Source: Pseudomonas capeferrum (lineage in GTDB: Bacteria; Pseudomonadota; Gammaproteobacteria; Pseudomonadales; Pseudomonadaceae). From it: a stretch of 64,000 bases of DNA. The position numbers and the translations under genes were made by a program. Shown here in pieces: positions 1 through 64,000 of the stretch; the first letter of the stretch is position 1; every line of letters begins with the position of its first letter. Location: NCBI RefSeq assembly GCF_000731675.1, contig NZ_JMIT01000001.1, positions 991,526 through 1,055,525 of the forward strand. Direction: 5' to 3'. The notes under the pieces are model-generated. The model saw only the letters and a program-made list of their open reading frames with translations. It was not told where the DNA came from and searched no databases.

Positions 1-1
1 G

Positions 2-1366
2 GACCCGCTGAACAAGATGAACCCAGGCAAGCTGATCCATGCCATGCCGGTCGATGCCAACCTGCGGTTGGGCCCGGACTATGAGCGCCGCGAAATCCCC
101 AGCCAGTTCACCTACGATGCACGCCTCGGTGACAAGGGCCTGGCGCGCGAGGCCGAGCGCTGCATCGGGATGGGTAAATGCCGCTCGCTCGAAGGCGGCA
201 CCATGTGCCCAAGCTTCAGGGCGACCCGCGAAGAGACGTACTCCACCCGCGGCCGTGCACGTTTGTTTTTCGAGCTGTTGAAGGGCGAGGTGATCGAAGG
301 TGCCTGGCAGAACGAGGAGGTCAAGGACTCCCTGGATCTGTGCCTGAGCTGCAAGGGCTGCAAGACGGACTGCCCGACCAATGTGAACATCGCCCGCTAC
401 AAGACCGAGTTCCTTAGCCGCTATTACAGCCACAAGCCGCGCCCGGTGATGGACGCCATGATCGGGCGCATCGGCGCATGGCTGCCGCATGCCACCAAGC
501 TGTCACCCGTACTCAACTACGCCATGGGTAACCCGCTGGTGCGTACGGCGGGTGCTTATTTCGGGCTGGCGCGTGAAGCCAAGTTCCCAAAGGTCGCCTC
601 GCAGAGTTTCCGTAGCAGCGCTACGGCCAGGCGTATCCTGAAAAATGAGCGTGTGCGTGCCGGTACAGAGGTGCTGTTGTGGGTGGACAGCTTCAATAAT
701 GGCTTCACGCCCAACGTGCTCGAAGCGGGTGTAACCGTACTTGAGGCGCTTGGGTTTAGCGTAAAACTGATGAAGCGCCATGTGTGCTGCGGCCGGCCTT
801 ATTACGACGTGGGCATGATCGATCAGGCCAAGTCGAACCTTGAGCAGATCCTTGCCCAGTTGGCGCCGGTGCTCGAAGAGGGGCTTCCAGTCATCGTCCT
901 TGAGCCCAGTTGCTTGTCGGTGTTCCGCGACGAAATGCCGGGCCTGTACCCGACGGACCCGCGCGCCAAAAAGCTCGAGAAGTCGATCATGACCTTGAGT
1001 GAGTTCATCGAGCAGCGTGGTCTGCAGTTGCCTTCGATCAACGAAGACGTGCGCATACATGGGCATTGCCACCAGAAGTCCTGCGGCGGGATGGCTGGGG
1101 AGCAGGGCGTTCTTGAAAAGCTGGGCGGCCAGGGCCAGGTGATTGCTGCGGGGTGCTGCGGCGTGGCGGGTGCATACGCTTACCATAGCAAGACGGCTCC
1201 GATTGCGAAGATCATCGGTGAGAATGAGTTCAAACCTCACATCGACAAGATCCCGCAGCAGGCGGCGGTCGTTGCCGATGGCTTCAGTTGCCGCGGGCAG
1301 ATCCGCAACGTGAGCGGCAGAGAAGCCATGCACCTGGCCGAGTACCTTGCGAAAATTCTGGGTTAG
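2..1366 (+). CDS. FAD-linked oxidase / (Fe-S)-binding oxidoreductase, 5'-truncated by window edge
   Basis: The frame is open from the first bases, before the internal ATG at 17. It begins with DPLNKMNPGK, the usual end of an FAD-linked oxidase C-terminal domain, so the FAD-binding half lies upstream of the window. The visible part is the iron-sulfur half: cysteines in CIGMGKCRS and MCPSF (about nt 158-210), a second ferredoxin-type motif CLSCKGCKTDCP (from nt 341), and two CCG-type motifs (HVCCGRP near 781 and GCCGVAG near 1155) typical of heterodisulfide reductase-like domains. Such fusions oxidise D-2-hydroxy acids (D-lactate, D-2-hydroxyglutarate) and pass electrons to the membrane. The exact substrate cannot be read here. 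It lies 106 bp upstream of the PucR gene, so it may belong to a different transcription unit. Confidence 0.88.
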   Translation, partial: DPLNKMNPGKLIHAMPVDANLRLGPDYERREIPSQFTYDARLGDKGLAREAERCIGMGKCRSLEGGTMCPSFRATREETYSTRGRARLFFELLKGEVIEGAWQNEEVKDSLDLCLSCKGCKTDCPTNVNIARYKTEFLSRYYSHKPRPVMDAMIGRIGAWLPHATKLSPVLNYAMGNPLVRTAGAYFGLAREAKFPKVASQSFRSSATARRILKNERVRAGTEVLLWVDSFNNGFTPNVLEAGVTVLEALGFSVKLMKRHVCCGRPYYDVGMIDQAKSNLEQILAQLAPVLEEGLPVIVLEPSCLSVFRDEMPGLYPTDPRAKKLEKSIMTLSEFIEQRGLQLPSINEDVRIHGHCHQKSCGGMAGEQGVLEKLGGQGQVIAAGCCGVAGAYAYHSKTAPIAKIIGENEFKPHIDKIPQQAAVVADGFSCRGQIRNVSGREAMHLAEYLAKILG

Positions 1367-1472
1367 TTGCACGCAGCGCAGCATTCTCCAGTATCTGGCT
1401 GCTAAGGTCGTTGCAAACCTGGCAGCCATCGAGTGCTGTCGAGTGGTTATAACTAAGTGGGATTGATAGGTC

Positions 1473-3035
1473 ATGAAGCTCGACGCAGCGATAGGTAGCA
1501 CTGTGCTTCGCGAGGCCACTGTGGTGGCCGGTGAAACAGCCATGGATCGCGAAATCACCTGGGTTCACATCGTCGATCACCCCGAGATCACCAATTGGTT
1601 GAAGCCTGGCGAGCTTCTGTTGACCACCGGCTACAACTGGCCAGTAGACGACGAAGAGTGCCGTGTGATGGTGCGCCGGCTGAGTGAAATCGGTTTGGCG
1701 GGGGTGGTACTGGCTGTTCCGCATTTTCGCGAGCATTTCACCCAGGCCGCCATTGACGAAGCGAACCGCTGCGACTTGCCACTGCTCGAGTTGCCGTGGG
1801 AGATCCAGTTCAGCGAGATCATGCACGATGTACTGGCCCGGATCATCAACATCCAGGCCGAGACCATTCGCCGCTCAGACCATATCCATCGCACGTTGAC
1901 CGAGGCTGCCTTGGAAGGCAACAACCTGGAAGGCTTGGCCAAGGCGCTGAAATCCGCCCTGGACAAGCATGCAACCGTGGTCTCTGCGGATGGTACTGTT
2001 CTGGGGGCCTCCGACCCCGCGGTCGACGCGCTGGCCGAGCGCGCACTGATCAAGAAAATCACCGAACTGGATTCGCTCACGGGCTGTTTCGATACCACCA
2101 CGGCAAAAGTCGTGACGCAGGGCGTGCAGCGCCCCAGGCTGGGCGGTGCCATCAGGCTTCGTGGAGAAGTGGTGGGCATTGTCTGGCTGCACGGCGAAGA
2201 AGGGGCGTTTGAGGAGCTGGAGTCTCGAGCGCTCGAACACGCCTCGGTGATTGCGGCGTTGCACCTTGCCTACCAGCGCCAGTTGTCCGACCAGGAGACT
2301 CGCTTAGGTTATGCATTCGTCGCTGGGTTGCTGGAGGGCAAGTTCTCTGCCACGCCAAGTGCCATAGAGCGGGCGCAAGTGTCGGGATGGGGCGAAAACA
2401 GGGACTACCGGGTTTGTCTGGTGTTGTTGAATGAACCTATCCCGTTGTCGGTGGAAGGCTTCAACCGACGCTCGCGAATTGCCGAGCGTATTGCCCAGTC
2501 GATGCAGGGCATGGGCATCGCGCCGCTCATGTCCGTCTCGCTGAACCAGGTCAGCTTCTTGCTCCCGGCAGAAAACGCCCCAGACGCCATCTGGAGGTCG
2601 GTACGCACAGAAGGTAGTGCGATGGCCGTCAGCCGCGTGCACAAGGGGGTGACGGGCATGGCTCAAGGGGCAGAGGACGTGCTGGCGCTGCTGCCTCTGC
2701 TCAAGCCCGGAAAGCTGCATGACTTCGACGAGGTGCTATTCCCTCGCGCCTTGATGGGGGACTCGGACGCCCGTCGCTTGCTGATGGAAAAGCTGATCGA
2801 GCCGCTCGGCAACCCCAAGCGCGGCAATGCCCTGATAGACACCGTACTGACCTTGGCCAGAGAAGGCTTTCAACTACTCAATACGGCCAAGGCACTGGAT
2901 ATTCATATCAGTACGCTGCGGTACCGGGTCGAGCGGATCGAGTCGATGCTGAATATATCGCTCGACAATCCAGACGACAAGTTCAAATTGCAGGTAGCGG
3001 CTCAGATGTACGTGTTGGCAACGGATGATAAGTAA
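1473..3035 (+). CDS. PucR family transcriptional regulator
   Basis: A 520-residue protein with the PucR layout. The N-terminal PucR sensory domain (about residues 5-130) carries the typical stretch WLKPGELLLTTGYNWP. A central GGDEF-like/CdaR-type region (about 290-410) follows. The C-terminal helix-turn-helix of the HTH_30 type (about 450-515) shows TAKALDIHISTLRYRVERIE. Members regulate purine, amino acid or GABA catabolism and usually sit beside their targets. Here the aminotransferase, permease and semialdehyde dehydrogenase genes follow on the same strand, so it most likely activates 3161-7582. The effector is not evident. The start is the first ATG that keeps the whole PucR domain. Confidence 0.9.
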   Translation: MKLDAAIGSTVLREATVVAGETAMDREITWVHIVDHPEITNWLKPGELLLTTGYNWPVDDEECRVMVRRLSEIGLAGVVLAVPHFREHFTQAAIDEANRCDLPLLELPWEIQFSEIMHDVLARIINIQAETIRRSDHIHRTLTEAALEGNNLEGLAKALKSALDKHATVVSADGTVLGASDPAVDALAERALIKKITELDSLTGCFDTTTAKVVTQGVQRPRLGGAIRLRGEVVGIVWLHGEEGAFEELESRALEHASVIAALHLAYQRQLSDQETRLGYAFVAGLLEGKFSATPSAIERAQVSGWGENRDYRVCLVLLNEPIPLSVEGFNRRSRIAERIAQSMQGMGIAPLMSVSLNQVSFLLPAENAPDAIWRSVRTEGSAMAVSRVHKGVTGMAQGAEDVLALLPLLKPGKLHDFDEVLFPRALMGDSDARRLLMEKLIEPLGNPKRGNALIDTVLTLAREGFQLLNTAKALDIHISTLRYRVERIESMLNISLDNPDDKFKLQVAAQMYVLATDDK

Positions 3036-3053
3036 AAGCGTTGAATTGGCTTT

Positions 3054-3070
3054 TCCTGCTTTAAGCAGGA
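3054..3070 (+). terminator. Short inverted repeat after the PucR gene, possible weak terminator
   Basis: A perfect dyad with arms TCCTGCTT and AAGCAGGA lies 19 bp after the PucR stop codon. It is followed only by a T-poor stretch (TTAGTTTG), so it is at best a weak intrinsic terminator or attenuator before the aminotransferase gene. Confidence 0.3.
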
Positions 3071-3160
3071 TTAGTTTGCGCGCGCTTCCTACTTCCTGGT
3101 TGTAGTTGGAGGGAAGGGCAGTGGTTAGCATTAAAACACTGACACATAAAGGTGAATGCT

Positions 3161-4444
3161 ATGTCCTCTCAACAAAAATTGTCTGTATCGGCGCGTGCCC
3201 AGCATGTTTCCAACGGTGTTGCAGTTGCTCACCCCATTACCGTGAGCCGCGCTGCGGGTGCCTACCTATGGGATGATCAAGGTAAGAAATACCTGGATTT
3301 CGTGGGTGGCATAGGCGTGTTGAACGTGGGGCACAATCACCCGCGTGTGGTCGAAGCGGTACGCAAGCAGTTGGACACCTTCTCGCATATCTGCTTCCAG
3401 GTTGCGGCTTACGACCAATATACCGATCTGGCTGCCAAGCTGAATAACCTGGTTGGCGGCCCAGAGCACTACAAGTCGGTGTTCCTGACCACCGGTGCCG
3501 AAGCGGTCGAGAACGCCATCAAGATCGCGCGGGGCTACACCAACCGCCCAGGTGTGATCGCATTCCGCGGCGGTTTCCACGGCCGTACCTTGATGGGCAT
3601 GACCCTGACCGGCATGAGCCAGCCGTACCGCCAGAACTTCGGCCCTTACGCGCCGGACATCTACCACACCCCGTACCCGAACGAATACCGAGGCATCACC
3701 ACCGAGAAAGCGCTGGTGGCCCTGCAGGAGGTGTTCGACACGCAGATCGCTGCTGATCGTGTTGCGGCAATCATCATCGAGCCAGTACAGGGTGACGGTG
3801 GCTTTATCGCAGCGCCCGTCGAGTTCATGCGTGCACTGCGCAAGAAAACCGAAGAACTGGGCATCGTGCTGATCTGCGATGAAATCCAGACCGGCTTTGG
3901 CCGTACCGGCAAAATGTTCGGCTTCGAGCACGCCGGCATCCAGCCTGACCTGGTAACCGTTGCCAAGAGCCTGGCCGGCGGCTTGCCGATCTCGGGCGTT
4001 GTCGGCCGTGCCCGAATCATGGATGCCCCGCAGCCAGGCGGCCTGGGCGGCACCTACGGTGGCAACCCACTGGGCTGCGCCGCTGCCCTGGAAGTGATCA
4101 AGATCTTCGAGTCCGAGAACCTGACCGAGCGTAGCCGCGCTATTGGTGCGCAACTGCTGGAAGGCTTCAAGCAACTTGAGGGCCGTTTCAACAGCATCGG
4201 CCACGTACGCGCCATTGGTGCCATGGCAGCGGTCGAGTTCGTTTCCAATCGCGACAGCAAAGAGCCGGATGCGGCGATGGCGCAGCGCGTGATTGACGCT
4301 GCCCGTGAAGAGGGCCTGCTGCTCATCAAATGTGGTGTGTACCGCAACGTGGTTCGCTTTATCTGCCCGTTGGTGATCACTGAGCAGGACGTTGCCAAGG
4401 CACTTGGCATGTTCGAGCGTGCACTGGTTGCCGCACAAGCCTGA
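3161..4444 (+). CDS. gabT: 4-aminobutyrate aminotransferase family protein (class III PLP transaminase)
   Basis: A 427-residue class III aminotransferase, the normal length for GABA transaminases. It transfers the terminal amino group of GABA or a related omega-amino acid to 2-oxoglutarate using PLP. Visible hallmarks are [15 protein letters not shown] for phosphate binding, GGFHGRT, the PLP-contacting aspartate in [14 protein letters not shown], and the Schiff-base lysine in [11 protein letters not shown]. The ATG at 3161 is chosen because AAAGG at 3148-3152 sits 8 bp before it; a GTG at 3152 is in frame but lies inside that ribosome-binding site. The next two genes encode a permease and a succinate-semialdehyde dehydrogenase, which supports a GABA-type route. 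Beta-alanine or 5-aminovalerate remain possible substrates. Confidence 0.88.
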
Positions 4445-4509
4445 GTCCGACTGCTTGCCGGTGCAGGGATTGAACGGATCATTCTGTTCACGTTCACCGA
4501 CTTGAACTT

Positions 4510-4529
4510 GCCCCCTCCCTGCAGGGGGC
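4510..4529 (+). other. Intercistronic hairpin between aminotransferase and permease genes
   Basis: Perfect 7-bp arms GCCCCCT and AGGGGGC are separated by 6 bases. No T-run follows, so it is more likely an mRNA-stabilising or attenuating stem in the 179-bp gap than a full terminator. Confidence 0.3.
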
Positions 4530-4623
4530 TATCACACCGCAAGTTAATCAAACAGCGTGCCGGGAAGGGGGTTGGCGGCTTCTCGCGCGTCAATGTTTCC
4601 CGTCAATTAATAGAGGTGCCTCG

Positions 4624-6036
4624 ATGATGAATACAAGTATAAGTATCGATAAACCGAACACCCATGACAGCCAACTCAAGGCGGGCTTGAAGTCTCGGCA
4701 TCTGACAATGATGTCGATCGCAGGGGTCATTGGTGGCTCCTTGTTCGTAGGGTCGGGGAGTATCATTCACAGCGCGGGGCCAGCCGCCGTTCTGGCCTTT
4801 CTGGTTGGCGGCATTCTGATGATGCTGATCATGCGAATGCTGGGGGAAATGGCAACGTCATCGCCAGACACTGGGTCATTCTCGACCTACGCCGACCGCG
4901 CCATTGGTCGCTGGGCCGGTTTTACCATTGGGTGGCTGTACTGGGGTTACTGGGTCAGCCTGATGGCGTGGGAAGCATACGTTGCCGGAAAAATACTCAA
5001 CGGCTGGTTTCCATCGATCAGCATCAATGTCTTTGTGCTGGCAACGACCCTGGTTTTGCTCAGTATCAACTTCTTCAATGTGAAGAACTACGGTGAATTC
5101 GAGTTCTGGTTCGCCTTGATCAAAGTGGTGGCGATCTTCTGCTTCCTGATTGTGTGCGGCCTGGCCGTGACCAACCTCTGGACGCTGGGGGAGGTGAGCG
5201 GCATCAGTAATCTGACCGCGCATGGCTTTATGCCAAACGGCATAGACCCCGTCGTCGGCGCAATGCTCGGGGTGATGTTTGCATTCCTGGGGGCCGAGAT
5301 TGCGACGATTGCAGCGTCAGAGTCTGCAAACCCCTCGCAGCAGATCATCAAGACGACGAAGTCGGTTGTCTGGCGCGTAGGGCTGTTTTACGTGGGGTCG
5401 ATTTTCCTGATTGTGTGCCTGGTGCCGTGGAATGACCCCATGCTGGGCGTGTCGGGCTATGGCTCGTACCGCCGGACACTGGAGCTGCTTGGGGTGCCTG
5501 GCGCAGAAGTGCTGATGAACTTCGTGGTGCTGACCTCGGTGAGCAGTTGCCTGATTTCTGCGCACTACACCGCCTCGCGCATGCTCTTCTCCTTGGCCAC
5601 CCGCGGTGACGCACCTGCGTTCTTCAAGTTCACCAAGGCCGGAACGGGCATCCCGGTCTACGCGATTATTGGCTCGTGCCTGGTGGCTGTGATTCTGGCA
5701 CTGATCAACTTTAGTGAGGCGCTGCGGCCCAAGGATGTACTGGATACGCTGATGAACATGACCGGCACTATTGCACTGCTGGTTTACCTGGTCATCGCCT
5801 GCTCTCAACTGAAGATGCGACGCAAACTGGAACTCAAAGGCAGTGACATCCCGTTGAAGATGTGGCTGTTCCCTTGGCTGACCTGGGCGGTGATCGTGTT
5901 CATCGTGGTTTGCCTGGGGGTGATGTCGTTCATGCCTGACTACCAGGTGCTGGTGGTGTCTACGGGCAGTGCAGGGCTCGCGTTGGTGCTAATCGGAATC
6001 GTGCATCAGATTCGATGCAATCGCTTAAAGCGATAG
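4624..6036 (+). CDS. Amino acid permease, APC superfamily (GABA permease-like)
   Basis: A 470-residue inner-membrane protein with about 12 hydrophobic helices. It opens with the consensus of the amino acid transporter family: LKSRHLTMMSIAGVIGGSLF, then MLGEMATSSPDTGSFSTYA and a WLYWGYWVS segment. This pattern matches GabP, lysine and aromatic amino acid permeases, which import the substrate by proton symport. GAGG at 4613-4616 is 7 bp before the ATG. The position between a GABA-type transaminase and succinate-semialdehyde dehydrogenase points to import of GABA or a close analogue. The sequence alone does not fix the specificity. Confidence 0.87.
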   Translation: MMNTSISIDKPNTHDSQLKAGLKSRHLTMMSIAGVIGGSLFVGSGSIIHSAGPAAVLAFLVGGILMMLIMRMLGEMATSSPDTGSFSTYADRAIGRWAGFTIGWLYWGYWVSLMAWEAYVAGKILNGWFPSISINVFVLATTLVLLSINFFNVKNYGEFEFWFALIKVVAIFCFLIVCGLAVTNLWTLGEVSGISNLTAHGFMPNGIDPVVGAMLGVMFAFLGAEIATIAASESANPSQQIIKTTKSVVWRVGLFYVGSIFLIVCLVPWNDPMLGVSGYGSYRRTLELLGVPGAEVLMNFVVLTSVSSCLISAHYTASRMLFSLATRGDAPAFFKFTKAGTGIPVYAIIGSCLVAVILALINFSEALRPKDVLDTLMNMTGTIALLVYLVIACSQLKMRRKLELKGSDIPLKMWLFPWLTWAVIVFIVVCLGVMSFMPDYQVLVVSTGSAGLALVLIGIVHQIRCNRLKR

Positions 6037-6106
6037 TTACAGGGCACGCGCGGTGTCGCGGCCTGTCGGCTTAGTTGCCAAGACTGCTACTCAAATTGGG
6101 GGTTTT

Positions 6107-7582
6107 ATGAGCTTTAAACTGCAGCGCGACGCGTTGATGGTTACCAAGAATTACATTGCGGGTGAGTGGCAGGATGCAGTATCGGGCGCCACCCTGCCGG
6201 TCAATAACCCGGCGACTGGGGAGCCTGTTGCCTGGGTTGCAAATAGCGATGAAAAAGATGCGGAAGCTGCCATTGACGCGGCAGCCGCCGCTTTTGAAGC
6301 TTGGCGCGCCACGCCCGCCAAACAACGCGCTGTCATTTTGAAACGCTGGAATGACCTGATCATGGCGAACGCCGAGGATCTGGGCAAAATCATTTCCTCT
6401 GAGCAAGGCAAACCCCTTGCGGAAGCCATTGGAGAAATCGCTTACGCCGCCAGTTATGTCGAGTGGTTTGCAGAAGAAGCGACCCGCGCAAACGGCGACA
6501 TCATTCCTCAGGCGGTGCGTGGCCGTAAAATGACAGCCTACTGGGAGCCTGTGGGTATCGTTGCTGCCATCACGCCCTGGAACTTCCCCGCCGCGATGAT
6601 TGCCCGGAAAATCGCGCCTGCACTGGCTGCCGGTTGTACCGTTGTGTGCAAGCCCGCAGCAGAAACCCCACTCACTGCGTTGGCCTTGGTCAAGCTTGCG
6701 CAAGAGGCGGGCGTGCCGGCAGGTGTTCTGAATATCGTCAACACCCTCTCGTCAAAGACCGTTGCCGATGTGTGGCTGGACGATGCGCGCGTTCGTAAAA
6801 TCACCTTCACCGGCTCGACCCCCGTGGGTAAGCACCTTGCCCACGAATCCTCCCGTACCCTGAAAAAACTGGCGTTGGAGCTGGGTGGTAACGCTCCGTT
6901 CATCGTGTTCGAAGATGCCGATGTCGATGCTGCGGTAGAAGGCTTGATGGTTGCCAAGTTCCGTAACGGCGGCCAAACCTGCGTGTGCCCCAACCGTGTC
7001 TACGTTCAGTCGAAGATCTACGGCAGGTTCCTGGAAAAACTGGCAGCCCGCGTAGCAGCCTTGGTCGTCGGCCCGGCGAGCGATCCGGCGTCGCAGATCG
7101 GCCCAATGATCAACGCCAAAGCCATCGCCAAAATCGAAGAGCATGTTAACGATGCCGTTGCCCGGGGCGCCCGAGTGCTGACCGGCGGCAAGCGCCTGTT
7201 CACCGAACAGCGCGCCGAGTCCACATACTACGCGCCAACCGTTCTGGCCGACGTAGACCGCGCTGCCAAGTGCTTCCATGAGGAAACCTTCGGGCCCGTC
7301 GCGCCGATCACTCAATTCGACACCGAGGAGGAAGTCATCAAGATGGCCAACGACTCGCCATTCGGGCTGGCAGCCTACTTCTATACCAACGACATGCGCC
7401 GTGTGCACCGCGTTACCGATGCGCTGGAGTGCGGCATTGTCGGAGTGAACGAAGGTGCGCTGGCTGCCGAAGCTGCGCCATTCGGCGGGGTGAAGGATTC
7501 GGGTTATGGCCGCGAAGGCTCCGTCCACGGCCTGGCGGAATACATGCACATCAAGTATGTGTGCCAGGGTGGCCTGGATTAA
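6107..7582 (+). CDS. gabD: NAD(P)-dependent succinate-semialdehyde dehydrogenase
   Basis: A 491-residue aldehyde dehydrogenase. It oxidises the semialdehyde made by the upstream transaminase, most likely succinate semialdehyde to succinate, feeding the TCA cycle. Motifs seen are AAITPWNFPAAMIARKIAPAL and the cofactor region FTGSTPVGKHL, the general-base glutamate in LALELGGNAPFIVFEDAD, the catalytic cysteine in NGGQTCVCPNRVYV, and the C-terminal EETFGPVAPI. SSEQGKPLAEA near the N-terminus is typical of GabD-like enzymes. The ATG at 6107 is preferred because the protein then begins MSFKLQRDAL and a G-rich ribosome site precedes it; an in-frame GTG at 6053 gives an unlikely 18-residue extension. 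Confidence 0.9.
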   Translation: MSFKLQRDALMVTKNYIAGEWQDAVSGATLPVNNPATGEPVAWVANSDEKDAEAAIDAAAAAFEAWRATPAKQRAVILKRWNDLIMANAEDLGKIISSEQGKPLAEAIGEIAYAASYVEWFAEEATRANGDIIPQAVRGRKMTAYWEPVGIVAAITPWNFPAAMIARKIAPALAAGCTVVCKPAAETPLTALALVKLAQEAGVPAGVLNIVNTLSSKTVADVWLDDARVRKITFTGSTPVGKHLAHESSRTLKKLALELGGNAPFIVFEDADVDAAVEGLMVAKFRNGGQTCVCPNRVYVQSKIYGRFLEKLAARVAALVVGPASDPASQIGPMINAKAIAKIEEHVNDAVARGARVLTGGKRLFTEQRAESTYYAPTVLADVDRAAKCFHEETFGPVAPITQFDTEEEVIKMANDSPFGLAAYFYTNDMRRVHRVTDALECGIVGVNEGALAAEAAPFGGVKDSGYGREGSVHGLAEYMHIKYVCQGGLD

Positions 7583-7617
7583 TCCGCAAACGTGGCGCGT
7601 TAGTGTGTTCTGCGTTG

Positions 7618-7636
7618 GGCCTTCATTGCGAAGGCC
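7618..7636 (+). terminator. Hairpin downstream of the semialdehyde dehydrogenase gene
   Basis: Perfect 7-bp arms GGCCTTC and GAAGGCC with a 5-base loop lie 36 bp after the stop codon. Only TTAA follows rather than a long T-run. It is the most likely end of the transaminase-permease-dehydrogenase unit. Confidence 0.35.
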
Positions 7637-7698
7637 TTAACCAGCTTGGTAAGTTGCAGAACTTTCGGTTTAGTGCTTTCGTCAAGTAATTGACCCAT

Positions 7699-7731
7699 GC
7701 CGGTTTTCATCACGATCAAATTGAAACCGGC
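7699..7731 (+). promoter_or_regulatory. Imperfect dyad in the leader of the SLOG/TIR operon
   Basis: Arms GCCGGTTTTCA (7699-7709) and TTGAAACCGGC (7721-7731) pair in 10 of 11 positions around an 11-base loop. It lies 46 bp before the first gene of the putative conflict operon. It could be an operator for an unlinked repressor or a leader stem; there is no T-run. Confidence 0.3.
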
Positions 7732-7776
7732 AGGCCTTGCCCCAGCGCACGGGGTTTTCGCCAGGAGATCCACTCC

Positions 7777-8367
7777 ATGGACGCACAAGCAGCGGTCGAC
7801 GGCATTCGTTCCCTCGGCGAGAAGCGAGTGGTGACCTTTCTGGGTTTTTCCGACGCGGGCTATGAGGATGAAGCTCGAGCCCAGGAGGTGTTGCTGGCAG
7901 AGCTCGCGACCTTCGACCCTCGGGATACCATCGTGTGCTCGGGTGCCACTGCGCAAGGCATTGGCATGGTCTATCCACTGGCACTGCGTAAAGGGTTTCG
8001 CACCGTAGGTATCGTCTCTTCGCGGGCGCGCGCCGAGGGGGTGCTGTTTTCCAAGGATTGCGAGCGTGTGTTCGTGGTGGACGACCCTACCTGGGGTGGC
8101 ATGCAGCCCAATGAATATCTGTCCTCCACCTCACAGGCCATGGTCGATGCCAGTGACGTGATGATCGCCATCGGCGGCGGCGCGATCGCCCGCGACGAAC
8201 TCGTAGCAGGCCACAGCAAAGGCAAACTCGTCCGTTTTCATCCTGCAGACATGAATCATGCTCGCGCCATGGCGAATGCCATCAAAGAAGGCGGGCCGGC
8301 CCCACGGTCGTTCTGCGGCGCCGCCCAGGCGCTCTTCCAGTGCACAGGTGGGGAGGAAGGAGCATGA
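7777..8367 (+). CDS. SLOG-superfamily (LOG-like Rossmann fold) protein
   Basis: A 196-residue protein with a single alternating alpha/beta domain. It starts with VVTFLGFSDAG, continues with IVCSGATAQGIGMVYPLAL and FRTVGIVSSRA, and ends with DVMIAIGGGAIARDELVAG. The last segment occupies the place of the PGGxGTxxE motif of LOG/lysine-decarboxylase-like enzymes but is changed to GGGxxxxDE. SLOG domains bind or process nucleotides and occur in prokaryotic immune systems beside TIR and TPR-S proteins, for example as the ligand sensor of ThsA in Thoeris. The ATG at 7777 has CAGGAGA 8 bp upstream. Its stop overlaps the start of the next gene (ATGA), so the two are translationally coupled. Whether it senses or makes a nucleotide signal cannot be decided from sequence. 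Confidence 0.75.
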   Translation: MDAQAAVDGIRSLGEKRVVTFLGFSDAGYEDEARAQEVLLAELATFDPRDTIVCSGATAQGIGMVYPLALRKGFRTVGIVSSRARAEGVLFSKDCERVFVVDDPTWGGMQPNEYLSSTSQAMVDASDVMIAIGGGAIARDELVAGHSKGKLVRFHPADMNHARAMANAIKEGGPAPRSFCGAAQALFQCTGGEEGA

Positions 8368-9356
8368 GGAAATATGCGGTCGTCTTTGTGCATGGGCTGG
8401 CAAAGAAGCCTTCGCCTGAAAAGCTTGAGGAAATCTGGCGTTGGGGGCTGGAGCGAGCGGACACGCCTGCACCTTTTCATGGCCAAAACCCAGGGATCGA
8501 CCTCGACACCCAGGGCGTGCCAGGCCTGTTCAACTACTATGCGGATGTATTCTACGGCACCGATTACGAAACAGATCTCGATGCGTTTTATGAGTCCAGG
8601 GACGGTTCTGTCGTTGACCTGGGGAGCCTGCACCAGATAGCAGGCGAGCTTGCCATCCCGACGCCTGCCAATGAAAAAGAAGCAAGGTTCCTTGCTGAGG
8701 TGGAGCGCAAGATGCGCGAGGTGCCTTTCCCACCCGAGCCGCCGTGCCTTGTGGCCCATCCAGCTGCACAGCAACCTACACAATTGGAGATCGCTTCGTG
8801 GCTGCCGGGGCCCGTGAAGGAGGCCATCATCAAAAAAGCGGCGATGGAAGCGTATTACTTCCTGTTCAACAAGGACTATGCGCGGCCAGCCGATGGCGCG
8901 ATCTTCAAGGTGCGTGACGAGCTGCGCCAGCGCCTGATCGACGACTTGAGAAAAGCGGCGGAGCAGGCCAACAAGCTGGTGCTGGTAACTCATAGCATGG
9001 GCACGATGATCGCCTACGACGTTCTGCGCAACTGCAAGCAATGCCCTCCGGTGGAGGTGCTGTTCACCCTTGGATCGCCGCTGGGCATCACCGAAGTGCA
9101 GGAGCAACTGCGGGCCGATGGGCTGCAACACGTCGATTTCCCACCTGGGCTCGGTCGATGGATCAACGTCTACGACCCCCTCGACCCCATCTGTGGTGCT
9201 GACCCGAGAATGGACGATTTTCGCCCCACGCAGGGGCGTAGGGTGGAGGATGTTAGAGAGAGCAACTGGGGAAACTGGCGCCATACAGTCACCCACTATT
9301 TCGCCGGCAGGCAGTTCCGCTCATTGCTGATGCATACCCTCGGGATATCACGCTGA
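8364..9356 (+). CDS. Alpha/beta-hydrolase (lipase/esterase-like), second gene of SLOG-TIR operon
   Basis: A 330-residue soluble protein without a signal peptide. An early oxyanion-type motif (AVVFVHGLA, residues 5-13) and a nucleophile elbow THSMGT with Ser211 are clear. Candidate acid and histidine residues lie in NVYDPLDPICG and NWRHTVTHYF near the C-terminus, in the right order for a Ser-Asp-His triad. The middle segment (about residues 55-180) has no family signature that I recognise and could form a lid or partner surface. GGAGGAAGGAG at 8352-8362 precedes the ATG, which overlaps the SLOG stop codon. In conflict systems such hydrolases can act as membrane-lipid or acyl-ester effectors; that role is inferred from context only. 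Confidence 0.78.
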   Translation: MRKYAVVFVHGLAKKPSPEKLEEIWRWGLERADTPAPFHGQNPGIDLDTQGVPGLFNYYADVFYGTDYETDLDAFYESRDGSVVDLGSLHQIAGELAIPTPANEKEARFLAEVERKMREVPFPPEPPCLVAHPAAQQPTQLEIASWLPGPVKEAIIKKAAMEAYYFLFNKDYARPADGAIFKVRDELRQRLIDDLRKAAEQANKLVLVTHSMGTMIAYDVLRNCKQCPPVEVLFTLGSPLGITEVQEQLRADGLQHVDFPPGLGRWINVYDPLDPICGADPRMDDFRPTQGRRVEDVRESNWGNWRHTVTHYFAGRQFRSLLMHTLGISR

Positions 9357-11011
9357 TGTCGCCCATGTCAGCGGGTGAACTCGCCATTGCCCTGAAACGC
9401 GGCGAGTTTCCCAACCCGCCGTTGCAGTTGCTGACGCACGCTGTGCATTTGCTCGCGGACGAGGTGCTCGATGGCAAGCAGGCTTCGCGCAAAAGCGTCC
9501 GCGAGGCCATGGACCTGCTGCGCAGGCACCGCCATTTCGAACATGTGCACGAGCTAGGCGTCGCCTGGCACGATACCTTCGGTTGCGACGCCATGATCCA
9601 GCGCCTGCTCGCCCAGGCGAAGGTGGAGCTTGGCGCACTGGAAGGGGCCGACGATCTGCTCGATGAAGCCGACCAAATGGCGATCAGGCACCCGACAGAC
9701 CTGGAATACCAGGCAGAGGAGAAGGACTACAACGCGTTGCGCGGGCGTATCCGCAAGCAACGGTTTGTGTTGACGGACAATGTGAACGTACTCGCCGAGT
9801 CAATCGCTTACTACCAGAAGAAGCAGCTAGCGCAACCAAGCTTCTTCCTCGACGTGAATGTACTGGCGCTGCGGGTACGCCTGCACGATCGGATAGCACA
9901 GCCGATCCAAGTACTCATCGAGTTGGCCCACGATGTTTTGAAGCAGGCAACCGTCGCTATACGAACCAAGCCTGCCGACCCATGGGCGCTGGCAACTGCG
10001 TCCGAAGCGTGCCTTGCCTTGAGCCGCTTCCTGCCGGACGAGAGCTGGTGCGACTGGGCCGAATTGTGGTTGTACCGGTTCTTGGCGCACCCGAAATGCG
10101 GCCCGTTCGAGATCGAGAGCTATTTTCGCCAGGTGCGCGAAATCTGGAGTGGAGCCCCACTGGACGAATCCACGTGTGCGGGGCGCTTGGCCAGGATCTT
10201 TGAACGGCACATGCTGCGCACTCAGCGCCGTTGGTCCGTGGACGCCCGTCAGTTGCAATGGCTTCAACAAAATCCCGAAGAGCTCGAAAAGAACTTTTGC
10301 GGTGAAAAGTCGTTCACGGTTGCCGACATCCGCAAGATGCTCGCGCTCGCACCTAACATCGGTTGCGTGACGAACGACAAAGGGGTGCGTATGGGCACCG
10401 GTTTCCTGGTGCAGGGTTCAGCTTTCGGCGATGACGGCTTGCTGTTCATCACCAATGCCCATGTGATCAGCGATACCTTGACCAAAGCGATACGCGGCAG
10501 CGATGCACGCGTCACCTTCGAGACGGAGGCAGACGGCAGCATGCCCCCCTGTCTGGTGCAAGCGATCCTGTTCAATTCGGAGCCAGGGCAACTGGGTAAC
10601 GTGAAGGAGGCGCCGGGTAAGCTGGATGTTACCGTCTGCCGCCTGAGCCGCACGCCAAACGGTGCTGCTGGCCTGCCGGTGGCACCGACTGTCCCTTGGC
10701 CCTCACCGCGAACCAAAGCTTTCGTCGTCGGCCACCCGCGAGCCGGCGAACTGCAGTTCTCGCTTCAAGACAGCGTGCTGCTCGACGTCTGCGGCAACGA
10801 GCGGCTGATGCACTACCGCACGCCGACCGACCCGGGTAGTTCCGGCAGCCCGGTGTTCAACAGAGACTGGGAAGTCATAGCGCTGCATCACGCGGGCTCG
10901 CAGACATGCCCGCGTTTGTCAGGCTCAGGCTTCTATGAAGCGAATGAAGGCATCACGCTGCAGGCGATCCGACAGCATTGGAAAGGCATGGCAACTGATT
11001 CGCTTGGATAA
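9356..11011 (+). CDS. TPR-S-like repeat region fused to a trypsin-like serine protease domain
   Basis: A 551-residue protein. Residues 1-310 are alpha-helical, and residues about 205-265 match the hallmark of the TPR-S (DUF4071/TRAFs-binding) family: DPWALATASEACLALSRF, then FEIESYFRQVREIW. Residues about 335-545 are a chymotrypsin-fold protease: GTGFLVQG, His369 in ITNAHVISD, Asp424 in KLDVTVCRLSR, and Ser496 in TDPGSSGSPVF, so the triad is complete. No signal peptide is present, so it should act in the cytoplasm. The ATG overlaps the hydrolase stop by one base (TGATG). A second ATG at 9365 is an alternative start. The TPR-S part is probably the sensor or scaffold and the protease the effector or processing enzyme. 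Confidence 0.8.
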   Translation: MSPMSAGELAIALKRGEFPNPPLQLLTHAVHLLADEVLDGKQASRKSVREAMDLLRRHRHFEHVHELGVAWHDTFGCDAMIQRLLAQAKVELGALEGADDLLDEADQMAIRHPTDLEYQAEEKDYNALRGRIRKQRFVLTDNVNVLAESIAYYQKKQLAQPSFFLDVNVLALRVRLHDRIAQPIQVLIELAHDVLKQATVAIRTKPADPWALATASEACLALSRFLPDESWCDWAELWLYRFLAHPKCGPFEIESYFRQVREIWSGAPLDESTCAGRLARIFERHMLRTQRRWSVDARQLQWLQQNPEELEKNFCGEKSFTVADIRKMLALAPNIGCVTNDKGVRMGTGFLVQGSAFGDDGLLFITNAHVISDTLTKAIRGSDARVTFETEADGSMPPCLVQAILFNSEPGQLGNVKEAPGKLDVTVCRLSRTPNGAAGLPVAPTVPWPSPRTKAFVVGHPRAGELQFSLQDSVLLDVCGNERLMHYRTPTDPGSSGSPVFNRDWEVIALHHAGSQTCPRLSGSGFYEANEGITLQAIRQHWKGMATDSLG

Positions 11012-11112
11012 ACCGCTACGACTAGCGTGTGGGTTATTCAGCTCATGCCGTGCCATGCGTTTACATCAGTCACCCGGTGGACGCTACCCAGGCATTGGGT
11101 AGGGAGGCTTAG

Positions 11113-12696
11113 ATGGCATCGATCTTCATCAGCTATCGTCGCAAAGACTATACGGCCGGAGTCAGCACCCTCGAGCAGCACCTGCGCGGTTATTTCGGGC
11201 AAGCGTCAGTTGTGCTCGATCAGGATGGCTTTCTCGGCGGCACGGACTGGCAAGCGGAGATGAGGGCAGCGGTCATACAAAGCAGTGTGGTTATTTGCGC
11301 AGTGGGTGATAGCTGGAGCGAACCGTCGTTGCGCAAAAGCGGCCCGGACCACCTGCATGAAGAACTCAATATTGCCCGTAGTCTTGGCAAGCCCATTATT
11401 CCCGTAGTGGTTGGCAGCGGCGCGGGGAAATCAGCCCTGACCCAGCTACCCGCAGCCATTGCCTGGCTCACAAAACTGCATGCGGTCGACTGCACAGGGC
11501 CTGAGCTGGGGCGAATCAAGGCGCTCGAACGTGCCATCGGCAGCAATGTCCTGGCCGCTACAGGGGCAGGAGGGGCGTCGATCGGGGCGATGGTTGCCGA
11601 TCTTTTCTACAGCCTCCTGTACCCAGTGAGTGCAGGGGGCATTGCATTACGAGGTACGGCATCAGGCATGACATCGGCTTTGCTTGGGGTCAGCTTCTCG
11701 GCAGTTGGCCTGCTGATGCTGTCCATGGTGCTGAGGGAGGACTTCGATGCACTGGCGCCTTTGGGTAAAATCCTCGGAGTGGTTGTCATCTTTGTTGGCC
11801 TGGTATACGGGCTTGCATCGTTGATTACCCGCTTTGGGCCTGCCAGGGCCCACCCTCGTGGGCGATTTACATACGCGTTGAGATTCTGTGCAGCCATCAT
11901 CACGTGCGGGGTCCTTTACTTCACAGTATGGGTCAGCTTTTTGCCGGATGGCTTCTTCACGCAAATGATGAACGCGCTGGAGGAGGGCGGTGCAGCGGAA
12001 TTGAAGACAGCAGAGGAGATCAACAACTTTCCTCCTCATTTGATGGTTGTGATGGGCGTGTTCAATCTTGGCTTGATCTTCCATCTGCTCTATATCACTT
12101 GGGGCTTTGTTCGCAGCATTGCGGCGGTGGTGAGAACAGGCCGGCTGCCTGCATTCCTGTTGTTCGTATCGTTGATAATGGCAATAGGCATCATGGGCTG
12201 GATCAGTTACTCGATGAGCGCCGAAACGCCTGCGCCGAGCAAGAAACCGGTTCGGATAGCGGGTCAAATGCCACGCGAGTTTTCATTTTCGAATGGTTCC
12301 GACAAGCTGACCGTAGCGGGCACCGAGTTGATGCCCATGAAAATCCGAGCCAGCGGAAACATGCGGTTCGAGAACAATATCGTGATTCTGGACTTCAAAG
12401 AGTTGGTGGTCGAAAACCGCACCGACGCATCAGTCATCGTGGACCGTATTCACTTTACGCTGGGACGGCGTGTGGACGGAAAGTTCTCATGGACTGATCC
12501 CGTCCCCTTCAGTAACGAGGTCGCGTTCGGCGCGATTGATGGGCATGGCGAGCGTCGCCTTGAGGACTTTACCCTGCGAGCACGACTGCATCCCACAATG
12601 AAGCCTGGAGAAACCGTGCTGACAGTCTGGGTGACTATTAACGGTAAAGCCGAGCAACCGATTGGCGATGGTAGTGACGCGATCTTGCGTTGGTGA
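11113..12696 (+). CDS. TIR-domain membrane protein
   Basis: A 527-residue protein in three parts. Residues 1-145 form a TIR domain: SIFISYRRKD at the start, VVLDQDGFLGGTDW, CAVGDSW, and DHLHEELNIARSLGKPIIPVVV. Glu84 sits where NAD-cleaving TIR domains carry the catalytic glutamate. About five hydrophobic helices follow (roughly 185-208, 216-238, 257-279, 310-333 and 345-368). The last 155 residues are polar and beta-rich (SFSNGSDKLTVAGTEL onwards) and would lie in the periplasm if the TIR domain is cytoplasmic. AGGGAGG at 11101-11107 gives an excellent start. It follows the protease gene after 101 bp on the same strand. The layout suggests a sensor outside the membrane controlling a TIR NADase or signalling domain inside. 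Confidence 0.85.
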   Translation: MASIFISYRRKDYTAGVSTLEQHLRGYFGQASVVLDQDGFLGGTDWQAEMRAAVIQSSVVICAVGDSWSEPSLRKSGPDHLHEELNIARSLGKPIIPVVVGSGAGKSALTQLPAAIAWLTKLHAVDCTGPELGRIKALERAIGSNVLAATGAGGASIGAMVADLFYSLLYPVSAGGIALRGTASGMTSALLGVSFSAVGLLMLSMVLREDFDALAPLGKILGVVVIFVGLVYGLASLITRFGPARAHPRGRFTYALRFCAAIITCGVLYFTVWVSFLPDGFFTQMMNALEEGGAAELKTAEEINNFPPHLMVVMGVFNLGLIFHLLYITWGFVRSIAAVVRTGRLPAFLLFVSLIMAIGIMGWISYSMSAETPAPSKKPVRIAGQMPREFSFSNGSDKLTVAGTELMPMKIRASGNMRFENNIVILDFKELVVENRTDASVIVDRIHFTLGRRVDGKFSWTDPVPFSNEVAFGAIDGHGERRLEDFTLRARLHPTMKPGETVLTVWVTINGKAEQPIGDGSDAILRW

Positions 12697-12792
12697 AAGG
12701 TGGGTGCTGCGGAGCCTTACCTTTGTCATCGAGCGCCCCTTCAAGCCCTTCTTCGGCGAACAAGGCATCGCCCTGTGACCCTCTGCGGTCCC

Positions 12793-12924
12793 TTGTAGGA
12801 GCGGCCTTGCCGGGGCGCCGGACCGGTCGGAAAGGGGCGCGCAGCGGCCCCAGATTGGTGCGTCACCGCTGATAGTGCCGGGGCTGCTTTGCAGCCCTTT
12901 TGCGACGCAAGGCCGCTCCTACAA
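12793..12924. repeat. REP pair (inverted repetitive extragenic palindromes)
   Basis: TTGTAGGAGCGGCCTTG at 12793-12809 is repeated as its exact reverse complement at 12908-12924. A stem GGGCTGC/GCAGCCC (12881-12897) lies between them. The GTAGGAGCGG core is the familiar P. putida-group REP sequence, here in a head-to-head pair. It fills the gap between the convergent TIR and NYN genes. The rest of 12697-12999 holds no gene that I can support. Confidence 0.85.
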
Positions 12925-12999
12925 CGGGCGTCGTTCGCCAAGGTGCGGAAGGCGCCCAGCTCGCCGGCTTCGAAACAGGACCTCCTGATTACAATGGCA

Positions 13000-13791
13000 T
13001 CACTTGCTGGGTGGCTTGTGCCGGGCGTACATCGCGGTACCCCCAGCAGATGCACCACGAGCCTGCAGTTCGAACGTTTGCGGGTATGCCTTGATCAGGT
13101 CGCTCAGCTTCTTGAAACCATGGGTACGCGGGTCAAACTCCGGGCGAAGCTTCGAGATGTTCGTACCCAGCACACTTAAATGTGCCCAGCCATCCTCATC
13201 AGCAATATCGTCCAGAATCTTGGTAATGAAACCGATGGGCGCCTTGGGCTTCTTGGGCTTTTCTGCCGCCACCGGTTTTGCATCGGGCGTCACTGACGAC
13301 TCGACAGACGCCTCGGCATTGGGCGACTGAGCGGCTTCGTCACGCAGCAATTCGATGTAGATGAACTTGTCGCAAGCGGCCACAAAGGGCTTGGGCGTTT
13401 TTTCCTCACCAAACCCGTAAACCGTCAAGCCTTCCTCCCGCAGCCGTGACGCGAGGCGTGTGAAGTCGCTGTCGCTGGACACCAGGCAAAAGCCATTGAA
13501 GCGCCGGGTGTAGAGCAAATCCATGGCGTCGATGATGAGCGAGCTGTCGGTGGCGTTCTTGCCCTTGGTGTAGGCAAATTGCTGAATGGGTTGGATCGAA
13601 TGGTCGAGCAGCACTTTTTTCCAGCCCCCCAGTTGCGGGCCAGTCCAGTCACCGTATATACGCTTGACGCTGGCGACACCGTACTTGGCGATCTCTTCGA
13701 AAAGCCCCTCGACGATCGCGGCTGGCGCATTGTCGGCGTCAATCAGTACTGCGAGGTGTTTTTGCGTGGTGGTAGAACTGTGTGTGGCCAT
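13000..13791 (-). CDS. NYN-domain protein with C-terminal OST-HTH/LOTUS domain
   Basis: A 263-residue protein. The N-terminal NYN (PIN-like) nuclease domain has its acidic residues in VLIDADNAP, NATDSSLIIDAMDLL and CLVSSDSDFTRL, as in LabA/MARF1-type proteins. A Pro/Lys/Ala-rich linker (about residues 155-190) precedes a C-terminal OST-HTH/LOTUS domain (about 190-255) containing GFKKLSDLIKAYP, which is thought to bind RNA. The ATG at 13791 is chosen because AAGG lies 6 bp before it; the ATG at 13797 abuts that site. It is convergent with the TIR gene across the REP pair, so it is probably not part of that operon. The family is widespread and its bacterial role is still poorly defined. Confidence 0.87.
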   Translation of the reverse strand: MATHSSTTTQKHLAVLIDADNAPAAIVEGLFEEIAKYGVASVKRIYGDWTGPQLGGWKKVLLDHSIQPIQQFAYTKGKNATDSSLIIDAMDLLYTRRFNGFCLVSSDSDFTRLASRLREEGLTVYGFGEEKTPKPFVAACDKFIYIELLRDEAAQSPNAEASVESSVTPDAKPVAAEKPKKPKAPIGFITKILDDIADEDGWAHLSVLGTNISKLRPEFDPRTHGFKKLSDLIKAYPQTFELQARGASAGGTAMYARHKPPSK

Positions 13792-13947
13792 GGTCATCCT
13801 TGGGGCATGAAAAGAAGCTGTTCTCAGTCATTCTGGCTGCATTCGGGCGCCAACTGCCGCTGGCCAGGTAGTGTGGTCGAGCATGTAGGGCTTCCTGCTG
13901 AGATAACGCCACATAACGCCGCAGCCTAATCGCTTTTCGCGACTCGG

Positions 13948-14574
13948 TCATACAAAGGCGCGCCGGGCCGTACAGGATGGTTTTTCGGCATTGAGTACCA
14001 GCTCCAGTCCCCAGCCATTTTGAATGTGGTTCGCGATCTCAAATTCGCGCCAGTCAGTCATTGCCTGGCCATCGATCATGCGTGGTTCACACTCGATCAG
14101 CCAAGCCACGGCATTGAGGAACTGACCATGGGAAAACACCAGAATGTCTTCTGCAGGGTGCAGGGCTAGGCGATCCAAGAACGACCGCGCGCGCTCAATA
14201 AATGCGAGGAACGACTCTGCGCCTTCTCCGTCGACGTGGGACGGATCAGCTTTAGCCCAATACAGGTCGACCCAAGCTTTTCGTTGAGCAACCGTAGTGT
14301 TCACGCAATTCGCAGGCGCGAGGTAGGTGAATTCTTCGATGGGCCAAGTCTCGCAGGTAACGTTGGGGAACATTGAGCTCGTCGCGTCCGCGGTTGCTTG
14401 AGCGCGTGAAAAGGGTGACGCAACGATCAATCCAGGCGCCTTGCTGATTGACCTGGCTACGCGCGCTGCTTGATCGCGGCCCTTATCAGTCAGTGGGATG
14501 GTCGCATGATCCAGGGTGGCCGCGCCGGCATTCGCCGCGCTTTCTCCATGACGTATGAGGCGGACGATCTTCAT
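13948..14574 (-). CDS. Histidine phosphatase family protein
   Basis: A 208-residue phosphatase of the phosphoglycerate-mutase clan. The phosphorylated-histidine motif is LIRHGESAA near the N-terminus, and the second catalytic histidine is in VFSHGQFLNAVAW. Members remove phosphate from small molecules or proteins; the substrate is unknown. The start MKIVRLIRHGE is usual for the family, but the best ribosome site (GGAGGA at about 14599-14604) is placed for an in-frame TTG at 14592, six codons upstream. An ATG at 14622 also exists, so the start is uncertain. It follows the AraC-type regulator gene closely on the same strand and may be co-transcribed with it. Confidence 0.82.
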   Translation of the reverse strand: MKIVRLIRHGESAANAGAATLDHATIPLTDKGRDQAARVARSISKAPGLIVASPFSRAQATADATSSMFPNVTCETWPIEEFTYLAPANCVNTTVAQRKAWVDLYWAKADPSHVDGEGAESFLAFIERARSFLDRLALHPAEDILVFSHGQFLNAVAWLIECEPRMIDGQAMTDWREFEIANHIQNGWGLELVLNAEKPSCTARRAFV

Positions 14575-14583
14575 TTTACCTGT

Positions 14584-14601
14584 GGAGTACAAATGTTCTC
14601 C
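14584..14601. repeat. 18-bp near-palindrome, copy of the one at 60343
   Basis: GGAGTACAAATGTTCTCC differs at one base from the perfect palindrome at 60343-60360. It lies between the AraC-type regulator gene and the phosphatase gene and overlaps the strong ribosome-binding site there, so part of its sequence may simply be that site. Confidence 0.4.
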
Positions 14602-14625
14602 TCCTTGTAGATGAGTGCTCAAGGT

Positions 14626-15573
14626 TCAGGGCAGGCTGGGCGTGGTGGCGCCTGATCGTTCCGCACCTAGGCGCAACCCTGTGATGTCGCGCTTTGGCGG
14701 CGTGCCGAACTGCCGTCCATACTCGCGGCTGAACTGCGAGGGGCTTTCGTAGCCGACTTTGAAGGCAGCGGTGGCGGCATCCAGATGCTCGTTGAGCATC
14801 AACCGTTTCGCCTCGTTCAACCTCAACCATTTCTGGTACTGCAGCGGGCTCATCGCGGTGAGCTGGCGGAAGTGATGATGGAAGGTCGAGAGCCCCATTT
14901 GCACCTGGGAGGCCAGCTCGTCCACCCGCAGCGGGGCGGCGTAGTTCAGCTTCATCCAGTCGATGGCCTTGGCTATTCGGTGCCCCTTGCTGCCCACGGA
15001 GGCGATGTAGCGCAGGAGAGGGGCCTGATCGCTGAGTAATAGCCGGTAGTGGATTTCTCGCTGAATGAGCGGCCAGAGCGTAGGGATCGCATCGGGCTCT
15101 TCCAGCAACTCGATCAGGCGGGTGAAGCTCTGCAGCAGCTTCGGGCTGAGTTCACCCACTCCCGCGCTGGTATGAAAGGCCTGACCGCTCAAGGGAAGAC
15201 GACCGTCTTGCGCGATCAGTTCCGCCAGCGTGCGCAGGTCGAGCCTGAACACCAGGCCCAGACAGGGGGCTGCCTCGCTGGCCATCGTCACCGCCGAGTT
15301 GGCGGGGATATTCAGTGAGGTGACGAGGAAGCGGCTCGTGTCGTAGGGGAACACGTCGCTGCCAATGACCATTTCTTTGGCGCCCTGGGCGACCAGCACG
15401 ATGCTCGGCTCAACGATGCACGTGATCGGCGGGGCCGGTGCATGACGTCGGTAGACGCCGAGCGCTGCAATGCGCGTCGCGAAATCGCCAGCGGTAGGCG
15501 CATGGGCGCTGATGATCCTGCACAGCGTGGCCATTGGGTTAGAGGGAGAGGGCGGTTGTGTGCTGGCGTTCAT
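14626..15573 (-). CDS. AraC family transcriptional regulator
   Basis: A protein of about 315 residues. The N-terminal half (residues 20-180) matches the AraC_N type found in regulators of oxidoreductases and efflux pumps (PSIVLVAQGAKEMVIGSDVFPYD, then TSLNIPANSAVT). The C-terminal double helix-turn-helix (about 215-300) includes LASQVQMGLSTFHHHFRQLTAMSPLQYQKW and AFKVGYESPSQFSREYGRQFG. It is divergent from the MFS transporter gene at 15744, its probable target. The ATG at 15573 is chosen; ATGs at 15582 and 15645 are in frame and cannot be excluded. Confidence 0.88.
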   Translation of the reverse strand: MNASTQPPSPSNPMATLCRIISAHAPTAGDFATRIAALGVYRRHAPAPPITCIVEPSIVLVAQGAKEMVIGSDVFPYDTSRFLVTSLNIPANSAVTMASEAAPCLGLVFRLDLRTLAELIAQDGRLPLSGQAFHTSAGVGELSPKLLQSFTRLIELLEEPDAIPTLWPLIQREIHYRLLLSDQAPLLRYIASVGSKGHRIAKAIDWMKLNYAAPLRVDELASQVQMGLSTFHHHFRQLTAMSPLQYQKWLRLNEAKRLMLNEHLDAATAAFKVGYESPSQFSREYGRQFGTPPKRDITGLRLGAERSGATTPSLP

Positions 15574-15743
15574 GGGAAGCATCCGATGATCTCGTGGGAA
15601 AACACTACGCGTTTGCTGCCTGAGATGTCCATGCCCGGTCAGCACGGGTTGGAGATTTAGGCAAGAAAACTAGCCATTTGCTCTACTGGTAGGCCGGTTT
15701 ACGCGAGGAAGATGGCAGTTCATTCACTGCGGGAGCCGCGGAC

Positions 15744-16964
15744 ATGCCCCATGGAGCGAACAATTTGTACAAGCGTGAGCCGGTTTCGCTCGAACGGGAT
15801 TCACTACCCCTTCAGCATTCAAGCCGCCAGGTCTGGAGTGCTGTGCTGGCGATGTCACTCTGTGCCTTCGCCCTGGTAGCGTCTGAGTTTCTGCCAGTGA
15901 GCTTGCTCACCCCCATTGCATCCGATTTGTCGCTGACTGAAGGCCAGGCCGGGCAGGCCATTTCAATCTCGGGCTTCTTTGCCGTGATCACTAGCCTGTT
16001 GCTGGCCACCCTGACCCAGGGCATCGATCGCAAGCCTGTGCTACTGGCCACAACCGCGCTGATGCTGATTTCCGGAGGGATGGTGGCATACGCCCCGAAC
16101 TACCTGACGTTGATGGTGGGGCGAGCAGTGCTCGGGATTGCCATCGGTGGTTACTGGTCGATGTCCACAGCGGTGATGATGCGCATCGCACCCGAAGCGC
16201 TCGTTCCCAAGGCCATTGCCGTGATGCAGGGCGGTACCGCATTGGCCACGGCAGTCGCGGCTCCGATCGGGAGTTATTTGGGCGGCATCATTGGCTGGAG
16301 AGGGGCATTTTTGTGTGTGGTGCCGTTGGCCGCGTTGGCGTTGATCTGGCAAGCCTTCACGCTGCCGGCAATGCCGAGTGAGCGGACCAAGTTATCGGCC
16401 ACCGGCTCGCTGCGCTTGCTGGGAGACAGCAGGGTCGCGCTCGGCATGGCCGCCGTTGCCTTCCTCTTCATGGGGCAGTTCACACTGTTCACTTATCTGC
16501 GGCCCTTCCTGGAAACGGTCACGCAGGTGGATGTGGCTACGCTCTCGCTGCTCCTGCTGATCATTGGCGCCGCAGGATTGGTAGGCACTGTGTTGGTGGG
16601 CCCCCTCGTTGCACGTCATCTTAATCGGGTGCTGATGGGGATACCCTTGATCATGACCGCCATTGCATTCGCCGTGATTGCGGTGGGTAGCTGGGTCGTT
16701 CCAGTCGCCGTTCTGCTGGGTTTCTGGGGGCTGATCGCTACCTGTGCTCCCGTGGGATGGTTTACTTGGTTGGCCAGGGCACTGCCGCACGATGCAGAAG
16801 CCGGGGGTGGCCTGATGGTCGCGGTGATTCAGTTGGCTATTACTGCAGGGGCAACGGTAGGCGGCGTGCTGTACGACGGGATGGGCTATCAAGCTACGTT
16901 CGTAGCCAGCGGAGTATTTTTGCTTGTTGCAGCTGTGCTGAGCGCTATGACCCGTCGCAAGTAA
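15744..16964 (+). CDS. MFS transporter (drug/sugar efflux type)
   Basis: A 406-residue inner-membrane protein with 12 predicted helices in two halves. It has a long polar N-terminus and the MFS motifs QGIDRKPVLLATTALMLISG between helices 2 and 3 and AVMQGGTALATAVAAPIGSYLGGIIGWRGAF in helix 5. The start of the membrane part (SLCAFALVASEFLPVSLLTPIASDL) is close to the YdhP/SotB-like arabinose-efflux and drug-efflux group. It is divergent from an AraC-type regulator, the usual arrangement for an inducible exporter. The substrate is unknown. Confidence 0.88.
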   Translation: MPHGANNLYKREPVSLERDSLPLQHSSRQVWSAVLAMSLCAFALVASEFLPVSLLTPIASDLSLTEGQAGQAISISGFFAVITSLLLATLTQGIDRKPVLLATTALMLISGGMVAYAPNYLTLMVGRAVLGIAIGGYWSMSTAVMMRIAPEALVPKAIAVMQGGTALATAVAAPIGSYLGGIIGWRGAFLCVVPLAALALIWQAFTLPAMPSERTKLSATGSLRLLGDSRVALGMAAVAFLFMGQFTLFTYLRPFLETVTQVDVATLSLLLLIIGAAGLVGTVLVGPLVARHLNRVLMGIPLIMTAIAFAVIAVGSWVVPVAVLLGFWGLIATCAPVGWFTWLARALPHDAEAGGGLMVAVIQLAITAGATVGGVLYDGMGYQATFVASGVFLLVAAVLSAMTRRK

Positions 16965-17001
16965 GCCAGTACTGGCTAAATGCCGGTGAGATTTTGCGGG
17001 C

Positions 17002-17028
17002 AAAAGAAAGCCCGCTGCTAGGCGGGCA
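17002..17028 (-). terminator. Rho-independent terminator for the TonB receptor gene
   Basis: On the minus strand a stem of 6 G/C pairs (17010-17015 with 17022-17027) is followed by TTTCTTTT. It lies about 160 bp beyond the receptor stop codon and between two convergent genes, so it may serve the MFS gene too. Confidence 0.65.
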
Positions 17029-17189
17029 AGGTCTATCACACGTAGGGATAGCTTCAGGTTCTCTCAAACCACGTGAAAATTGAGTGAAAGAAACGTTCTC
17101 ATGATGTGATGGCCGCATCGTCGAGAGGCCCACTGTGTGGCTGATAGCGGCTCCCCAAGCGTAGAAGCCATCAGGATCCACGCACTCAG

Positions 17190-19598
17190 TTAAAACGCAT
17201 AAACCAAAGTAGCCGTGGCGCTGCGCGGGGAGCCATACCAGCCACGTGAGCCAATCGCGGTGTAATAAGTCTTGTCGAACACGTTGTTTAAGTTCAGCGA
17301 GACGCTGGTTTGCGGCGTGAACGCGTATTGCGCCATCAGATCGACCACGCTGTAGGGGTCTTGGGTGAACGTTTCGTCGTTTGGACCTGCGCCTTTGTAG
17401 TATTCGGTACCTTGCCAACGCACTCCACCGCCCACCTTCAACTGCGGTACGGACTGAAGACGATAGCTGGTGAAGAGTTTCAGGGTGTCTCGCGGCACTT
17501 CAGTGTTCAGGCGGTCGCCGTCCGAGTCTTTACTGACGGCGTAGGTGTAGCTCGCCGAGACCTGCCAATCCGGCAGAATCTCGCCTGCCATTTCCATCTC
17601 GAAGCCCCGCGTTTTGGTACCAGACTCGGCACGGTATGCCTGGTTGCCATCCGGGGCCAGGTTGCTACCGTCGGCTACCGCCAGGTTGTCCTGATGGACC
17701 TCGAATACGCTAAACGCCGTAGTCAGGCGCTTGTCCCAGAATTCGCTCTTGAGACCGAGCTCGTAGTTCTCGCCCTCCAGCGGATCCAGGTAGGTACCTC
17801 CGACATCTTTGTTGCTCTGCGGCTTGAAGATGGAGGTATAGCTGGCATAGGCCGACCAGTTCTCGTTGAGGTCATAAACCAGCCCGATGTAAGGGGTGAC
17901 GACCCCAGTTTCGCTCCGCGAGGTGCGGCTGGTGTCGCCGGATGACAGGGAGGTGGAAACCTCGTCTCGTCTCCAGTCGATGACCCGGGCCCCGGTGATC
18001 AGTGACAGGTCATCCGCCAAGCTCCAACGCACCGAAGTCACCAGTCCATCCTGGGTTTCATCTAGAGCATCTTCGGAGGACTTGGTGTGGATGGCGTCAG
18101 GTATCGCCAGCGACCCGTCCCAGGTATGGATATTGTCAATGTCCTGGAACGACCACAGAGGATAACCGTCGTTACGATAGTAGGCCTTGTAGTGACTGGC
18201 GCCTAGGTAAGCTTGGTGCTCGCGGGAGAAAAGCTCAAATGGGCCCGACGCCGAGAGATCGAACGAGGTTTGACGAGGCTCGCCGGCCCAACGGCCAGTC
18301 CAAGTATTGATGCCGCTGCCATCAGGGTTGACGGTGCCACTGGCTGCAGTGGCAAAGGCGTCATCGTAGCTGCGGCGGTTGTGCTCGGCATTGAGTTTCA
18401 GATGCCAGCCGTTGGCGAGGTCGTGATCCAAGGTGGTGAATACGGTTCTAGTTCGACGCTTGTGATAGCTCCAGTCAGCAGCAGAGTTGAATGAGCGGGA
18501 AGGGCTGAAGTGACTACCATCTGAATTGAACATCGGGAAACCATGGTTACCTGCCCCGTCGCTGTCCATCTCTTGATATTCAGCGCCCACTGTCAGCATC
18601 GTGCTGTCGGTGACGTCCCATTCCAATACGCCATATGCTGCCTGCTTTTCCAGGGATTGGCGATCAATGTGGCTCTGGCTGTTGGTGTTCGATGCGACGA
18701 AGCGACCTCGCACATTGCCACTTTCCGTCAACGCGCCGGACACATCAAACTCCTGACGGTAGTTGTCCCAAGAGCCCGCTTTAAGGGTCAACTTACGTTG
18801 TGTTTCGAGCGTCGGCTTCTTGCGAATCAGGTTCACGGTCGCGCCGGGATCGCCGGTGCCGGACATTAGCCCCGTGGCGCCGCGCACTACTTCGACCCGG
18901 TCATAACTCACCATGTCGGAAAGGTCGTCCCGGAAGCCATAGGTATTCGGTCGGTTGATGCCGTCGACCTGAATGCTGCCGACCTCGAACCCCCGCACGT
19001 AAACGTGGTTGGCGTCGCTGCCAGCCGGCCCCATGCTGTCCACGACCACGCCAGGCGTCTGTTCAAGCACCTGGGCAACCTCGTTCAGGTTCTGATCTTC
19101 GATCTGCTGACGGGTCACTACGCTGATAGATTGCGGTGTCTCTCGTGCCGAGAGGCGCAGGCCTGTCGCGGTGTTGGCCGAGCCCGTGGTGTAGCTGCCA
19201 GTGCCTTCGGTGGTGGCGCCGAGTCCCACGCTGGAAACGGTGGTGGCTGCAAGCTCCATCGAACCGTCCTGGCGGGGACGAACCAGCGCGTAACGCTTTT
19301 CTCCAGCTTGCAGTAACTGCAGGCCTGTACCTTGCAGCAGTAGAGCCAAGCCCTGGTCTACCTCGTAGTTACCTCGCAGCCCTTCACTGTTAAGCCCCGC
19401 AACTGCTTCATTGCTGAAATTGACAACTACTCCGCTGGCCTTCGCGAATTTATCTATGGTGCTAGCGAGGGAGCCCGCCGGGATACTGTAAGCAAAAGGT
19501 TCGGCCCAGACAGTGGCGGTGGTTAGCAGCGTGCCAGACAGGCTGACCGCGAGTGCGGCTTGGCGAAGGCTGGTGGCTGAAGCAAAACGAGTGGACAT
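17190..19598 (-). CDS. TonB-dependent siderophore receptor with N-terminal STN signalling domain
   Basis: An 802-residue outer-membrane receptor. A Sec signal peptide (residues 1-32, ending VWA) is followed by an STN domain (about 35-110, FAYSIPAGSLASTIDKFAKASGV). The plug domain (about 150-260, ETPQSISVVTRQQIEDQN and VEVVRGATGLMSGTGDPGATVN) and the 22-strand barrel follow, ending in the typical TATLVYAF. It imports a ferric siderophore using TonB energy; the STN domain normally signals to an anti-sigma factor. The ATG at 19598 is preferred over an upstream ATG at 19829 because GGAG sits 8 bp before it and the signal peptide then starts the protein. No sigma/anti-sigma pair is nearby. The siderophore is unknown. 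Confidence 0.93.
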   Translation of the reverse strand: MSTRFASATSLRQAALAVSLSGTLLTTATVWAEPFAYSIPAGSLASTIDKFAKASGVVVNFSNEAVAGLNSEGLRGNYEVDQGLALLLQGTGLQLLQAGEKRYALVRPRQDGSMELAATTVSSVGLGATTEGTGSYTTGSANTATGLRLSARETPQSISVVTRQQIEDQNLNEVAQVLEQTPGVVVDSMGPAGSDANHVYVRGFEVGSIQVDGINRPNTYGFRDDLSDMVSYDRVEVVRGATGLMSGTGDPGATVNLIRKKPTLETQRKLTLKAGSWDNYRQEFDVSGALTESGNVRGRFVASNTNSQSHIDRQSLEKQAAYGVLEWDVTDSTMLTVGAEYQEMDSDGAGNHGFPMFNSDGSHFSPSRSFNSAADWSYHKRRTRTVFTTLDHDLANGWHLKLNAEHNRRSYDDAFATAASGTVNPDGSGINTWTGRWAGEPRQTSFDLSASGPFELFSREHQAYLGASHYKAYYRNDGYPLWSFQDIDNIHTWDGSLAIPDAIHTKSSEDALDETQDGLVTSVRWSLADDLSLITGARVIDWRRDEVSTSLSSGDTSRTSRSETGVVTPYIGLVYDLNENWSAYASYTSIFKPQSNKDVGGTYLDPLEGENYELGLKSEFWDKRLTTAFSVFEVHQDNLAVADGSNLAPDGNQAYRAESGTKTRGFEMEMAGEILPDWQVSASYTYAVSKDSDGDRLNTEVPRDTLKLFTSYRLQSVPQLKVGGGVRWQGTEYYKGAGPNDETFTQDPYSVVDLMAQYAFTPQTSVSLNLNNVFDKTYYTAIGSRGWYGSPRSATATLVYAF

Positions 19599-19642
19599 CC
19601 ATTGACTCCTGTTCGATAGAACGCAGGCTCCCATTACGAAAC

Positions 19643-19662
19643 GTATTGCTAATGGTAATGCT
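19643..19662 (-). promoter_or_regulatory. Candidate Fur box upstream of the TonB receptor gene
   Basis: The stretch TATTGCTAATGGTAATGC (19644-19661), read on either strand, resembles the GATAATGATAATCATTATC Fur consensus: TAATGGTAATGC matches 9 of 12 positions. It is about 45 bp before the receptor start. No other element stands out in the rest of the 19599-19954 gap. Confidence 0.55.
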
Positions 19663-19954
19663 TCGCATAAAGGCGGCGCGCATAATCCTTCGGTTCTCTC
19701 GTGGTTGTCAATTGGTGTTTTACGGTTCTGTGACGGCCGAGTGGTCGTGATGTCGCTATGTAGACTGTGTCTCTTACATGTTGTGATGGCCAGCTTGTCT
19801 GCGGGCAAATCACAGACGCTTTTACTCAAGCTTTTCGACCAATCGTGCGGCGGAGGCTGCAGACTTCGCCTGAACCTGATCGGCCTTGTGCTCCAAGGAC
19901 GAGGGGCTCAGTCCAGGACAATGTGATGGCCGTGAGGGCAGGCCGGTGTAGCCA

Positions 19955-20962
19955 TCAAAAGCCTTTCAGGACAATCTTGCCGCGTGCCTTGCCACTTTCG
20001 ATTACGGCGTGCGCGCGCTTGAGATTATCGGCGTTGATCGTGCCGAAGTGCTCACCCACGGTGGTTTTGAGTACACCGTCATCGATCAGCTTTGAAACAC
20101 GCTCGAGCAATTGGTGCTGCTTGATCATGTCCTCGGTTTTGTACAACGAACGTGTGAACATCAGCTCCCAGTGCAGTGACAGCGACTTGCGTTTGAGTGG
20201 CATTACATCCAGCTGTGCGGGGTCGTCGATCAGCGCCAGTTTGCCTTGTGGACGAAGCACTTCCACCAGCTGCGCAAGGTAGGTGTCGGTGTGCGTCAGG
20301 CTGATCACATAATCGACCGTATCGAGCCCGAGCGCTTGCAACTGAGGCGCGATCGGCTTGGAGTGGTCGATGACATGATGGGCACCCAGTTCCTTGACCC
20401 ACGCCTGGGTCTCAGGCCTTGAGGCGGTGCCGATGACGGTCAGCTGCGTGAGCTTGCTGGCCAGCTGAACCAAAATCGAACCCACCCCGCCAGCCGCGCC
20501 GATAACCAGAAGGCTTTGGCCTTTACCTGCATTTTCGACAACGCCCAAGCGGTCAAACAGCAGCTCCCACGCGGTAATCGAGGTCAGGGGGAGGGCAGCG
20601 GCACTCGCATTATCCAAGCTGCGAGGCTTGTGCCCGACGATGCGTTCATCCACTACGTGAAGCTCACTGTAGGTGCCCGGGCGGTCGATAGCACCGGCGT
20701 AGAAAACCTCATCGCCCGGTTGGAACAACGTCACTTCAGCACCTACCTCACGGACGACGCCGACGGCATCCCAGCTCAGCACCTGTGGTTGCTCACCGCC
20801 ACGGCTTGCACGGATCTTCGTATCAACCGGGTTGACGGCGATAGCCTTGACCTCGACAAGGAGGTCCCGGGCACCGGGTGTCGGGGTGGGCAGCTCCGTG
20901 TCGTACAGCGATTGAGGGTTTTGGATCGGCAAACCGGGTTGGGTGTAGACGACGGCCTTCAT
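19955..20962 (-). CDS. Zinc-binding alcohol dehydrogenase / quinone oxidoreductase family protein
   Basis: A 335-residue medium-chain dehydrogenase/reductase. The GroES-like N-terminal half contains VKAIAVNPVDTKIRA and SWDAVGVVREVGAEVTLFQPGDEVFYAG. The cofactor half has the NADPH-binding motif LLVIGAAGGVGSILVQLAS. The zinc-ligand cysteines of true alcohol dehydrogenases are absent, so it is the quinone-oxidoreductase-like branch, reducing quinones, enals or similar electrophiles with NADPH. It lies 124 bp downstream of the SDR gene on the same strand and probably shares its promoter. Confidence 0.88.
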   Translation of the reverse strand: MKAVVYTQPGLPIQNPQSLYDTELPTPTPGARDLLVEVKAIAVNPVDTKIRASRGGEQPQVLSWDAVGVVREVGAEVTLFQPGDEVFYAGAIDRPGTYSELHVVDERIVGHKPRSLDNASAAALPLTSITAWELLFDRLGVVENAGKGQSLLVIGAAGGVGSILVQLASKLTQLTVIGTASRPETQAWVKELGAHHVIDHSKPIAPQLQALGLDTVDYVISLTHTDTYLAQLVEVLRPQGKLALIDDPAQLDVMPLKRKSLSLHWELMFTRSLYKTEDMIKQHQLLERVSKLIDDGVLKTTVGEHFGTINADNLKRAHAVIESGKARGKIVLKGF

Positions 20963-21086
20963 TGGTTTGACTCTCTGATTGAATGTGGGTTAAGGCTAGA
21001 CGTTTCGATTCACTCAAGAAATAGCCTGAATGGAGTAAGACTTTGTCGCCTGCGGTGAAAATGGTGGGTAGCGTTTGTCCTGCTGA

Positions 21087-21884
21087 TCATTTGGCGTTGT
21101 AACGCGGAGCAAGCAGATTGCTGGAAAGCTGACTGAACATGGCCTGTCGGCTGGCTTCGTAGCGTTCGAAAGCTTGCAAGTCATGCATCGAGGGGATGGA
21201 GATCAACACACCGTCGTCGAAATCCTGCAGGGCCCCGTCCACCAGGTCTTGGGCCGACATCACGATGCCCGGATCGAGGTTCTCGACAGGCAAGCCACCG
21301 ATCTGCCAGAAGTCGGTGGCTGTGGCCCCTGGTAGCACCGCCTGGATTTTGATGCCTTTATCCGCAAGCTCCTTGTGCAGGGACTGAGTGAACGCGGTCA
21401 CATAGGCCTTGCTGCCGCCATACACGCCATTGAGCAGTTCTGGCGCCAGGCTCACGATGGACGAGATATTGATGACGGCGCCGTGCTTGCGAGCGGTAAA
21501 TCCTGGGATGGCGGCGTAGGTAAGGCGGGTGAGGGCGGTCACGTTGAGGGTGATCATTTCGGCCATGCGCTCGACATCACTTTCCAGCAGGCTGGTGTGG
21601 GTGCCGATGCCTGCGTTGTTCACAAGCAGGCTGATGCTGGCGTCTTCACGCAGTTTGCGTTCTACCTTGGCGAGGTCATCTGCCTTGGCGAGGTCTGCCG
21701 GAAACACCTCTACGTTCTGCCGGGTTTCGCTGGTGAGCCGGCTGGCCAAGGTGTTGAGGCGCTCCCGGTTACGGGCGACCAGCACCAAATCGTAACCCCG
21801 GCGGGCCAAGCGTTCTGCGTAGATCGATCCGATTCCGGTGGAGGCGCCGGTGATGAGGGCGGTGCCCTTGAATTGCTGCGTCAT
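21087..21884 (-). CDS. SDR family NAD(P)-dependent oxidoreductase
   Basis: A 265-residue classical short-chain dehydrogenase. The cofactor motif TGASTGIGSIYAERLARRG is at the N-terminus, NNAGIG follows, the catalytic serine is in INISSIVS, and YGGSKAYV gives the Tyr-x-x-x-Lys pair. It resembles the YqjQ/DltE-like SDR group. Its gene is divergent from the GlxA-type regulator at 21991 with a 106-bp gap, which suggests it is that regulator's target. The substrate is unknown. Confidence 0.9.
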   Translation of the reverse strand: MTQQFKGTALITGASTGIGSIYAERLARRGYDLVLVARNRERLNTLASRLTSETRQNVEVFPADLAKADDLAKVERKLREDASISLLVNNAGIGTHTSLLESDVERMAEMITLNVTALTRLTYAAIPGFTARKHGAVINISSIVSLAPELLNGVYGGSKAYVTAFTQSLHKELADKGIKIQAVLPGATATDFWQIGGLPVENLDPGIVMSAQDLVDGALQDFDDGVLISIPSMHDLQAFERYEASRQAMFSQLSSNLLAPRYNAK

Positions 21885-21990
21885 GGTGATGCTCCGGTGT
21901 TTGGGTGTGGAGCCATGATGCAGAATAGCGCTGTTGTCTTAAACGACGCATATAATACGGTTTTAGGACATTGAACAGTGGAGCTCTACC

Positions 21991-22941
21991 ATGCACCGGG
22001 TCGGCTACCTAATTACCGAAGGTTTCCAGGTCATGTCGCTGGCAACGCAGGCGGTATTCGAATTCGCCAACATCGTCGCGGGCGAAACGGTTTACAGAAT
22101 CCAGAATTTCTCCATGGAGGGTGGCACAGTGCGCTCTTCTCTGGGGATGTACATGGATACGCTTCCTCTTGGGGCTCCTGGTTTGGCCGATACCTGGATG
22201 ATTACGGGGACTTTGACGCCATTGACGCCTCCTGGTGCAGACGTGCTGGCCAGTGTGCGGGGCTTTGTCGACGGCGCACGGCGCACTGCGGGCCTTTGTA
22301 CGGGCTGTTTTGTGTTGGCTCAGGCAGGCGTGCTGGATTATCGGCGTGCAACGACGCATTGGGCCTATGCGAAAAAGCTGCGCGAGCTGCATCCGAAGAT
22401 TGAAGTCGAAGAAGATCGGATATTCATTGTGGACGGGCAGATCTGGACGTCCGCCGGCATGACCGCTGCCCTGGATATGGCGCTGGGTATGGTGGAAAAA
22501 GACCTGGGAGCCGAAATGGCCAGGTCCGTGGCGCGCAAGCTCGTGATGCATCAGCGCCGCTCGGGTGGGCAATCCCAACACTCCGAACTGCTGACGCTTG
22601 CACCGAAGTCGGATCGGATTCAAAGCGCTCTGGATTACGCTCGCAAAAATTTGAGTCGTCCGTTGAGTGTTGAGGAACTCGCTGAAGTTGTGCACCTGAG
22701 CCCCCGGCAGTTCACCCGCGTGTTCACCGCCGAGACCGGGCAATCACCGGCCAAGGCCATAGAGCGTCTTCGTCTTGAGGCTGCCCGATTGATGATTGAG
22801 CAGAGCCGACACAGCCTGGATGTGGTGGCTAAAGAAACTGGTTTTAGGGATCGTCGGCATATGCGCGAGGTATTCATCCGCGGATTCGGCGTACCGCCAC
22901 AAGCGGTGCGAAGGGATGCACGGCGGGTGGTACCTGCTTAA
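21991..22941 (+). CDS. GlxA family transcriptional regulator (DJ-1/PfpI-like plus AraC HTH)
   Basis: A 316-residue protein. Residues 1-190 form a DJ-1/PfpI-like domain (MHRVGYLITEGFQVMSLATQAVFEFAN) with GLCTGCFVLAQAGVLDYRRATTHW at the nucleophile-elbow position. Residues 215-310 are a double AraC helix-turn-helix (SVEELAEVVHLSPRQFTRVF and VAKETGFRDRRHMREVF). These regulators usually control oxidoreductases or glycine-betaine/arginine catabolism. It most likely controls the divergent SDR and dehydrogenase genes. Confidence 0.9.
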   Translation: MHRVGYLITEGFQVMSLATQAVFEFANIVAGETVYRIQNFSMEGGTVRSSLGMYMDTLPLGAPGLADTWMITGTLTPLTPPGADVLASVRGFVDGARRTAGLCTGCFVLAQAGVLDYRRATTHWAYAKKLRELHPKIEVEEDRIFIVDGQIWTSAGMTAALDMALGMVEKDLGAEMARSVARKLVMHQRRSGGQSQHSELLTLAPKSDRIQSALDYARKNLSRPLSVEELAEVVHLSPRQFTRVFTAETGQSPAKAIERLRLEAARLMIEQSRHSLDVVAKETGFRDRRHMREVFIRGFGVPPQAVRRDARRVVPA

Positions 22942-23006
22942 GAAGCGGTGCTAAACGGTTATGTGTGTGCGCCAATCGCGACTTTAGTCAGTGGAGGAAG
23001 TTTGTG

Positions 23007-23309
23007 ATGACAGTTTCGGAATTGATGGTACTGGCGCGGGAAGCACCTCAGGATCTGCTGTGTTGGTCGAGCTTCGTAGCGCAGACCGAATTCGCCTGGC
23101 AAAACTCAATCTTGGTGTCAGATGCAGAAAGGTGGCAGACCCTTTGGTTTGAGATGGAAATTGTAAATGCGCTGGCATTGGCCGAGTGGGAGGATGATGG
23201 GCGTCCTTGCGATTGGTCTGGCCGTTGGCGCGAAGGGTACGAACAGGATGCGAAAGCGTTAGTTTCGGAGCTGCTGCCACTGCTTGTTAGCCCTGAGGCA
23301 AAGGCGTGA
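23007..23309 (+). CDS. Hypothetical protein, 100 residues
   Basis: A small acidic soluble protein (MTVSELMVLAREAPQDLLCW, many Trp and Glu residues) with no motif that I recognise. GGAGGA at 22993-22998 lies 8 bp before the ATG at 23007, which is better than the TTG/ATG-poor upstream extension. It follows the GlxA-type regulator by 65 bp and could be co-transcribed with it. Coding potential is supported by the ribosome site and codon use; function is unknown. Confidence 0.6.
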   Translation: MTVSELMVLAREAPQDLLCWSSFVAQTEFAWQNSILVSDAERWQTLWFEMEIVNALALAEWEDDGRPCDWSGRWREGYEQDAKALVSELLPLLVSPEAKA

Positions 23310-23362
23310 TGCGGCGCAATGAGCTGCGGCGGCTCATTAGGGGGCGATTGGATGTCTCGCTC

Positions 23363-23575
23363 TTACGTCACGCTCTTGAGTTCAGCGCGTAGCTTGCGCA
23401 GTTCGGCCTGCCGATCGTCGTCTTGCTGACGCTTGCTATAGACCTTGATCCAGGCGTAAAGGCTGTGCACGGACATGCCCAGGCGCTGGGCGACATCGGC
23501 GACAGATTTGCCTTTTTCGGTCACTTGCTTGACCGCTTCGATCTTGAATTCTTCGGGGTAACGCTGACGACTCAT
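23363..23575 (-). pseudogene. Truncated IS3-family transposase OrfA
   Basis: A 70-residue frame beginning MSRQRYPEEFKIEAVKQVTE with the HTH segment SVADVAQRLGMSVHSLYAWI and the start of the leucine zipper (RQAELRKLRAELKSVT). Full OrfA proteins of this type continue with roughly EERDILKKAAAYFAK; here the frame runs out right after LKSVT. It cannot encode a functional transposase. Confidence 0.8.
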
Positions 23576-23638
23576 GGCACCTCCTATTTGGGCCTCATTA
23601 TGAGGCTTGGAGGTGTCTAGGAAACCAGGGGCGATTCA
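23366..23638 (-). mobile_element. IS3-family insertion sequence relic (left end)
   Basis: The intact outer end is TGTCTAGGAAACCAGGGG followed by CGATTCA at 23614-23638, the terminal inverted repeat of an IS3-family element. The 5' part of orfA follows it on the minus strand. Sequence similarity stops inside orfA near 23366, so orfB and the other end are missing. The end lies 18 bp from the porin stop codon at 23656. Confidence 0.75.
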
Positions 23639-23655
23639 TAGACGTTATCGCACTA

Positions 23656-24930
23656 CTAAAATTTTACAGTGTAATCGATGTTTATTCTGGTTTCGTTATC
23701 ACTTCTGAAGCTCGCGCCGGAACTCAAGTCATTCCTGTAAAAGGCATGGCGAATGCGAAGGGCGAGGTCTTTTGCAGGGCCGGACTGTACAACATATGAA
23801 AGCTCCAGGTCTTTTGAGGACTCCGTCAGATTGCTCCCCCCAAGGCTGGGCAGATCGATGTTCGTACCTCTGAGGTAGCGGATCATACCCGCTAGTCCAG
23901 GGACACCCATGGCTACAAAATTGTAGTCGTATCGCAGAAGCATTGTTCGTTCTTTGGGGTTCACGAAATCCGCGCTCATCGTACCATCACTGAGAACGAC
24001 AGGCTCGCCCCCGGCCAGATAGGCGAAGGCAGTATCTCCCGTTTGATACATGTAGCCTACTCCAAGCGTATGTCCACCCGTTAGGTAACTAAGCGTCAAG
24101 CCAGCGTTAAGATTGTCTACTTTACCTGCCTCTGCGCGCCCGCTCTCACGGCTGTCGAATACTCGCAGCTCGGTCTTGAGCCTACCGGATCCAAGTGCAA
24201 TGGAATGAATACCCCCAATGAAGTCTTGTGCGTAGATGTTTTCGAGATCTGCATGGTAATAGCGTGCCGTAAAGTTATCGGCGAAACGGTACTCGCCACC
24301 CAGGTACTCGAAGCGATCTGAAAAAACGCCAGACTTGAAGCGGCCATTCGGTGAGGCCATTGCTATCGGCTGATTGTTCGTAGAATCCCTTAGATTGACC
24401 CTATCCATTCGTCCAGCCTGCAAGGTCAAGTTCTCAATTTCTGAACTGGTCACCGACGCCCCCCTGAAGGTTTGTGGCAGCAATCGCGCGGGGCTTGCAG
24501 TAATCACGGGAAGCGAAGGAAGTTGAGTACCCACTGAAAGACTCGTTTTAGAGAAGCGAGCTTTCACCGTAGCGCCAAGCTCAGAATATTCGTCCTTTGC
24601 CCTTCGTGTCTGTGGATCTATAGGCAAGAGCTGGGTGCCTGATCGCTGAGGTGACGAATCAAGCTTCACCCCCAGCATCCCGGTGAGGTCCAAACCAAAA
24701 CCTACAGGACCCTCTGTATATCCTGAGTTTGCCCTGAGAATGAAGCCTTGGGCCCATTCGCGAACGGCCGAAATCGGCGAGTCTCCTTTGTAGTCACGAT
24801 CGAGATAATAGTTCCTGTTCGTTAAGGCAATAGTACTGTCTTCAAAAAAAGCTGCTGAAACAAATGTGCTCATGCAAAGAAATGGCACGCCCAGCGCACA
24901 CTGCATCAGGCATTCAGCGTTACGTCGCAT
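23656..24930 (-). CDS. OprD family outer-membrane porin
   Basis: A 424-residue barrel protein with a signal peptide ending near VSAAFFED. OprD features follow: STIALTNRNYYLDRDY, EWAQGFILRANSGYTEG, VGFGLDLTGMLGVKLDSS and a C-terminal aromatic strand (INIDYTVKF). These porins admit specific carboxylates, often aromatic acids. It lies 31 bp after the aromatic-acid MFS gene on the same strand, so the two should together move the substrate across both membranes for the demethylase genes upstream. The gene is visibly more AT-rich than most of the window, which hints at transfer. Confidence 0.9.
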   Translation of the reverse strand: MRRNAECLMQCALGVPFLCMSTFVSAAFFEDSTIALTNRNYYLDRDYKGDSPISAVREWAQGFILRANSGYTEGPVGFGLDLTGMLGVKLDSSPQRSGTQLLPIDPQTRRAKDEYSELGATVKARFSKTSLSVGTQLPSLPVITASPARLLPQTFRGASVTSSEIENLTLQAGRMDRVNLRDSTNNQPIAMASPNGRFKSGVFSDRFEYLGGEYRFADNFTARYYHADLENIYAQDFIGGIHSIALGSGRLKTELRVFDSRESGRAEAGKVDNLNAGLTLSYLTGGHTLGVGYMYQTGDTAFAYLAGGEPVVLSDGTMSADFVNPKERTMLLRYDYNFVAMGVPGLAGMIRYLRGTNIDLPSLGGSNLTESSKDLELSYVVQSGPAKDLALRIRHAFYRNDLSSGASFRSDNETRINIDYTVKF

Positions 24931-24961
24931 CGGATTTACCTTCTTATTGTTCTTTGATATC

Positions 24962-26296
24962 TCAGAGGCTTGTTGCAGTGTGGAGAGGCTTAAGTGAACT
25001 ACGTCCTAGAAGTGCGACAGCGATCGATGCGAGAACAAAGGCCATTGCAAATAGCAGGTACAAGTCAGAGGGGTTCCAATGGGCATCGATAAGTTGTCCG
25101 GCCACAAGCGGTGAGGCAATGGCGCCTGCTCGACCAATGCCGATACCCCAACCCAAACCCGTCACGCGCTGGCTAGCGTCATAGATAGACGGTGTCAGCG
25201 CGTAGAGCCCTGCCACACAACCATTCACAAAAATACCAATCAAAACAGCAAGTACAAATGCTAAATGCAGCGCATCTGTAAATTTCACAAAAACGGCAAG
25301 CAGCAGTGCGTTGGTCAGGAGATAGATCATCAGCACCTTGGATAACCGGAAGCGTGCTGCCAATAGTCCTACTAGTGCTGTGCCGAAAATACCACCGACG
25401 TTGAGCAACACTCCTCCCGTGATCCCTTGTTCGTTGGACAGTCCCGCGGTCACCAGCAACCTCGGAGTCCAGCTCATCACAAAATAAAAACCGAACATGA
25501 CCAGGAAGAAGGATACCCAAATCAGCAAAGTAGACCGCAATAGGGCGGGGGAGAACAGCTGAGCAAACGATGCACGTAGAGAGGTGCGTGTGGCGTGGGT
25601 CGACTCAGGCATTTCGTCGAGCGGTGCGAGTTTAACTCTGAGCCGCAACTGGTTGATACGTTTGATTGCTACATCAGATTTTCTCGACATCAGAAATGCA
25701 AGCGATTCTGGCAGCCACAAAAACAACACAGGCAGTATTGCTAGCGTAACGAAGCCACCATAAAGGAAAACGGACCTCCAACCCAACGCAGGAATCATCT
25801 TCGCGGCGATTACTCCGCCAATTGTTGCACCCAGCGCGTAGGCCGTTGATTGGAGGCTGATTGCAAGCCCCCGCCAACGTTTATTGGCATACTCGCCTGC
25901 GATTACATAGCTACTGGCCAAAATACCACCGATACCCAAGCCGGTAACGAAACGGAAGGCGGCGAGCATTCCAGGACCGGTAGCCTGCGAGGAAGCGAGC
26001 ATGCCTGCCCCGGCCACGGCTATGCATACAAGGATTAACGGGCGACGGCCGAAGCGATCAGCCCAAGGCGCGATGAAAAGCGATCCGATTGCCATGCCGA
26101 CTAAACCCGCGCTAAGCAGATAGCCAAGTCGCAGGCCACTGAGGCCCCAGTCAGCGGCTACGGAAGAAGCCGTAAAGGCCATTACTAACACGTCGAATCC
26201 GTCCAGCATGTTGATTACAAAACAGAGTGCGATAACCCACCATTGGAAGGCGGACATTCTTTTCTCATCAAGCTGATTCGCGGGGTAGTTACTCAT
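24962..26296 (-). CDS. MFS transporter, aromatic acid:H+ symporter type
   Basis: A 444-residue inner-membrane protein with 12 helices. NMLDGFDVLVMAFTASSVAADWGLS in helix 1 is the signature of the AAHS group (PcaK, BenK, VanK), and PWADRFGRRPLILVCIAVAG is the helix 2-3 MFS motif. It imports an aromatic acid with protons. The ATG at 26296 has GAGG 9 bp upstream; the frame stays open to 26449, but the extra 51 residues are not transporter-like. Upstream are the formaldehyde dehydrogenase and Rieske oxygenase genes and downstream the OprD porin, so a methoxylated or methylated aromatic acid is the likely substrate. Confidence 0.9.
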   Translation of the reverse strand: MSNYPANQLDEKRMSAFQWWVIALCFVINMLDGFDVLVMAFTASSVAADWGLSGLRLGYLLSAGLVGMAIGSLFIAPWADRFGRRPLILVCIAVAGAGMLASSQATGPGMLAAFRFVTGLGIGGILASSYVIAGEYANKRWRGLAISLQSTAYALGATIGGVIAAKMIPALGWRSVFLYGGFVTLAILPVLFLWLPESLAFLMSRKSDVAIKRINQLRLRVKLAPLDEMPESTHATRTSLRASFAQLFSPALLRSTLLIWVSFFLVMFGFYFVMSWTPRLLVTAGLSNEQGITGGVLLNVGGIFGTALVGLLAARFRLSKVLMIYLLTNALLLAVFVKFTDALHLAFVLAVLIGIFVNGCVAGLYALTPSIYDASQRVTGLGWGIGIGRAGAIASPLVAGQLIDAHWNPSDLYLLFAMAFVLASIAVALLGRSSLKPLHTATSL

Positions 26297-26488
26297 GATT
26301 GCCGGCCTCACGCATATTGGAAGGCCCAGAGAGTGAGCCAGCGGACAGGATGCACTGCCCTGCATGAGGGGAAAGTTGGGAAGACATGGCGTTACCTTTT
26401 TATTGTTGTGATCAGTGGCGCATGCAAAGCGTGATGTGAACCCAGACATCAGGTAGTGCAGATGCCCAGGCCCTCAATGAATTACGTA

Positions 26489-27685
26489 CTAGTGGTTAAA
26501 GGTTTTGTGCGGGTCGATCACGAACTTCTTCGGCACCCCCGCATCGAACTCTCCATAACCTTCAGGTGCTTGATCAAGGCTGATCACCTGTACGCCGACC
26601 ACCTCGGCAATGTTGATGCGATCCCACATGATCGCCTGCATGAGCGCGCGGTTGTACTTCATCACCGGAGTCTGGCCAGTGTGGAAGCTGTGAGACTTGG
26701 CCCAGCCCAGGCCGAAGCGGATGCTCAGAGCTCCGATCTTGGCAGCGGCGTCCGATGCCCCGGGGTCTTCGGTCACGTACAGGCCAGGGATGCCGATCTT
26801 GCCGGCGACACGGGTCACTTGCATCAGCGAGTTGAGCACGGTGGCCGGGGCTTCGTGCTTGGCGCCTTCATGGCCGTGGCCGCGTGCCTCGAAGCCAACG
26901 GCATCCACGGCACAGTCCACTTCCGGCTCACCGAGGATATCGATGATCTGCTCGTGAAGCGGGGTGTCTCTGGACAGGTCGACGACCTCGAAGCCCTGGG
27001 CCTTGGCGTGGGCCAGGCGGGCCGGGTTGAGGTCACCGACGATGACGCATGCCGCGCCGAGTAGGCGTGCCGAAGCAGCGGCTGCCAAACCGACAGGGCC
27101 GGCACCGGCCACATAAACGGTGCTGCCAGGGCCGACACCCGCGGTGACGGCACCATGGTAGCCGGTGGGCAGGATGTCGGACAGGCAAGTCAGGTCACGG
27201 ATCTTCTCCATGGCCTTGTCGCGGTTCGGCAGTTTCAGCAGGTTGAAGTCGGCGTACGGCACCAGTACGTAATCGGCCTGGCCACCGGTCCAGTCACCCA
27301 TGTCGACATAGCCGTAGGCACCCCCGGCGCGGGCCGGATTTACGGTGAGGCACACACCTGTGTGCATCTCTTTACAGGAGCGGCAGCGACCGCAGGCGAC
27401 GTTGAACGGAACCGATACCAGATCACCGATTTGCAGATGCTCTACATCGCGGCCTTTCTCGATGACTTCGCCGGTGATCTCGTGGCCCAATACCAGGCCG
27501 ACCTGGGCAGTGGTGCGGCCGCGAACCATGTGCTGGTCGGAGCCGCAGATATTCGTAGACACCACCTTGAGGATCACGCCGTGCTCGATCTTCTTGCCGC
27601 GCGGATCCTGCATCTTGGGGTAGTCAATTTTTTGTACCTCTACCTTGCCGGCACCGAGATACACAACACCACGATTTTCAGACAT
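26489..27685 (-). CDS. fdhA: Glutathione-independent formaldehyde dehydrogenase
   Basis: A 398-residue zinc-dependent medium-chain dehydrogenase, the usual length of Pseudomonas FdhA, starting MSENRGVVYLGAGKVEVQKI. It shows the catalytic-zinc region ICGSDQHMVRGR and GHEITGEVIEKG, the structural zinc cysteines CGRCRSCKEMHTGVC, and the NAD-binding VAGAGPVGLAAAASARLLGA. It oxidises formaldehyde to formate with bound NAD and without glutathione. GAGG sits 7 bp before the ATG at 27685. Its place next to a VanA-like oxygenase makes sense: O-demethylation releases formaldehyde that must be removed. Confidence 0.93.
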   Translation of the reverse strand: MSENRGVVYLGAGKVEVQKIDYPKMQDPRGKKIEHGVILKVVSTNICGSDQHMVRGRTTAQVGLVLGHEITGEVIEKGRDVEHLQIGDLVSVPFNVACGRCRSCKEMHTGVCLTVNPARAGGAYGYVDMGDWTGGQADYVLVPYADFNLLKLPNRDKAMEKIRDLTCLSDILPTGYHGAVTAGVGPGSTVYVAGAGPVGLAAAASARLLGAACVIVGDLNPARLAHAKAQGFEVVDLSRDTPLHEQIIDILGEPEVDCAVDAVGFEARGHGHEGAKHEAPATVLNSLMQVTRVAGKIGIPGLYVTEDPGASDAAAKIGALSIRFGLGWAKSHSFHTGQTPVMKYNRALMQAIMWDRINIAEVVGVQVISLDQAPEGYGEFDAGVPKKFVIDPHKTFNH

Positions 27686-27828
27686 AGCCATGCCTCGCTC
27701 TATTGTAATTGTCGTTGAACAAGTTTCACTCATCACAGTGCGTCACCTATAGCCGCGTGGACGGTGTTGCACGTGTTGCATGTAAAAAGAGTGCATAGAT
27801 ACCCGCACGATATAAATGCACTGGGCAC

Positions 27829-28905
27829 TCAACGGGTGGAGTGACAAAGCCTTTCTATGATCCGGCGGGCCCTGTTGGCACCGACGTCAACATGAATATC
27901 AATCATCGGCCGTTCACCGAATCTACAAATGTTCTTGTATTGGGATTCGATAACAACTTTATCCTCATCAAATGTCATTATCGTTTGCTCAACTACTTTC
28001 GCTTTGACTTCTTCGTGATTGCTTTCCGGATTGGTGGCGATGGTCCAGAAGTAATGGCTAGTGGTTTCGGTTTCCGGGGTCACGCCGTGGAAGCCGCGCA
28101 TGTGGAAGCCGCCCCGCTGCGGATTGTCCAGGGGCTCGGTTCCGGCATCTACAGCGCCGGTCCAAATACGCAGGTGGCTGATATGAAACTCAATTTCCTG
28201 CCACCGATCGACACTGCCTTTGAATGGATAGGCGGCGACATAGGTCGGAGGTGGGACGGAGTCAGGCATGTGTCGAACGACGCGAACCGAATGGTCGTCA
28301 CTTTCTACCGTCATTTGCGCATTCATGTGAACGCTGGCGTTGCCGCCAATGGTGCGTAGGTGGACATAGCCCAAATGGCTCAGATCCATCAAGTTGTCGT
28401 GTATGAGCTGATAGGGCGCGTCGTAGTGATACACGTCACCATCAAAAAGATAATGCCCATTGGTGTGAACATCGTAGGCAGGAGGTTCATCGATAGGTGC
28501 TGGGTGTTCGGGGCTACCAAACCAGATCCAAACGATCTGATCTTTTTCAACCACGTGAAAGGCTGCCACTTTTGCTTTGCTAGGTATTTTTTCCTGGCCG
28601 GGGATCTCAATGCATTTACCGGCTTCATTGAACAAGAGACCGTGATAGCCGCAACGAAGGCCGCTGGCTTCAAGTGTTCCATCGGACAGCGGCAGTGCCC
28701 TGTGACAGCATCGGTCTTCGAGTGCCGCCACCTTGCCATCCGCAGTGCGGAACAACACGACTGATTTGTTCAGCAAGGTTCGGCCAACGGGACGATCCTT
28801 GAGCTCCCAGCCCAACCCAGCCACATACCATTGATTGAGCGGGAATGTGGAAGGCTTGGCGGGTGCAATATCCTGGGCGAGTGACTGAAGGGGAGAGGCA
28901 GTCAT
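27829..28905 (-). CDS. Rieske non-heme iron oxygenase, VanA-like (probable aromatic O-demethylase)
   Basis: A 358-residue single-component oxygenase subunit. The Rieske [2Fe-2S] ligands are Cys66, His68, Cys85 and His88 (DRCCHRALPL and CGYHGLLF). The mononuclear iron site is in DNLMDLSHLGYVH. The family (VanA, LigX, DdmC, TsaM) hydroxylates methoxy or methyl groups of aromatic acids; with a methoxy group the product is a phenol plus formaldehyde. GGAG is 6 bp before the ATG. The reductase gene ends 36 bp upstream and fdhA starts 143 bp downstream. The sequence differs clearly from P. putida VanA as I remember it, so I do not assign vanillate as the substrate. Confidence 0.87.
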   Translation of the reverse strand: MTASPLQSLAQDIAPAKPSTFPLNQWYVAGLGWELKDRPVGRTLLNKSVVLFRTADGKVAALEDRCCHRALPLSDGTLEASGLRCGYHGLLFNEAGKCIEIPGQEKIPSKAKVAAFHVVEKDQIVWIWFGSPEHPAPIDEPPAYDVHTNGHYLFDGDVYHYDAPYQLIHDNLMDLSHLGYVHLRTIGGNASVHMNAQMTVESDDHSVRVVRHMPDSVPPPTYVAAYPFKGSVDRWQEIEFHISHLRIWTGAVDAGTEPLDNPQRGGFHMRGFHGVTPETETTSHYFWTIATNPESNHEEVKAKVVEQTIMTFDEDKVVIESQYKNICRFGERPMIDIHVDVGANRARRIIERLCHSTR

Positions 28906-28941
28906 GGGTGTCTCCGTTGCAGTGAATGTTTTGGTTTGAGA

Positions 28942-29895
28942 TCAGAGGTCAAGTACGAGTCGATGTGACTTTGCCCGGGAGCAGCACGGTGTGAAGCAAT
29001 CATTCCTGGCGTGTTCATCGGCAGTCATGAATTGATCTCTGTGATCCGGGATACCCTCCAGCACGCGTGTCACGCATGTGCCACACACGCCTTGTTCGCA
29101 GGATGTTTGAACTTCAATTCCCGCGTCGTCCAACACCTCGAATACGCTGCGGTCGACTGGAATTTCAAAGGTTCTACCGCTCCTGGCGAGCACTACCTCG
29201 AAGGGCGTGTTTGAACCCTGGTCACTGATCTGGCCCGCAAAGAACTCTCGATGCATGCGCGCTTGAGGCCAGCCGGCAGCCTCGCCGGTTTCCAGAATGT
29301 GGTTCATGAAGCCGGTGGGGCCGCACACATACAGGTGGCAACCTTGATCGACCGTATCGAGAATGGCGGCGGCATTCAGTTTTTGCTGCTGCACGCCGCT
29401 GTCATCATGGAAAGTGATGCGGTCCGCGAACGGCGCATGAGCAAGTGCGTTGACGAATGCTGCACGGTCGCTGGAGCGGAAGCAGTAATGAAGCTCGAAC
29501 TCCAGGCTGCGATGCGAAAGTTCATAAGCCATGGCCAGGATTGGGGTAATACCAATGCCTCCGGCAAACAGCAGGTGGCGCTTTGCGCTGTGGTCGAGCT
29601 GGAACAGATTGCGTGGCGCACTGATCGCCAGCGTTTGGCCTTGCTCTACAGCTGAGTGCATTGCCTCCGAGCCGCCGCGGGAGCTAGGCTCCTTCAGAAC
29701 ACTGATGAGATAGCGATTACGCTCTCGTGGGTCATTGCACAGCGAGTACTGGCGAATGAACCCGCCTGGTATATGAACGTCGATGTGGGCACCGGCTTCA
29801 AATGGTGGAAGTGATCCGCCATCCAAGGGGCTCAATTCAAAGCTGCAAACCCCTTCTGCTTCGATTGCCTTGCGGCTGACGTTGACTTCAAACAT
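28942..29895 (-). CDS. PDR/VanB family oxidoreductase (reductase of the Rieske oxygenase)
   Basis: A 317-residue electron-transfer protein. The N-terminal flavin domain contains RQYSLCNDP and GGSEAMH. The NAD domain contains LLFAGGIGITPILAMA and LYVCGPTGFMNHI. The C-terminal plant-type [2Fe-2S] ferredoxin has its cysteines in CEQGVCGTC and a final Cys near DCFTPCCS. It passes electrons from NAD(P)H to the oxygenase encoded next. GGAGGG lies just before the ATG. It is the first gene of the minus-strand operon, so the order is reductase then oxygenase, the reverse of the usual vanAB order. Confidence 0.92.
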   Translation of the reverse strand: MFEVNVSRKAIEAEGVCSFELSPLDGGSLPPFEAGAHIDVHIPGGFIRQYSLCNDPRERNRYLISVLKEPSSRGGSEAMHSAVEQGQTLAISAPRNLFQLDHSAKRHLLFAGGIGITPILAMAYELSHRSLEFELHYCFRSSDRAAFVNALAHAPFADRITFHDDSGVQQQKLNAAAILDTVDQGCHLYVCGPTGFMNHILETGEAAGWPQARMHREFFAGQISDQGSNTPFEVVLARSGRTFEIPVDRSVFEVLDDAGIEVQTSCEQGVCGTCVTRVLEGIPDHRDQFMTADEHARNDCFTPCCSRAKSHRLVLDL

Positions 29896-30125
29896 GACTC
29901 ATCCCTCCACATTCAAGTGGCTAATGAAAATTCACAGGTAAAGGATCGACCGGGAGGAGGTCAGCCTGGCGCGAATGGCGGCAGCTCTGGCTTGCAGCCA
30001 GGCACGCGGGAAGTGACTAGGTGGCGAGTGTTCATGGCACTACCTGATAATTATTTTTGTGAGGTGCTGTGACGGCATATCATGCTGGGCTGGCCCCAGC
30101 TATCGGTTGAGTAAATCCTCGGATC

Positions 30126-30149
30126 AATTGGTTGCGGTGTCAACTAATT
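30126..30149. promoter_or_regulatory. Operator-like palindrome in the reductase/MarR intergenic region
   Basis: Arms AATTGGTTG (30126-30134) and CAACTAATT (30141-30149) are inverted repeats with one mismatch around a 6-base spacer. The dyad lies 32 bp before the MarR gene start and about 230 bp before the divergent reductase gene. Its size and position suit a MarR-family dimer. Nothing else stands out in the 285-bp gap. Confidence 0.6.
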
Positions 30150-30180
30150 TTTTCCAAGGCCGATTGAAGGTGTGCTCTCG

Positions 30181-30651
30181 ATGTCCACTGCCCCCAAGCT
30201 AGACCTCGCTCGCTATGTGCCCGCGCTGCTGAATTTTTTGTCGAACAAACTCTCCTCAGGTGCTTCGCAGTGCTATCGCAAACACTTCGGGATTGGCGTT
30301 GTGGAGTGGAGGATGCTGTCCATGCTGGCAGTGGAAAGCGGGATTACGGCGAATCGTATCTGCCAGGTGATCGGTCTCGACAAAAGCGCTGTTAGCCGCT
30401 CTCTACAGGCGCTGGAGGTGGCAGGGCGAGTTCGTACGGAAGTGGATCCTGCTGACGGAAGGCGCTACACCGTTTCGCTTACCGAGAGCGGTGTGCAGTT
30501 GTACAACCGGGTGTTGATGGTTGCGCTTGAGCGAGAGCGTCGCTTGCTGAGTGGCCTCTCGTCAGCCGAAGTCGATACCTTGATCAACTTGCTTGGACGC
30601 TTGAACACCCAGGTCTCCCACGTCAACGACTACGACCCAGAGAAACCCTGA
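30181..30651 (+). CDS. MarR family transcriptional regulator
   Basis: A 156-residue winged-helix protein: LDLARYVPALLNFLSNKLSSG at the N-terminus, the recognition helix region ANRICQVIGLDKSAVSRSLQALEVAGRVR, and the wing VDPADGRRYTVSLTESG. MarR proteins commonly repress aromatic degradation genes until the aromatic ligand binds. It is divergent from the reductase/oxygenase operon and carries a palindrome in front of its start. The ATG at 30181 is chosen because GAAGG (30166-30170) suits it; an in-frame GTG at 30172 is too close to that site. Confidence 0.9.
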   Translation: MSTAPKLDLARYVPALLNFLSNKLSSGASQCYRKHFGIGVVEWRMLSMLAVESGITANRICQVIGLDKSAVSRSLQALEVAGRVRTEVDPADGRRYTVSLTESGVQLYNRVLMVALERERRLLSGLSSAEVDTLINLLGRLNTQVSHVNDYDPEKP

Positions 30652-31023
30652 GCGTGCTGACAATGCTCTTGATCCGCTCGGCGACCAAGCTGCTCCTGAA
30701 GTAACGCTACCAGCCAGCGGCGCACCCCTTCCGCTATCAACCTTCCAGGCAGCCTTCGCACCTTTGCGCGGGCATGCTTCCCCCTCGGACCATCGCTACC
30801 GAACGATTCAATACTTGACGCCAAGTATCGCGATTGCCGATAGGTCACATCCCAACAAGCGATTAGTCAGAGCCCTGCACTGAGGTCAACCTGTTCCCGT
30901 CTTCTGGTCTATCCCGCCAGCTGACTTCACCTCGGCAGGTCGATCGCAACGATCCCGTTCGCCTCGTCCGGCCGTGGTGCCAAAGAAAATTGCCAACAAA
31001 AACAATAAAAGAGGGTTCGTTCG
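30652..31023. other. Intergenic region upstream of the large catabolic cluster
   Basis: No convincing gene is present. Open frames here have no ribosome site and no recognisable motif. The region carries the LysR-type dyad at 30854-30868 and should contain the promoter for the operon starting at 31024. Confidence 0.6.
30854..30868. promoter_or_regulatory. Candidate LysR-type operator, copy 1
   Basis: AACAAGCGATTAGTC matches 12 of 15 positions of the perfect dyad GACTAACGATTAGTC found between the LysR and FAD monooxygenase genes at 52067-52081. It sits 155 bp before the first gene of the cluster. Confidence 0.5.
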
Positions 31024-32703
31024 ATGGCTATTCGCTCCATCGCCGCAGCGCGGCGTGCGCCTTTCACTCTGACGCTCGCCACTGCCATGGTCTGCGGTCT
31101 TCCATGTGCCCAGGCGTTTGAAGTGCAGACCGACAACCCTGACCTCAGTCTGCGGTGGGACAACACGCTCAAGTACAGTTCTGCCTGGCGCCTGAAGGAC
31201 CAAAGCAGCAAGCTCAGCAGCACCTCGGTGGCGTTGAACCAGGACGATGGCGACCGCAACTTCAACAAGGGCCTGATCTCCAACCGCCTGGATGTACTCT
31301 CTGAACTTGACATTGGCTACCGCGAATACGGCGCGCGGATCAGTGGCGCGGGCTGGTTCGATACCGAATACCAGAAAGACAACGACAACAATGACCCGAC
31401 GCGGGCCAACCAGCGTTCGGTTGCTTACGACGAATTCACCGACGATACCCGCCACTTGCACGGCGGCGACGGCGAACTACTGGATGCCTTTGTCTACTGG
31501 AACGGTGACCTGGCCAACCGCGCGCTCTCGGTACGCCTGGGCCGCCACGGGCTGATCTGGGGTGAAAGCCTGTTCTTCGGCGCCAACGGTATCGCTGGCG
31601 GCATGGCACCGGTAGACGTGGTCAAGGCGGTGTCGGTACCCAACACCCAGTTCAAGGAAATCACCCGGCCGGTCAGCCAGCTGTCTACCACCTATCAACT
31701 GACGGATGCGTTGTCAGTCGGCGCTTACTACCAGTTCGAATGGGAAGAAACCCGTTTGCCGGGGGCTGGCAGCTATTTTTCGGTTAGCGACACCATTGGC
31801 GAAGGTAACGAGCGACTGATTGTCGGCGCACCGTTTCCGCCATTTTTGGGCGGCAACCCCGGCAGCCCGGCAGCCTTTTTCCACGGCAACGACAAAGAAG
31901 CCAAGAGCTCGGGGCAGGGCGGCCTGCAGTTGCGCTACACCGCCGACACCGTTGAGTACGGCCTCTACGCCATCCAGTACCACGACAAATCCCCCAAGCT
32001 GTACTTGAAGCCAAGCGCTACCGGACCGAACTTCGCCACTGGCCAGATCGGCGAATACTACTGGGTCTATCCCGAAGAGATCCGTGCACTGGGCGCAAGC
32101 TTTGCCACCACGCTGGATGAGTACAGCTTCGCCGGTGAAGCCTCCATGCGCTGGAATATGCCGCTGGTTTCCAATGGCCAGACCGTTACACCGGGCATGG
32201 TTGCCGACAATGACAACCATCCGCTTTATGCCGTGGGGCGCACGGCGCACCTGAACCTGAACATGCTGGCGTCGCTGGGCCCCTCGTTCATCGCCAACGA
32301 GGCAAGCCTGGTCGGCGAAATCGCCTGGAACCGCTTGCTCAGTGTCACCAAGAACCGTGCTGCGCTTGACCCGAGCGCTACCGACGACGGCGTTGGCATC
32401 AAGCTGGTGTACAGCCCGACATATCGGCAGATTTTCCCTGGCATCGACCTCAGTGTGCCAGTAGGCATCAGCTACTTCCCCATGGGTAAATCGGCGGTGA
32501 TCAGCAGCTTCGGCCCGGACCGCGGTGGCGATTTCAACATCGGCCTGAGTGCCACCTACCTGGACCGCGTCACTTTCGGCCTGACCTACACCCACTACTA
32601 CGGCCCAGAGGACACCAACCTCAACGCCGCCAGCCAGTTTACGTTCAAACAATCACTGAAAGACCGGGACTACCTGGCCTTCTCGGTCAAAACAACATTC
32701 TGA
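31024..32703 (+). CDS. DUF1302 family outer-membrane protein
   Basis: A 559-residue exported protein. A signal peptide (to about residue 36, CAQAFEV) is followed by a beta-rich body typical of DUF1302: LSLRWDNTLKYSSAWRLKDQ, RLGRHGLIWGESLFFGANGI, and a barrel-like C-terminus ending FSVKTTF. Members are thought to be outer-membrane barrels. They are regularly encoded with a DUF1329 protein, a YCF48-like protein and an RND/MMPL transporter, exactly the next three genes here. The set probably handles a hydrophobic or amphipathic compound at the envelope. It is the first gene of a long operon. Confidence 0.87.
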   Translation: MAIRSIAAARRAPFTLTLATAMVCGLPCAQAFEVQTDNPDLSLRWDNTLKYSSAWRLKDQSSKLSSTSVALNQDDGDRNFNKGLISNRLDVLSELDIGYREYGARISGAGWFDTEYQKDNDNNDPTRANQRSVAYDEFTDDTRHLHGGDGELLDAFVYWNGDLANRALSVRLGRHGLIWGESLFFGANGIAGGMAPVDVVKAVSVPNTQFKEITRPVSQLSTTYQLTDALSVGAYYQFEWEETRLPGAGSYFSVSDTIGEGNERLIVGAPFPPFLGGNPGSPAAFFHGNDKEAKSSGQGGLQLRYTADTVEYGLYAIQYHDKSPKLYLKPSATGPNFATGQIGEYYWVYPEEIRALGASFATTLDEYSFAGEASMRWNMPLVSNGQTVTPGMVADNDNHPLYAVGRTAHLNLNMLASLGPSFIANEASLVGEIAWNRLLSVTKNRAALDPSATDDGVGIKLVYSPTYRQIFPGIDLSVPVGISYFPMGKSAVISSFGPDRGGDFNIGLSATYLDRVTFGLTYTHYYGPEDTNLNAASQFTFKQSLKDRDYLAFSVKTTF

Positions 32704-32715
32704 GGGGACGCGTGC

Positions 32716-34080
32716 ATGAACATTCCTTTCTCACTCAAGCACTTTTGTGTGGCCCTGCTCGGCGCTGCCGCGCTCAGTTTGCAACCCGTGCAAGCCGCTG
32801 GCCCGGATGATCTGGGCAAGCAACTGACGCCGCTGGGCGCTGAGCGCGCCGGTAACGCCGACGGCAGCATTCCGGCCTGGGACGGCGGCTACACAAAGGT
32901 GGACCCCTCGTTCAAAGAGGGTGGCAAACGCGGCGATCCGTTTGCCGCTGACAAACCGCTGTTCAGCATCACTAGCAAGAACATGGACCAGTACGCGGCC
33001 AAGCTCAGCGATGGCACCAAAGCCATGTTCAAGCGTTACCCGGAAACCTATCGCATCGACGTTTATCCAACCCGGCGCAGCGCTGCAGCTCCGCAATGGG
33101 TGTACGACAACACCCTGAACAATGCCAAGCACGCCAAGCTGGTGCAAAGCAGTGCAGGCCTTGTGCCCGAAGGTGCCTACGGCGGTATTCCGTTCCCGAT
33201 CCCGAAAGACGGCACAGAGGCGATGTGGAACCACATCCTCAACTGGCGCGGCACGTCACTGGCGATGGATTTCCGGCATTACCTGATGACTGCCGATGGC
33301 GCCCAAGTGCTCACCACTGACGGCAAAGCGGTGCAGGAGATGCCCTATTACTACAAGGATGGTAACGCCGCCAGCTTCGACGGTGACTATTGGCTGTTCC
33401 GCCTGCTCAACGTTGGCCCGCCATTGCGGGCAGGCGAGCAGATCATGGGTCGTACCAACCTTAATGGCGACAAGTCTCAGGCCCACGTCTACCTGACCGG
33501 CCAACGACGAGTGCGCAAGCTGCCCAACGCCTGCTGCGACACCCCTACGCCGGCGACCGCAGGCGTGATGTCGTTCGATGAGCTGAGTGTGTTCCAAGGT
33601 CGGCTGGACCGCTTCAACTGGAAGTTGGTGGGCAAGCAAGAGATGTACATCCCCTACAACACCAACAAGGTCCAAGCTGCCGGCAAGCCTGAAGACCTGT
33701 TCGACAAACATCACCTGAACCCCGACCAAGTGCGCTGGGAGCTCCATCGTGTGTGGGTGGTAGACGCCGAACTTGCACCCGGCAAGCGTCACCAGTTGCC
33801 CAAAGGGCGGTACTACCTCGACGAGGACACATGGCAAGCCATGCTCGGTGACCGCTGGGACGCCAATGGTCAGTTGGCCAAGACCCTGTGGTCGCTGCCT
33901 GCGGTGATGCCAGACCTGCCGGCGGTGGCCCAGTTGTCTTCGGGCTTCTACGACCTGGTGTCCGGTGCCTGGTTCATCCAGAACGTTTACACCGGCAAAG
34001 CTCAGCAGTACGCCTCGGTCGAACGTTACAAACCTGCTGAATTCTCACCTGCCGCAATGGCCGGGCGGGGCGTGCGCTGA
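32716..34080 (+). CDS. DUF1329 domain-containing protein
   Basis: A 454-residue protein with a clear signal peptide (MNIPFSLKHFCVALLGAAAL up to VQAAG). It shows the DUF1329 pattern: LGKQLTPLGAERAGNADGSIPAWDGG near the mature start, then YGGIPFPIPKDGTEAMWNH and GQRRVRKLPN further on. The fold is thought to resemble lipoprotein carriers such as LolB, and the protein would act in the periplasm as a partner of the DUF1302 barrel encoded 12 bp upstream. The molecular role is not established. Confidence 0.87.
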   Translation: MNIPFSLKHFCVALLGAAALSLQPVQAAGPDDLGKQLTPLGAERAGNADGSIPAWDGGYTKVDPSFKEGGKRGDPFAADKPLFSITSKNMDQYAAKLSDGTKAMFKRYPETYRIDVYPTRRSAAAPQWVYDNTLNNAKHAKLVQSSAGLVPEGAYGGIPFPIPKDGTEAMWNHILNWRGTSLAMDFRHYLMTADGAQVLTTDGKAVQEMPYYYKDGNAASFDGDYWLFRLLNVGPPLRAGEQIMGRTNLNGDKSQAHVYLTGQRRVRKLPNACCDTPTPATAGVMSFDELSVFQGRLDRFNWKLVGKQEMYIPYNTNKVQAAGKPEDLFDKHHLNPDQVRWELHRVWVVDAELAPGKRHQLPKGRYYLDEDTWQAMLGDRWDANGQLAKTLWSLPAVMPDLPAVAQLSSGFYDLVSGAWFIQNVYTGKAQQYASVERYKPAEFSPAAMAGRGVR

Positions 34081-34138
34081 CGATGTTCTGGGGAGGGTGC
34101 ACAGCGCCTTCCCCTCCTGCGACAGAATCGAGGTAGAT

Positions 34139-35227
34139 ATGAACACACTGCGTCAGTTGAGTGGCCTGTTGTTGGCCCTCCTTGTGCCTTTTGCGCCTTA
34201 TTGCCTGGCTCAAGGGCTGGTGGTCGGCGACGTACTACAGAGCCCGGCGGCCAAGGTTGCCAACCCTCAGCGCGGGGTTTTCACTGCCCTGGCCTTGGCG
34301 GGCCAGCGCCTGGTGGCGGTAGGTGAACGCGGTCTGATCCTGCTATCCGATGATAACGGCGAGCATTGGCGTCAAGCCGGCGTGCCGGTGTCGGTGGGGC
34401 TCACCGCAGTGCAGTTTGCCGATGCCAATGTCGGCTGGGCCGTGGGCCATGGCGGTGTGGTACTGGGGACTGGCGACGGTGGCGAAAGCTGGCGACTTCA
34501 GCTCGATGGCCTGCGTGCAGCGCAGCTGGAATTGCAGGCAGCGCAAAGCGCGCTGTCGACCCAGGCGGATGACGAAGCGGCACAAGTACGCGTACAAACC
34601 GCCGAACGCCTGCTCGCTGAAGGGCCCGACAAACCGCTCCTGGCGCTGGCAGCCAGTGACACGAAGCATGTGCTGGTGGTCGGTGCCTACGGCCTGGCCA
34701 TGCGCAGCGACGACGGCGGCGCTAGCTGGCATTCAGCGATGGGCCAGATCGATAACCCAATGGGCCTGCACCTGTATGCCGTGGCGTACCAAGGTAATGA
34801 CTTGGTGCTGGCCGGCGAGCAGGGCTACTTAGCGCGAGCGCTGGACGGTGAACACTTCGAACAGATAAGCAGCCCCTACGCCGGCACGCTGTTCACCTTG
34901 GCAAGTCGCGGCGACGGTGCACTGCTCATTGGCGGGCTCAAAGGCCACGCGTTTGTCCTGGCGCCCGGTGCCGAGCGCGCCGAAGCGTTGCCGACACTGG
35001 CGCCGGTGTCCTTCAGTGATGCCAGTGTTCTAAACGATGGTCGCGTGCTGCTGGCCAATCAAGCGGGCGGATTGTTTGCAAGCGCTCCCTCGGGATTCAC
35101 CCCGGTTTCCGAATCATTGCGCAAACCGGTCTCAGGCATCGTCCAGGCCGCCGATGGCAGCCTCGTTGCCGCGGGGTTCTCCGGGCTTTCGCGCCTGCCA
35201 CAGCCCACCGTTTCCGCTTCGGAGTGA
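34139..35227 (+). CDS. YCF48-related beta-propeller (BNR-repeat) exported protein
   Basis: A 362-residue protein with a signal peptide (ending CLAQG). Repeats of the sialidase/BNR type follow (LLSDDNGEHWRQAG, LGTGDGGESWRLQLDG, MRSDDGGASWHSA), as in photosystem II stability factor Hcf136/YCF48. A helical insertion at about residues 125-160 breaks the propeller pattern. In this four-gene module the propeller is presumed to assist the RND transporter that follows. GAGG at 34130-34133 is 5 bp before the ATG at 34139. Confidence 0.82.
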   Translation: MNTLRQLSGLLLALLVPFAPYCLAQGLVVGDVLQSPAAKVANPQRGVFTALALAGQRLVAVGERGLILLSDDNGEHWRQAGVPVSVGLTAVQFADANVGWAVGHGGVVLGTGDGGESWRLQLDGLRAAQLELQAAQSALSTQADDEAAQVRVQTAERLLAEGPDKPLLALAASDTKHVLVVGAYGLAMRSDDGGASWHSAMGQIDNPMGLHLYAVAYQGNDLVLAGEQGYLARALDGEHFEQISSPYAGTLFTLASRGDGALLIGGLKGHAFVLAPGAERAEALPTLAPVSFSDASVLNDGRVLLANQAGGLFASAPSGFTPVSESLRKPVSGIVQAADGSLVAAGFSGLSRLPQPTVSASE

Positions 35228-35231
35228 GTCA

Positions 35232-37697
35232 ATGAATTCCGCTCGCCAAACCCTGTCATCCGCGTCCGATAGCTTCGATCCTCGCTCTGGATCGCTGATC
35301 GAACGCGCACTGTTCAATCACCGCCATTGGGTGCTGTTGCTGTGCCTGCTGACCACCGTGCTGCTCGGCTGGCAGTCGGGCCGTCTGGAGCTCAATGCCA
35401 GCTTCGAGAAGATGATCCCCACCGGGCACCCCTACATCGCCAACTACCTGGACAACCAGAAGGAGTTGTCCGGAATCGGCAATGCGGTGCGTATCGCCGT
35501 CACCAACCGCCACGGTGATATCTACGACGCCGATTACCTGCGTACCCTGCAGGCGCTGAGCGACCAGATCTACCTGTTGCCGGGTGTTGACCGCGCCTAC
35601 ATGAAGTCGCTGTGGACGCCTGCCACCCGTTGGGTTTCGGTGACCGAAGAGGGCCTGGACGGCGGCCCGGTGATTCCTGATGAGTACGATGGCAGCCCGT
35701 CATCGCTGGGCGAACTACGGCGCAACGTGCAGTTGTCCAACGAGATTGGTCAATTGGTAGCCTTCGACCAGCGCTCCAGCATCATCTACGTGCCGCTGAT
35801 GGCGCGCACGCCCGATGGCAAGCCGTTGGACTACCGGGTGTTGTCCGATCAGTTGGAGACCCTGCGGGCTAAGTACCAGAGTGACAGCGTCGATATCCAC
35901 ATCACCGGTTTCGCCAAGAAAGTGGGTGACCTGATCGAAGGCCTGGAGCAGATCCTGCTGTTCTTCGCTGTTGCCATTCTGATCACCACGGTGGTGCTCT
36001 ACGGCTACACGCGTTGTGTGCGCAGCACCGTGCTGGTGGTGTTCTGCTCGCTGGTGGCGGTGGTCTGGCAGCTTGGCCTGCTGCCCCTTCTGGGCTACGA
36101 ACTGGACCCCTATTCGGTGCTGGTGCCGTTCCTGGTATTCGCCATCGGCATGAGCCACGGCGCGCAGAAAATGAACGGCATCATGCAGGACATCGGTCGC
36201 GGCATGCACCGCGTGGTGGCTGCGCGTTTCACCTTCCGCCGACTGTTCCTCGCAGGCCTCACTGCGTTGCTGTGCGACGCCGTGGGCTTTGCCGTTTTGA
36301 TGCTTATCCAGATCCAGGTGATCCAGGACCTGGCGATCATCGCCAGCATCGGTGTGGCCGTGCTGATCTTCACCAACCTGATCCTGCTTCCGGTGCTGCT
36401 CTCCTATGTCGGCGTCAGTCCTCACGCTGCTGCGTTGAGCCTTAGAAGCGAGCGGGCCGAGGAGGGGGGCCAGGTGCGTCATGCATTCTGGCGCTTCCTT
36501 GACCTGTTCACCCGCAAGCCCTGGGCCGCCGTCTGCGTGGTTGTCAGCCTGGTGATGGCAGCGCTCGGCTTCCTGGTCAGCCTGAACCTGGCCATCGGCG
36601 ATCTTGACGCCGGGGCGCCGGAGTTGCGCGCCGACTCGCGCTACAACCTGGACGATGCATTCATGACCCGCAGTTACGGGGCCAGCAGCGATCTTTTCGC
36701 GATCATGGTGCGTACACCAAACAGCGCCTGCGCACGCTACGACATCCTGCGCAAGGTCGATGAGCTGGACTGGCAACTGCGCAGCCTGCCGGGCGTGGAC
36801 TCGACCAACTCGCTGGCGCTGCTCAACCGTCGGATGCTGGTAGGTCTCTCCGAAGGCAGCCCCAAGTGGTACGAACTGCAGAACAACCAGGCGATGCTCA
36901 ACATGATCACCGCCAGCGCGCCGCGCGGCCTGTACAACGAGTCGTGCAACTTGCTCACGCTCTATGTCTACCTCTCCGACCACAAGGCGCAAACGCTGAC
37001 CCGGCTGGTGGAGCACGTCGAAGCCTTCGCCGCTGCCAACGACACCGACGAAGTCAAATTCCAGTTGGCTGCCGGTAACGCCGGGATCGAGGCCGCTACC
37101 AACATCGTGGTCAAGGAAGCCAATCGCGAGATGCTGTTCTGGGTCTACGGCGCGGTGATCTTGCTGTGTCTGATCACCTTCCGCTCCTGGCGCGCCACCC
37201 TCTGTGCGGTGATTCCGCTGATGCTTACCTCCATCCTCTGCGAGGCGTTGATGGTCTGGTTGGGCATCGGCGTCAAGGTCGCCACCTTGCCGGTGATCGC
37301 CTTGGGCGTGGGCATTGGCGTCGACTACGCGCTGTATGTGATGAGCATCATGCTTGGCCACCTGCGCCAGGGCGCCAGCCTTTCCGAAGCCTATTACCGC
37401 GCGCTGGTCTCCACCGGCAAAGTGGTGATGCTCACCGGCGTGACCCTGGCCATCGGCGTCGGCACCTGGATCTTCTCGCCCATCAAGTTCCAGGCCGACA
37501 TGGGCGTGCTATTGGCCTTCATGTTCGTCTGGAACATGGTCGGCGCACTACTGCTGTTGCCAGCGCTTGCCTATTTCCTGCTACCAGCGACCCGCCGCAG
37601 CGATGCAGTTGTCGCCGCCGAGCCCGTTGCCGATATGCAGCCCGCCAAGGCCGCCGCCACTGGTCGCCCGTTGTTGCTGGATACCGCCACCCGCTGA
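35232..37697 (+). CDS. RND superfamily / MMPL-type transporter
   Basis: An 821-residue inner-membrane protein with two repeats. Each has one helix, a large periplasmic loop and a five-helix bundle: the first helices near residues 35-55, the bundle at about 245-400 with GYELDPYSVLVPFLVFAIGMSHG, and the second at about 440 and 650-790 with PVIALGVGIGVDYALYVMSI. These SSD-type exporters move hydrophobic compounds or lipids with proton force. GGAG 7 bp upstream sets the ATG at 35232, four bases after the YCF48 gene. Substrate export or envelope detoxification for the cluster's compound is an inference from context. Confidence 0.87.
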   Translation: MNSARQTLSSASDSFDPRSGSLIERALFNHRHWVLLLCLLTTVLLGWQSGRLELNASFEKMIPTGHPYIANYLDNQKELSGIGNAVRIAVTNRHGDIYDADYLRTLQALSDQIYLLPGVDRAYMKSLWTPATRWVSVTEEGLDGGPVIPDEYDGSPSSLGELRRNVQLSNEIGQLVAFDQRSSIIYVPLMARTPDGKPLDYRVLSDQLETLRAKYQSDSVDIHITGFAKKVGDLIEGLEQILLFFAVAILITTVVLYGYTRCVRSTVLVVFCSLVAVVWQLGLLPLLGYELDPYSVLVPFLVFAIGMSHGAQKMNGIMQDIGRGMHRVVAARFTFRRLFLAGLTALLCDAVGFAVLMLIQIQVIQDLAIIASIGVAVLIFTNLILLPVLLSYVGVSPHAAALSLRSERAEEGGQVRHAFWRFLDLFTRKPWAAVCVVVSLVMAALGFLVSLNLAIGDLDAGAPELRADSRYNLDDAFMTRSYGASSDLFAIMVRTPNSACARYDILRKVDELDWQLRSLPGVDSTNSLALLNRRMLVGLSEGSPKWYELQNNQAMLNMITASAPRGLYNESCNLLTLYVYLSDHKAQTLTRLVEHVEAFAAANDTDEVKFQLAAGNAGIEAATNIVVKEANREMLFWVYGAVILLCLITFRSWRATLCAVIPLMLTSILCEALMVWLGIGVKVATLPVIALGVGIGVDYALYVMSIMLGHLRQGASLSEAYYRALVSTGKVVMLTGVTLAIGVGTWIFSPIKFQADMGVLLAFMFVWNMVGALLLLPALAYFLLPATRRSDAVVAAEPVADMQPAKAAATGRPLLLDTATR

Positions 37698-37721
37698 CCT
37701 TCGCCCCAACAACAAGAGCAC

Positions 37722-37820
37722 ATGGGTATGACGCCACTGATCGAGACTTTGCAAACCCTCTGGCTCGCACTGCCACGCGGCCTACGGACGGCCATGGAGG
37801 CGCACTGCAATGAGTACTGA
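37722..37820 (+). CDS. Possible 32-residue leader peptide overlapping the MFS gene start
   Basis: The frame starts MGMTPLIETLQTLWLALP and ends at a TGA inside the next gene (37818-37820), overlapping its first codons. AAGAG precedes the ATG. Translation would run through the ribosome site of the MFS gene (GGAGG near 37796) and could couple the two. There is no homology argument, so this is tentative. Confidence 0.3.
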   Translation: MGMTPLIETLQTLWLALPRGLRTAMEAHCNEY

Positions 37821-39015
37821 GCGCCAGGCGGGTTTGCCGCAATCGTTGTTGCTGCTGTTCGGCAGCTGTTTGCCGGTGCTGGGCGCGGTGCTGCTGGCAC
37901 CGGTACTGCCGCGCATGCAGGCGCATTTTGCCGATACACCCGGCGCCGAAGTGCTGGTGCCCATCAGCCTGACTATTCCTGCATTGGTGATCGCGCTGCT
38001 GGCGCCGTTTGCCGGTGTCATCGCCGACCGCCTGGGGCGCAAGCCGCTGTTGCTGGCCTCGATGGTGCTTTACAGCCTCTGCGGGCTGCTGCCGCTGTGG
38101 CTAGAGTCGCTGCTGGGAATCGTCATCAGCCGCGCCGGCCTGGGCCTGGCGGAAGCCGGCATCATGACCTGCTGCACGACGCTGATGGGTGACTACTACC
38201 AGGGCGGGCGCCGCGAGCGCCTGTTCGCCCTGCAGATGGTCGCCACTTCGCTTTCGGCAGCAGTGTTCATCGCCTTGGGCGGCGCACTTGGGCAAAACGA
38301 CTGGCGTCTGCCTTTCGTGCTCTACGGCGCAGGCCTGCTGCTCCTGCCGCTGATGGCAATGCTGCTCTGGGAGCCGAAGGTCGCTGAAGCCGCCGCGTTG
38401 TCTGGCAAGGCGGAAGACTTCCCGTGGCGCAGGCTTTTGCCGTTGTACCTGCTCACCGTACTGGCGGGTATCAGCTTATTCATCGTACCGGTGCAAGCCG
38501 GCTTCCTGCTCACCCTGCTGCACGTCGATTCGCCCCAGCAGATCGGCATGACCATGGGCGCCAACCAGCTCGGCGTGCTGGCCGGTGCACTGAGCTTCCG
38601 CCTGCTCAACGGCCAGCGCCGGCAACACCTGCTGTTGCTGGCTTTCGCCACAGCCGGGGTCGGTGGGTTGCTGATGGCCACCACCGACAACCCAGCGCTG
38701 GTGGTGGTTGCGGTGCTGATCAATGGCCTGGGCATCGGATTGATGCTGCCGACCCTGATCACCGGGGTGATGAGGCAGGTCGATTTCACGCAGCGCGGCC
38801 GCGCCACCGGAGGCTTCACCGCGGCCCTATTCGCCGGCGAGTTCATCAGCCCTCTGGTGGTGCTGGCCCTCAATGGCGGCGTGGTCGCCCAATTGCCTGG
38901 CGCCCTGACCGTTGTGGCTGTCGCCCAGGTGCTGCTGGCGCTCGCCTGCGTGGTGCTGGCGAAGTGTTTCCGTTCGCGCGGCACTGGCGCTACCACCACG
39001 CCTGATCACATCTAG
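37810..39015 (+). CDS. MFS transporter
   Basis: A 401-residue inner-membrane protein with 12 helices. PFAGVIADRLGRKPLLLASMVLYSLCG is the helix 2-3 MFS motif, and FIALGGALGQNDWRLPFVLYG lies around helix 5-6. It belongs to the drug:H+ antiporter-like branch, but in this operon it could import the catabolic substrate or export an intermediate. It sits between the RND exporter and the enzyme genes on the same strand. Confidence 0.87.
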   Translation: MSTERQAGLPQSLLLLFGSCLPVLGAVLLAPVLPRMQAHFADTPGAEVLVPISLTIPALVIALLAPFAGVIADRLGRKPLLLASMVLYSLCGLLPLWLESLLGIVISRAGLGLAEAGIMTCCTTLMGDYYQGGRRERLFALQMVATSLSAAVFIALGGALGQNDWRLPFVLYGAGLLLLPLMAMLLWEPKVAEAAALSGKAEDFPWRRLLPLYLLTVLAGISLFIVPVQAGFLLTLLHVDSPQQIGMTMGANQLGVLAGALSFRLLNGQRRQHLLLLAFATAGVGGLLMATTDNPALVVVAVLINGLGIGLMLPTLITGVMRQVDFTQRGRATGGFTAALFAGEFISPLVVLALNGGVVAQLPGALTVVAVAQVLLALACVVLAKCFRSRGTGATTTPDHI

Positions 39016-39023
39016 AGGTAGCC

Positions 39024-39614
39024 ATGCCCCAATCCCTGGAAAACGCCGCTCTCGACCGACTGTTCCTGCGCGCGCGCTCGCACAACCACTGGCTCGACCG
39101 CGAGGTACCGGATGCACTGCTTCAGCAGCTGTACCAGGCCGTGCGCCAAGGCCCGACCAGCAATAACTGCTGCCCGGCGCGCTTTGTCTTCGTGCGTAGC
39201 CCGCAGGCCAAGCGCAAGTTGCTGCCAGCCCTCAAGGGCCACAACGGCGAAAAAATGCTGCAGGCCCCGGTGACCGCCATCGTTGCTTGGGACAGTCGCT
39301 TCTTCGAGCTGCTGCCCGAGCTGTTTCCGATCTACGACGCCGGTGCCGTCTACCGCGACAACCCGCAGGCGGCCTTCGTCGCCGCGCTGCGCAACAGCAG
39401 CCTGCAAGGCGCCTACCTGATCCTCGCGGCCCGCGCCCTGGGGCTGGATTGCGGACCCATGTCGGGCTTCGACAACGCCGAGGTAGATGCCGCGTTCTTC
39501 CCCGATGGGCGCTGGCGCAGCAACTTTCTCTGCAGCCTGGGCTACGGCGACGATTCGGGTCTGCGCCCGTCCGGGCCGCGCCTGTCCTTCGAGCAAGGCT
39601 GCCGCATTCTCTAA
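39024..39614 (+). CDS. Nitroreductase family protein (malonic semialdehyde reductase RutE-like)
   Basis: A 196-residue flavoprotein of the HadB/RutE group: LFLRARSHNHWLDREVPD, QAVRQGPTSNNCCPARFVFV for FMN binding, and LDCGPMSGFDNAEVDAAFF near the C-terminus. RutE reduces malonic semialdehyde to 3-hydroxypropionate in pyrimidine breakdown; paralogs reduce other small aldehydes or enones. GAGG precedes the ATG. Here it is one of six small enzymes in a row, so it may reduce an intermediate of the unknown pathway. Confidence 0.82.
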   Translation: MPQSLENAALDRLFLRARSHNHWLDREVPDALLQQLYQAVRQGPTSNNCCPARFVFVRSPQAKRKLLPALKGHNGEKMLQAPVTAIVAWDSRFFELLPELFPIYDAGAVYRDNPQAAFVAALRNSSLQGAYLILAARALGLDCGPMSGFDNAEVDAAFFPDGRWRSNFLCSLGYGDDSGLRPSGPRLSFEQGCRIL

Positions 39615-39693
39615 GCAGCCGGTTTTATCAGCGCACAGAACACGATCGTCGACGATGGCCCCTCGTGACGGCAATTGATTGAAAGGAGTTTTC

Positions 39694-40266
39694 ATGCGAG
39701 CACTTCCCCCATTCCAGCGCGTGGTCACCGGCCACGACAACGAGGGCCGCGCCGTGGTCACCCTGGCAGGCCCTACGCCCAACAACTTCCCGCTCAAGGC
39801 GGTGCCCGGCACCCTGTTCTATGAGGTCTGGAACAGCAGCGTCAGCCCGGCGCGATTGGACAATGGCGCCGACCCAACCGACAAGCCCCTGCAGCTTTCC
39901 CCCGGCGCCCAGGGCAGCGTGATCCGCGTGGTGGATATTCCGCCGGACAGCGTGCAGAACCAGGTCAGCGCCGAGGATGCCGCTGCGGCCTTCGCCGAGA
40001 TCGGCCAAGCCCATGCAGGCACTGGCAAGGCGGACTCCAGGCACAAGCTCATGCACCGCACCGAAACCCTCGACTACGGCCTCGTCACCGAGGGTGAGGT
40101 GTGGCTGGTGCTCGACGGCGAGGAAGTCCACCTCAAGCGCGGCGATATCGTGGTCCAGCGCGGCACCAACCATGCCTGGAGCAACCGCACCGAGAACATG
40201 GCGCGGATGGTCTTCATCCTGCTTGACGGCCGCTACGCCCCCGAACTCAAGGAGATGCTGCAATGA
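39694..40266 (+). CDS. Cupin domain-containing protein
   Basis: A 190-residue protein with a cupin barrel in the C-terminal two-thirds. Metal-ligand candidates are the His residues in RHKLMHRTETLDYG and the Glu in that segment (motif 1), and His in VVQRGTNHAW (motif 2). VWLVLDGEEVHLKRGD is typical barrel sequence. It could be a dioxygenase, isomerase or decarboxylase. AAAGGAG sits 7 bp before the ATG at 39694. Its TGA overlaps the ATG of the next gene (ATGA), indicating tight coupling with the FAH hydrolase. Confidence 0.82.
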   Translation: MRALPPFQRVVTGHDNEGRAVVTLAGPTPNNFPLKAVPGTLFYEVWNSSVSPARLDNGADPTDKPLQLSPGAQGSVIRVVDIPPDSVQNQVSAEDAAAAFAEIGQAHAGTGKADSRHKLMHRTETLDYGLVTEGEVWLVLDGEEVHLKRGDIVVQRGTNHAWSNRTENMARMVFILLDGRYAPELKEMLQ

Positions 40267-41255
40267 AGCTTGCCACACTCGACGACGGCAGCCGCGACGG
40301 CCGCCTGCTACTGGTTTCCTGTGACTTGAGGCGTGCGGTGGACGCCGCCGATATCGCCCCCACGTTGCAAGCGGCCGTGGATCACTGGCCGAACGTGGAG
40401 GCCGACTTGCGCGGCCGCTACGATGCCCTTAACAACGGTGAACTCGCCGGCGCCTTCGACTTCGACCCCAACCGCGTGATGGCGCCGCTGCCGCGTGCCT
40501 GGCAATGGCTGGACGGTTCTTGCTTCCTCAGCCACGGCGAGTTGATGCAGCGAGCGTTCAACCTTGCGCCCATCGAAGGCGTAGAGTCCACGCCGCTGAT
40601 GTACCAGGGCGCTGGCGACGACTTCCTTGGCCCGCGGCAGGACATTGCACTGCCCAGCGAGGCCCACGGCATCGACTTCGAAGGCGAGTTCGCTGTGCTG
40701 GTGGACGAGGTGCCCATGGGCTGCACGGCCGAGCAGGCACTGGCGCATATTCGCCTGGTACTGCAGGTCAACGACGTCAGCCTGCGGGCGTTGGCGCCAC
40801 GGGAAATGAAGACCGGCTTCGGCTTCGTCCAGGCCAAATCCTCCTCCAGCTTCGCCCCGGTGGCCGTTACCCCAGACGAGTTGGGAGATGCCTGGCGCGA
40901 CGGTCGCGTGCACCTGCCACTGAACGTGGAGTGGAATGGCCAGTGGTTTGGCCACCCGCATGGCGGCGCCATGCACTTCGGCTTCCACCAGTTGATCGCC
41001 CATGCCGCGCTGACCCGTCGCCTTGGCGCCGGTAGCGTGATTGGCTCCGGCACCGTTTCCAATGCCGACCGCAGCGTGGGATCGGCGTGTATTTCCGAGC
41101 GCCGCGCCATTGAAATGATCGAACAGGGTGCGCCGCGCACCGGCTTCCTCCAATTCGGTCACCGCATTCGCATGGAGGCGTGCAACACGGATGGTTCGCC
41201 GTTGTTCGGTGCCATCGACCAGCAGGTAGTCCAGGCAGCCCCGCCATGCGCGTGA
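40263..41255 (+). CDS. Fumarylacetoacetate hydrolase family protein
   Basis: A 330-residue protein of the FAH superfamily. The metal-binding acidic residues are visible in IDFEGEFAVLVDEVP and the nearby VNDVSLR, with KSSSSFAPVAVTPDELGDAW and GSGTVSNADRS downstream. Family members hydrolyse C-C bonds of diketo acids, or hydrate or decarboxylate 2-hydroxymuconate-type products of meta-cleavage. With a VOC dioxygenase and an alpha/beta-hydrolase in the same cluster, a late step of ring-fission product breakdown is plausible. It overlaps the genes on both sides by a few bases. Confidence 0.87.
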   Translation: MKLATLDDGSRDGRLLLVSCDLRRAVDAADIAPTLQAAVDHWPNVEADLRGRYDALNNGELAGAFDFDPNRVMAPLPRAWQWLDGSCFLSHGELMQRAFNLAPIEGVESTPLMYQGAGDDFLGPRQDIALPSEAHGIDFEGEFAVLVDEVPMGCTAEQALAHIRLVLQVNDVSLRALAPREMKTGFGFVQAKSSSSFAPVAVTPDELGDAWRDGRVHLPLNVEWNGQWFGHPHGGAMHFGFHQLIAHAALTRRLGAGSVIGSGTVSNADRSVGSACISERRAIEMIEQGAPRTGFLQFGHRIRMEACNTDGSPLFGAIDQQVVQAAPPCA

Positions 41256-42226
41256 TGATTACCGGAGCTGCCGGTTTCCTTGGACGCTTGCTGGTGCAAC
41301 GACTGCTGGACAAGGGCCAGCTGCGCGGCCAGCCGCTGGAAGCGCTGGTGTTACTGGATCAGCAACTGGAGGGTTTTCCTTCCGACCCGCGCCTGCGCTT
41401 GCTCGCCGGCAGCATCGCAGAACCGACCCTGTTACGCCGCGCCCTGGCCGATGGCGTGGATGTCGTGTTCCATCTGGTGAGCGTCCCCGGCGGCGCAGCG
41501 GAGGAGCACTATGCATTGGGCCGGCAGGTGAACCTGCTGGCGACCCTGGAACTGCTTGATCAGTTGCGCAGCGCTGCGCGGCCACCGGTGCTGGTCTACG
41601 CAAGCAGCGTGGCCGTGTACGGCGCGCAACTACCGGCACGCATGGACGAGCAGTGGATACCGCGTCCGGCGCTGTCTTATGGCGCGCACAAGGTCATGGT
41701 GGAAACCCAGCTCAATGACCTCGCCCGCCGTGGCGAGGTAGATGGCCGCGCATTGCGGCTACCCGGCATCGTCGCACGGCCCCGCGAGCCGAATGGCTTG
41801 CGTTCGGCCTTCATGAGCGACCTGATGCACGCCCTTGCCGCTGGAGAAAAATATTGCTGCCCGGTATCGCCGCAGGCCACCGCCTGGTGGATGTCGGCGC
41901 GTTGCTGCGTCGACAACCTGCTGCATGCCGCCGAACTGCAAAACCCCGGCCCTCAGCGGGTGTGGCAGTTGCCTGTGCTGCACCTGGCCATGGACCAAGT
42001 GGTCGAAGCCCTGGCCGAGGCCTTCGGCGACGACCGTCGCGCCTTGGTGAGTTACCAGCCGCACGCGGACCTGGAGGCGTTGTTCGGCCGCTATCCGCCT
42101 TTGCGTACCTCGCAATCGCGGGCCCTGGGATTTCATCACGATGGTTCTGCCCAAGCCCTGGTGCGTAACGCCCTTAACCTGAGCCAACGCCCGCGCCATG
42201 CGCGCGCGTCACTGCAAACCCTTTGA
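41246..42226 (+). CDS. NAD-dependent epimerase/dehydratase family protein
   Basis: A 326-residue extended-type SDR. MRVMITGAAGFLGRLLVQRL is the NAD-binding start, the catalytic serine is in LVYASSVAVYG, and the Tyr-x-x-x-Lys pair is in LSYGAHKVMVE. The D-erythronate dehydrogenase-like group has similar openings. It may oxidise a hydroxylated intermediate. The ATG at 41246 overlaps the FAH gene by 10 bp; an upstream in-frame start at 41180 would lie wholly inside that gene. Confidence 0.85.
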   Translation: MRVMITGAAGFLGRLLVQRLLDKGQLRGQPLEALVLLDQQLEGFPSDPRLRLLAGSIAEPTLLRRALADGVDVVFHLVSVPGGAAEEHYALGRQVNLLATLELLDQLRSAARPPVLVYASSVAVYGAQLPARMDEQWIPRPALSYGAHKVMVETQLNDLARRGEVDGRALRLPGIVARPREPNGLRSAFMSDLMHALAAGEKYCCPVSPQATAWWMSARCCVDNLLHAAELQNPGPQRVWQLPVLHLAMDQVVEALAEAFGDDRRALVSYQPHADLEALFGRYPPLRTSQSRALGFHHDGSAQALVRNALNLSQRPRHARASLQTL

Positions 42227-42237
42227 GACCTGCTGCC

Positions 42238-43026
42238 ATGACCCTTGCCCGTAAACGCCGCCTCGTCGACCTCTCGGTAACGCTGGACAACAACCCCTAC
42301 ACCGACCCGCCGCCGCTGCTGCCCAAGATCGACTACATGGACCACCAGCAGGGTTGGCCAGAAATGGCCGCGATGTTCCCTGGCCTGTCCCTGGACCAGA
42401 TGCCGGGGCACGAGTCGTGGGCGGCGGAGCGCCTGTCGATCACCACCCACAGCGGCACTCACATGGATGCGCCCTGGCATTACGCATCCACCACCGACGG
42501 CGGCAAGCCGGCGTTCGGTATCGATGAACTGCCGCTGGAGTGGTGCCTGCAAGCGGGAGTAAAGCTGGACTTTCGCCACCTGCCCGATGGCCATGTGGTG
42601 ACTGGCGCGGAGGTGGACGCTGAGCTTTCGCGTATCGGTCACGAGCTGCAGCCGCTGGACATCGTGCTGGTGAACACTCGTGCCGGCAGCCTGTTCGGCG
42701 AGCCGGGGTATCTGGAAGCAGGCGTCGGCATGGGCCGTGAAGCCACCCTCTACCTGCTGGAGCGCGGCGTGCGAGTCGTGGGTACCGACGCCTGGAGCTG
42801 GGACGCGCCATTCAAGTACACCCGCGAACGTTTCGCCGAGAGTGGCGATGCGTCAATCATCTGGGAAGGCCACAAGGCCGGGCGCGATATCGGCTACGGC
42901 CAGATGGAGAAGTTGGCCAACCTTGACAGCCTGCCGGCCAGCGGCTTTTTGGTGTCCTGCTTCCCTTACAAGATCAAGCACGCCTCGGCCGGCTTCGTCC
43001 GCGCCGTGGCCATCTTCGAAGAATAA
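42238..43026 (+). CDS. Cyclase family protein (kynurenine formamidase-like metal hydrolase)
   Basis: A 262-residue protein of the cyclase/KynB fold. It begins RLVDLSVTLDNNPYTDPP, and its metal-binding motif HSGTHMDAPWHY matches the HxGTHxDxPxH signature. DIVLVNTRAG and VGTDAWSWD are typical further on. Members hydrolyse amides or lactams (formylkynurenine, isatin) or act on cyclic ketones. The ATG at 42238 follows the epimerase gene by 11 bp. The substrate in this pathway is not evident. Confidence 0.87.
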   Translation: MTLARKRRLVDLSVTLDNNPYTDPPPLLPKIDYMDHQQGWPEMAAMFPGLSLDQMPGHESWAAERLSITTHSGTHMDAPWHYASTTDGGKPAFGIDELPLEWCLQAGVKLDFRHLPDGHVVTGAEVDAELSRIGHELQPLDIVLVNTRAGSLFGEPGYLEAGVGMGREATLYLLERGVRVVGTDAWSWDAPFKYTRERFAESGDASIIWEGHKAGRDIGYGQMEKLANLDSLPASGFLVSCFPYKIKHASAGFVRAVAIFEE

Positions 43027-43043
43027 GAACAGGAGCAACCCCC

Positions 43044-44681
43044 ATGCGATTGCGCATACTGTTGGCGGCCTTGGCGTGCCTTGCGCCAGTGCTCGCCGGT
43101 GCGGCCGAGCGCCCCAATATACTGCTGATCGTGGCCGATGACCTGGGCTACTCCGACCTCGGCGCCTTCGGTGGTGAGATCGCCACACCGAGCCTTGATC
43201 ACCTGGCTGCCAGTGGTCTGCAACTGACCAACATGTACGCCGCGCCGACCTGTTCGCCGACCCGGTCCATGCTGATGTCCGGCACCGACAATCACCTGGC
43301 CGGGCTGGGAACCATGGCCGAAGGGATGCAACCGTTCCAGCGAGGCAAGCCAGGCTATGAGGGCTACCTCAACCAACAGGCGCACTCCATCGCCGGCCTG
43401 TTGCGCGATGGTGGTTACCGTACCGCCATGGTCGGCAAGTGGCACTTGGGCCTGGCCCCGGAGCAGGGCCCGGACCGTCGTGGCTTCGAGCAGTCTTTCA
43501 CCCTGCTCGAAGGGGGTGGGGTGCACTTCAAGCCCGCCCCTGGCTCGACCGCGAAGATCGAACAACTCTCTTACCGCGAGAATGGCAAGCCAGTGGAGCT
43601 GCCGGATGACTTCTATTCCACGGACTTCTATACCGACAAGTTGCTGGCTTACCTGAAGACGGGGCAGGGCAGTGGCAAACCCTTCTTCGCGTATGCGGCT
43701 TACACCTCGCCACACTGGCCGTTGCAGGCACCGCAGGCTTACCTGGATAAATACCGCGGTCGCTACGACGGCGGCTACGACGCGGTTCGCCAAGCGCGAA
43801 TCGAGCGGATGAAAGAGAAAGGCCTGCTGCCTGCCGACTTCCAGAGCGCCGCGCCGCTCCCGGTCACCCCGCAGTTGCCTGGCTGGGACCAACTAGACCC
43901 CCAGCGCAAGCGCATCGAGGCGCGCAAGATGGAGATCTACGCCGCGATGGTGGACAACCTCGACCACAACGTCGGTCGCCTGCTGGATTACCTGCAGACC
44001 AGCGGCCAGATGGACAACACCTTGATCGTTTTCATGTCCGACAACGGCCCCGCTGGCGAACGCCACGAGCAGTACTACCCCGCTGGGCCGAATACCGACA
44101 ACCGCCTGGAGAATCTTGGCCGACGCGGGTCGCAGATCGACTACGGGCTGCGCTGGGCAGAGGTGAGCGCGGCGCCACTGCGGCTGTTCAAGGGCAGCAC
44201 CGCCGAAGGCGGTATCAGCGTGCCGGCCATCGTACAATTGCCGGCCAGCCTGCGTCGCCAGGGGCTGGAGCGTGGCGTGGCACGGGTGGATGACCTAGCG
44301 CCGACCTTCCTCGCCCTGGCGGGTCTGCCGGACCCGGGTGACCAGTACCAAGGCCAGCCCAAGCATCCCATCACCGGCCGCTCCATGTTGCCGATGCTCG
44401 AAGGCAAAGGCCGGGCTGAGCCGGTAATGGCCGGTGAGCTGTTTGGCAGTCGCTATTACCGCGAAGGTAACCTGAAACTCCTTGGCCTGGTGCCCTGGAG
44501 CATGCCGGGCCAGCCCCAGCCACCGTTGCGTTGGCAGTTGTTCGACCTGTCGCACGATCGCGGCGAGCAGCACGACCTCGCCGCCAGCCAGCCGGAAACG
44601 ACGCAACGCTTGCAGCAGGCCTGGCAGGACTACGCCCGCCGGGTCGGTGTGGTCGCACCGCCTCTGGCCAAGGCCCCATGA
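43044..44681 (+). CDS. Arylsulfatase (formylglycine-dependent, exported)
   Basis: A 545-residue sulfatase with a Sec signal peptide (residues 1-21). The metal-binding ILLIVADDLGYSDLGAFGGE is followed by the CxPxR activation motif CSPTR, whose Cys70 must be converted to formylglycine. VGKWHLG, the second metal site MSDNGPAGE, and FKGSTAEGGISVP follow. It releases sulfate from aryl or alkyl sulfate esters in the periplasm. AGGAG sits 7 bp before the ATG. The stop codon overlaps the start of a formylglycine-generating enzyme gene, so the enzyme and its activator are made together. Confidence 0.93.
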   Translation: MRLRILLAALACLAPVLAGAAERPNILLIVADDLGYSDLGAFGGEIATPSLDHLAASGLQLTNMYAAPTCSPTRSMLMSGTDNHLAGLGTMAEGMQPFQRGKPGYEGYLNQQAHSIAGLLRDGGYRTAMVGKWHLGLAPEQGPDRRGFEQSFTLLEGGGVHFKPAPGSTAKIEQLSYRENGKPVELPDDFYSTDFYTDKLLAYLKTGQGSGKPFFAYAAYTSPHWPLQAPQAYLDKYRGRYDGGYDAVRQARIERMKEKGLLPADFQSAAPLPVTPQLPGWDQLDPQRKRIEARKMEIYAAMVDNLDHNVGRLLDYLQTSGQMDNTLIVFMSDNGPAGERHEQYYPAGPNTDNRLENLGRRGSQIDYGLRWAEVSAAPLRLFKGSTAEGGISVPAIVQLPASLRRQGLERGVARVDDLAPTFLALAGLPDPGDQYQGQPKHPITGRSMLPMLEGKGRAEPVMAGELFGSRYYREGNLKLLGLVPWSMPGQPQPPLRWQLFDLSHDRGEQHDLAASQPETTQRLQQAWQDYARRVGVVAPPLAKAP

Positions 44682-45682
44682 GGCGCCAGCTCATCGTCTT
44701 CGGTTGCTTGAGTGTGCTGGCCCTGGCGGCGGTCGCTGCGCGGCCGCCCACCAGCCTGCCCTTGGGCAATGTCGCCGGCTGCGAGGCCTACGGTGGCTTG
44801 CCGGCGGGTTGGGGCAACGACCCGCTGGCCGGGATGGTCCGCATCAGCGGCGGGCGCTTCACCCCCGGCACTGATGGGGGGTACTCGGATGAGCGACCGT
44901 TCGCCGCAGTGCACGTCGGCGACTTCTGGATCGATCGCACCGAAGTTACCCGCGCGCAGTTCGGCGCCTTTGTCGAGGCTACCCATTACATCACCGAGGC
45001 TGAGCGCTCCGGTGGCGCCGCGTTGTTCCACGTACCGCTGGGCACGGCCAGCGACGGGTCGGCGTTGCCTTGGTGGCGTTACGTAAAGGGTGCTGACTGG
45101 CGCCACCCATCGGGCCCGGACGGGCCGTTGGCCAACCCGGACCAGTACCCTGTGACCTTGGTCACCTTGACCGATGCCCAGGCCTACGCGCAGTGGCGCG
45201 GCAACGACCTTCCCAGCGAGGCCGAGTGGGAATATGCAGCGCGCGGCGTTGACCCCTCGCAACGTCTCGGCGAGGAACCACGCGACAGCCACGGCCGGCC
45301 CTCAGCAAATTACTGGCAGGGTGTGTTCCCGGTACAGGACGCAGCTGAGGACGGTTTCGCTGGCGTTGCCCCGGTGGGTTGCTTTGCCGCCAACGCCTCT
45401 GGGCTGTTCGACATGATCGGCAACGTCTGGGAATGGACGGCAGATGCCCAGTGGGGGCCGCTGATTAGCCACGCCAATGGCGATCCGAGCCAATTGCGTA
45501 GCGCGCTAGCACCGTCGCGTCCCCAGGTCATCAAGGGTGGCTCCTACCTTTGCGCCGCGTCCTATTGCGCCCGCTATCGCACAGCGGCACGTGAGCGCCA
45601 GGATGCGGACCTGGCGACCTCTCATGTGGGCTTTCGCACCATTCGCCGTATCCCGCCAACAACCTTGACCCACTCGGAGTGA
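44678..45682 (+). CDS. Formylglycine-generating enzyme (SUMF1 family), with export signal
   Basis: A 334-residue protein. A hydrophobic N-terminus (MRRQLIVFGCLSVLALAAVA) suggests export or anchoring to the periplasmic face. The FGE-sulfatase domain covers residues 45-325: MVRISGGRFTPGTDGG, FWIDRTEVTRAQFGAFV, LPSEAEWEYAARG, NVWEWTAD, and the copper-binding active site GGSYLCAASYCARYR with Cys292 and Cys297. It oxidises the sulfatase cysteine to formylglycine using O2. It starts within the sulfatase stop codon (ATGA). An FGE with both catalytic cysteines directly behind a sulfatase leaves little doubt about its partner. Confidence 0.92.
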   Translation: MRRQLIVFGCLSVLALAAVAARPPTSLPLGNVAGCEAYGGLPAGWGNDPLAGMVRISGGRFTPGTDGGYSDERPFAAVHVGDFWIDRTEVTRAQFGAFVEATHYITEAERSGGAALFHVPLGTASDGSALPWWRYVKGADWRHPSGPDGPLANPDQYPVTLVTLTDAQAYAQWRGNDLPSEAEWEYAARGVDPSQRLGEEPRDSHGRPSANYWQGVFPVQDAAEDGFAGVAPVGCFAANASGLFDMIGNVWEWTADAQWGPLISHANGDPSQLRSALAPSRPQVIKGGSYLCAASYCARYRTAARERQDADLATSHVGFRTIRRIPPTTLTHSE

Positions 45683-45686
45683 ATCC

Positions 45687-46520
45687 ATGCGCTTGATTCC
45701 TATGCTGTGGGGCGCGTGCGCGCTCCTGATCGTTTCCACTACTGTAATGGCTGATGAAGAGCATGATGCCCGGCGCCTGCTGCAGCAGGCGGTCGACTAC
45801 TATCGGTCGCAAGGCGATGCCGCCTTCGCCGCTTTCAGCCGCCAGGGGGAGTTCATCGATGGCGAGCACTATGTATTTGTGGTCGACACCCACGGCACCA
45901 TGCTTGCTAGCGGTGGTACCTCGGCTGTGCTGATTGGGCGGGATGTCAGCGCTGCCCTAGAGCCGGAGCTTCGCGAGGGCTTTCACCAGGCCTTGAATGG
46001 CGCAGAAGGGGAGGTGCGGGTCGCCGAGTACCGCTGGATGAACGCACGCGATGGCCTGGCGGAGCGCAAGAAGGTGTTTTTCCAGCGCGTGGGTGACCGG
46101 GTCATCGCCGTTGGTCTCTATTTGCCCCGGGCTACACCGCAGCAGGCTGAACAGTTGCTGGATCGTACCGTCGCGGCACTGGAGCAAACTCGGGAGCCAA
46201 GTCTCGCTGCCATCAATGCGCTGTCGCCAAGCTTTCGTGACGACGACCTTTATGTCTTTGTCATCAACCTCGATACCGAGCGCTATGTCGCTCACGGCTA
46301 CAACTTGCGCCTGCTGGGCGTAAAATTCACCCAAGTGCGAGACCCGGACGGCAAGCCGGTGGGTGAGCCAATCCTGGCGCTTATGAAGAATCGTAAGGAG
46401 GGCGGATACGATTACCGGTGGAAAAACCCTGTCACCGGCAAGGTGGAAGACAAATATGCGCTACTGCGCAAGACTGGCAATCTACTGGTGGCGGTAGGGT
46501 ATTACAAGCAGTCTGAATGA
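45687..46520 (+). CDS. Exported tandem single-Cache domain protein
   Basis: A 277-residue protein with a signal peptide (ending VMADE) and two repeats of the sCache_2 type. The first holds EHYVFVVDTHGTMLASGG and the second DLYVFVINLDTERYVAHG; each is followed by a KVFFQRVGD or KYALLRKTGN strand. There is no kinase, HAMP or methyl-accepting part, so it is a free periplasmic ligand-binding protein. GGAG precedes the ATG four bases after the FGE gene. It may capture the substrate for the chemoreceptor at 49107 or another sensor; that link is inferred. Confidence 0.82.
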   Translation: MRLIPMLWGACALLIVSTTVMADEEHDARRLLQQAVDYYRSQGDAAFAAFSRQGEFIDGEHYVFVVDTHGTMLASGGTSAVLIGRDVSAALEPELREGFHQALNGAEGEVRVAEYRWMNARDGLAERKKVFFQRVGDRVIAVGLYLPRATPQQAEQLLDRTVAALEQTREPSLAAINALSPSFRDDDLYVFVINLDTERYVAHGYNLRLLGVKFTQVRDPDGKPVGEPILALMKNRKEGGYDYRWKNPVTGKVEDKYALLRKTGNLLVAVGYYKQSE

Positions 46521-46551
46521 CCCCTCGCCAACCGGGTGTCGGGAGACGAAG

Positions 46552-46599
46552 AGCGGGTCGTCCCAGGGTATCGGGGCGACCCGCTAACGGCGTGTTAGC
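46552..46599. terminator. Tandem hairpins between convergent genes, probable bidirectional terminator
   Basis: A 9-bp perfect stem AGCGGGTCG/CGACCCGCT (46552-46585) is followed by GCTAAC/GTTAGC (46583-46599). There is no T-run, but the place between the stop codons of the Cache and VOC genes suits termination. Confidence 0.45.
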
Positions 46600-46619
46600 G
46601 TCCGTGGAGCCACCCACCC

Positions 46620-47555
46620 TCAATGCTTGGGTGGCGGGCCGCCAGGGGCCCATTTTTCCTGGTAGTGAAAGAGGAAGTACTGCGAGTTGTCGGCACCGGG
46701 GGCTGCAATCCGCGCGGTCCAGCGCTCGTCATGCAGGTCCATGTCGGCGTCGTATTCCACGTGGCAGCCCATGGGGCTGTTGAAGTACCAGAACCAGTTG
46801 GACCCCAGCTGGTGACGCCCTGGCCCCCAGAACGACTCATAGCCTTTCTCGACGAAGCGGGTACCGGCAATCATCACCTCGGTTGGGCCGCCCATGTGGA
46901 AGGTGAAGTGTTCGATACCTTTCATGAACGGCGGCGTCTGGATCAGGAACAGGGTGTGGTGGTCCTGGGTGCCAGCCGGGCGCAGGAAGGGACCGGTGTC
47001 GACGAAGCGGTCGGTGCATACAAAGCCCAGGCGGGTGTAGAACGCTTCTGCCTTAGCGTGGTCAGGCACGAAATAGACCACATGCGACAGGCTGCGTGGC
47101 AAAGCCGGCATGTCGTCGCTGGCGCCCAGCGAGTTGATGGCGCGGCCCAGCTCCGCGCCGGGGGCGTTGCTTATCTCGCCAGGCATTGCCAAGGGGCGGC
47201 GCAGGGTGATGCGAAAACCCAGGGCGAAGCCCATGTCGTCCACCACGCGCAACACGCCGTCTTCCCCCCGCACTACGGTGCGGTCTTTGGAGAGTTCGGC
47301 CTCGATGGCCTGCAGGGTGGCTTCGTCGGCTACGCCGTAAACGGTTTCGCGCAGGGTGTTCGCGGTCTCCATGGCCTTGGGCAGGCGTGGGTCGTCGCGG
47401 TGGCGAATTTCAATGCCGGTGCCGTCCAGGGCCTCGAGGTAGCCGCCGGCTTCGTCCAGCTTTCCCGGCTTCAAACCGTAGTCGGTGAGGTATTGCACGC
47501 AGGCGTCGACGTTGTCGACGCCGAACACAAGGTAATCAGGTCCGATGATCTTCAT
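46620..47555 (-). CDS. VOC family protein, type I extradiol dioxygenase-like
   Basis: A 311-residue protein with two vicinal-oxygen-chelate domains (about residues 1-130 and 145-290), the layout of BphC/XylE-type ring-cleavage dioxygenases. Candidate iron ligands in the C-terminal domain are His in LSHVVYFVP, His in GIEHFTFHMGG and Glu in CHVEYDADM. It would cleave a catechol-type ring next to the hydroxyls. It lies 22 bp downstream of an alpha/beta-hydrolase gene on the same strand, a usual pairing for meta-cleavage. The start MKIIGPDYLVFGVDNV fits the domain boundary. Confidence 0.85.
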   Translation of the reverse strand: MKIIGPDYLVFGVDNVDACVQYLTDYGLKPGKLDEAGGYLEALDGTGIEIRHRDDPRLPKAMETANTLRETVYGVADEATLQAIEAELSKDRTVVRGEDGVLRVVDDMGFALGFRITLRRPLAMPGEISNAPGAELGRAINSLGASDDMPALPRSLSHVVYFVPDHAKAEAFYTRLGFVCTDRFVDTGPFLRPAGTQDHHTLFLIQTPPFMKGIEHFTFHMGGPTEVMIAGTRFVEKGYESFWGPGRHQLGSNWFWYFNSPMGCHVEYDADMDLHDERWTARIAAPGADNSQYFLFHYQEKWAPGGPPPKH

Positions 47556-47577
47556 GGTCGGTTTCTCTTCTCGTCTA

Positions 47578-48735
47578 TCAGGCGGTACGACCACCGAGGT
47601 TTTCGGCGACCCAGTCGGCGATGTACTGGCCGGCGTTAATGGAGTTATCGAAGCTGGAGTGCTGCACACCGCCTTCGCGCGGGGTGAAAATCTTCAGTTC
47701 GCGCTTGGGGCTATTGACCAGTTGTTCGTAGGTGCGGTGGGCCCATTTGAGCGGGATCTGTGAATCCTGCTCGCCATGGGTGACCAGGAACGGCACCTTG
47801 ATCCGCTCCACCACGCCGTCCAGGTGGACGTTTTCGGCGATGGTCATGAATTCATCGATGTTCTTGCCGCCCCAGACCCAGCGCACGTGCTCCCAGTAAT
47901 GCGGCACCGGGAAGCTGCCTTCGCGTTCCAGGCGGCGCTTTTGCACGTCGCGCCAGTCGTGGTTGGCGCCCCACACCACGCCACAGGCAAACCGCGGCTC
48001 GAAAGCCACCACACGCGGGCAGTAGTAGCCGCCCAGCGACACGCCTTCGCAGCCGATGCGCTTGGCGTCCACATCCTCGCGGGTTTCCAGCCAGTCGAAC
48101 ACGCGGCTGCCCCAATGCTCGGCGTCATAACGGGCTTTCAGGTCGTGCAGGCGCAGCGCTTCGCCGGTGCCCGGCTGGTCGATCACCAGCGATGACACGC
48201 CCCGCTTGGCGAGCCAGGCCGGCAGGCCAACCCGGTATTTCATTTCTTTCGTGGAATCCAGGCCGTTGAGTTGCAGCAGTAGAGGCGTCGGCCCCTGTAC
48301 GCCTTCGGCACGGATGAATAGCCCGGAAATGACTTTGCCCTCATAGGGGATCTCGACCCGCTCGCAGTTCTCGCCGGAGAGCGCGATGCCGCGGGCGAAG
48401 GTGTCGAGGAAGCGCTGGTAAAGCTCCATGCGACCTGGGGCGCCGTGAGCTTGCAGGCGTTCACCTGTGAGGTAATAGGTTGCGGCACGGTTGTACTTTT
48501 CGCCGGCTGAAAGCAGGCGGCCTTTCTCTTCGTCCTCGCGGGCCAGGTCACAGAGTTTGTCGGCCGTCTTCGACCAGGCTTCTCGAAAGGCACGGGTTCC
48601 GGCGGCGTCAGGTTGCTTGGCGGCTTCCTGAAGCGGTTCGCACATTTCGACGATTTCACCGATGCGCGCACCCATCTCGATAGCAAGGTTTACCGAGAGG
48701 TTCCAAACGTAGTTGGTGGGAAAATAGCGGAACAT
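47578..48735 (-). CDS. Alpha/beta-hydrolase, pseudooxynicotine-hydrolase-like (C-C bond hydrolase candidate)
   Basis: A 385-residue protein. A helical N-terminal domain (residues 1-125) precedes the hydrolase core with EIPYEGKVISGLFIRAEG, SLVIDQPGTGEA, the nucleophile elbow GCEGVSLGGYYCPR, and the acid and histidine regions VTHGEQDSQIP and GVQHSSFDN. This layout matches the 2,6-dihydroxypseudooxynicotine hydrolase group, which cleaves C-C bonds of aromatic ketones. It precedes the VOC dioxygenase gene in a two-gene operon. The ATG at 48735 is chosen because the protein then begins MFRYFPTNYVWN after AAGGA; longer frames upstream are not protein-like. Confidence 0.85.
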   Translation of the reverse strand: MFRYFPTNYVWNLSVNLAIEMGARIGEIVEMCEPLQEAAKQPDAAGTRAFREAWSKTADKLCDLAREDEEKGRLLSAGEKYNRAATYYLTGERLQAHGAPGRMELYQRFLDTFARGIALSGENCERVEIPYEGKVISGLFIRAEGVQGPTPLLLQLNGLDSTKEMKYRVGLPAWLAKRGVSSLVIDQPGTGEALRLHDLKARYDAEHWGSRVFDWLETREDVDAKRIGCEGVSLGGYYCPRVVAFEPRFACGVVWGANHDWRDVQKRRLEREGSFPVPHYWEHVRWVWGGKNIDEFMTIAENVHLDGVVERIKVPFLVTHGEQDSQIPLKWAHRTYEQLVNSPKRELKIFTPREGGVQHSSFDNSINAGQYIADWVAENLGGRTA

Positions 48736-48930
48736 ATTGTTGTTTTTCCTTCTTCTGGTCCTGGCCGCCATCGACCCTGCACAGCCAGGGCTATCGCCCG
48801 AGGCGCTGTTCGCAGATCGGCAGGGCTCAAGTCGGGCAACCCGGTGTGAACGCTCCCGCATCAGGCAGTGACGCGGGCGTCGGCCACCCCTTGGGGCAGC
48901 TTGCGCAAGCTCGCATGGGCCAAAGGATTG

Positions 48931-48946
48931 GACAAATCGCTTGTTC
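48931..48946. promoter_or_regulatory. Candidate LysR-type operator, copy 2, in divergent promoter region
   Basis: GACAAATCGCTTGTTC agrees at 11 of 15 positions with the reverse complement of the dyad at 52067-52081. It lies between the divergent hydrolase (48735) and chemoreceptor (49107) genes. The rest of the 371-bp gap has no convincing gene. Confidence 0.4.
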
Positions 48947-49106
48947 GGATGCCAGCTATCGGATTGCGAGATACCTGGCGTGCCGCCAAGACGGCAGGCA
49001 TGGCGAACGCTGATGGCACGCATTGTCAGTATCGATTGGTTGGCGAACCCGGGGCTGGTTAGGGTACGCGGCTGCGCGCTGCGCCCCACCCACCAGGAGG
49101 TTCCCC

Positions 49107-51107
49107 ATGCCTTTCACCACGCAAACCCATGACGTTTCGACCGGTGCGTTGCCCCGCTGGCTGGGCCCTCTGAGCGTCGGCGGCAAGCTGTCGCTGGGTT
49201 TCGGCCTGGTGTTGAGCTGCTCCTTGGCCATGGCGCTCACTGCGATGCATGCGGTGCGGGCAACGCAGTCCGACGCGCAACAGTTGCGCAGTCTCGATCG
49301 CTTGCAGGGCCGCCTGGCCCAGGCGCGGCTGGAGGAGAAGGACTTTGGCCTGCGCGCCTCACCAGCGGCGGCCGAGCAGGTCGAGGACAGCTTGCGGCGC
49401 CTGCTTGCGGAACTGCCCGGGGCACAACCGGGCGCCAGCTTGCGCCATGCATTGGAAACCAATGTTGCAGAGTACCTGGAAGCCTTTCGAGTCTATGCCG
49501 GCGCACGGCGCGAAGCGGTCGAGGCGCGTTTGCGCATGCAGGCGCAGGCGCAAGGTACCGGGCAGCGTTTCAGTGGGTTGTTTCTCGATCAGTTAGACGA
49601 CATCAACCAGGGCCTTGAAGGCGGTGCAGCACCCGTCGCGCAGCAGATGCAATTGCTGGAAGAGGCGGCAAGTCTGCGCGAGCGCCTGGCCAACCTACGG
49701 GACAGTGAGCTGTACTTCACCCTGGATGCCCAGAAGCGCTACCGCGACGATTGGGAGAATCGCAGCAACGAAATGGGCACCGCATTGGTCAACCTGGCGT
49801 CGCGCCTGGACGGCGAACAGCGCCAGACCCTAGATGAAGCAGGCCAGGCACTGGAGGAATACCGCCTGGCCTTTCGCCGCTTCGCGGTCAGCGGCGAGTC
49901 GGCTGTCCTCGCCCAGTCGAACATGGCGGCGTCGGCTGACAAGGTGACGAGCCTGTTGGAGGCAGAGCGGGCACAGCGAGACAACGCCAATGCCGCTTCG
50001 CGTCAGCGCCTTGACCTACAACTGGCGGCCATGGTGCTGCTGGCACTGCTGTTTAGCGTCAGCGCCTGCCTGGGGATTCGCCGCGCCATCGTCGTGCCGC
50101 TACGCCGGATGCTTGGCCAGGCCCAGCGAGTGGCGGCCGGAGACCTGGGGGAACGGCTGGCGCCTTCAAGGCGTTCCGACGAACTGGGCCGTCTGAGTGA
50201 TGCCATCGGTATGATGCTAGAGGCATTGCGGTCGCTGGTGGGGCGCATTGGTGCGCAGGTGACGCAACTCGATGGCGCGGCCGGCTCCCTGGCCAGCATG
50301 GTGGAACGTACTGGGCAGGGGGTACGCGCGCAGCGTCGGCAGACCGACCAGGTGGTGGACACAGTGCAGCGCATGAGCGCTGCGGCCGCCGAGGCCAATG
50401 CCCAGCTGGACGGCAGCCAGGTGGCGCTGGCCGAAGCCGGCCTGCTGGTTCGCCAAGGCGACAGTCTGGTGCGCCAGACCCGTGACAGCCTACAGCGCCT
50501 GTCGCGTGAAATGTCCGCCAGCGCCGCGTCCATGCAGGTGCTGCAAAGCCAAAGCGAGGGCATCACCGCCGTGCTGGACGTAATCAACGCCGTGGCCGAG
50601 CAGACCAACCTGCTGGCCCTCAACGCGGCCATCGAGGCGGCCCGTGCCGGCGAACATGGCCGTGGTTTCTCCGTAGTGGCGGACGAAGTGCGGGCGCTGG
50701 CCAGCCGCACGCGCAATTCCACCGGTGAAATCGACGCGATGATCCAGCGCCTGACGCAACTGACCTGTGACACCGCCGCAAGCTTGCGCGGCAGCCACAA
50801 ACTGACCGGGGAGGGCGTGGCGCTCAGCGGCCATGCCAGCGATGTGTTGGCCGCGGTCAGCGCGTCGATGGAGCGCCTCGAACACACCAGCCGGAGCATC
50901 GCCCACACGGCCGCCACTCAGCACAACATGGCCCAGCAGGTGGACGCGGCGGTGGGTCAGGTCAGCCAGGTGGTGGAGCAGAACGCTGAAGACTGCTGCC
51001 GCCTGGAAGAGGCCTCGGGCAGCCTGCAGCGGTTGAGTGCCAATCTGACCCATGCGGTGGGGGCGTTCCGTAGCGGGACGCCGGATGCCGAGGAGCTCAA
51101 GCGGTAA
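49107..51107 (+). CDS. Methyl-accepting chemotaxis protein
   Basis: A 666-residue chemoreceptor. The first membrane helix is at about residues 25-50. A long helical periplasmic region of roughly 290 residues follows, a size that suits a helical bimodular sensor rather than a Cache domain. The second helix (about 313-335, [21 protein letters not shown]) precedes HAMP ([19 protein letters not shown]). The signalling hairpin has [20 protein letters not shown] then [25 protein letters not shown] is 6 bp before the ATG. It probably steers the cell to the compound degraded by this cluster. Its 3' end overlaps the convergent LysR gene by 11 bp. Confidence 0.92.
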
Positions 51108-52020
51108 CGGCAGACTCTGGGCGGTTGACCATCTCCGTCAGCTTTTCGCGCAGCCAGCGCAGCATGGGGTCACGATCCAGGCTGCGATGCCAACTCATGT
51201 ATTCCTGCATGGCCGGCAGCTCCACCGGCGGCGGCAGGATGCGCAGCGGCAGGTTGCGTGCATAGAGCCGCGCCAGGCGGCTGTGCATGGTGGCGATGCG
51301 TTGGGTGCCGATGACCAGTTGCGCCAAGGTGTTGAAGTCGTGGGTGATGACTTCCACGCGGCGTTTGCAGCCGTACTGGCTCATGAACCACTCCTCTATG
51401 CCGGGCGTGCGGCTGCGCCCGAAGGCGACGCCGACATGCCCTAGCTCAAGGTAGCGTTCCAGTGTCAGACGCTCGCCGATGCTATGGTTCTCGGCGCACA
51501 CCACGCAGACGTGCTGTTCGTCGAACAAGAGCTGTGAGGGGTGCTCCTTCACGATGAAGTGCTCTGGCGCGATCATCAGGTCCACTTCGCCACGCATGAG
51601 CATTTCCATGGCGGTCTGGCCGGGGCTGATGAGTTCGAAGGTGATGTTCGGGGCTTCGTGGTTGATCTCGCGGATCGCCTCGGCGAACAGCACGCTGATC
51701 AGATAGTCCGAGGCCATGATGCGGAAGTGACGTTTACTCCCGGAGATGTCGTGCACCGGTTTGGCGGTGATGGAGGTCTGGATTTTCAGCAGTACGTCGC
51801 GAACCGGCAATGCCAGTTCCTTTGCCAGCGGGGTGGGCATCATCTTGCGGCCCACCTGCACCAGCAGGTCATCTTCGAAGTAGGTACGCAGGCGTCCGAG
51901 TACACCGCTGGTGGCCGATTGGGTCATGTGCAGGCGGGCGGCGGCACGGGTGATGTTCTGCTCTTCGAGCAGTACATCCAGCGCCACCAGGAGGTTCAAA
52001 TCCAGGTGTTTGAAGCGCAT
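51097..52020 (-). CDS. LysR family transcriptional regulator
   Basis: A 307-residue LTTR of the NodD/LinR/SyrM type: [20 protein letters not shown], the [27 protein letters not shown], and an effector domain with [21 protein letters not shown] lies 9 bp before the ATG at 52020; an ATG at 52029 overlaps that site. It is divergent from the FAD monooxygenase gene, with a perfect dyad just upstream of its start, so it probably regulates both that gene and itself. A related LysR gene lies at 53800. Confidence 0.9.
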
Positions 52021-52066
52021 TACGGGCATCCCTTGTTGTATTTATTTTCGCGATACCCTGCATCCC

Positions 52067-52081
52067 GACTAACGATTAGTC
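52067..52081. promoter_or_regulatory. Candidate LysR-type operator, copy 3 (perfect dyad)
   Basis: GACTAACGATTAGTC is a perfect inverted repeat (GACTAA, 3-base spacer, TTAGTC). It lies 47 bp upstream of the LysR gene and 159 bp upstream of the divergent FAD monooxygenase gene, the normal place for an LTTR recognition site. Related sequences occur at 30854 and 48931. Confidence 0.6.
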
Positions 52082-52239
52082 AAATTGTTCCTGCCTTCCT
52101 AGCCTGTGCCCTCAAGGACCTCTCTGCTGTTGTGCTACCCAGCAGCGCTGGCGTGGTCCCGCTCAAAACACTGTTTATGCTCGGGTCATCACGCTCGCGA
52201 TCGCCCTTGCGCTCCCACAACAAGAACAAGGATTCATTC

Positions 52240-53364
52240 ATGAGCGATATCAGCAAGGTACTCGTGGTCGGCGGCGGGATTGGTGGCCTCTGCGCAGCCA
52301 TCGCATTACGCCGTCAGGGCGTTGCGGTGGACCTGGTGGAAATCAAGTCCGAGTGGACCGTCTATGGCGTCGGCATCATTCAGCAGAGCAACGTGGTGCG
52401 AGAGATGGCCCGTCTCGGCGTGCTCGACGACTACCTCGAAGCGGCCTACGCCTTCGAGGACGTTGGCATCTACGATCTGCAGGGCAATGCCCTGGTACGC
52501 ATCCCGGGCCAGCGCTTGGCCGGCCCGGATTATCCCGCCAACGTCGGTATCTCGCGCCTGTCTCTGCACCAGGTGCTGAGCACCACTGCGATCGACCTTG
52601 GCACCCAGGTACGCCTTGGCTTGTCGGTAGAATCCTTCCAGCAAGACGCGGCCGGCGTAGATGTGAGCTTCACCGATGGCAGCGCTGGTCGCTACGACTT
52701 GGTTGTGGGGGCCGACGGCGTTTACTCGAAGCTTCGCGGCATGCTCTTTGGCGACACCTACAAGCCGCGTTTCACCGGGCAGGCCGTGTGGCGCTACAAT
52801 TTTGCTCGACATCCTTCCATTGATCATCTGGCGAGCTATGTCGGCGCTGAGGGTAACGCCGGCCTGGTACCGCTGTCCGACGACCTGATGTACATGTTCT
52901 CCACCTCCCACGAGCCGGGTAACCCGCGCTATGAGCCGGCACAGTTGGCCGAACTGATGCGTGACCGCATCAGTAAGATCGCAGGCCTGGTGGGCGAGTT
53001 GCGCGAGCAGATTACCGACAGCAGCCAGGTGGTCTACAAACCCATGGAAGTGGTGTTCGTCGACGAGCCTTGGTTCAAAGGTCGTGTTCTGCTGATTGGC
53101 GACGCGGCTCATGCAACCACGCCGCATCTGGGGCAGGGCGCCGGGATGGCAATCGAGGACGCGTTGGTTCTGAGCCTGGAACTGCGCGGCAATGGTTCGG
53201 TACAAGAGCGGCTTCAGCGTTTCATGACGCGCCGTTTTGAGCGCTGCAAGTACATCAGCGAGAACTCGATCATGGCCGGGGAGAGGGAAATGGCCCGTGA
53301 CGCGACGTTCGATCGCATCGGACTGACCAAGGCGATGCTCAAGCTGACCGCCGAACCGATCTGA
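52240..53364 (+). CDS. FAD-dependent aromatic hydroxylase (class A flavoprotein monooxygenase)
   Basis: A 374-residue flavoenzyme. The FAD motif VLVVGGGIGGLCAAIALRRQG is at the N-terminus, the DG motif LVVGADGVYSKLR is mid-protein, and the GD motif LLIGDAAHATTPHLGQGAG lies near the C-terminus. Such enzymes hydroxylate phenolic or benzoic rings with NAD(P)H and O2, which would prepare the ring for the VOC dioxygenase. AAGGA precedes the ATG at 52240. It is divergent from a LysR gene and is followed by a Rieske ferredoxin gene 64 bp downstream. Confidence 0.92.
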   Translation: MSDISKVLVVGGGIGGLCAAIALRRQGVAVDLVEIKSEWTVYGVGIIQQSNVVREMARLGVLDDYLEAAYAFEDVGIYDLQGNALVRIPGQRLAGPDYPANVGISRLSLHQVLSTTAIDLGTQVRLGLSVESFQQDAAGVDVSFTDGSAGRYDLVVGADGVYSKLRGMLFGDTYKPRFTGQAVWRYNFARHPSIDHLASYVGAEGNAGLVPLSDDLMYMFSTSHEPGNPRYEPAQLAELMRDRISKIAGLVGELREQITDSSQVVYKPMEVVFVDEPWFKGRVLLIGDAAHATTPHLGQGAGMAIEDALVLSLELRGNGSVQERLQRFMTRRFERCKYISENSIMAGEREMARDATFDRIGLTKAMLKLTAEPI

Positions 53365-53428
53365 AACTGCTAGCCGTGGCGGCTATTCCGCTGGTTACGC
53401 GTTCACCCCCTGAGTTATCGAGGTCTGC

Positions 53429-53818
53429 GTGTCCCAGGATTTGACATTGCTCTGCCGCGACGAGCAGTTGCAGGAAGGCCTTGCCCGTGGGTTCGACCCC
53501 TGGGGCCAGGGGCGTGACACCGTGCTTGCGTTGCGCTGGCGTGGCCAGGTGCGCGTCTATCGAAACCTGTGTCCGCACCTGGACGTGGCCATGCAGTACC
53601 GCAAGGATCGCTTTATGTCTGGCGATGGCCGACACATTGTCTGCTTTGCTCATGGCGCGCTGTTTCAACCCGACAACGGCTTCTGCGTGCTCGGTCCCTG
53701 CCTGGGCCAGTCACTGCAAGCCCTGATGGTAATGGTCGACGTTTCGGGAAACGTATGGCTGGAGGAGGGTGCCCCTCGGGCAAACGATGAGGCTATTGCG
53801 TGCGCTTCCATGGATTAG
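53429..53818 (+). CDS. Small Rieske [2Fe-2S] ferredoxin
   Basis: A 129-residue protein with one Rieske cluster: Cys48 and His50 in CPHLD, Cys72 and His75 in CFAHGALF. It lacks any mononuclear-iron oxygenase domain, so it is an electron carrier like those of multi-component oxygenases. It starts with GTG at 53429, five bases after GAGG. Its last codons overlap the next LysR gene by 19 bp. No Rieske oxygenase subunit is encoded beside it, so its electron acceptor is not clear. Confidence 0.86.
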   Translation: MSQDLTLLCRDEQLQEGLARGFDPWGQGRDTVLALRWRGQVRVYRNLCPHLDVAMQYRKDRFMSGDGRHIVCFAHGALFQPDNGFCVLGPCLGQSLQALMVMVDVSGNVWLEEGAPRANDEAIACASMD

Positions 53819-54723
53819 ACCTGAACCTGCTGGTGGTGCTGGACGCCTTGTTCGTCGAACAGCACGTCACTCGCGCCGCGGTGCGCCTGCACCTGACCCA
53901 GTCAGCGGTCAGCGCGGCCCTGGGTCGGCTGCGGGAGCATTTTAACGATCCGCTATTTGTCCTCGTGGGCGGCGCCATGCTGCCCACGGCGCTGATGCAG
54001 TCACTGCACCCATGTATCGACCAGGTACTGGAAAGCGCGCGGGGCATTGCCTTCGCCAATGCAAGCTTCGACCCGGGAGCGGCGCGCCGCAAGTTCCGCA
54101 TCATCGCGTCGGATTATGTTATTGCGGTGCTCATGCCGGCGCTGAGGCGACGGTTGGCCAGCCTTGCGCCCCAGGCCGACTTGCAACTTCTCACGCTGGT
54201 GCCGCCAAGGGGAGCCGAGCCGGGCAGCCTGGTGGATGAGGCCCTGGAGCACCGGCACTGCGACCTGGTGATCCTGCCGCTTGCCCATGGCTCGGCGCGT
54301 CATCCGCAGCAACCGTTGTTCGAAGACAGCTTCAGCGTCATTGCTTGCAGGGATAACTGCGCCCTGATGGACGGCCTCACGCTGGAGCATTACCTGGCAG
54401 CGCCACATGTTGTTCGCGAGACCGGCCCAGGCGCCCAGGGCAGCATGGAAGCGGAATTTATCGCAAGCCAGGGGCTGGCGCGGCGAGTGGCTGTGGCTGT
54501 GGACCAGTTCGGGTTGATACCGGAGTTTATCGTTGGCGGCCCCTGCCTATCGACCCTGCACAGTCGCTTGGCGCACCTCTACGCGCAGCGCTTTCCTCTG
54601 CGCCTGCTGCCACCACCACTAGCCATTCCCGCCACTCTGCAGGTGATGCAATGGCACGCCTACCAGGACGGTGACCCGGCGCTGGTCTGGCTGCGCCAGT
54701 TGTTGACGGAGGTGGCGGGCTGA
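53800..54723 (+). CDS. LysR family transcriptional regulator, related to the one at 51097
   Basis: A 307-residue LTTR starting with GTG (MRFHGLDLNLLVVLDALFVE), with the HTH HVTRAAVRLHLTQSAVSAALGRLR. It resembles the LysR at 51097-52020 over its whole length (for example HSRLAHLYAQRFPLRLLPPP against [20 protein letters not shown]), so the two are probably paralogs. It overlaps the Rieske gene and precedes the amidohydrolase gene, within the FAD monooxygenase operon, which would give feedback control. Confidence 0.88.
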   Translation: MRFHGLDLNLLVVLDALFVEQHVTRAAVRLHLTQSAVSAALGRLREHFNDPLFVLVGGAMLPTALMQSLHPCIDQVLESARGIAFANASFDPGAARRKFRIIASDYVIAVLMPALRRRLASLAPQADLQLLTLVPPRGAEPGSLVDEALEHRHCDLVILPLAHGSARHPQQPLFEDSFSVIACRDNCALMDGLTLEHYLAAPHVVRETGPGAQGSMEAEFIASQGLARRVAVAVDQFGLIPEFIVGGPCLSTLHSRLAHLYAQRFPLRLLPPPLAIPATLQVMQWHAYQDGDPALVWLRQLLTEVAG

Positions 54724-54830
54724 CCACGGCGGTATCAATTTCTGTCATGGCCGGCCAGCAGGAAACTTCACTTCCTCAGGCATCGGCTGCCCAATACCGT
54801 ATTGGCACGACAACAACAGGACAGACCGCC

Positions 54831-56219
54831 ATGCCCAGACTCCACGTTCACTGCCAAACGCTCTTTACTGGGCTTGAGGACCAGGCTCGCCACGACCAGG
54901 TGCTGATCATCGAAAAGGGTGTGCTCACCCATGTCGGCCCTCGCCAGAGCGCTCCGCAGCCATTGCCTGGCGAACGCGTGATTGACACTGGCGGACACTT
55001 CGTCATGCCCGGGCTGGTGGATGTCCACACCCATCTGGTGTTCGGCAACGCAAAAAGCGAGGAAGACATAGACCTGCACGTCTCGCCGGAATTTCGTGCC
55101 CTGCGCGGTCTGTTTTTTACGCAGCATGTACTGGCCGCCGGCTACACCTCGGTGGTGGTGCCGGGTGACGCCGGGCATTGCAGCATTGCCGTACGCAACG
55201 CTATCAATGCCGGTATGTTCACCGGCCCGCGCATTGCCGCCAGCAGCAATGTGATCGCCAACCGGCAGAGCCTGAACGACTGGTTCCCCAGTTGGGTCGG
55301 TACGCCTGAGTATTTCTCTGGCCGCCTGTGCGCTACCCGCGACGAGCAGATTGCGGAAATCCGTCGCCAGGCCAAGGACGGCGTGGACCTGATCAAGATC
55401 GCTATGGACGGCCCGCACATGCGTCCCAACGGGGAACATATCGCCGCGTTCACCCAGGACGAAACCCGCGCGATGGTCGAGGAAATCCATCGCCTCGGAA
55501 AAAAAGTCGCCGTGCATGCCTATGGCCGCGAAGCGGTGCTGTATGCGGCGAAGGCGGGGGTGGACGTGATCTTCCACGGTTTTTTCCTGGACGATGCCTG
55601 CATCGAGGCGATACTCGAATCGGGTAGTCACCTCGCTCCGACCTTCACCATGCTCGCCAACAACGTCGAATTTGCCGAGGATTACGAGCCTTCGACCCGC
55701 TGTGGTTACGCTGCGATGCAGCGCCGTGTGATCGAGGTGGGTTGTCGGAACTTGCGCCGCGCTCGGGAAGCCGGCGTACCGTTCATGACCGGCAGTGACA
55801 GCGGTTTTGCGATCACCCCCTACGGTGAATGGCACGCCCGTGAAATCGAGATTTTTGTCGACTGGTTGGGTTTCAGCCCTGCCCAGGCATTGCGCGCGGC
55901 AACCTCGGTTGCCGCGCGGATGATGCCCGTGTCGCAGCAGGTGGGCGCCATCGAGGTGGGTCGTCGCGCCGACTTCATCTGTGTCGATGGCTCACCACTG
56001 CAGAACGTCTCGATTCTTCAGGACCGCGAGCGCATACGTGACGTGTACCTAGGCGGGCATCGCGTGGAGGCCCACGTACCGGGCTACGATCCCTACAAGG
56101 TCAGTGACTTCAACACGGTGAAATGGGCCGAACTTCACACCCGGCAACGGGCTATGGAAATGGGTAAGCGCAGCACACCTGGATCTGCACCAGAGCAGGA
56201 GGTAGGCCGGCATGAATAA
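54831..56219 (+). CDS. Metal-dependent amidohydrolase family protein
   Basis: A 462-residue hydrolase of the imidazolonepropionase/prolidase-like group. Metal ligands appear in order: HTH in GLVDVHTHLVF, Lys in DLIKIAMDG, His in VAVHAYGREAV, His in DVIFHGFFLDD, and Asp in TGSDSGFAITPYG. The C-terminal barrel strand (GAIEVGRRADFICVDGSP) is typical. It hydrolyses a C-N or ester bond in a cyclic or amide substrate. The ATG at 54831 gives the usual short beta-domain start; upstream ATGs add an unlikely extension. It overlaps the next gene by 8 bp. Confidence 0.88.
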   Translation: MPRLHVHCQTLFTGLEDQARHDQVLIIEKGVLTHVGPRQSAPQPLPGERVIDTGGHFVMPGLVDVHTHLVFGNAKSEEDIDLHVSPEFRALRGLFFTQHVLAAGYTSVVVPGDAGHCSIAVRNAINAGMFTGPRIAASSNVIANRQSLNDWFPSWVGTPEYFSGRLCATRDEQIAEIRRQAKDGVDLIKIAMDGPHMRPNGEHIAAFTQDETRAMVEEIHRLGKKVAVHAYGREAVLYAAKAGVDVIFHGFFLDDACIEAILESGSHLAPTFTMLANNVEFAEDYEPSTRCGYAAMQRRVIEVGCRNLRRAREAGVPFMTGSDSGFAITPYGEWHAREIEIFVDWLGFSPAQALRAATSVAARMMPVSQQVGAIEVGRRADFICVDGSPLQNVSILQDRERIRDVYLGGHRVEAHVPGYDPYKVSDFNTVKWAELHTRQRAMEMGKRSTPGSAPEQEVGRHE

Positions 56220-56649
56220 GCTCACCCTGGAACTGGCGTCGCGGATGGTCGACACGGCGCTGACAGAGGGCCGGCGGTTAGCCTTGCAGCCACTTTGTGC
56301 TGCGGTACTGGATGCCGGTGGTCACCTGCTGGCGCTCAAACGCGACGAGCGCGCCAGCCTGCTGCGTCCGCAAATCGCGTCGGGCAAGGCCGCCTCAGTG
56401 CTTGGCATGGGCTTTGGCGGCCGCGAACTTGCCCGTCGTGCTGCCGCGCTACCTGCATTCTTCAATGCATTGAGTGACTTGGCCGGCGGCAACATGGTTC
56501 CGGTGCCCGGCGGGGTGCTGGTGCGTAACGGGGCAGGGGAGGTCATCGGCGCTATCGGTATTAGTGGTGACAGCTCCGACAACGACGAACGCTGTGCGAT
56601 TGCCGGCGTGCTGGGGGCAAACCTGATACCCGACAGTGGGGCGTGTTGA
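56212..56649 (+). CDS. GlcG/HbpS family heme-binding-like protein
   Basis: A 145-residue protein of the GlcG/HbpS fold: LTLELASRMVDTALTEGRRL, then AAVLDAGGHLLALKRDERASLLRPQIASGKA, and VPVPGGVLVRNGAGEVIGAIGISGDSSDNDE at the C-terminus. Members bind small ligands or heme and are often the last gene of catabolic operons without a proven enzymatic role. It overlaps the amidohydrolase gene by 8 bp and closes the cluster. Confidence 0.87.
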   Translation: MNKLTLELASRMVDTALTEGRRLALQPLCAAVLDAGGHLLALKRDERASLLRPQIASGKAASVLGMGFGGRELARRAAALPAFFNALSDLAGGNMVPVPGGVLVRNGAGEVIGAIGISGDSSDNDERCAIAGVLGANLIPDSGAC

Positions 56650-56725
56650 TAGGGAAAAAAGCCACTTTTGCCCCAGCGGCTTGATTGTCTAACATCCTGT
56701 TCGTCGAGATCGTGGCGGGACGATC

Positions 56726-57143
56726 ATGAAACGGTTCATTGAAGGTCAGGCCGGGACGCAAGTCACGCTGCTGCCGGAGTGCCTGATGATTACATCACCG
56801 AAGAAAACCCAGTTCGGGTGGTCGACGTTTTCATCGATGAACTTTACCTAGGAGCACTCGGCGTCGATCCTGCTGCAACGAGTCGTCCGGCCTACCATCC
56901 AGCACTCCTGCTGAAATCTACATCTATGGCCACCTCAACCGGATTCAGTCCAGCCGCCGGCTTGCGCGCGAGACAGAGCGCAATATCGAGCTGATGTGGC
57001 TAACGGGCCGGTTGACTCCCGACTTCGAAACGATTGCCGACTTTCGCCGGGACAACGGTAAAGCCATTCGCAGCGTGTGCCAACAATCCGTAGTCCTGTG
57101 CCGGAACCTCAATTTTTTCTCTCCTGGTGCCGGACCGGTGTAG
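56726..57143 (+). pseudogene. Decayed IS1182-family transposase (N-terminal part)
   Basis: The frame begins MKRFIEGQAGTQVTLLPECL, then shifts by one base at about 56785 and resumes as DYITEENPVRVVDVFIDEL and RPAYHPALLL. After another shift near 56915 it continues as IYGHLNRIQSSRRLARETER, then WLTGRLTPDFETIADFRRDN and SVCQQSVVLCRNLNFF. This is the start of a typical IS1182-type transposase, cut off at a stop at 57141-57143. It is clearly non-functional. Confidence 0.82.
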
Positions 57144-57552
57144 ATCTCCACTTACACCTGCGAATTTAAAAGCTGCCCCAGCTTCTTTCGCTACTCGACT
57201 TACTTACTTGCGTTTTCACACAGCCCGGGTCGTTAGCAGCCTTTCGCGACTGGCCGCTAACAACCCAGAGCTGACGGTCAGAACCGAAGTTGACAGTGTT
57301 GGCCGGTGTGTTGCTCGGCCAACGCTGCAACCGCGCGCGCCGAGGGTGCCCGGGAATTGCTTCAGCAACAGATAGCTTCACTGTCCGCTGCGTCAGATGA
57401 GTTGCGAGCAACCATCACCACCCTGGAGATTCGCGACAAGCAAGTAACGCATCTGCTCGACCAGGCCAACGTCGAGTTAGAGGCACTGCGCGTCCCGGGC
57501 CCAGCTCAGTAGTACGAAGACCAACCACTGCGCGAGAGATGCATTGACCCAG
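57144..57552. other. Decayed region after the transposase relic
   Basis: No intact gene is seen. The stretch TTTTCACACAGCC near 57212 and the following bases look like the noncoding end of an IS element. The right part holds the coiled-coil gene tail listed separately at 57330-57512. Confidence 0.4.
57330..57512 (+). pseudogene. 3' remnant of a coiled-coil (KfrA-like) DNA-binding protein gene
   Basis: The frame encodes about 60 residues of heptad-rich sequence (ELLQQQIASLSAASDELRAT, then LEIRDKQVTHLLDQANVELE) and ends at TAG 57510-57512. This looks like the C-terminal coiled coil of a KfrA-type protein whose DNA-binding head is missing. No ribosome site or sensible start is present. Identity is tentative. 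Confidence 0.4.
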
Positions 57553-58329
57553 CTAGTCAGGTTTCAGATGCGATGCAAAGCGAATCCGGGCATAAATCTC
57601 TGCCATTAGCTTCGCGTTTTCGTCGAAGGGTTTATCGACCCGGAGGTGGCCATATGTGTCGGAGATCGGTACGCCTCCCTGAATCCCGCACTCAATGAAC
57701 GGTACGATCTGCCGATTGTCCAGCTTACCTCGACAGTCATCCCATCCTATGAGCGCCGGGTATGCTGACTCTTTCAGAAAGAGGACGACCAGCGACTCTT
57801 CCAATGCATGCGGACGGGTCGGAGCGCATGCCGTGTAGTTACGCCTCCATCGGGGTGTGCGGTGAGCACGGTAATCAAAGAACGAAACACATCCGTTTTG
57901 GCGAAAATAGCCAGTAGCGGAATCCGAGAACGGGGAAGGGCGGCCAGTGGTATTCGGTACCAGCAGCCCCTCCTGCACGATCATTTCGTAATGTCCAACC
58001 GTTGTTACATGGAATACCTTTCCGAGCAATCGGGGTAATAACCCATTGAGATCGCTTGTGATGCGAGGTAACGCCTCGATACGCCTATTCAACTGATTTA
58101 CCACCCTTGGACATGCTCCACCAGCAGTGCACCCGCCATTCATCGCGGCGAAAACGGCACAGAAGACACCAGAAGAATGGCGAATACCCACATCTGATGA
58201 TGCAATCAAATAGCCATTAGAATTATGCAGTAGTTCGTTGATTGCCGCACGGCGGAAGGTCATGCCTCGGGCGCCCGCAGTGGCAATCTCCAGCCAGACG
58301 TTATGCGATAGCATGACTGCGCGCCCCAT
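57553..58329 (-). CDS. Hypothetical protein with possible ADP-ribosyltransferase-like core
   Basis: A 258-residue soluble protein with no family that I can name. Its middle part, KVFHVTTVGHYEMIVQEGLL followed about 30 residues later by GCVSFFDYR, recalls the H-T and Y/S elements of small ADP-ribosyltransferase folds (DarT, RNA 2'-phosphotransferase, HYD1), where the pattern is H-x-T then IL-x-x-GL. This is a visual likeness only. The start is uncertain: ATGs at 58329, 58314 and 58263 are possible and none has a strong ribosome site. It lies among IS relics and is more AT-rich than the catabolic cluster. Confidence 0.55.
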   Translation of the reverse strand: MGRAVMLSHNVWLEIATAGARGMTFRRAAINELLHNSNGYLIASSDVGIRHSSGVFCAVFAAMNGGCTAGGACPRVVNQLNRRIEALPRITSDLNGLLPRLLGKVFHVTTVGHYEMIVQEGLLVPNTTGRPSPFSDSATGYFRQNGCVSFFDYRAHRTPRWRRNYTACAPTRPHALEESLVVLFLKESAYPALIGWDDCRGKLDNRQIVPFIECGIQGGVPISDTYGHLRVDKPFDENAKLMAEIYARIRFASHLKPD

Positions 58330-58454
58330 GAGAAAGGCACCCAGCCGAGCTGACCTAGATCAGCTCTAACTGCCTGGCGAGAGTCCATTTCCTATGCAAT
58401 AGTCTGCAGCAGTGGCGATAGGCCACTTGCATGGAACAGCATCTAGGAGGCGGT

Positions 58455-58658
58455 ATGGCGATTTACATTGCACCGGGGAACCGGGTGGGGCGTGACGGCG
58501 GGTCGTTCCAGGAAGTGACCATGGACACCGTCAGGCATGTGGTTACAGCCACTTATGGTCGCTACTGCACCATTCGTGATAATGAGCAGGCACCAGCGAC
58601 AAGCCGGCCTAATCGTCATTGGCTGCAGATTTTCCGCACGCCAGACAACACTGAGTGA
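58455..58658 (+). CDS. Small hypothetical protein, 67 residues
   Basis: Begins MAIYIAPGNRVGRDGGSFQE with TAGGAGG 4 bp before the ATG. It is followed by a good terminator-like hairpin at 58690-58711, so it looks like a separate small gene. There are no recognisable domains; the sequence is basic and probably soluble. The upstream in-frame ATG at 58431 lacks a ribosome site. Confidence 0.6.
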   Translation: MAIYIAPGNRVGRDGGSFQEVTMDTVRHVVTATYGRYCTIRDNEQAPATSRPNRHWLQIFRTPDNTE

Positions 58659-58689
58659 TCTTGGCCGTAATGACACCTCACTCAAGTAC

Positions 58690-58711
58690 GAAGCGCCTCA
58701 AGGGGCGCTTC
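58690..58711 (+). terminator. Hairpin terminator after the 67-residue gene
   Basis: An 8-bp perfect stem GAAGCGCC/GGCGCTTC with a 6-base loop is followed by CTTTGGG. It is similar in form to common Pseudomonas terminators, though the T-run is short. The remainder of 58712-59024 shows no supported gene. Confidence 0.55.
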
Positions 58712-59024
58712 CTTTGGGTATCACGCTGCTGATCGCCTAATCGGTCATTCCTAGCAGGCACCTTGTCTCAGATGGTGAGCAATTGTCCTCATGGCACTCA
58801 TGCTTCTGCAGTGCCCCTTTTCCCACTGAGCCTTCCCGTCTTTTCGATATCCATGACCCGTGAGCTTGGGTTTCGATCTGCGGAACACTTCACGACCCGC
58901 ACCACTCGTACGACAGGTATCGCTGCTTCGCACCTCTTAAAAGTCGGATGCGTTGCGTTCTTGCCGTGCCTATGCGAAAAAAGATGGCCGGTGGCCACTC
59001 TTACAAGCATTAAGCGAGGCAAGG

Positions 59025-60161
59025 ATGCGTAGGTTTGTTTCCGTGTTGGTGATGTACTGCCTGTTCGTCGTAATCCTGCTCACAGCGATGGGCATGGCCG
59101 TGTCGAGCATGCTATCAGGCCTCATATTGGTGGTGGCGGCGCTTCTCTTCTTTCCGCCCGTAAACGACTGGTTCGAACAGAAGACCGGACGAGTCATCAC
59201 GCCAGCCATTCGCTTTGTGGGCCTTGTCGGGCTGATTATGCTGTCAAGTACCGTCCTGGAGACGCAGGTCAAGCAGGAAAACGCTACCAGGGAGGCGAAG
59301 GTAGCCGCAGATGATAAGAAGAAAGCCGAGCAAGCCAACCAAGAGCAGAAGGCCTATCTTGCCGCGCATCGCATTCAGATACTCGCGGATTTGAACACCA
59401 AGATTGCCAGCAAAAGCTACCAGGAGGCAGCGCTTCTAGCTCGCCAGTATCAAGGCCTGGGTGATGGTGAAATCGATGCGGCGTCCAATATTGCGATTGA
59501 AGGTGAACGATCGCTGCTGGATCAGCAAAATAAGGCAGCTCTGATCACCTCCATAAAAACACTGAAACCGAATCAGTACCAAGAGCTGGCCAGCGCTTAT
59601 CGAGAATTGAGCAAGCTCGAGCCAGATAACCCGAAGTACGCTGCAGAAGCACAACGCCTTGACAAGGTCATGGCCGATCAGGAGGCAACGGCCAAAGCGA
59701 AAGTAGCTGAATCTCAAGCTCGCGAGCAAAAGCGCAGTGCTGGCTTGCTCTGGAACTATGTGACAAACGAGGATTCCATGAGCGGAAAGGTGATCAAGTA
59801 CGCCGTGGTTCAGTCACTGAATTCCGTGAACTTTGGATTCCCTTACAACGGCGCGCAGCGAGGTAAGCTCAGCCTGCGCAAACATCCGCGCTGGGGAGAA
59901 TCCGCCTATCTGTCGCTCGACCAGGGGCAGTTCATCTGTGGCTACGACAGCTGCAATGTACGCGTGCGCTATGGTAACGGGAAACCACAACGTGTCGGCG
60001 CGTCGGAACCCAGTGATCACAGTACCAACATCCTGTTCATCTCCAACCACAAGCAGTTTGTGGCAAATGCCAAGAAAGTCGACAAGGTCTACATCGAGGC
60101 CGAGTTCTACCAAGAGGGTAACCGTGTCTTTGAGTTCGACGTCAGCCAACTCGACTGGTAA
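59025..60161 (+). CDS. Hypothetical membrane-anchored coiled-coil protein
   Basis: A 378-residue protein. Two or three hydrophobic segments at the N-terminus (about residues 3-45 and 63-80) are followed by a charged helical coiled-coil stretch (about 80-240, rich in Lys, Ala, Glu and Gln: VKQENATREAKVAADDKKKA and similar). A C-terminal globular domain (about 250-378) contains LSLRKHPRWGESAYLSLDQG and FICGYDSCNVRVRYG. The C-terminal part resembles domains seen in other bacterial proteins of unknown function. GAGG is 5 bp before the ATG. The neighbours give no functional clue. Confidence 0.75.
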   Translation: MRRFVSVLVMYCLFVVILLTAMGMAVSSMLSGLILVVAALLFFPPVNDWFEQKTGRVITPAIRFVGLVGLIMLSSTVLETQVKQENATREAKVAADDKKKAEQANQEQKAYLAAHRIQILADLNTKIASKSYQEAALLARQYQGLGDGEIDAASNIAIEGERSLLDQQNKAALITSIKTLKPNQYQELASAYRELSKLEPDNPKYAAEAQRLDKVMADQEATAKAKVAESQAREQKRSAGLLWNYVTNEDSMSGKVIKYAVVQSLNSVNFGFPYNGAQRGKLSLRKHPRWGESAYLSLDQGQFICGYDSCNVRVRYGNGKPQRVGASEPSDHSTNILFISNHKQFVANAKKVDKVYIEAEFYQEGNRVFEFDVSQLDW

Positions 60162-60342
60162 TGCTTGGGCCTTCTAGAACTCCTCACATCCGCGAATCGA
60201 AGGCGCATCTTTGGTTTCTTGTTTGCAGGCTTGTTCTTCGACGTCCGTGACATGACCATCCCGCAAGGATCCGAGGGAGGTTCATACCAGCGGCGAGCGG
60301 CGCACGAAACTATCGGGGCCACGAGGGCTCCGTACTCGCACA

Positions 60343-60360
60343 GGAGTACAAATGTACTCC
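60343..60360. repeat. Perfect 18-bp palindrome, possible operator (LexA2-like)
   Basis: GGAGTACAAATGTACTCC has 8-bp inverted arms around AA. The core AGTAC-N4-GTACT resembles the AGTAC-N4-GTGCT site I recall for the second LexA of P. putida. It lies 152 bp before the gene at 60513. The surrounding gap (60162-60512) holds no gene that I can support. A one-mismatch copy is at 14584-14601. Confidence 0.45.
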
Positions 60361-60512
60361 GCTAGGAAAATAGCCATGCTTTCACTCTGGTAGAGTCAGG
60401 CGACGTGCCTTTTGTCGCGCCCCAAAAGGTTACGATTGCTGGCGCAGGCCGCCCCCTGACCACCGCCTGATCTGCTACATCATAAGGCTTATCAGAGCCA
60501 AAGGATTAACTC

Positions 60513-60848
60513 ATGCTGCGCTGCAAGAAATGCAACAAGCCTTCCGCACGCGTTGTCACCAAGCGCGAATTGCATACCACCTCGAAAGGCCTTGGGCCAG
60601 TTGGGATGCCCGCAGCCGCAATCTTGGCAGCTGCTGCCGCTAGAGCCGCACCCAGTGCGCCAGGCATCATGATGCGCGTAGCAAAGGCAGCAACGAAAGA
60701 CACAAGGAGCCTGCTTATTGCGGCAGGGATTTCCGCTGCCACCCTCGCTGTAGGTCAGGGCGTTAAGTATTTGGCCGGACGTTTGGCCAGCAATGACAAG
60801 AAATTCGTCTACTGCTCAGACTGCGGTCACTACGAGGCTTTGCCCTGA
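60513..60848 (+). CDS. Small zinc-ribbon-like protein with hydrophobic centre
   Basis: A 111-residue protein. A CxxC pair at the start (CKKC, Cys4 and Cys7) and another at the end (YCSDCGHY) could together bind one zinc. Between them lie two Ala/Gly-rich hydrophobic stretches (about residues 32-46 and 65-87) that might insert in the membrane. AAAGGA is 7 bp before the ATG. The function is unknown; a palindrome that may be an operator lies upstream. Confidence 0.65.
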   Translation: MLRCKKCNKPSARVVTKRELHTTSKGLGPVGMPAAAILAAAAARAAPSAPGIMMRVAKAATKDTRSLLIAAGISAATLAVGQGVKYLAGRLASNDKKFVYCSDCGHYEALP

Positions 60849-61232
60849 GATCGTCATCATCAATGGAGCGTACCATGCACAATGAGGCGTATGGCCACCA
60901 TGAAAACTTTCGAAGCTTGAGGCATTGGCTGGACACAGCCAATCGACACCAGTCCTGGACAACCTCCCTCCGAAGCCAAGATCCTTTATTGTCAGGAGAT
61001 GAAGGTTGATGGATTTGATGCGGCTCAATGACCTTTATCGATGGTACGCAACAAAGGCCCAGAAAGCGACGGAGTACCGTTGCTGGATGAATTCCACATC
61101 CTGTGGAGCATCGCTAGGATTTCCATGCGCCAATGAAGCTCCTATCCGAAACCGTTCAAAGTCCAGGTCGTTCAGGAATGCCTGCAACCTAGAGCAGCGT
61201 TGGCCAGACCAGGTCTTTCAGCAGCGCAGGAG
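60849..61232. other. Intergenic stretch without a supported gene
   Basis: A frame from 61009 begins MDLMRLNDLYRWYATKAQKA, which looks protein-like for about 25 residues and then degenerates. It may be the broken 5' end of a lost gene. Nothing else is recognisable. Confidence 0.35.
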
Positions 61233-62093
61233 TCAGGTAGCCGTTTGAAAACTTCCGCTATTGCGAAAGATCCCAGGCGTCATTCCGATCACCTTCTTGA
61301 AGGCCCGCGCCATGTGGCTCTGATCGAAGAAGCCACTTGCACAGGCTGCCTCGGTCAGCGTAGCTCCGGTGCGCAGCAGCTTTTGCACATGCGCTATGCG
61401 CCTTTGAATCTGATAGCTGTGAGGCGCAACACCTACGTGCTTTTTGAAGACGCGAATGAGGTACAGCGGCTCAAGATTGACTAACTGGGCCAAGGCCTCC
61501 AGAGGAATGTCCTGGTCGAAATCGTCTTCCAGCTTGCGCTTTATCCGTTTTACCGCCTGCTGCTCTGATGGCAGGACTGATAACGCGGGCGCACCGCTAT
61601 GCTCGAACACCTGGCACACCAGCTCTAGCAGGATGGATTCGCGCTGAAGGCCAGTTGGTGTTTGCTCAATCAGTTGGTGCAACTGCAGGAAGCTTTGGGC
61701 AAAGGCCGGATTCGAGCTGAGCGCTTTCTGAAAAAGATGGATGTGATCGCTGGCTACACGGCCCCCGAACACCGCTTGGTTCACCCAGGCCGGATCGAGG
61801 TAGAGCATCCGGTACATCCAGCCATTGTCGTGGCCGGGCAGGCCGTCATGTATTTCGCCTGGCGGTATCGTGACAACGCTGCCCACCCCACCCAAGGTAT
61901 AGCCGCCTCGGTAGAAAAGCTTTTCAACTCCGCCGCTTATCACCCCTATGGCATAGCGGTCGTGCGAATGCCGACCGAAAGACTGAGTGGTATAGCGCGC
62001 TGACAAAAGTTCGCAGTTGCCTTCGGGAATGCGCGAGAAATGCACGAAGTCCTTACCGTGAGAAGGGTTTTCTAGGCCTTCTGTCTTTTCCAT
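61233..62093 (-). CDS. AraC family transcriptional regulator
   Basis: A 286-residue regulator. The N-terminal cupin-like ligand-binding domain (about residues 20-150) contains FGRHSHDRYAIGVISGGVE and VVTIPPGEIHDGLPG. The C-terminal double HTH (about 185-280) contains ALAQLVNLEPLYLIRVFKKHVG and EAACASGFFDQSHMARAFKKVIGMTPG. It is divergent from the glutathione S-transferase gene at 62177 with an 83-bp gap, and probably controls it together with the EamA exporter gene. The ATG at 62093 gives MEKTEGLENPSHGK; an upstream ATG at 62147 is less likely. Confidence 0.88.
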   Translation of the reverse strand: MEKTEGLENPSHGKDFVHFSRIPEGNCELLSARYTTQSFGRHSHDRYAIGVISGGVEKLFYRGGYTLGGVGSVVTIPPGEIHDGLPGHDNGWMYRMLYLDPAWVNQAVFGGRVASDHIHLFQKALSSNPAFAQSFLQLHQLIEQTPTGLQRESILLELVCQVFEHSGAPALSVLPSEQQAVKRIKRKLEDDFDQDIPLEALAQLVNLEPLYLIRVFKKHVGVAPHSYQIQRRIAHVQKLLRTGATLTEAACASGFFDQSHMARAFKKVIGMTPGIFRNSGSFQTAT

Positions 62094-62176
62094 GACCTGT
62101 CCAGTTTTGTGCAATACGGCTGAAAAAAGCGGCCATAAAGTTAGCACCTATTTCACAAAAAGCGCTAGGAAAGGAC

Positions 62177-62800
62177 ATGACGGACAAACTGGTTATCGGG
62201 GATTTCAACAATTCATCGTGGTCGTTGCGTGCGTGGCTGGTAATGGTGACCGCAAACGCTGCATTCGACACGGTTCAGGTCAAGCTGGAACAGCCTGATA
62301 CACACCGGCAGATCGGCGAGTACTCGCCTTCGGGCAAAGTCCCGGCACTGTTGCTGGACAACGTGGTGATCAACGACAGCCTTGCCATCAGCGAGTACAT
62401 CGCCGAAACACACCCCGCTGCCAACCTTTGGCCCCAGGATGCCCGGCTCAGGGCGCTGGCGCGTGCGGCAGCCGCAGAAATGCACGCCGGCTTCACCCAC
62501 CTGCGCACCCAGATGTCGTTCGGCCTGGGCACTGGCGACGATGCAGGCCCGTTGACCGAGGAAACCCAAGCAGAGATCGCCAGGATCTTCTCCATCTGGG
62601 GCGGCCTGCGGGCGGCGAGCCAGTCCAGCACATTCCTCTGCGGCAAGTTCGGCATCGTAGACGCGATGTTCACCCCTGTGGTGTTTCGCTTGCGCCGTTA
62701 TGGCATCAGCGTGCCGCCGGCTCTACAAAGCTACGTGGATCAGATACTGGCTTATGGCCCGGTTCAGCAGTGGATGAAAAAAGCAGCTGTAGAAGTCTAA
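62177..62800 (+). CDS. Glutathione S-transferase family protein
   Basis: A 207-residue GST. The N-terminal thioredoxin-like domain has LVIGDFNNSSWSLRAWLVM for the glutathione site, the cis-proline in GKVPALLLDN, and INDSLAISEYIAE. The helical C-terminal domain follows (KFGIVDAMFTPVVFRLRRYG). It conjugates or isomerises electrophiles with glutathione. AGGAAAGGA precedes the ATG. It is followed 71 bp later by the EamA transporter gene and is divergent from an AraC-type regulator. Confidence 0.9.
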   Translation: MTDKLVIGDFNNSSWSLRAWLVMVTANAAFDTVQVKLEQPDTHRQIGEYSPSGKVPALLLDNVVINDSLAISEYIAETHPAANLWPQDARLRALARAAAAEMHAGFTHLRTQMSFGLGTGDDAGPLTEETQAEIARIFSIWGGLRAASQSSTFLCGKFGIVDAMFTPVVFRLRRYGISVPPALQSYVDQILAYGPVQQWMKKAAVEV

Positions 62801-62871
62801 AAATCTACCGGCACCCATACGTTGAACACGTCAGAAAACTAGAAATCACGGCAACAGAAGTGGAGTTGTGC

Positions 62872-63777
62872 ATGTGGATCCATAACAAGCGTCCCATTGT
62901 CGAGTTGACGGTCGGTGGGTTGATGCTCAGCCTCTCAGCGCTCGCAGTGGCATTCGCCAATATCGGTGCTGGCGGGGCAGGGTTCTACCGGATGTTGTTC
63001 GCTTCGGTGCTGTTTTTCCTGTTGCTCAAGGCGCGGCGGATTCCGGTACTGCTTAAAAATTACCGGGCGCAACTTTATACCGGGCTGGCGGGGGTGTTTC
63101 TGGCGATCGATCTGGTGCTTTGGCATCAGAGTATCTACATCGTGGGGCCGGGCATTGGCTCTATTCTCACCAACTGCCAGGTGTTCTTCATGACCCTATT
63201 GGGTATGTATCTGCTGAAGGAACGACCTTCGGTTTATTTCCTGATTTCCATAACCCTCGCGTTCGTTGGGCTGTACTTGCTTCTGGTGCCTGAGATGACC
63301 AACGCCGTGGGCATCAAAGGGGTTGTGTTTGGGGTGTTTTCGGGCCTCGCCTACGCCATCTGCGTCTATTTCCTGAAGATCAACGCGCAGTTGCCTGACG
63401 GCGGCGGTGACAAAATTGCTCAGATGCTCAACCTGAGTATCTGGGCAGCCTTGGTACTGCTGGCCTACGCGATGCTCAGCGGTGAGAATCTACGGATCGT
63501 CGACGGCCAAACGTGGGTGATGCTGATTATCTATGGCGTATTGGTGCAATTCGTTGGGTGGATGCTGGTCAACCGTTCGATTGGTAGCATCAGCTTGGGG
63601 CTCGCCGGGCTGATTTTGCTGCTGGAACCGGTGATCACATATCTCATCGATGTGACGCTCTTGGGCAAGACCAGCACTGCTCTTCAGGTATGCGGTGCAC
63701 TGTTGACGATCTTCGCAGTCTACATTGGCTCGATCAAACCACCAGAGAAAGCCCAACCTCTACCGCTAGCAAACTGA
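62872..63777 (+). CDS. EamA/DMT family transporter
   Basis: A 301-residue inner-membrane protein with ten helices in two EamA repeats: GGLMLSLSALAVAFANIGAGGAGFYRMLFA starts the first, and WMLVNRSIGSISLGLAGLILLLEPVITYL near the end of the second is the typical EamA signature. TGGAG lies 6 bp before the ATG at 62872. Such proteins export amino acids or small metabolites. Co-transcription with the GST gene is likely. Confidence 0.88.
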   Translation: MWIHNKRPIVELTVGGLMLSLSALAVAFANIGAGGAGFYRMLFASVLFFLLLKARRIPVLLKNYRAQLYTGLAGVFLAIDLVLWHQSIYIVGPGIGSILTNCQVFFMTLLGMYLLKERPSVYFLISITLAFVGLYLLLVPEMTNAVGIKGVVFGVFSGLAYAICVYFLKINAQLPDGGGDKIAQMLNLSIWAALVLLAYAMLSGENLRIVDGQTWVMLIIYGVLVQFVGWMLVNRSIGSISLGLAGLILLLEPVITYLIDVTLLGKTSTALQVCGALLTIFAVYIGSIKPPEKAQPLPLAN

Positions 63778-63851
63778 ATCGTGGACGATACTGGATGCTT
63801 TGGAGGCCCACATACCTCCTATGGCATTTCTTACGCTCTCGCTGCTGAGGA

Positions 63852-64000
63852 TCACTCACCCGTTGGCCATCGGTAAGCGTCCGGCGAGCTCACCCGGCGG
63901 TATCCATTGATGCCGATCTCGCTGGCCCGATTCGTCGGCAGCCGCGTCAGAACACCTTCGAGATAGGCATATGGATGGTGCCAATTCATGCGCGCCGATT
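63852..64000 (-). pseudogene. 3' end of an IS66-type transposase (TnpC), running off the window
   Basis: Read on the minus strand from 63998, the frame gives HPYAYLEGVLTRLPTNRASE, matching the C-terminus of IS66-family TnpC (DPYAYLKDVLTRLP then SEI). The expected end, with a QLLPHxW-type motif, is replaced by unrelated residues to a stop at 63852-63854. This points to a frameshift or decay. The rest lies outside the window. Confidence 0.65.

What the first reader, a model, noticed from the sequence alone, without database searches (positions are those of the whole stretch)
7777..12696. Four-gene SLOG / hydrolase / TPR-S-protease / TIR-membrane operon: candidate undescribed conflict system
Seen: four tightly packed same-strand genes (ATGA and TGATG overlaps, then a 101-bp gap) encode a SLOG-fold protein, a Ser-hydrolase with a THSMG elbow, a TPR-S-like/trypsin fusion with a complete His369-Asp424-Ser496 triad, and a TIR domain joined to five membrane helices and a periplasmic domain. 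Known: SLOG, TIR, TPR-S and trypsin domains recur in prokaryotic immunity (Thoeris, TPR-S-centred networks described by the Aravind group). Inference: SLOG would handle a nucleotide signal, TIR would make or destroy nucleotides, and hydrolase and protease would be effectors. I know of no named system with exactly this set.
Basis: partly seen in the sequence, partly recalled or inferred. Interest (0 to 1): 0.85.

Follow-up and report, generated by a model that had tools for sequence, protein, structure and literature searches.

The report
Protease-gated phospholipase suicide switch in bacteria
A Pseudomonas operon pairs an enzyme predicted to be phospholipase-like with a trypsin-like protease joined to a predicted nucleotide-signal sensor, next to a TIR gene and a predicted SLOG gene that would make or read that signal; it likely works as a two-step self-destruct alarm against viruses, and would be a lipid-cutting counterpart of the recently described nuclease-protease pairs of bacterial immunity.

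Summary
In detail: four same-strand genes at 7777-12696 with the stated overlaps, catalytic residues and domains. Two assignments weak by sequence were tested by fold: gene 1 is a LOG/TRPM-type SLOG, gene 2 an alpha/beta hydrolase nearest to Nir2-DDHD, lysosomal phospholipase A2 and LCAT. The four-gene set is not conserved: the TIR-membrane protein was found in 1 of 298 Pseudomonas genomes, the query's own. What recurs is a pair, hydrolase then TPR-S/trypsin (14 of 18 loci found through the protease; co-divergence rho 0.87). Nucleotide genes join it in changing ways: SLOG alone, TIR genes nearby (12 of 21 records within 10 kb of the protease, 0.49 expected), or a TIR-TPR-S-SLOG fusion in the SLOG slot in Variovorax and Microvirga. 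Best reading: a NAD-type signal frees the TPR-S-linked protease, which cuts a gate in the hydrolase and so kills the infected cell. Proteolytic activation of a neighbouring pro-enzyme is shown for nuclease-protease pairs (PMC12799240); here it is inferred. A new variant of a known kind.

The parts
7777..8367 (+). Gene 1: SLOG-fold protein (196 aa), LOG/TRPM-MHR type by model, with a conserved IGGG-x3-RDE loop
8364..9356 (+). Gene 2: alpha/beta hydrolase (330 aa), phospholipase-like by model; Ser211, Asp271 or Asp274, His307
8574..8783 (+). Variable insertion of gene 2 (residues 71-140); with the low-confidence stretches 61-80 and 121-150 the candidate gate that the protease would cut (inferred)
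9356..11011 (+). Gene 3: TPR-S/trypsin-like protease fusion (551 aa)
9581..9871 (+). TPR-S domain of gene 3 (residues 76-172)
   Evidence: PF20308 3.3e-7
10394..10885 (+). Trypsin_2 domain of gene 3 (residues 347-510); His369, Asp424 and Ser496 codons at 10460, 10625 and 10841
11113..12696 (+). Gene 4: TIR domain (residues 4-128) joined to about five hydrophobic segments and a C-terminal domain; accessory, not conserved with the trio

Best explanation
The operon encodes a hydrolase and a TPR-S/trypsin-like protease that recur elsewhere as an adjacent pair, and it likely works as a two-step abortive-infection switch: the predicted SLOG protein and the TIR protein would make or read a NAD-derived nucleotide signal, the TPR-S domain would bind it and free the fused protease, and the protease would then cut open the hydrolase, which is predicted to be phospholipase-like and gated, so that it would damage the membrane and stop the infected cell. 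Shown here: gene order, domains, invariant catalytic residues, the recurring pair, the repeated linkage to TIR and SLOG, and the triple fusion. Predicted by model: the SLOG fold, the phospholipase-like fold and the poorly ordered stretches in the hydrolase. Inferred: the signal, its binding to TPR-S, the cut in the hydrolase, the lipid substrate and the role against phage. The TIR-membrane gene is taken as a local supplier of the signal at the inner membrane, replaceable by other TIR proteins.
Against: No phage or stress phenotype is known. The TIR-membrane gene was seen with the trio only in the query genome. Among 17 records found through the protease, only 5 have a TIR over the Pfam cut-off within 10 kb; 8 at E 1e-3. 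The window's own close flanks look metabolic (read by eye). TIR clustering may partly reflect defence islands, which the control does not keep. The gate is weakly supported: residues 101-120 of the variable insertion are modelled confidently (95 and 89), while 61-70 and 141-150, of low confidence, are highly conserved, and the alignment had only 24 rows; such loops can be ordinary lids. Most SLOG relatives were seen without the pair (56 of 65). Co-divergence also follows species history.
Confidence: 0.5

Rival explanations
1. Parallel effectors: protease and hydrolase are each switched on by the signal and act on separate targets, with no cleavage of one by the other.
For: Each has a complete invariant triad; a distant hydrolase lies without this protease in the 12.9 kb held of a Sinorhizobium plasmid, beside endonuclease, CHAT and S8 genes, and the protease lies without the hydrolase in 4 of 18 loci.
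Against: Adjacent same-strand order in 14 of 18 loci and co-divergence suggest a partnership, as in nuclease-protease pairs (PMC12799240).
Confidence: 0.22
2. SLOG as damper: gene 1 breaks down or binds the nucleotide signal and keeps the protease off in healthy cells, and the TIR makes the signal.
For: LOG-type SLOGs cleave nucleotides, and SLOG domains of viruses are proposed to destroy cADPR-type signals (PMC9503650, passages); gene 1 keeps a conserved IGGG-x3-RDE loop; most relatives were seen without the pair.
Against: The TIR-TPR-S-SLOG fusion fits a sensor or maker as well.
Confidence: 0.2
3. Housekeeping or stress response: a nucleotide-controlled protease and esterase for envelope repair, unrelated to phage.
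For: Close flanks in the window look metabolic; the hydrolase is lipase-like by model; no PADLOC model covers the set, although the protease part of gene 3 matches two defence-candidate models.
Against: Patchy spread (3 of 298 Pseudomonas genomes; 3 of 398 in the phylum; query counted in both), presence on conjugative plasmids (3 of the 6 plasmids), and neighbours such as TIR, nSTAND1, NACHT and lysozyme in some relatives speak for conflict.
Confidence: 0.13

Closest known systems
Nuclease-protease pairs of Hachiman, AVAST, Lamassu and DRT, and canu (Tuck et al. 2025, PMC12799240)
   Same: [quoted passage not shown] the pair recurs in unlike contexts; the partner may have gating insertions.
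   Different: The partner is an alpha/beta hydrolase, phospholipase-like by model, not an MBL-fold nuclease; the protease is fused to TPR-S, not to HamA, Avs1a or LmuA; activation is not shown here.
TPR-S systems with NAD-derived signals (Burroughs and Aravind 2020, recalled; paper not held)
   Same: TPR-S domain with TIR and SLOG partners and an effector domain.
   Different: I could not check whether that paper lists this hydrolase pair or the TIR-TPR-S-SLOG fusion.
Thoeris (ThsB TIR, ThsA SIR2-SLOG)
   Same: TIR and SLOG joined in one nucleotide pathway (passage in PMC9503650).
   Different: No SIR2 domain among the Pfam matches; the effectors would be a protease and a hydrolase.
Caspase with alpha/beta hydrolase in VMAP ternary systems; NucA-trypsin System 3 (Kaur et al. 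2020, PMC7159879)
   Same: A peptidase regularly next to an alpha/beta hydrolase, or a trypsin with a nuclease proposed to act by a proteolytic cascade (passages; section 32).
   Different: No vWA, MoxR or VMAP gene among the four; trypsin-like, not caspase; SLOG/TIR input through TPR-S. A find for TPR-S in its text gave 0.

Membership tests
TPR-S systems with NAD-derived signals | TPR-S domain in the effector protein | tested here: met
   PF20308 3.3e-7 over cut-off
TPR-S systems with NAD-derived signals | Linked nucleotide-processing domain of the TIR/DrHyd/SLOG class | tested here: met
   SLOG fold in the operon; TIR in gene 4, nearby and in triple fusion in relatives
TPR-S systems with NAD-derived signals | TPR-S binds the nucleotide signal | not testable with these tools
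   needs a binding assay
Nuclease-protease pairs (Tuck et al. 2025) | Trypsin-like protease with complete triad, fused to another module | tested here: met
Nuclease-protease pairs (Tuck et al. 2025) | Partner gene encodes an MBL-fold nuclease | tested here: not met
   gene 2 is an alpha/beta hydrolase
Nuclease-protease pairs (Tuck et al. 2025) | Partner enzyme gated by disordered insertions with conserved cut sites | tested here: inconclusive
   variable insertion with low-confidence ends but a confident middle; cut sites unknown
Thoeris | SIR2-SLOG effector ThsA | tested here: not met
   no SIR2 family among the Pfam hits of the four proteins at E 1
VMAP/vWA-MoxR ternary systems | vWA, MoxR and VMAP components in the operon | tested here: not met
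   none among the Pfam hits of the four proteins at E 1
SLOG superfamily, LOG/LSDAT type | SLOG Rossmann-like fold | tested here: met
   [not shown]
SLOG superfamily, LOG/LSDAT type | LOG phosphoribohydrolase activity | not testable with these tools
   the NCBIfam LOG model scores only 12.4 bits against a cut-off of 300

The most novel reading that the evidence does not exclude
A new class of bacterial immune module: the lipase-protease pair, in which a TPR-S-sensing protease unlocks a pro-phospholipase. It is the lipid-cutting twin of the nuclease-protease pair and plugs into interchangeable makers of NAD signals, ending in a single TIR-TPR-S-SLOG protein that makes and reads its own messenger; in some lineages it also recruits murein hydrolases for lysis from within.
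Probability: 0.38. Interest if true: 0.82.

Novelty: new variant of a known kind. Interest (0 to 1): 0.62.

Why it matters
If right, proteolytic unlocking of a pro-enzyme is a general wiring of bacterial immunity and not a speciality of nucleases, and TIR, SLOG and TPR-S form one signalling axis that ends in membrane attack. It gives a concrete function to TPR-S, a predicted sensor whose ligand, as far as I know, has not been shown, and a two-protein assay that can decide it quickly.

Tried and rejected
Four-gene unit: rejected; the TIR-membrane protein was found in 1 of 298 genomes of the genus, the query's own. SLOG-centred system: rejected; 56 of 65 SLOG loci showed no hydrolase or TPR-S/trypsin relative. 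A clustering of neighbours, with a crude longest-frame choice of genes that often took frames antisense to the SLOG, found no cluster in more than 5 loci apart from the SLOG frames and the pair's own genes. TPR-S (E 1e-4) was present in 24 of 28 and 22 of 24 searched SLOG genomes, one genome being in both (3 of 14 control genomes), which looks like a link, but it could be placed inside a SLOG locus in only 6 of 65.

Phage-borne: pattern scans of the 2.9 million viral contigs gave no relative of the hydrolase, 3 SLOG loci and 5 weak matches to the protease part of gene 3. Empty-site comparison: failed; the downstream flank gene matched 9 of 38 genomes, the query included, and in the five same-genus relatives compared only that gene aligned within the 1.5 kb held on each side, so insertion borders are unknown. 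Sequence search of solved structures gave no relative within E 0.1 for gene 4 or for the profiles of genes 1 and 2, and only two chance-level matches for gene 1 alone, so their folds rest on models or Pfam.

Papers: among the papers listed, none described this gene set in the title, the start of the abstract or the passages that I saw. Kaur et al. 2020 holds the words SLOG, trypsin-like, TIR domain, hydrolase and tetratricopeptide; I saw passages and section 32 of it, not the whole text. Two papers that may well hold this set, Burroughs and Aravind 2020 and Burroughs et al. 2015, are not in the library.

Full report
The observation. Four genes lie on the + strand at 7777-8367, 8364-9356, 9356-11011 and 11113-12696, with a 4-nt ATGA overlap, a 1-nt TGATG overlap and a 101-nt gap, if genes 1 and 2 start at the ATGs seen; their longest frames begin at 7690 and 8340. 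Pfam gives TPR-S and Trypsin_2 for gene 3 and TIR_2 for gene 4 above cut-off, and only sub-threshold matches for gene 1 (LSDAT_prok 0.011) and gene 2 (Abhydrolase_6 and PGAP1, about 2e-4). NCBIfam gives nothing near a cut-off. In PADLOC gene 3 matches PDC-S45 (1.2e-6, best stretch residues 327-377) and RT-Protease_XI (3.7e-6, residues 345-516), both over the protease part; genes 2 and 4 have only marginal matches and gene 1 none. The organism is a Pseudomonas by its close relatives.

What is conserved. The TPR-S/trypsin protein is rare: 3 of 298 Pseudomonas genomes (E 1e-10) and 3 of 398 genomes of the phylum (E 1e-20), the query counted in both; 4 of 299 in the family of Variovorax (E 1e-20), 4 of 269 and 4 of 97 in the orders of Microvirga and Povalibacter (profile, E 1e-35), the centre genome being one of the four in each; and 6 of 72,556 plasmids (E 1e-15). 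To limit bias I count loci found through the protease and not through SLOG, and leave out the window: G232, G241, G404, G449, G836, G739, G960, G1073, G1100, G1148, G1323, G1304, G1357, a second locus of G688, and four plasmids. Two of the six plasmids were dropped as likely copies of K101: M103 has the same matches, and C101 has the same hydrolase match but a shorter protease match under two annotated genes. In 14 of these 18 the hydrolase is directly upstream on the same strand; the exceptions are G449, G739, G1100 and the second G688 locus. The G960 protease match has one internal TGA. Distances of the two proteins over the 22 loci that hold both (8 of them not among the 18) correlate with Spearman rho 0.87. 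The pair is thus the unit. Three of the six plasmids are typed conjugative.

The nucleotide genes. The SLOG scan of genome contigs gave 65 loci. Eight hold hydrolase and protease in the same locus (L004, L005, L006, L007, L015, L041, L047, L063) and one the protease only (L038); 56 showed neither, many of them cut by contig ends. In the tree of 64 rows (two fragments dropped, window added; L038 counted with the pair) the window falls with L004, L005, L006 and L007 in a clade of five (100/96), all with the pair; the label needs 5 changes, 9.5 in shuffles, and at least 4 by the well-supported branches, so SLOG and the pair have come together, or parted, several times. In L006 (Variovorax) and L007 (Microvirga), which branch deeper in that clade, gene 1 is a TIR-TPR-S-SLOG protein of 616 and 619 aa. 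One reading is that the Pseudomonas forms lost the TIR and TPR-S parts and rely on TIR proteins in trans; this is inference.

TIR proximity was tested against each genome's own TIR content. Of 21 records, 12 have a TIR_2 match (E 1e-3) within 10 kb of the protease, against 0.49 expected for random placement, and 9 of 21 within 5 kb against 0.25. The 21 include the window and three genomes that entered through SLOG, two of which count their own fusion protein. Without these four it is 8 of 17, and with only matches over the Pfam cut-off 5 of 17. The control keeps TIR number but not the tendency of defence genes to cluster. In the query genome there are 2 TIR_2 matches in 5.94 Mb, one of them gene 4. 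TIR partners differ in build: TIR with CHASE2 (L041), TIR with an FGE-sulfatase domain directly upstream of the hydrolase (L015), a free TIR of 134 aa about ten bases after the protease (L190), and trypsin-TIR-TPR-S in one protein (L063). Second TPR-S proteins adjoin the pair in L106 and L108 and lie nearby in L041 and L190.

Other recruits. A GH108 murein hydrolase is fused to TPR-S/trypsin in L107 and encoded just upstream of the hydrolase in L074 and of the protease in L038. A lysozyme-CHAP-LysM protein, a TIR gene (25.4 bits, under the Pfam cut-off of 28) and an nSTAND1-WD40 protein follow the pair on the same strand in L184. Patatin and restriction-type genes (annotation) and a NACHT protein (L047) occur near other pairs. 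L072, L076 and L075 showed no TIR or SLOG gene in my local searches. This is mostly the company of conflict systems, although the window's own close flanks look metabolic (by eye).

Mechanism. [quoted passage not shown]). The present pair has the same layout with a phospholipase-like partner and a TPR-S domain in place of the other module. TPR-S was proposed to recognise NAD-derived signals (Burroughs and Aravind 2020, recalled, not read). The SLOG of ThsA senses cADPR-type signals and other SLOGs are predicted to process ADPR derivatives (PMC9503650, passages); alpha/beta hydrolases in related systems were proposed to act on membrane lipids (PMC8195603, passages). I therefore commit to: signal by TIR and/or SLOG, sensing by TPR-S, protease release, cleavage of the hydrolase gate, membrane damage. 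Every arrow is inferred. Relatives of the protease among solved structures include glutamyl endopeptidases, a weak hint of a Glu-type cut; Glu106 in the insertion of gene 2 is invariant, but it lies in the confidently modelled part.

Known or new. None of the papers that I could see describes this gene set (listings and passages), with the caveat that two papers that may hold it are not in the library. I file it as a new variant of a known kind: TPR-S/TIR/SLOG signalling is proposed, proteolytic pairs are known, and the lipase-protease pair with interchangeable signal genes is the new element.

Noticed in passing
L006:8720-10570 and L007:8705-10564: TIR-TPR-S-SLOG triple fusion directly upstream of the hydrolase-protease pair in Variovorax and Microvirga.
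   Followed up: partly
L107:8069-10537: GH108 lysozyme and peptidoglycan-binding domain in one 822-aa frame with TPR-S and trypsin: a possible protease-released cell-wall hydrolase.
   Followed up: no
L184:1461-11197: Run of hydrolase, TPR-S/trypsin, lysozyme-CHAP-LysM, TIR and nSTAND1-WD40 genes on one strand; L185 has frames of like length and order, not scanned against Pfam.
   Followed up: partly
L189:8401-12990: 1529-aa frame with weak TIR, nSTAND1, TPR-S and trypsin domains in Povalibacter, a one-protein version of the same parts.
   Followed up: no
L073:1479-12869: Distant hydrolase without this protease in a Sinorhizobium meliloti plasmid run with DNA/RNA endonuclease, CHAT and S8 peptidase genes, reminiscent of the NucA-trypsin System 3 of Kaur et al. 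2020.
   Followed up: no
P0047, P0068, P0074, P0077 (alignment A1): Several SLOG relatives carry a hydrophobic N-terminal stretch like a signal peptide or anchor, unlike gene 1 (by eye); function unknown.
   Followed up: no
window 12793-12924: Inverted REP-like pair (TTGTAGGAGCGGCCTTGC and its complement) right after the operon, seen by eye; the REP name is recalled.
   Followed up: no
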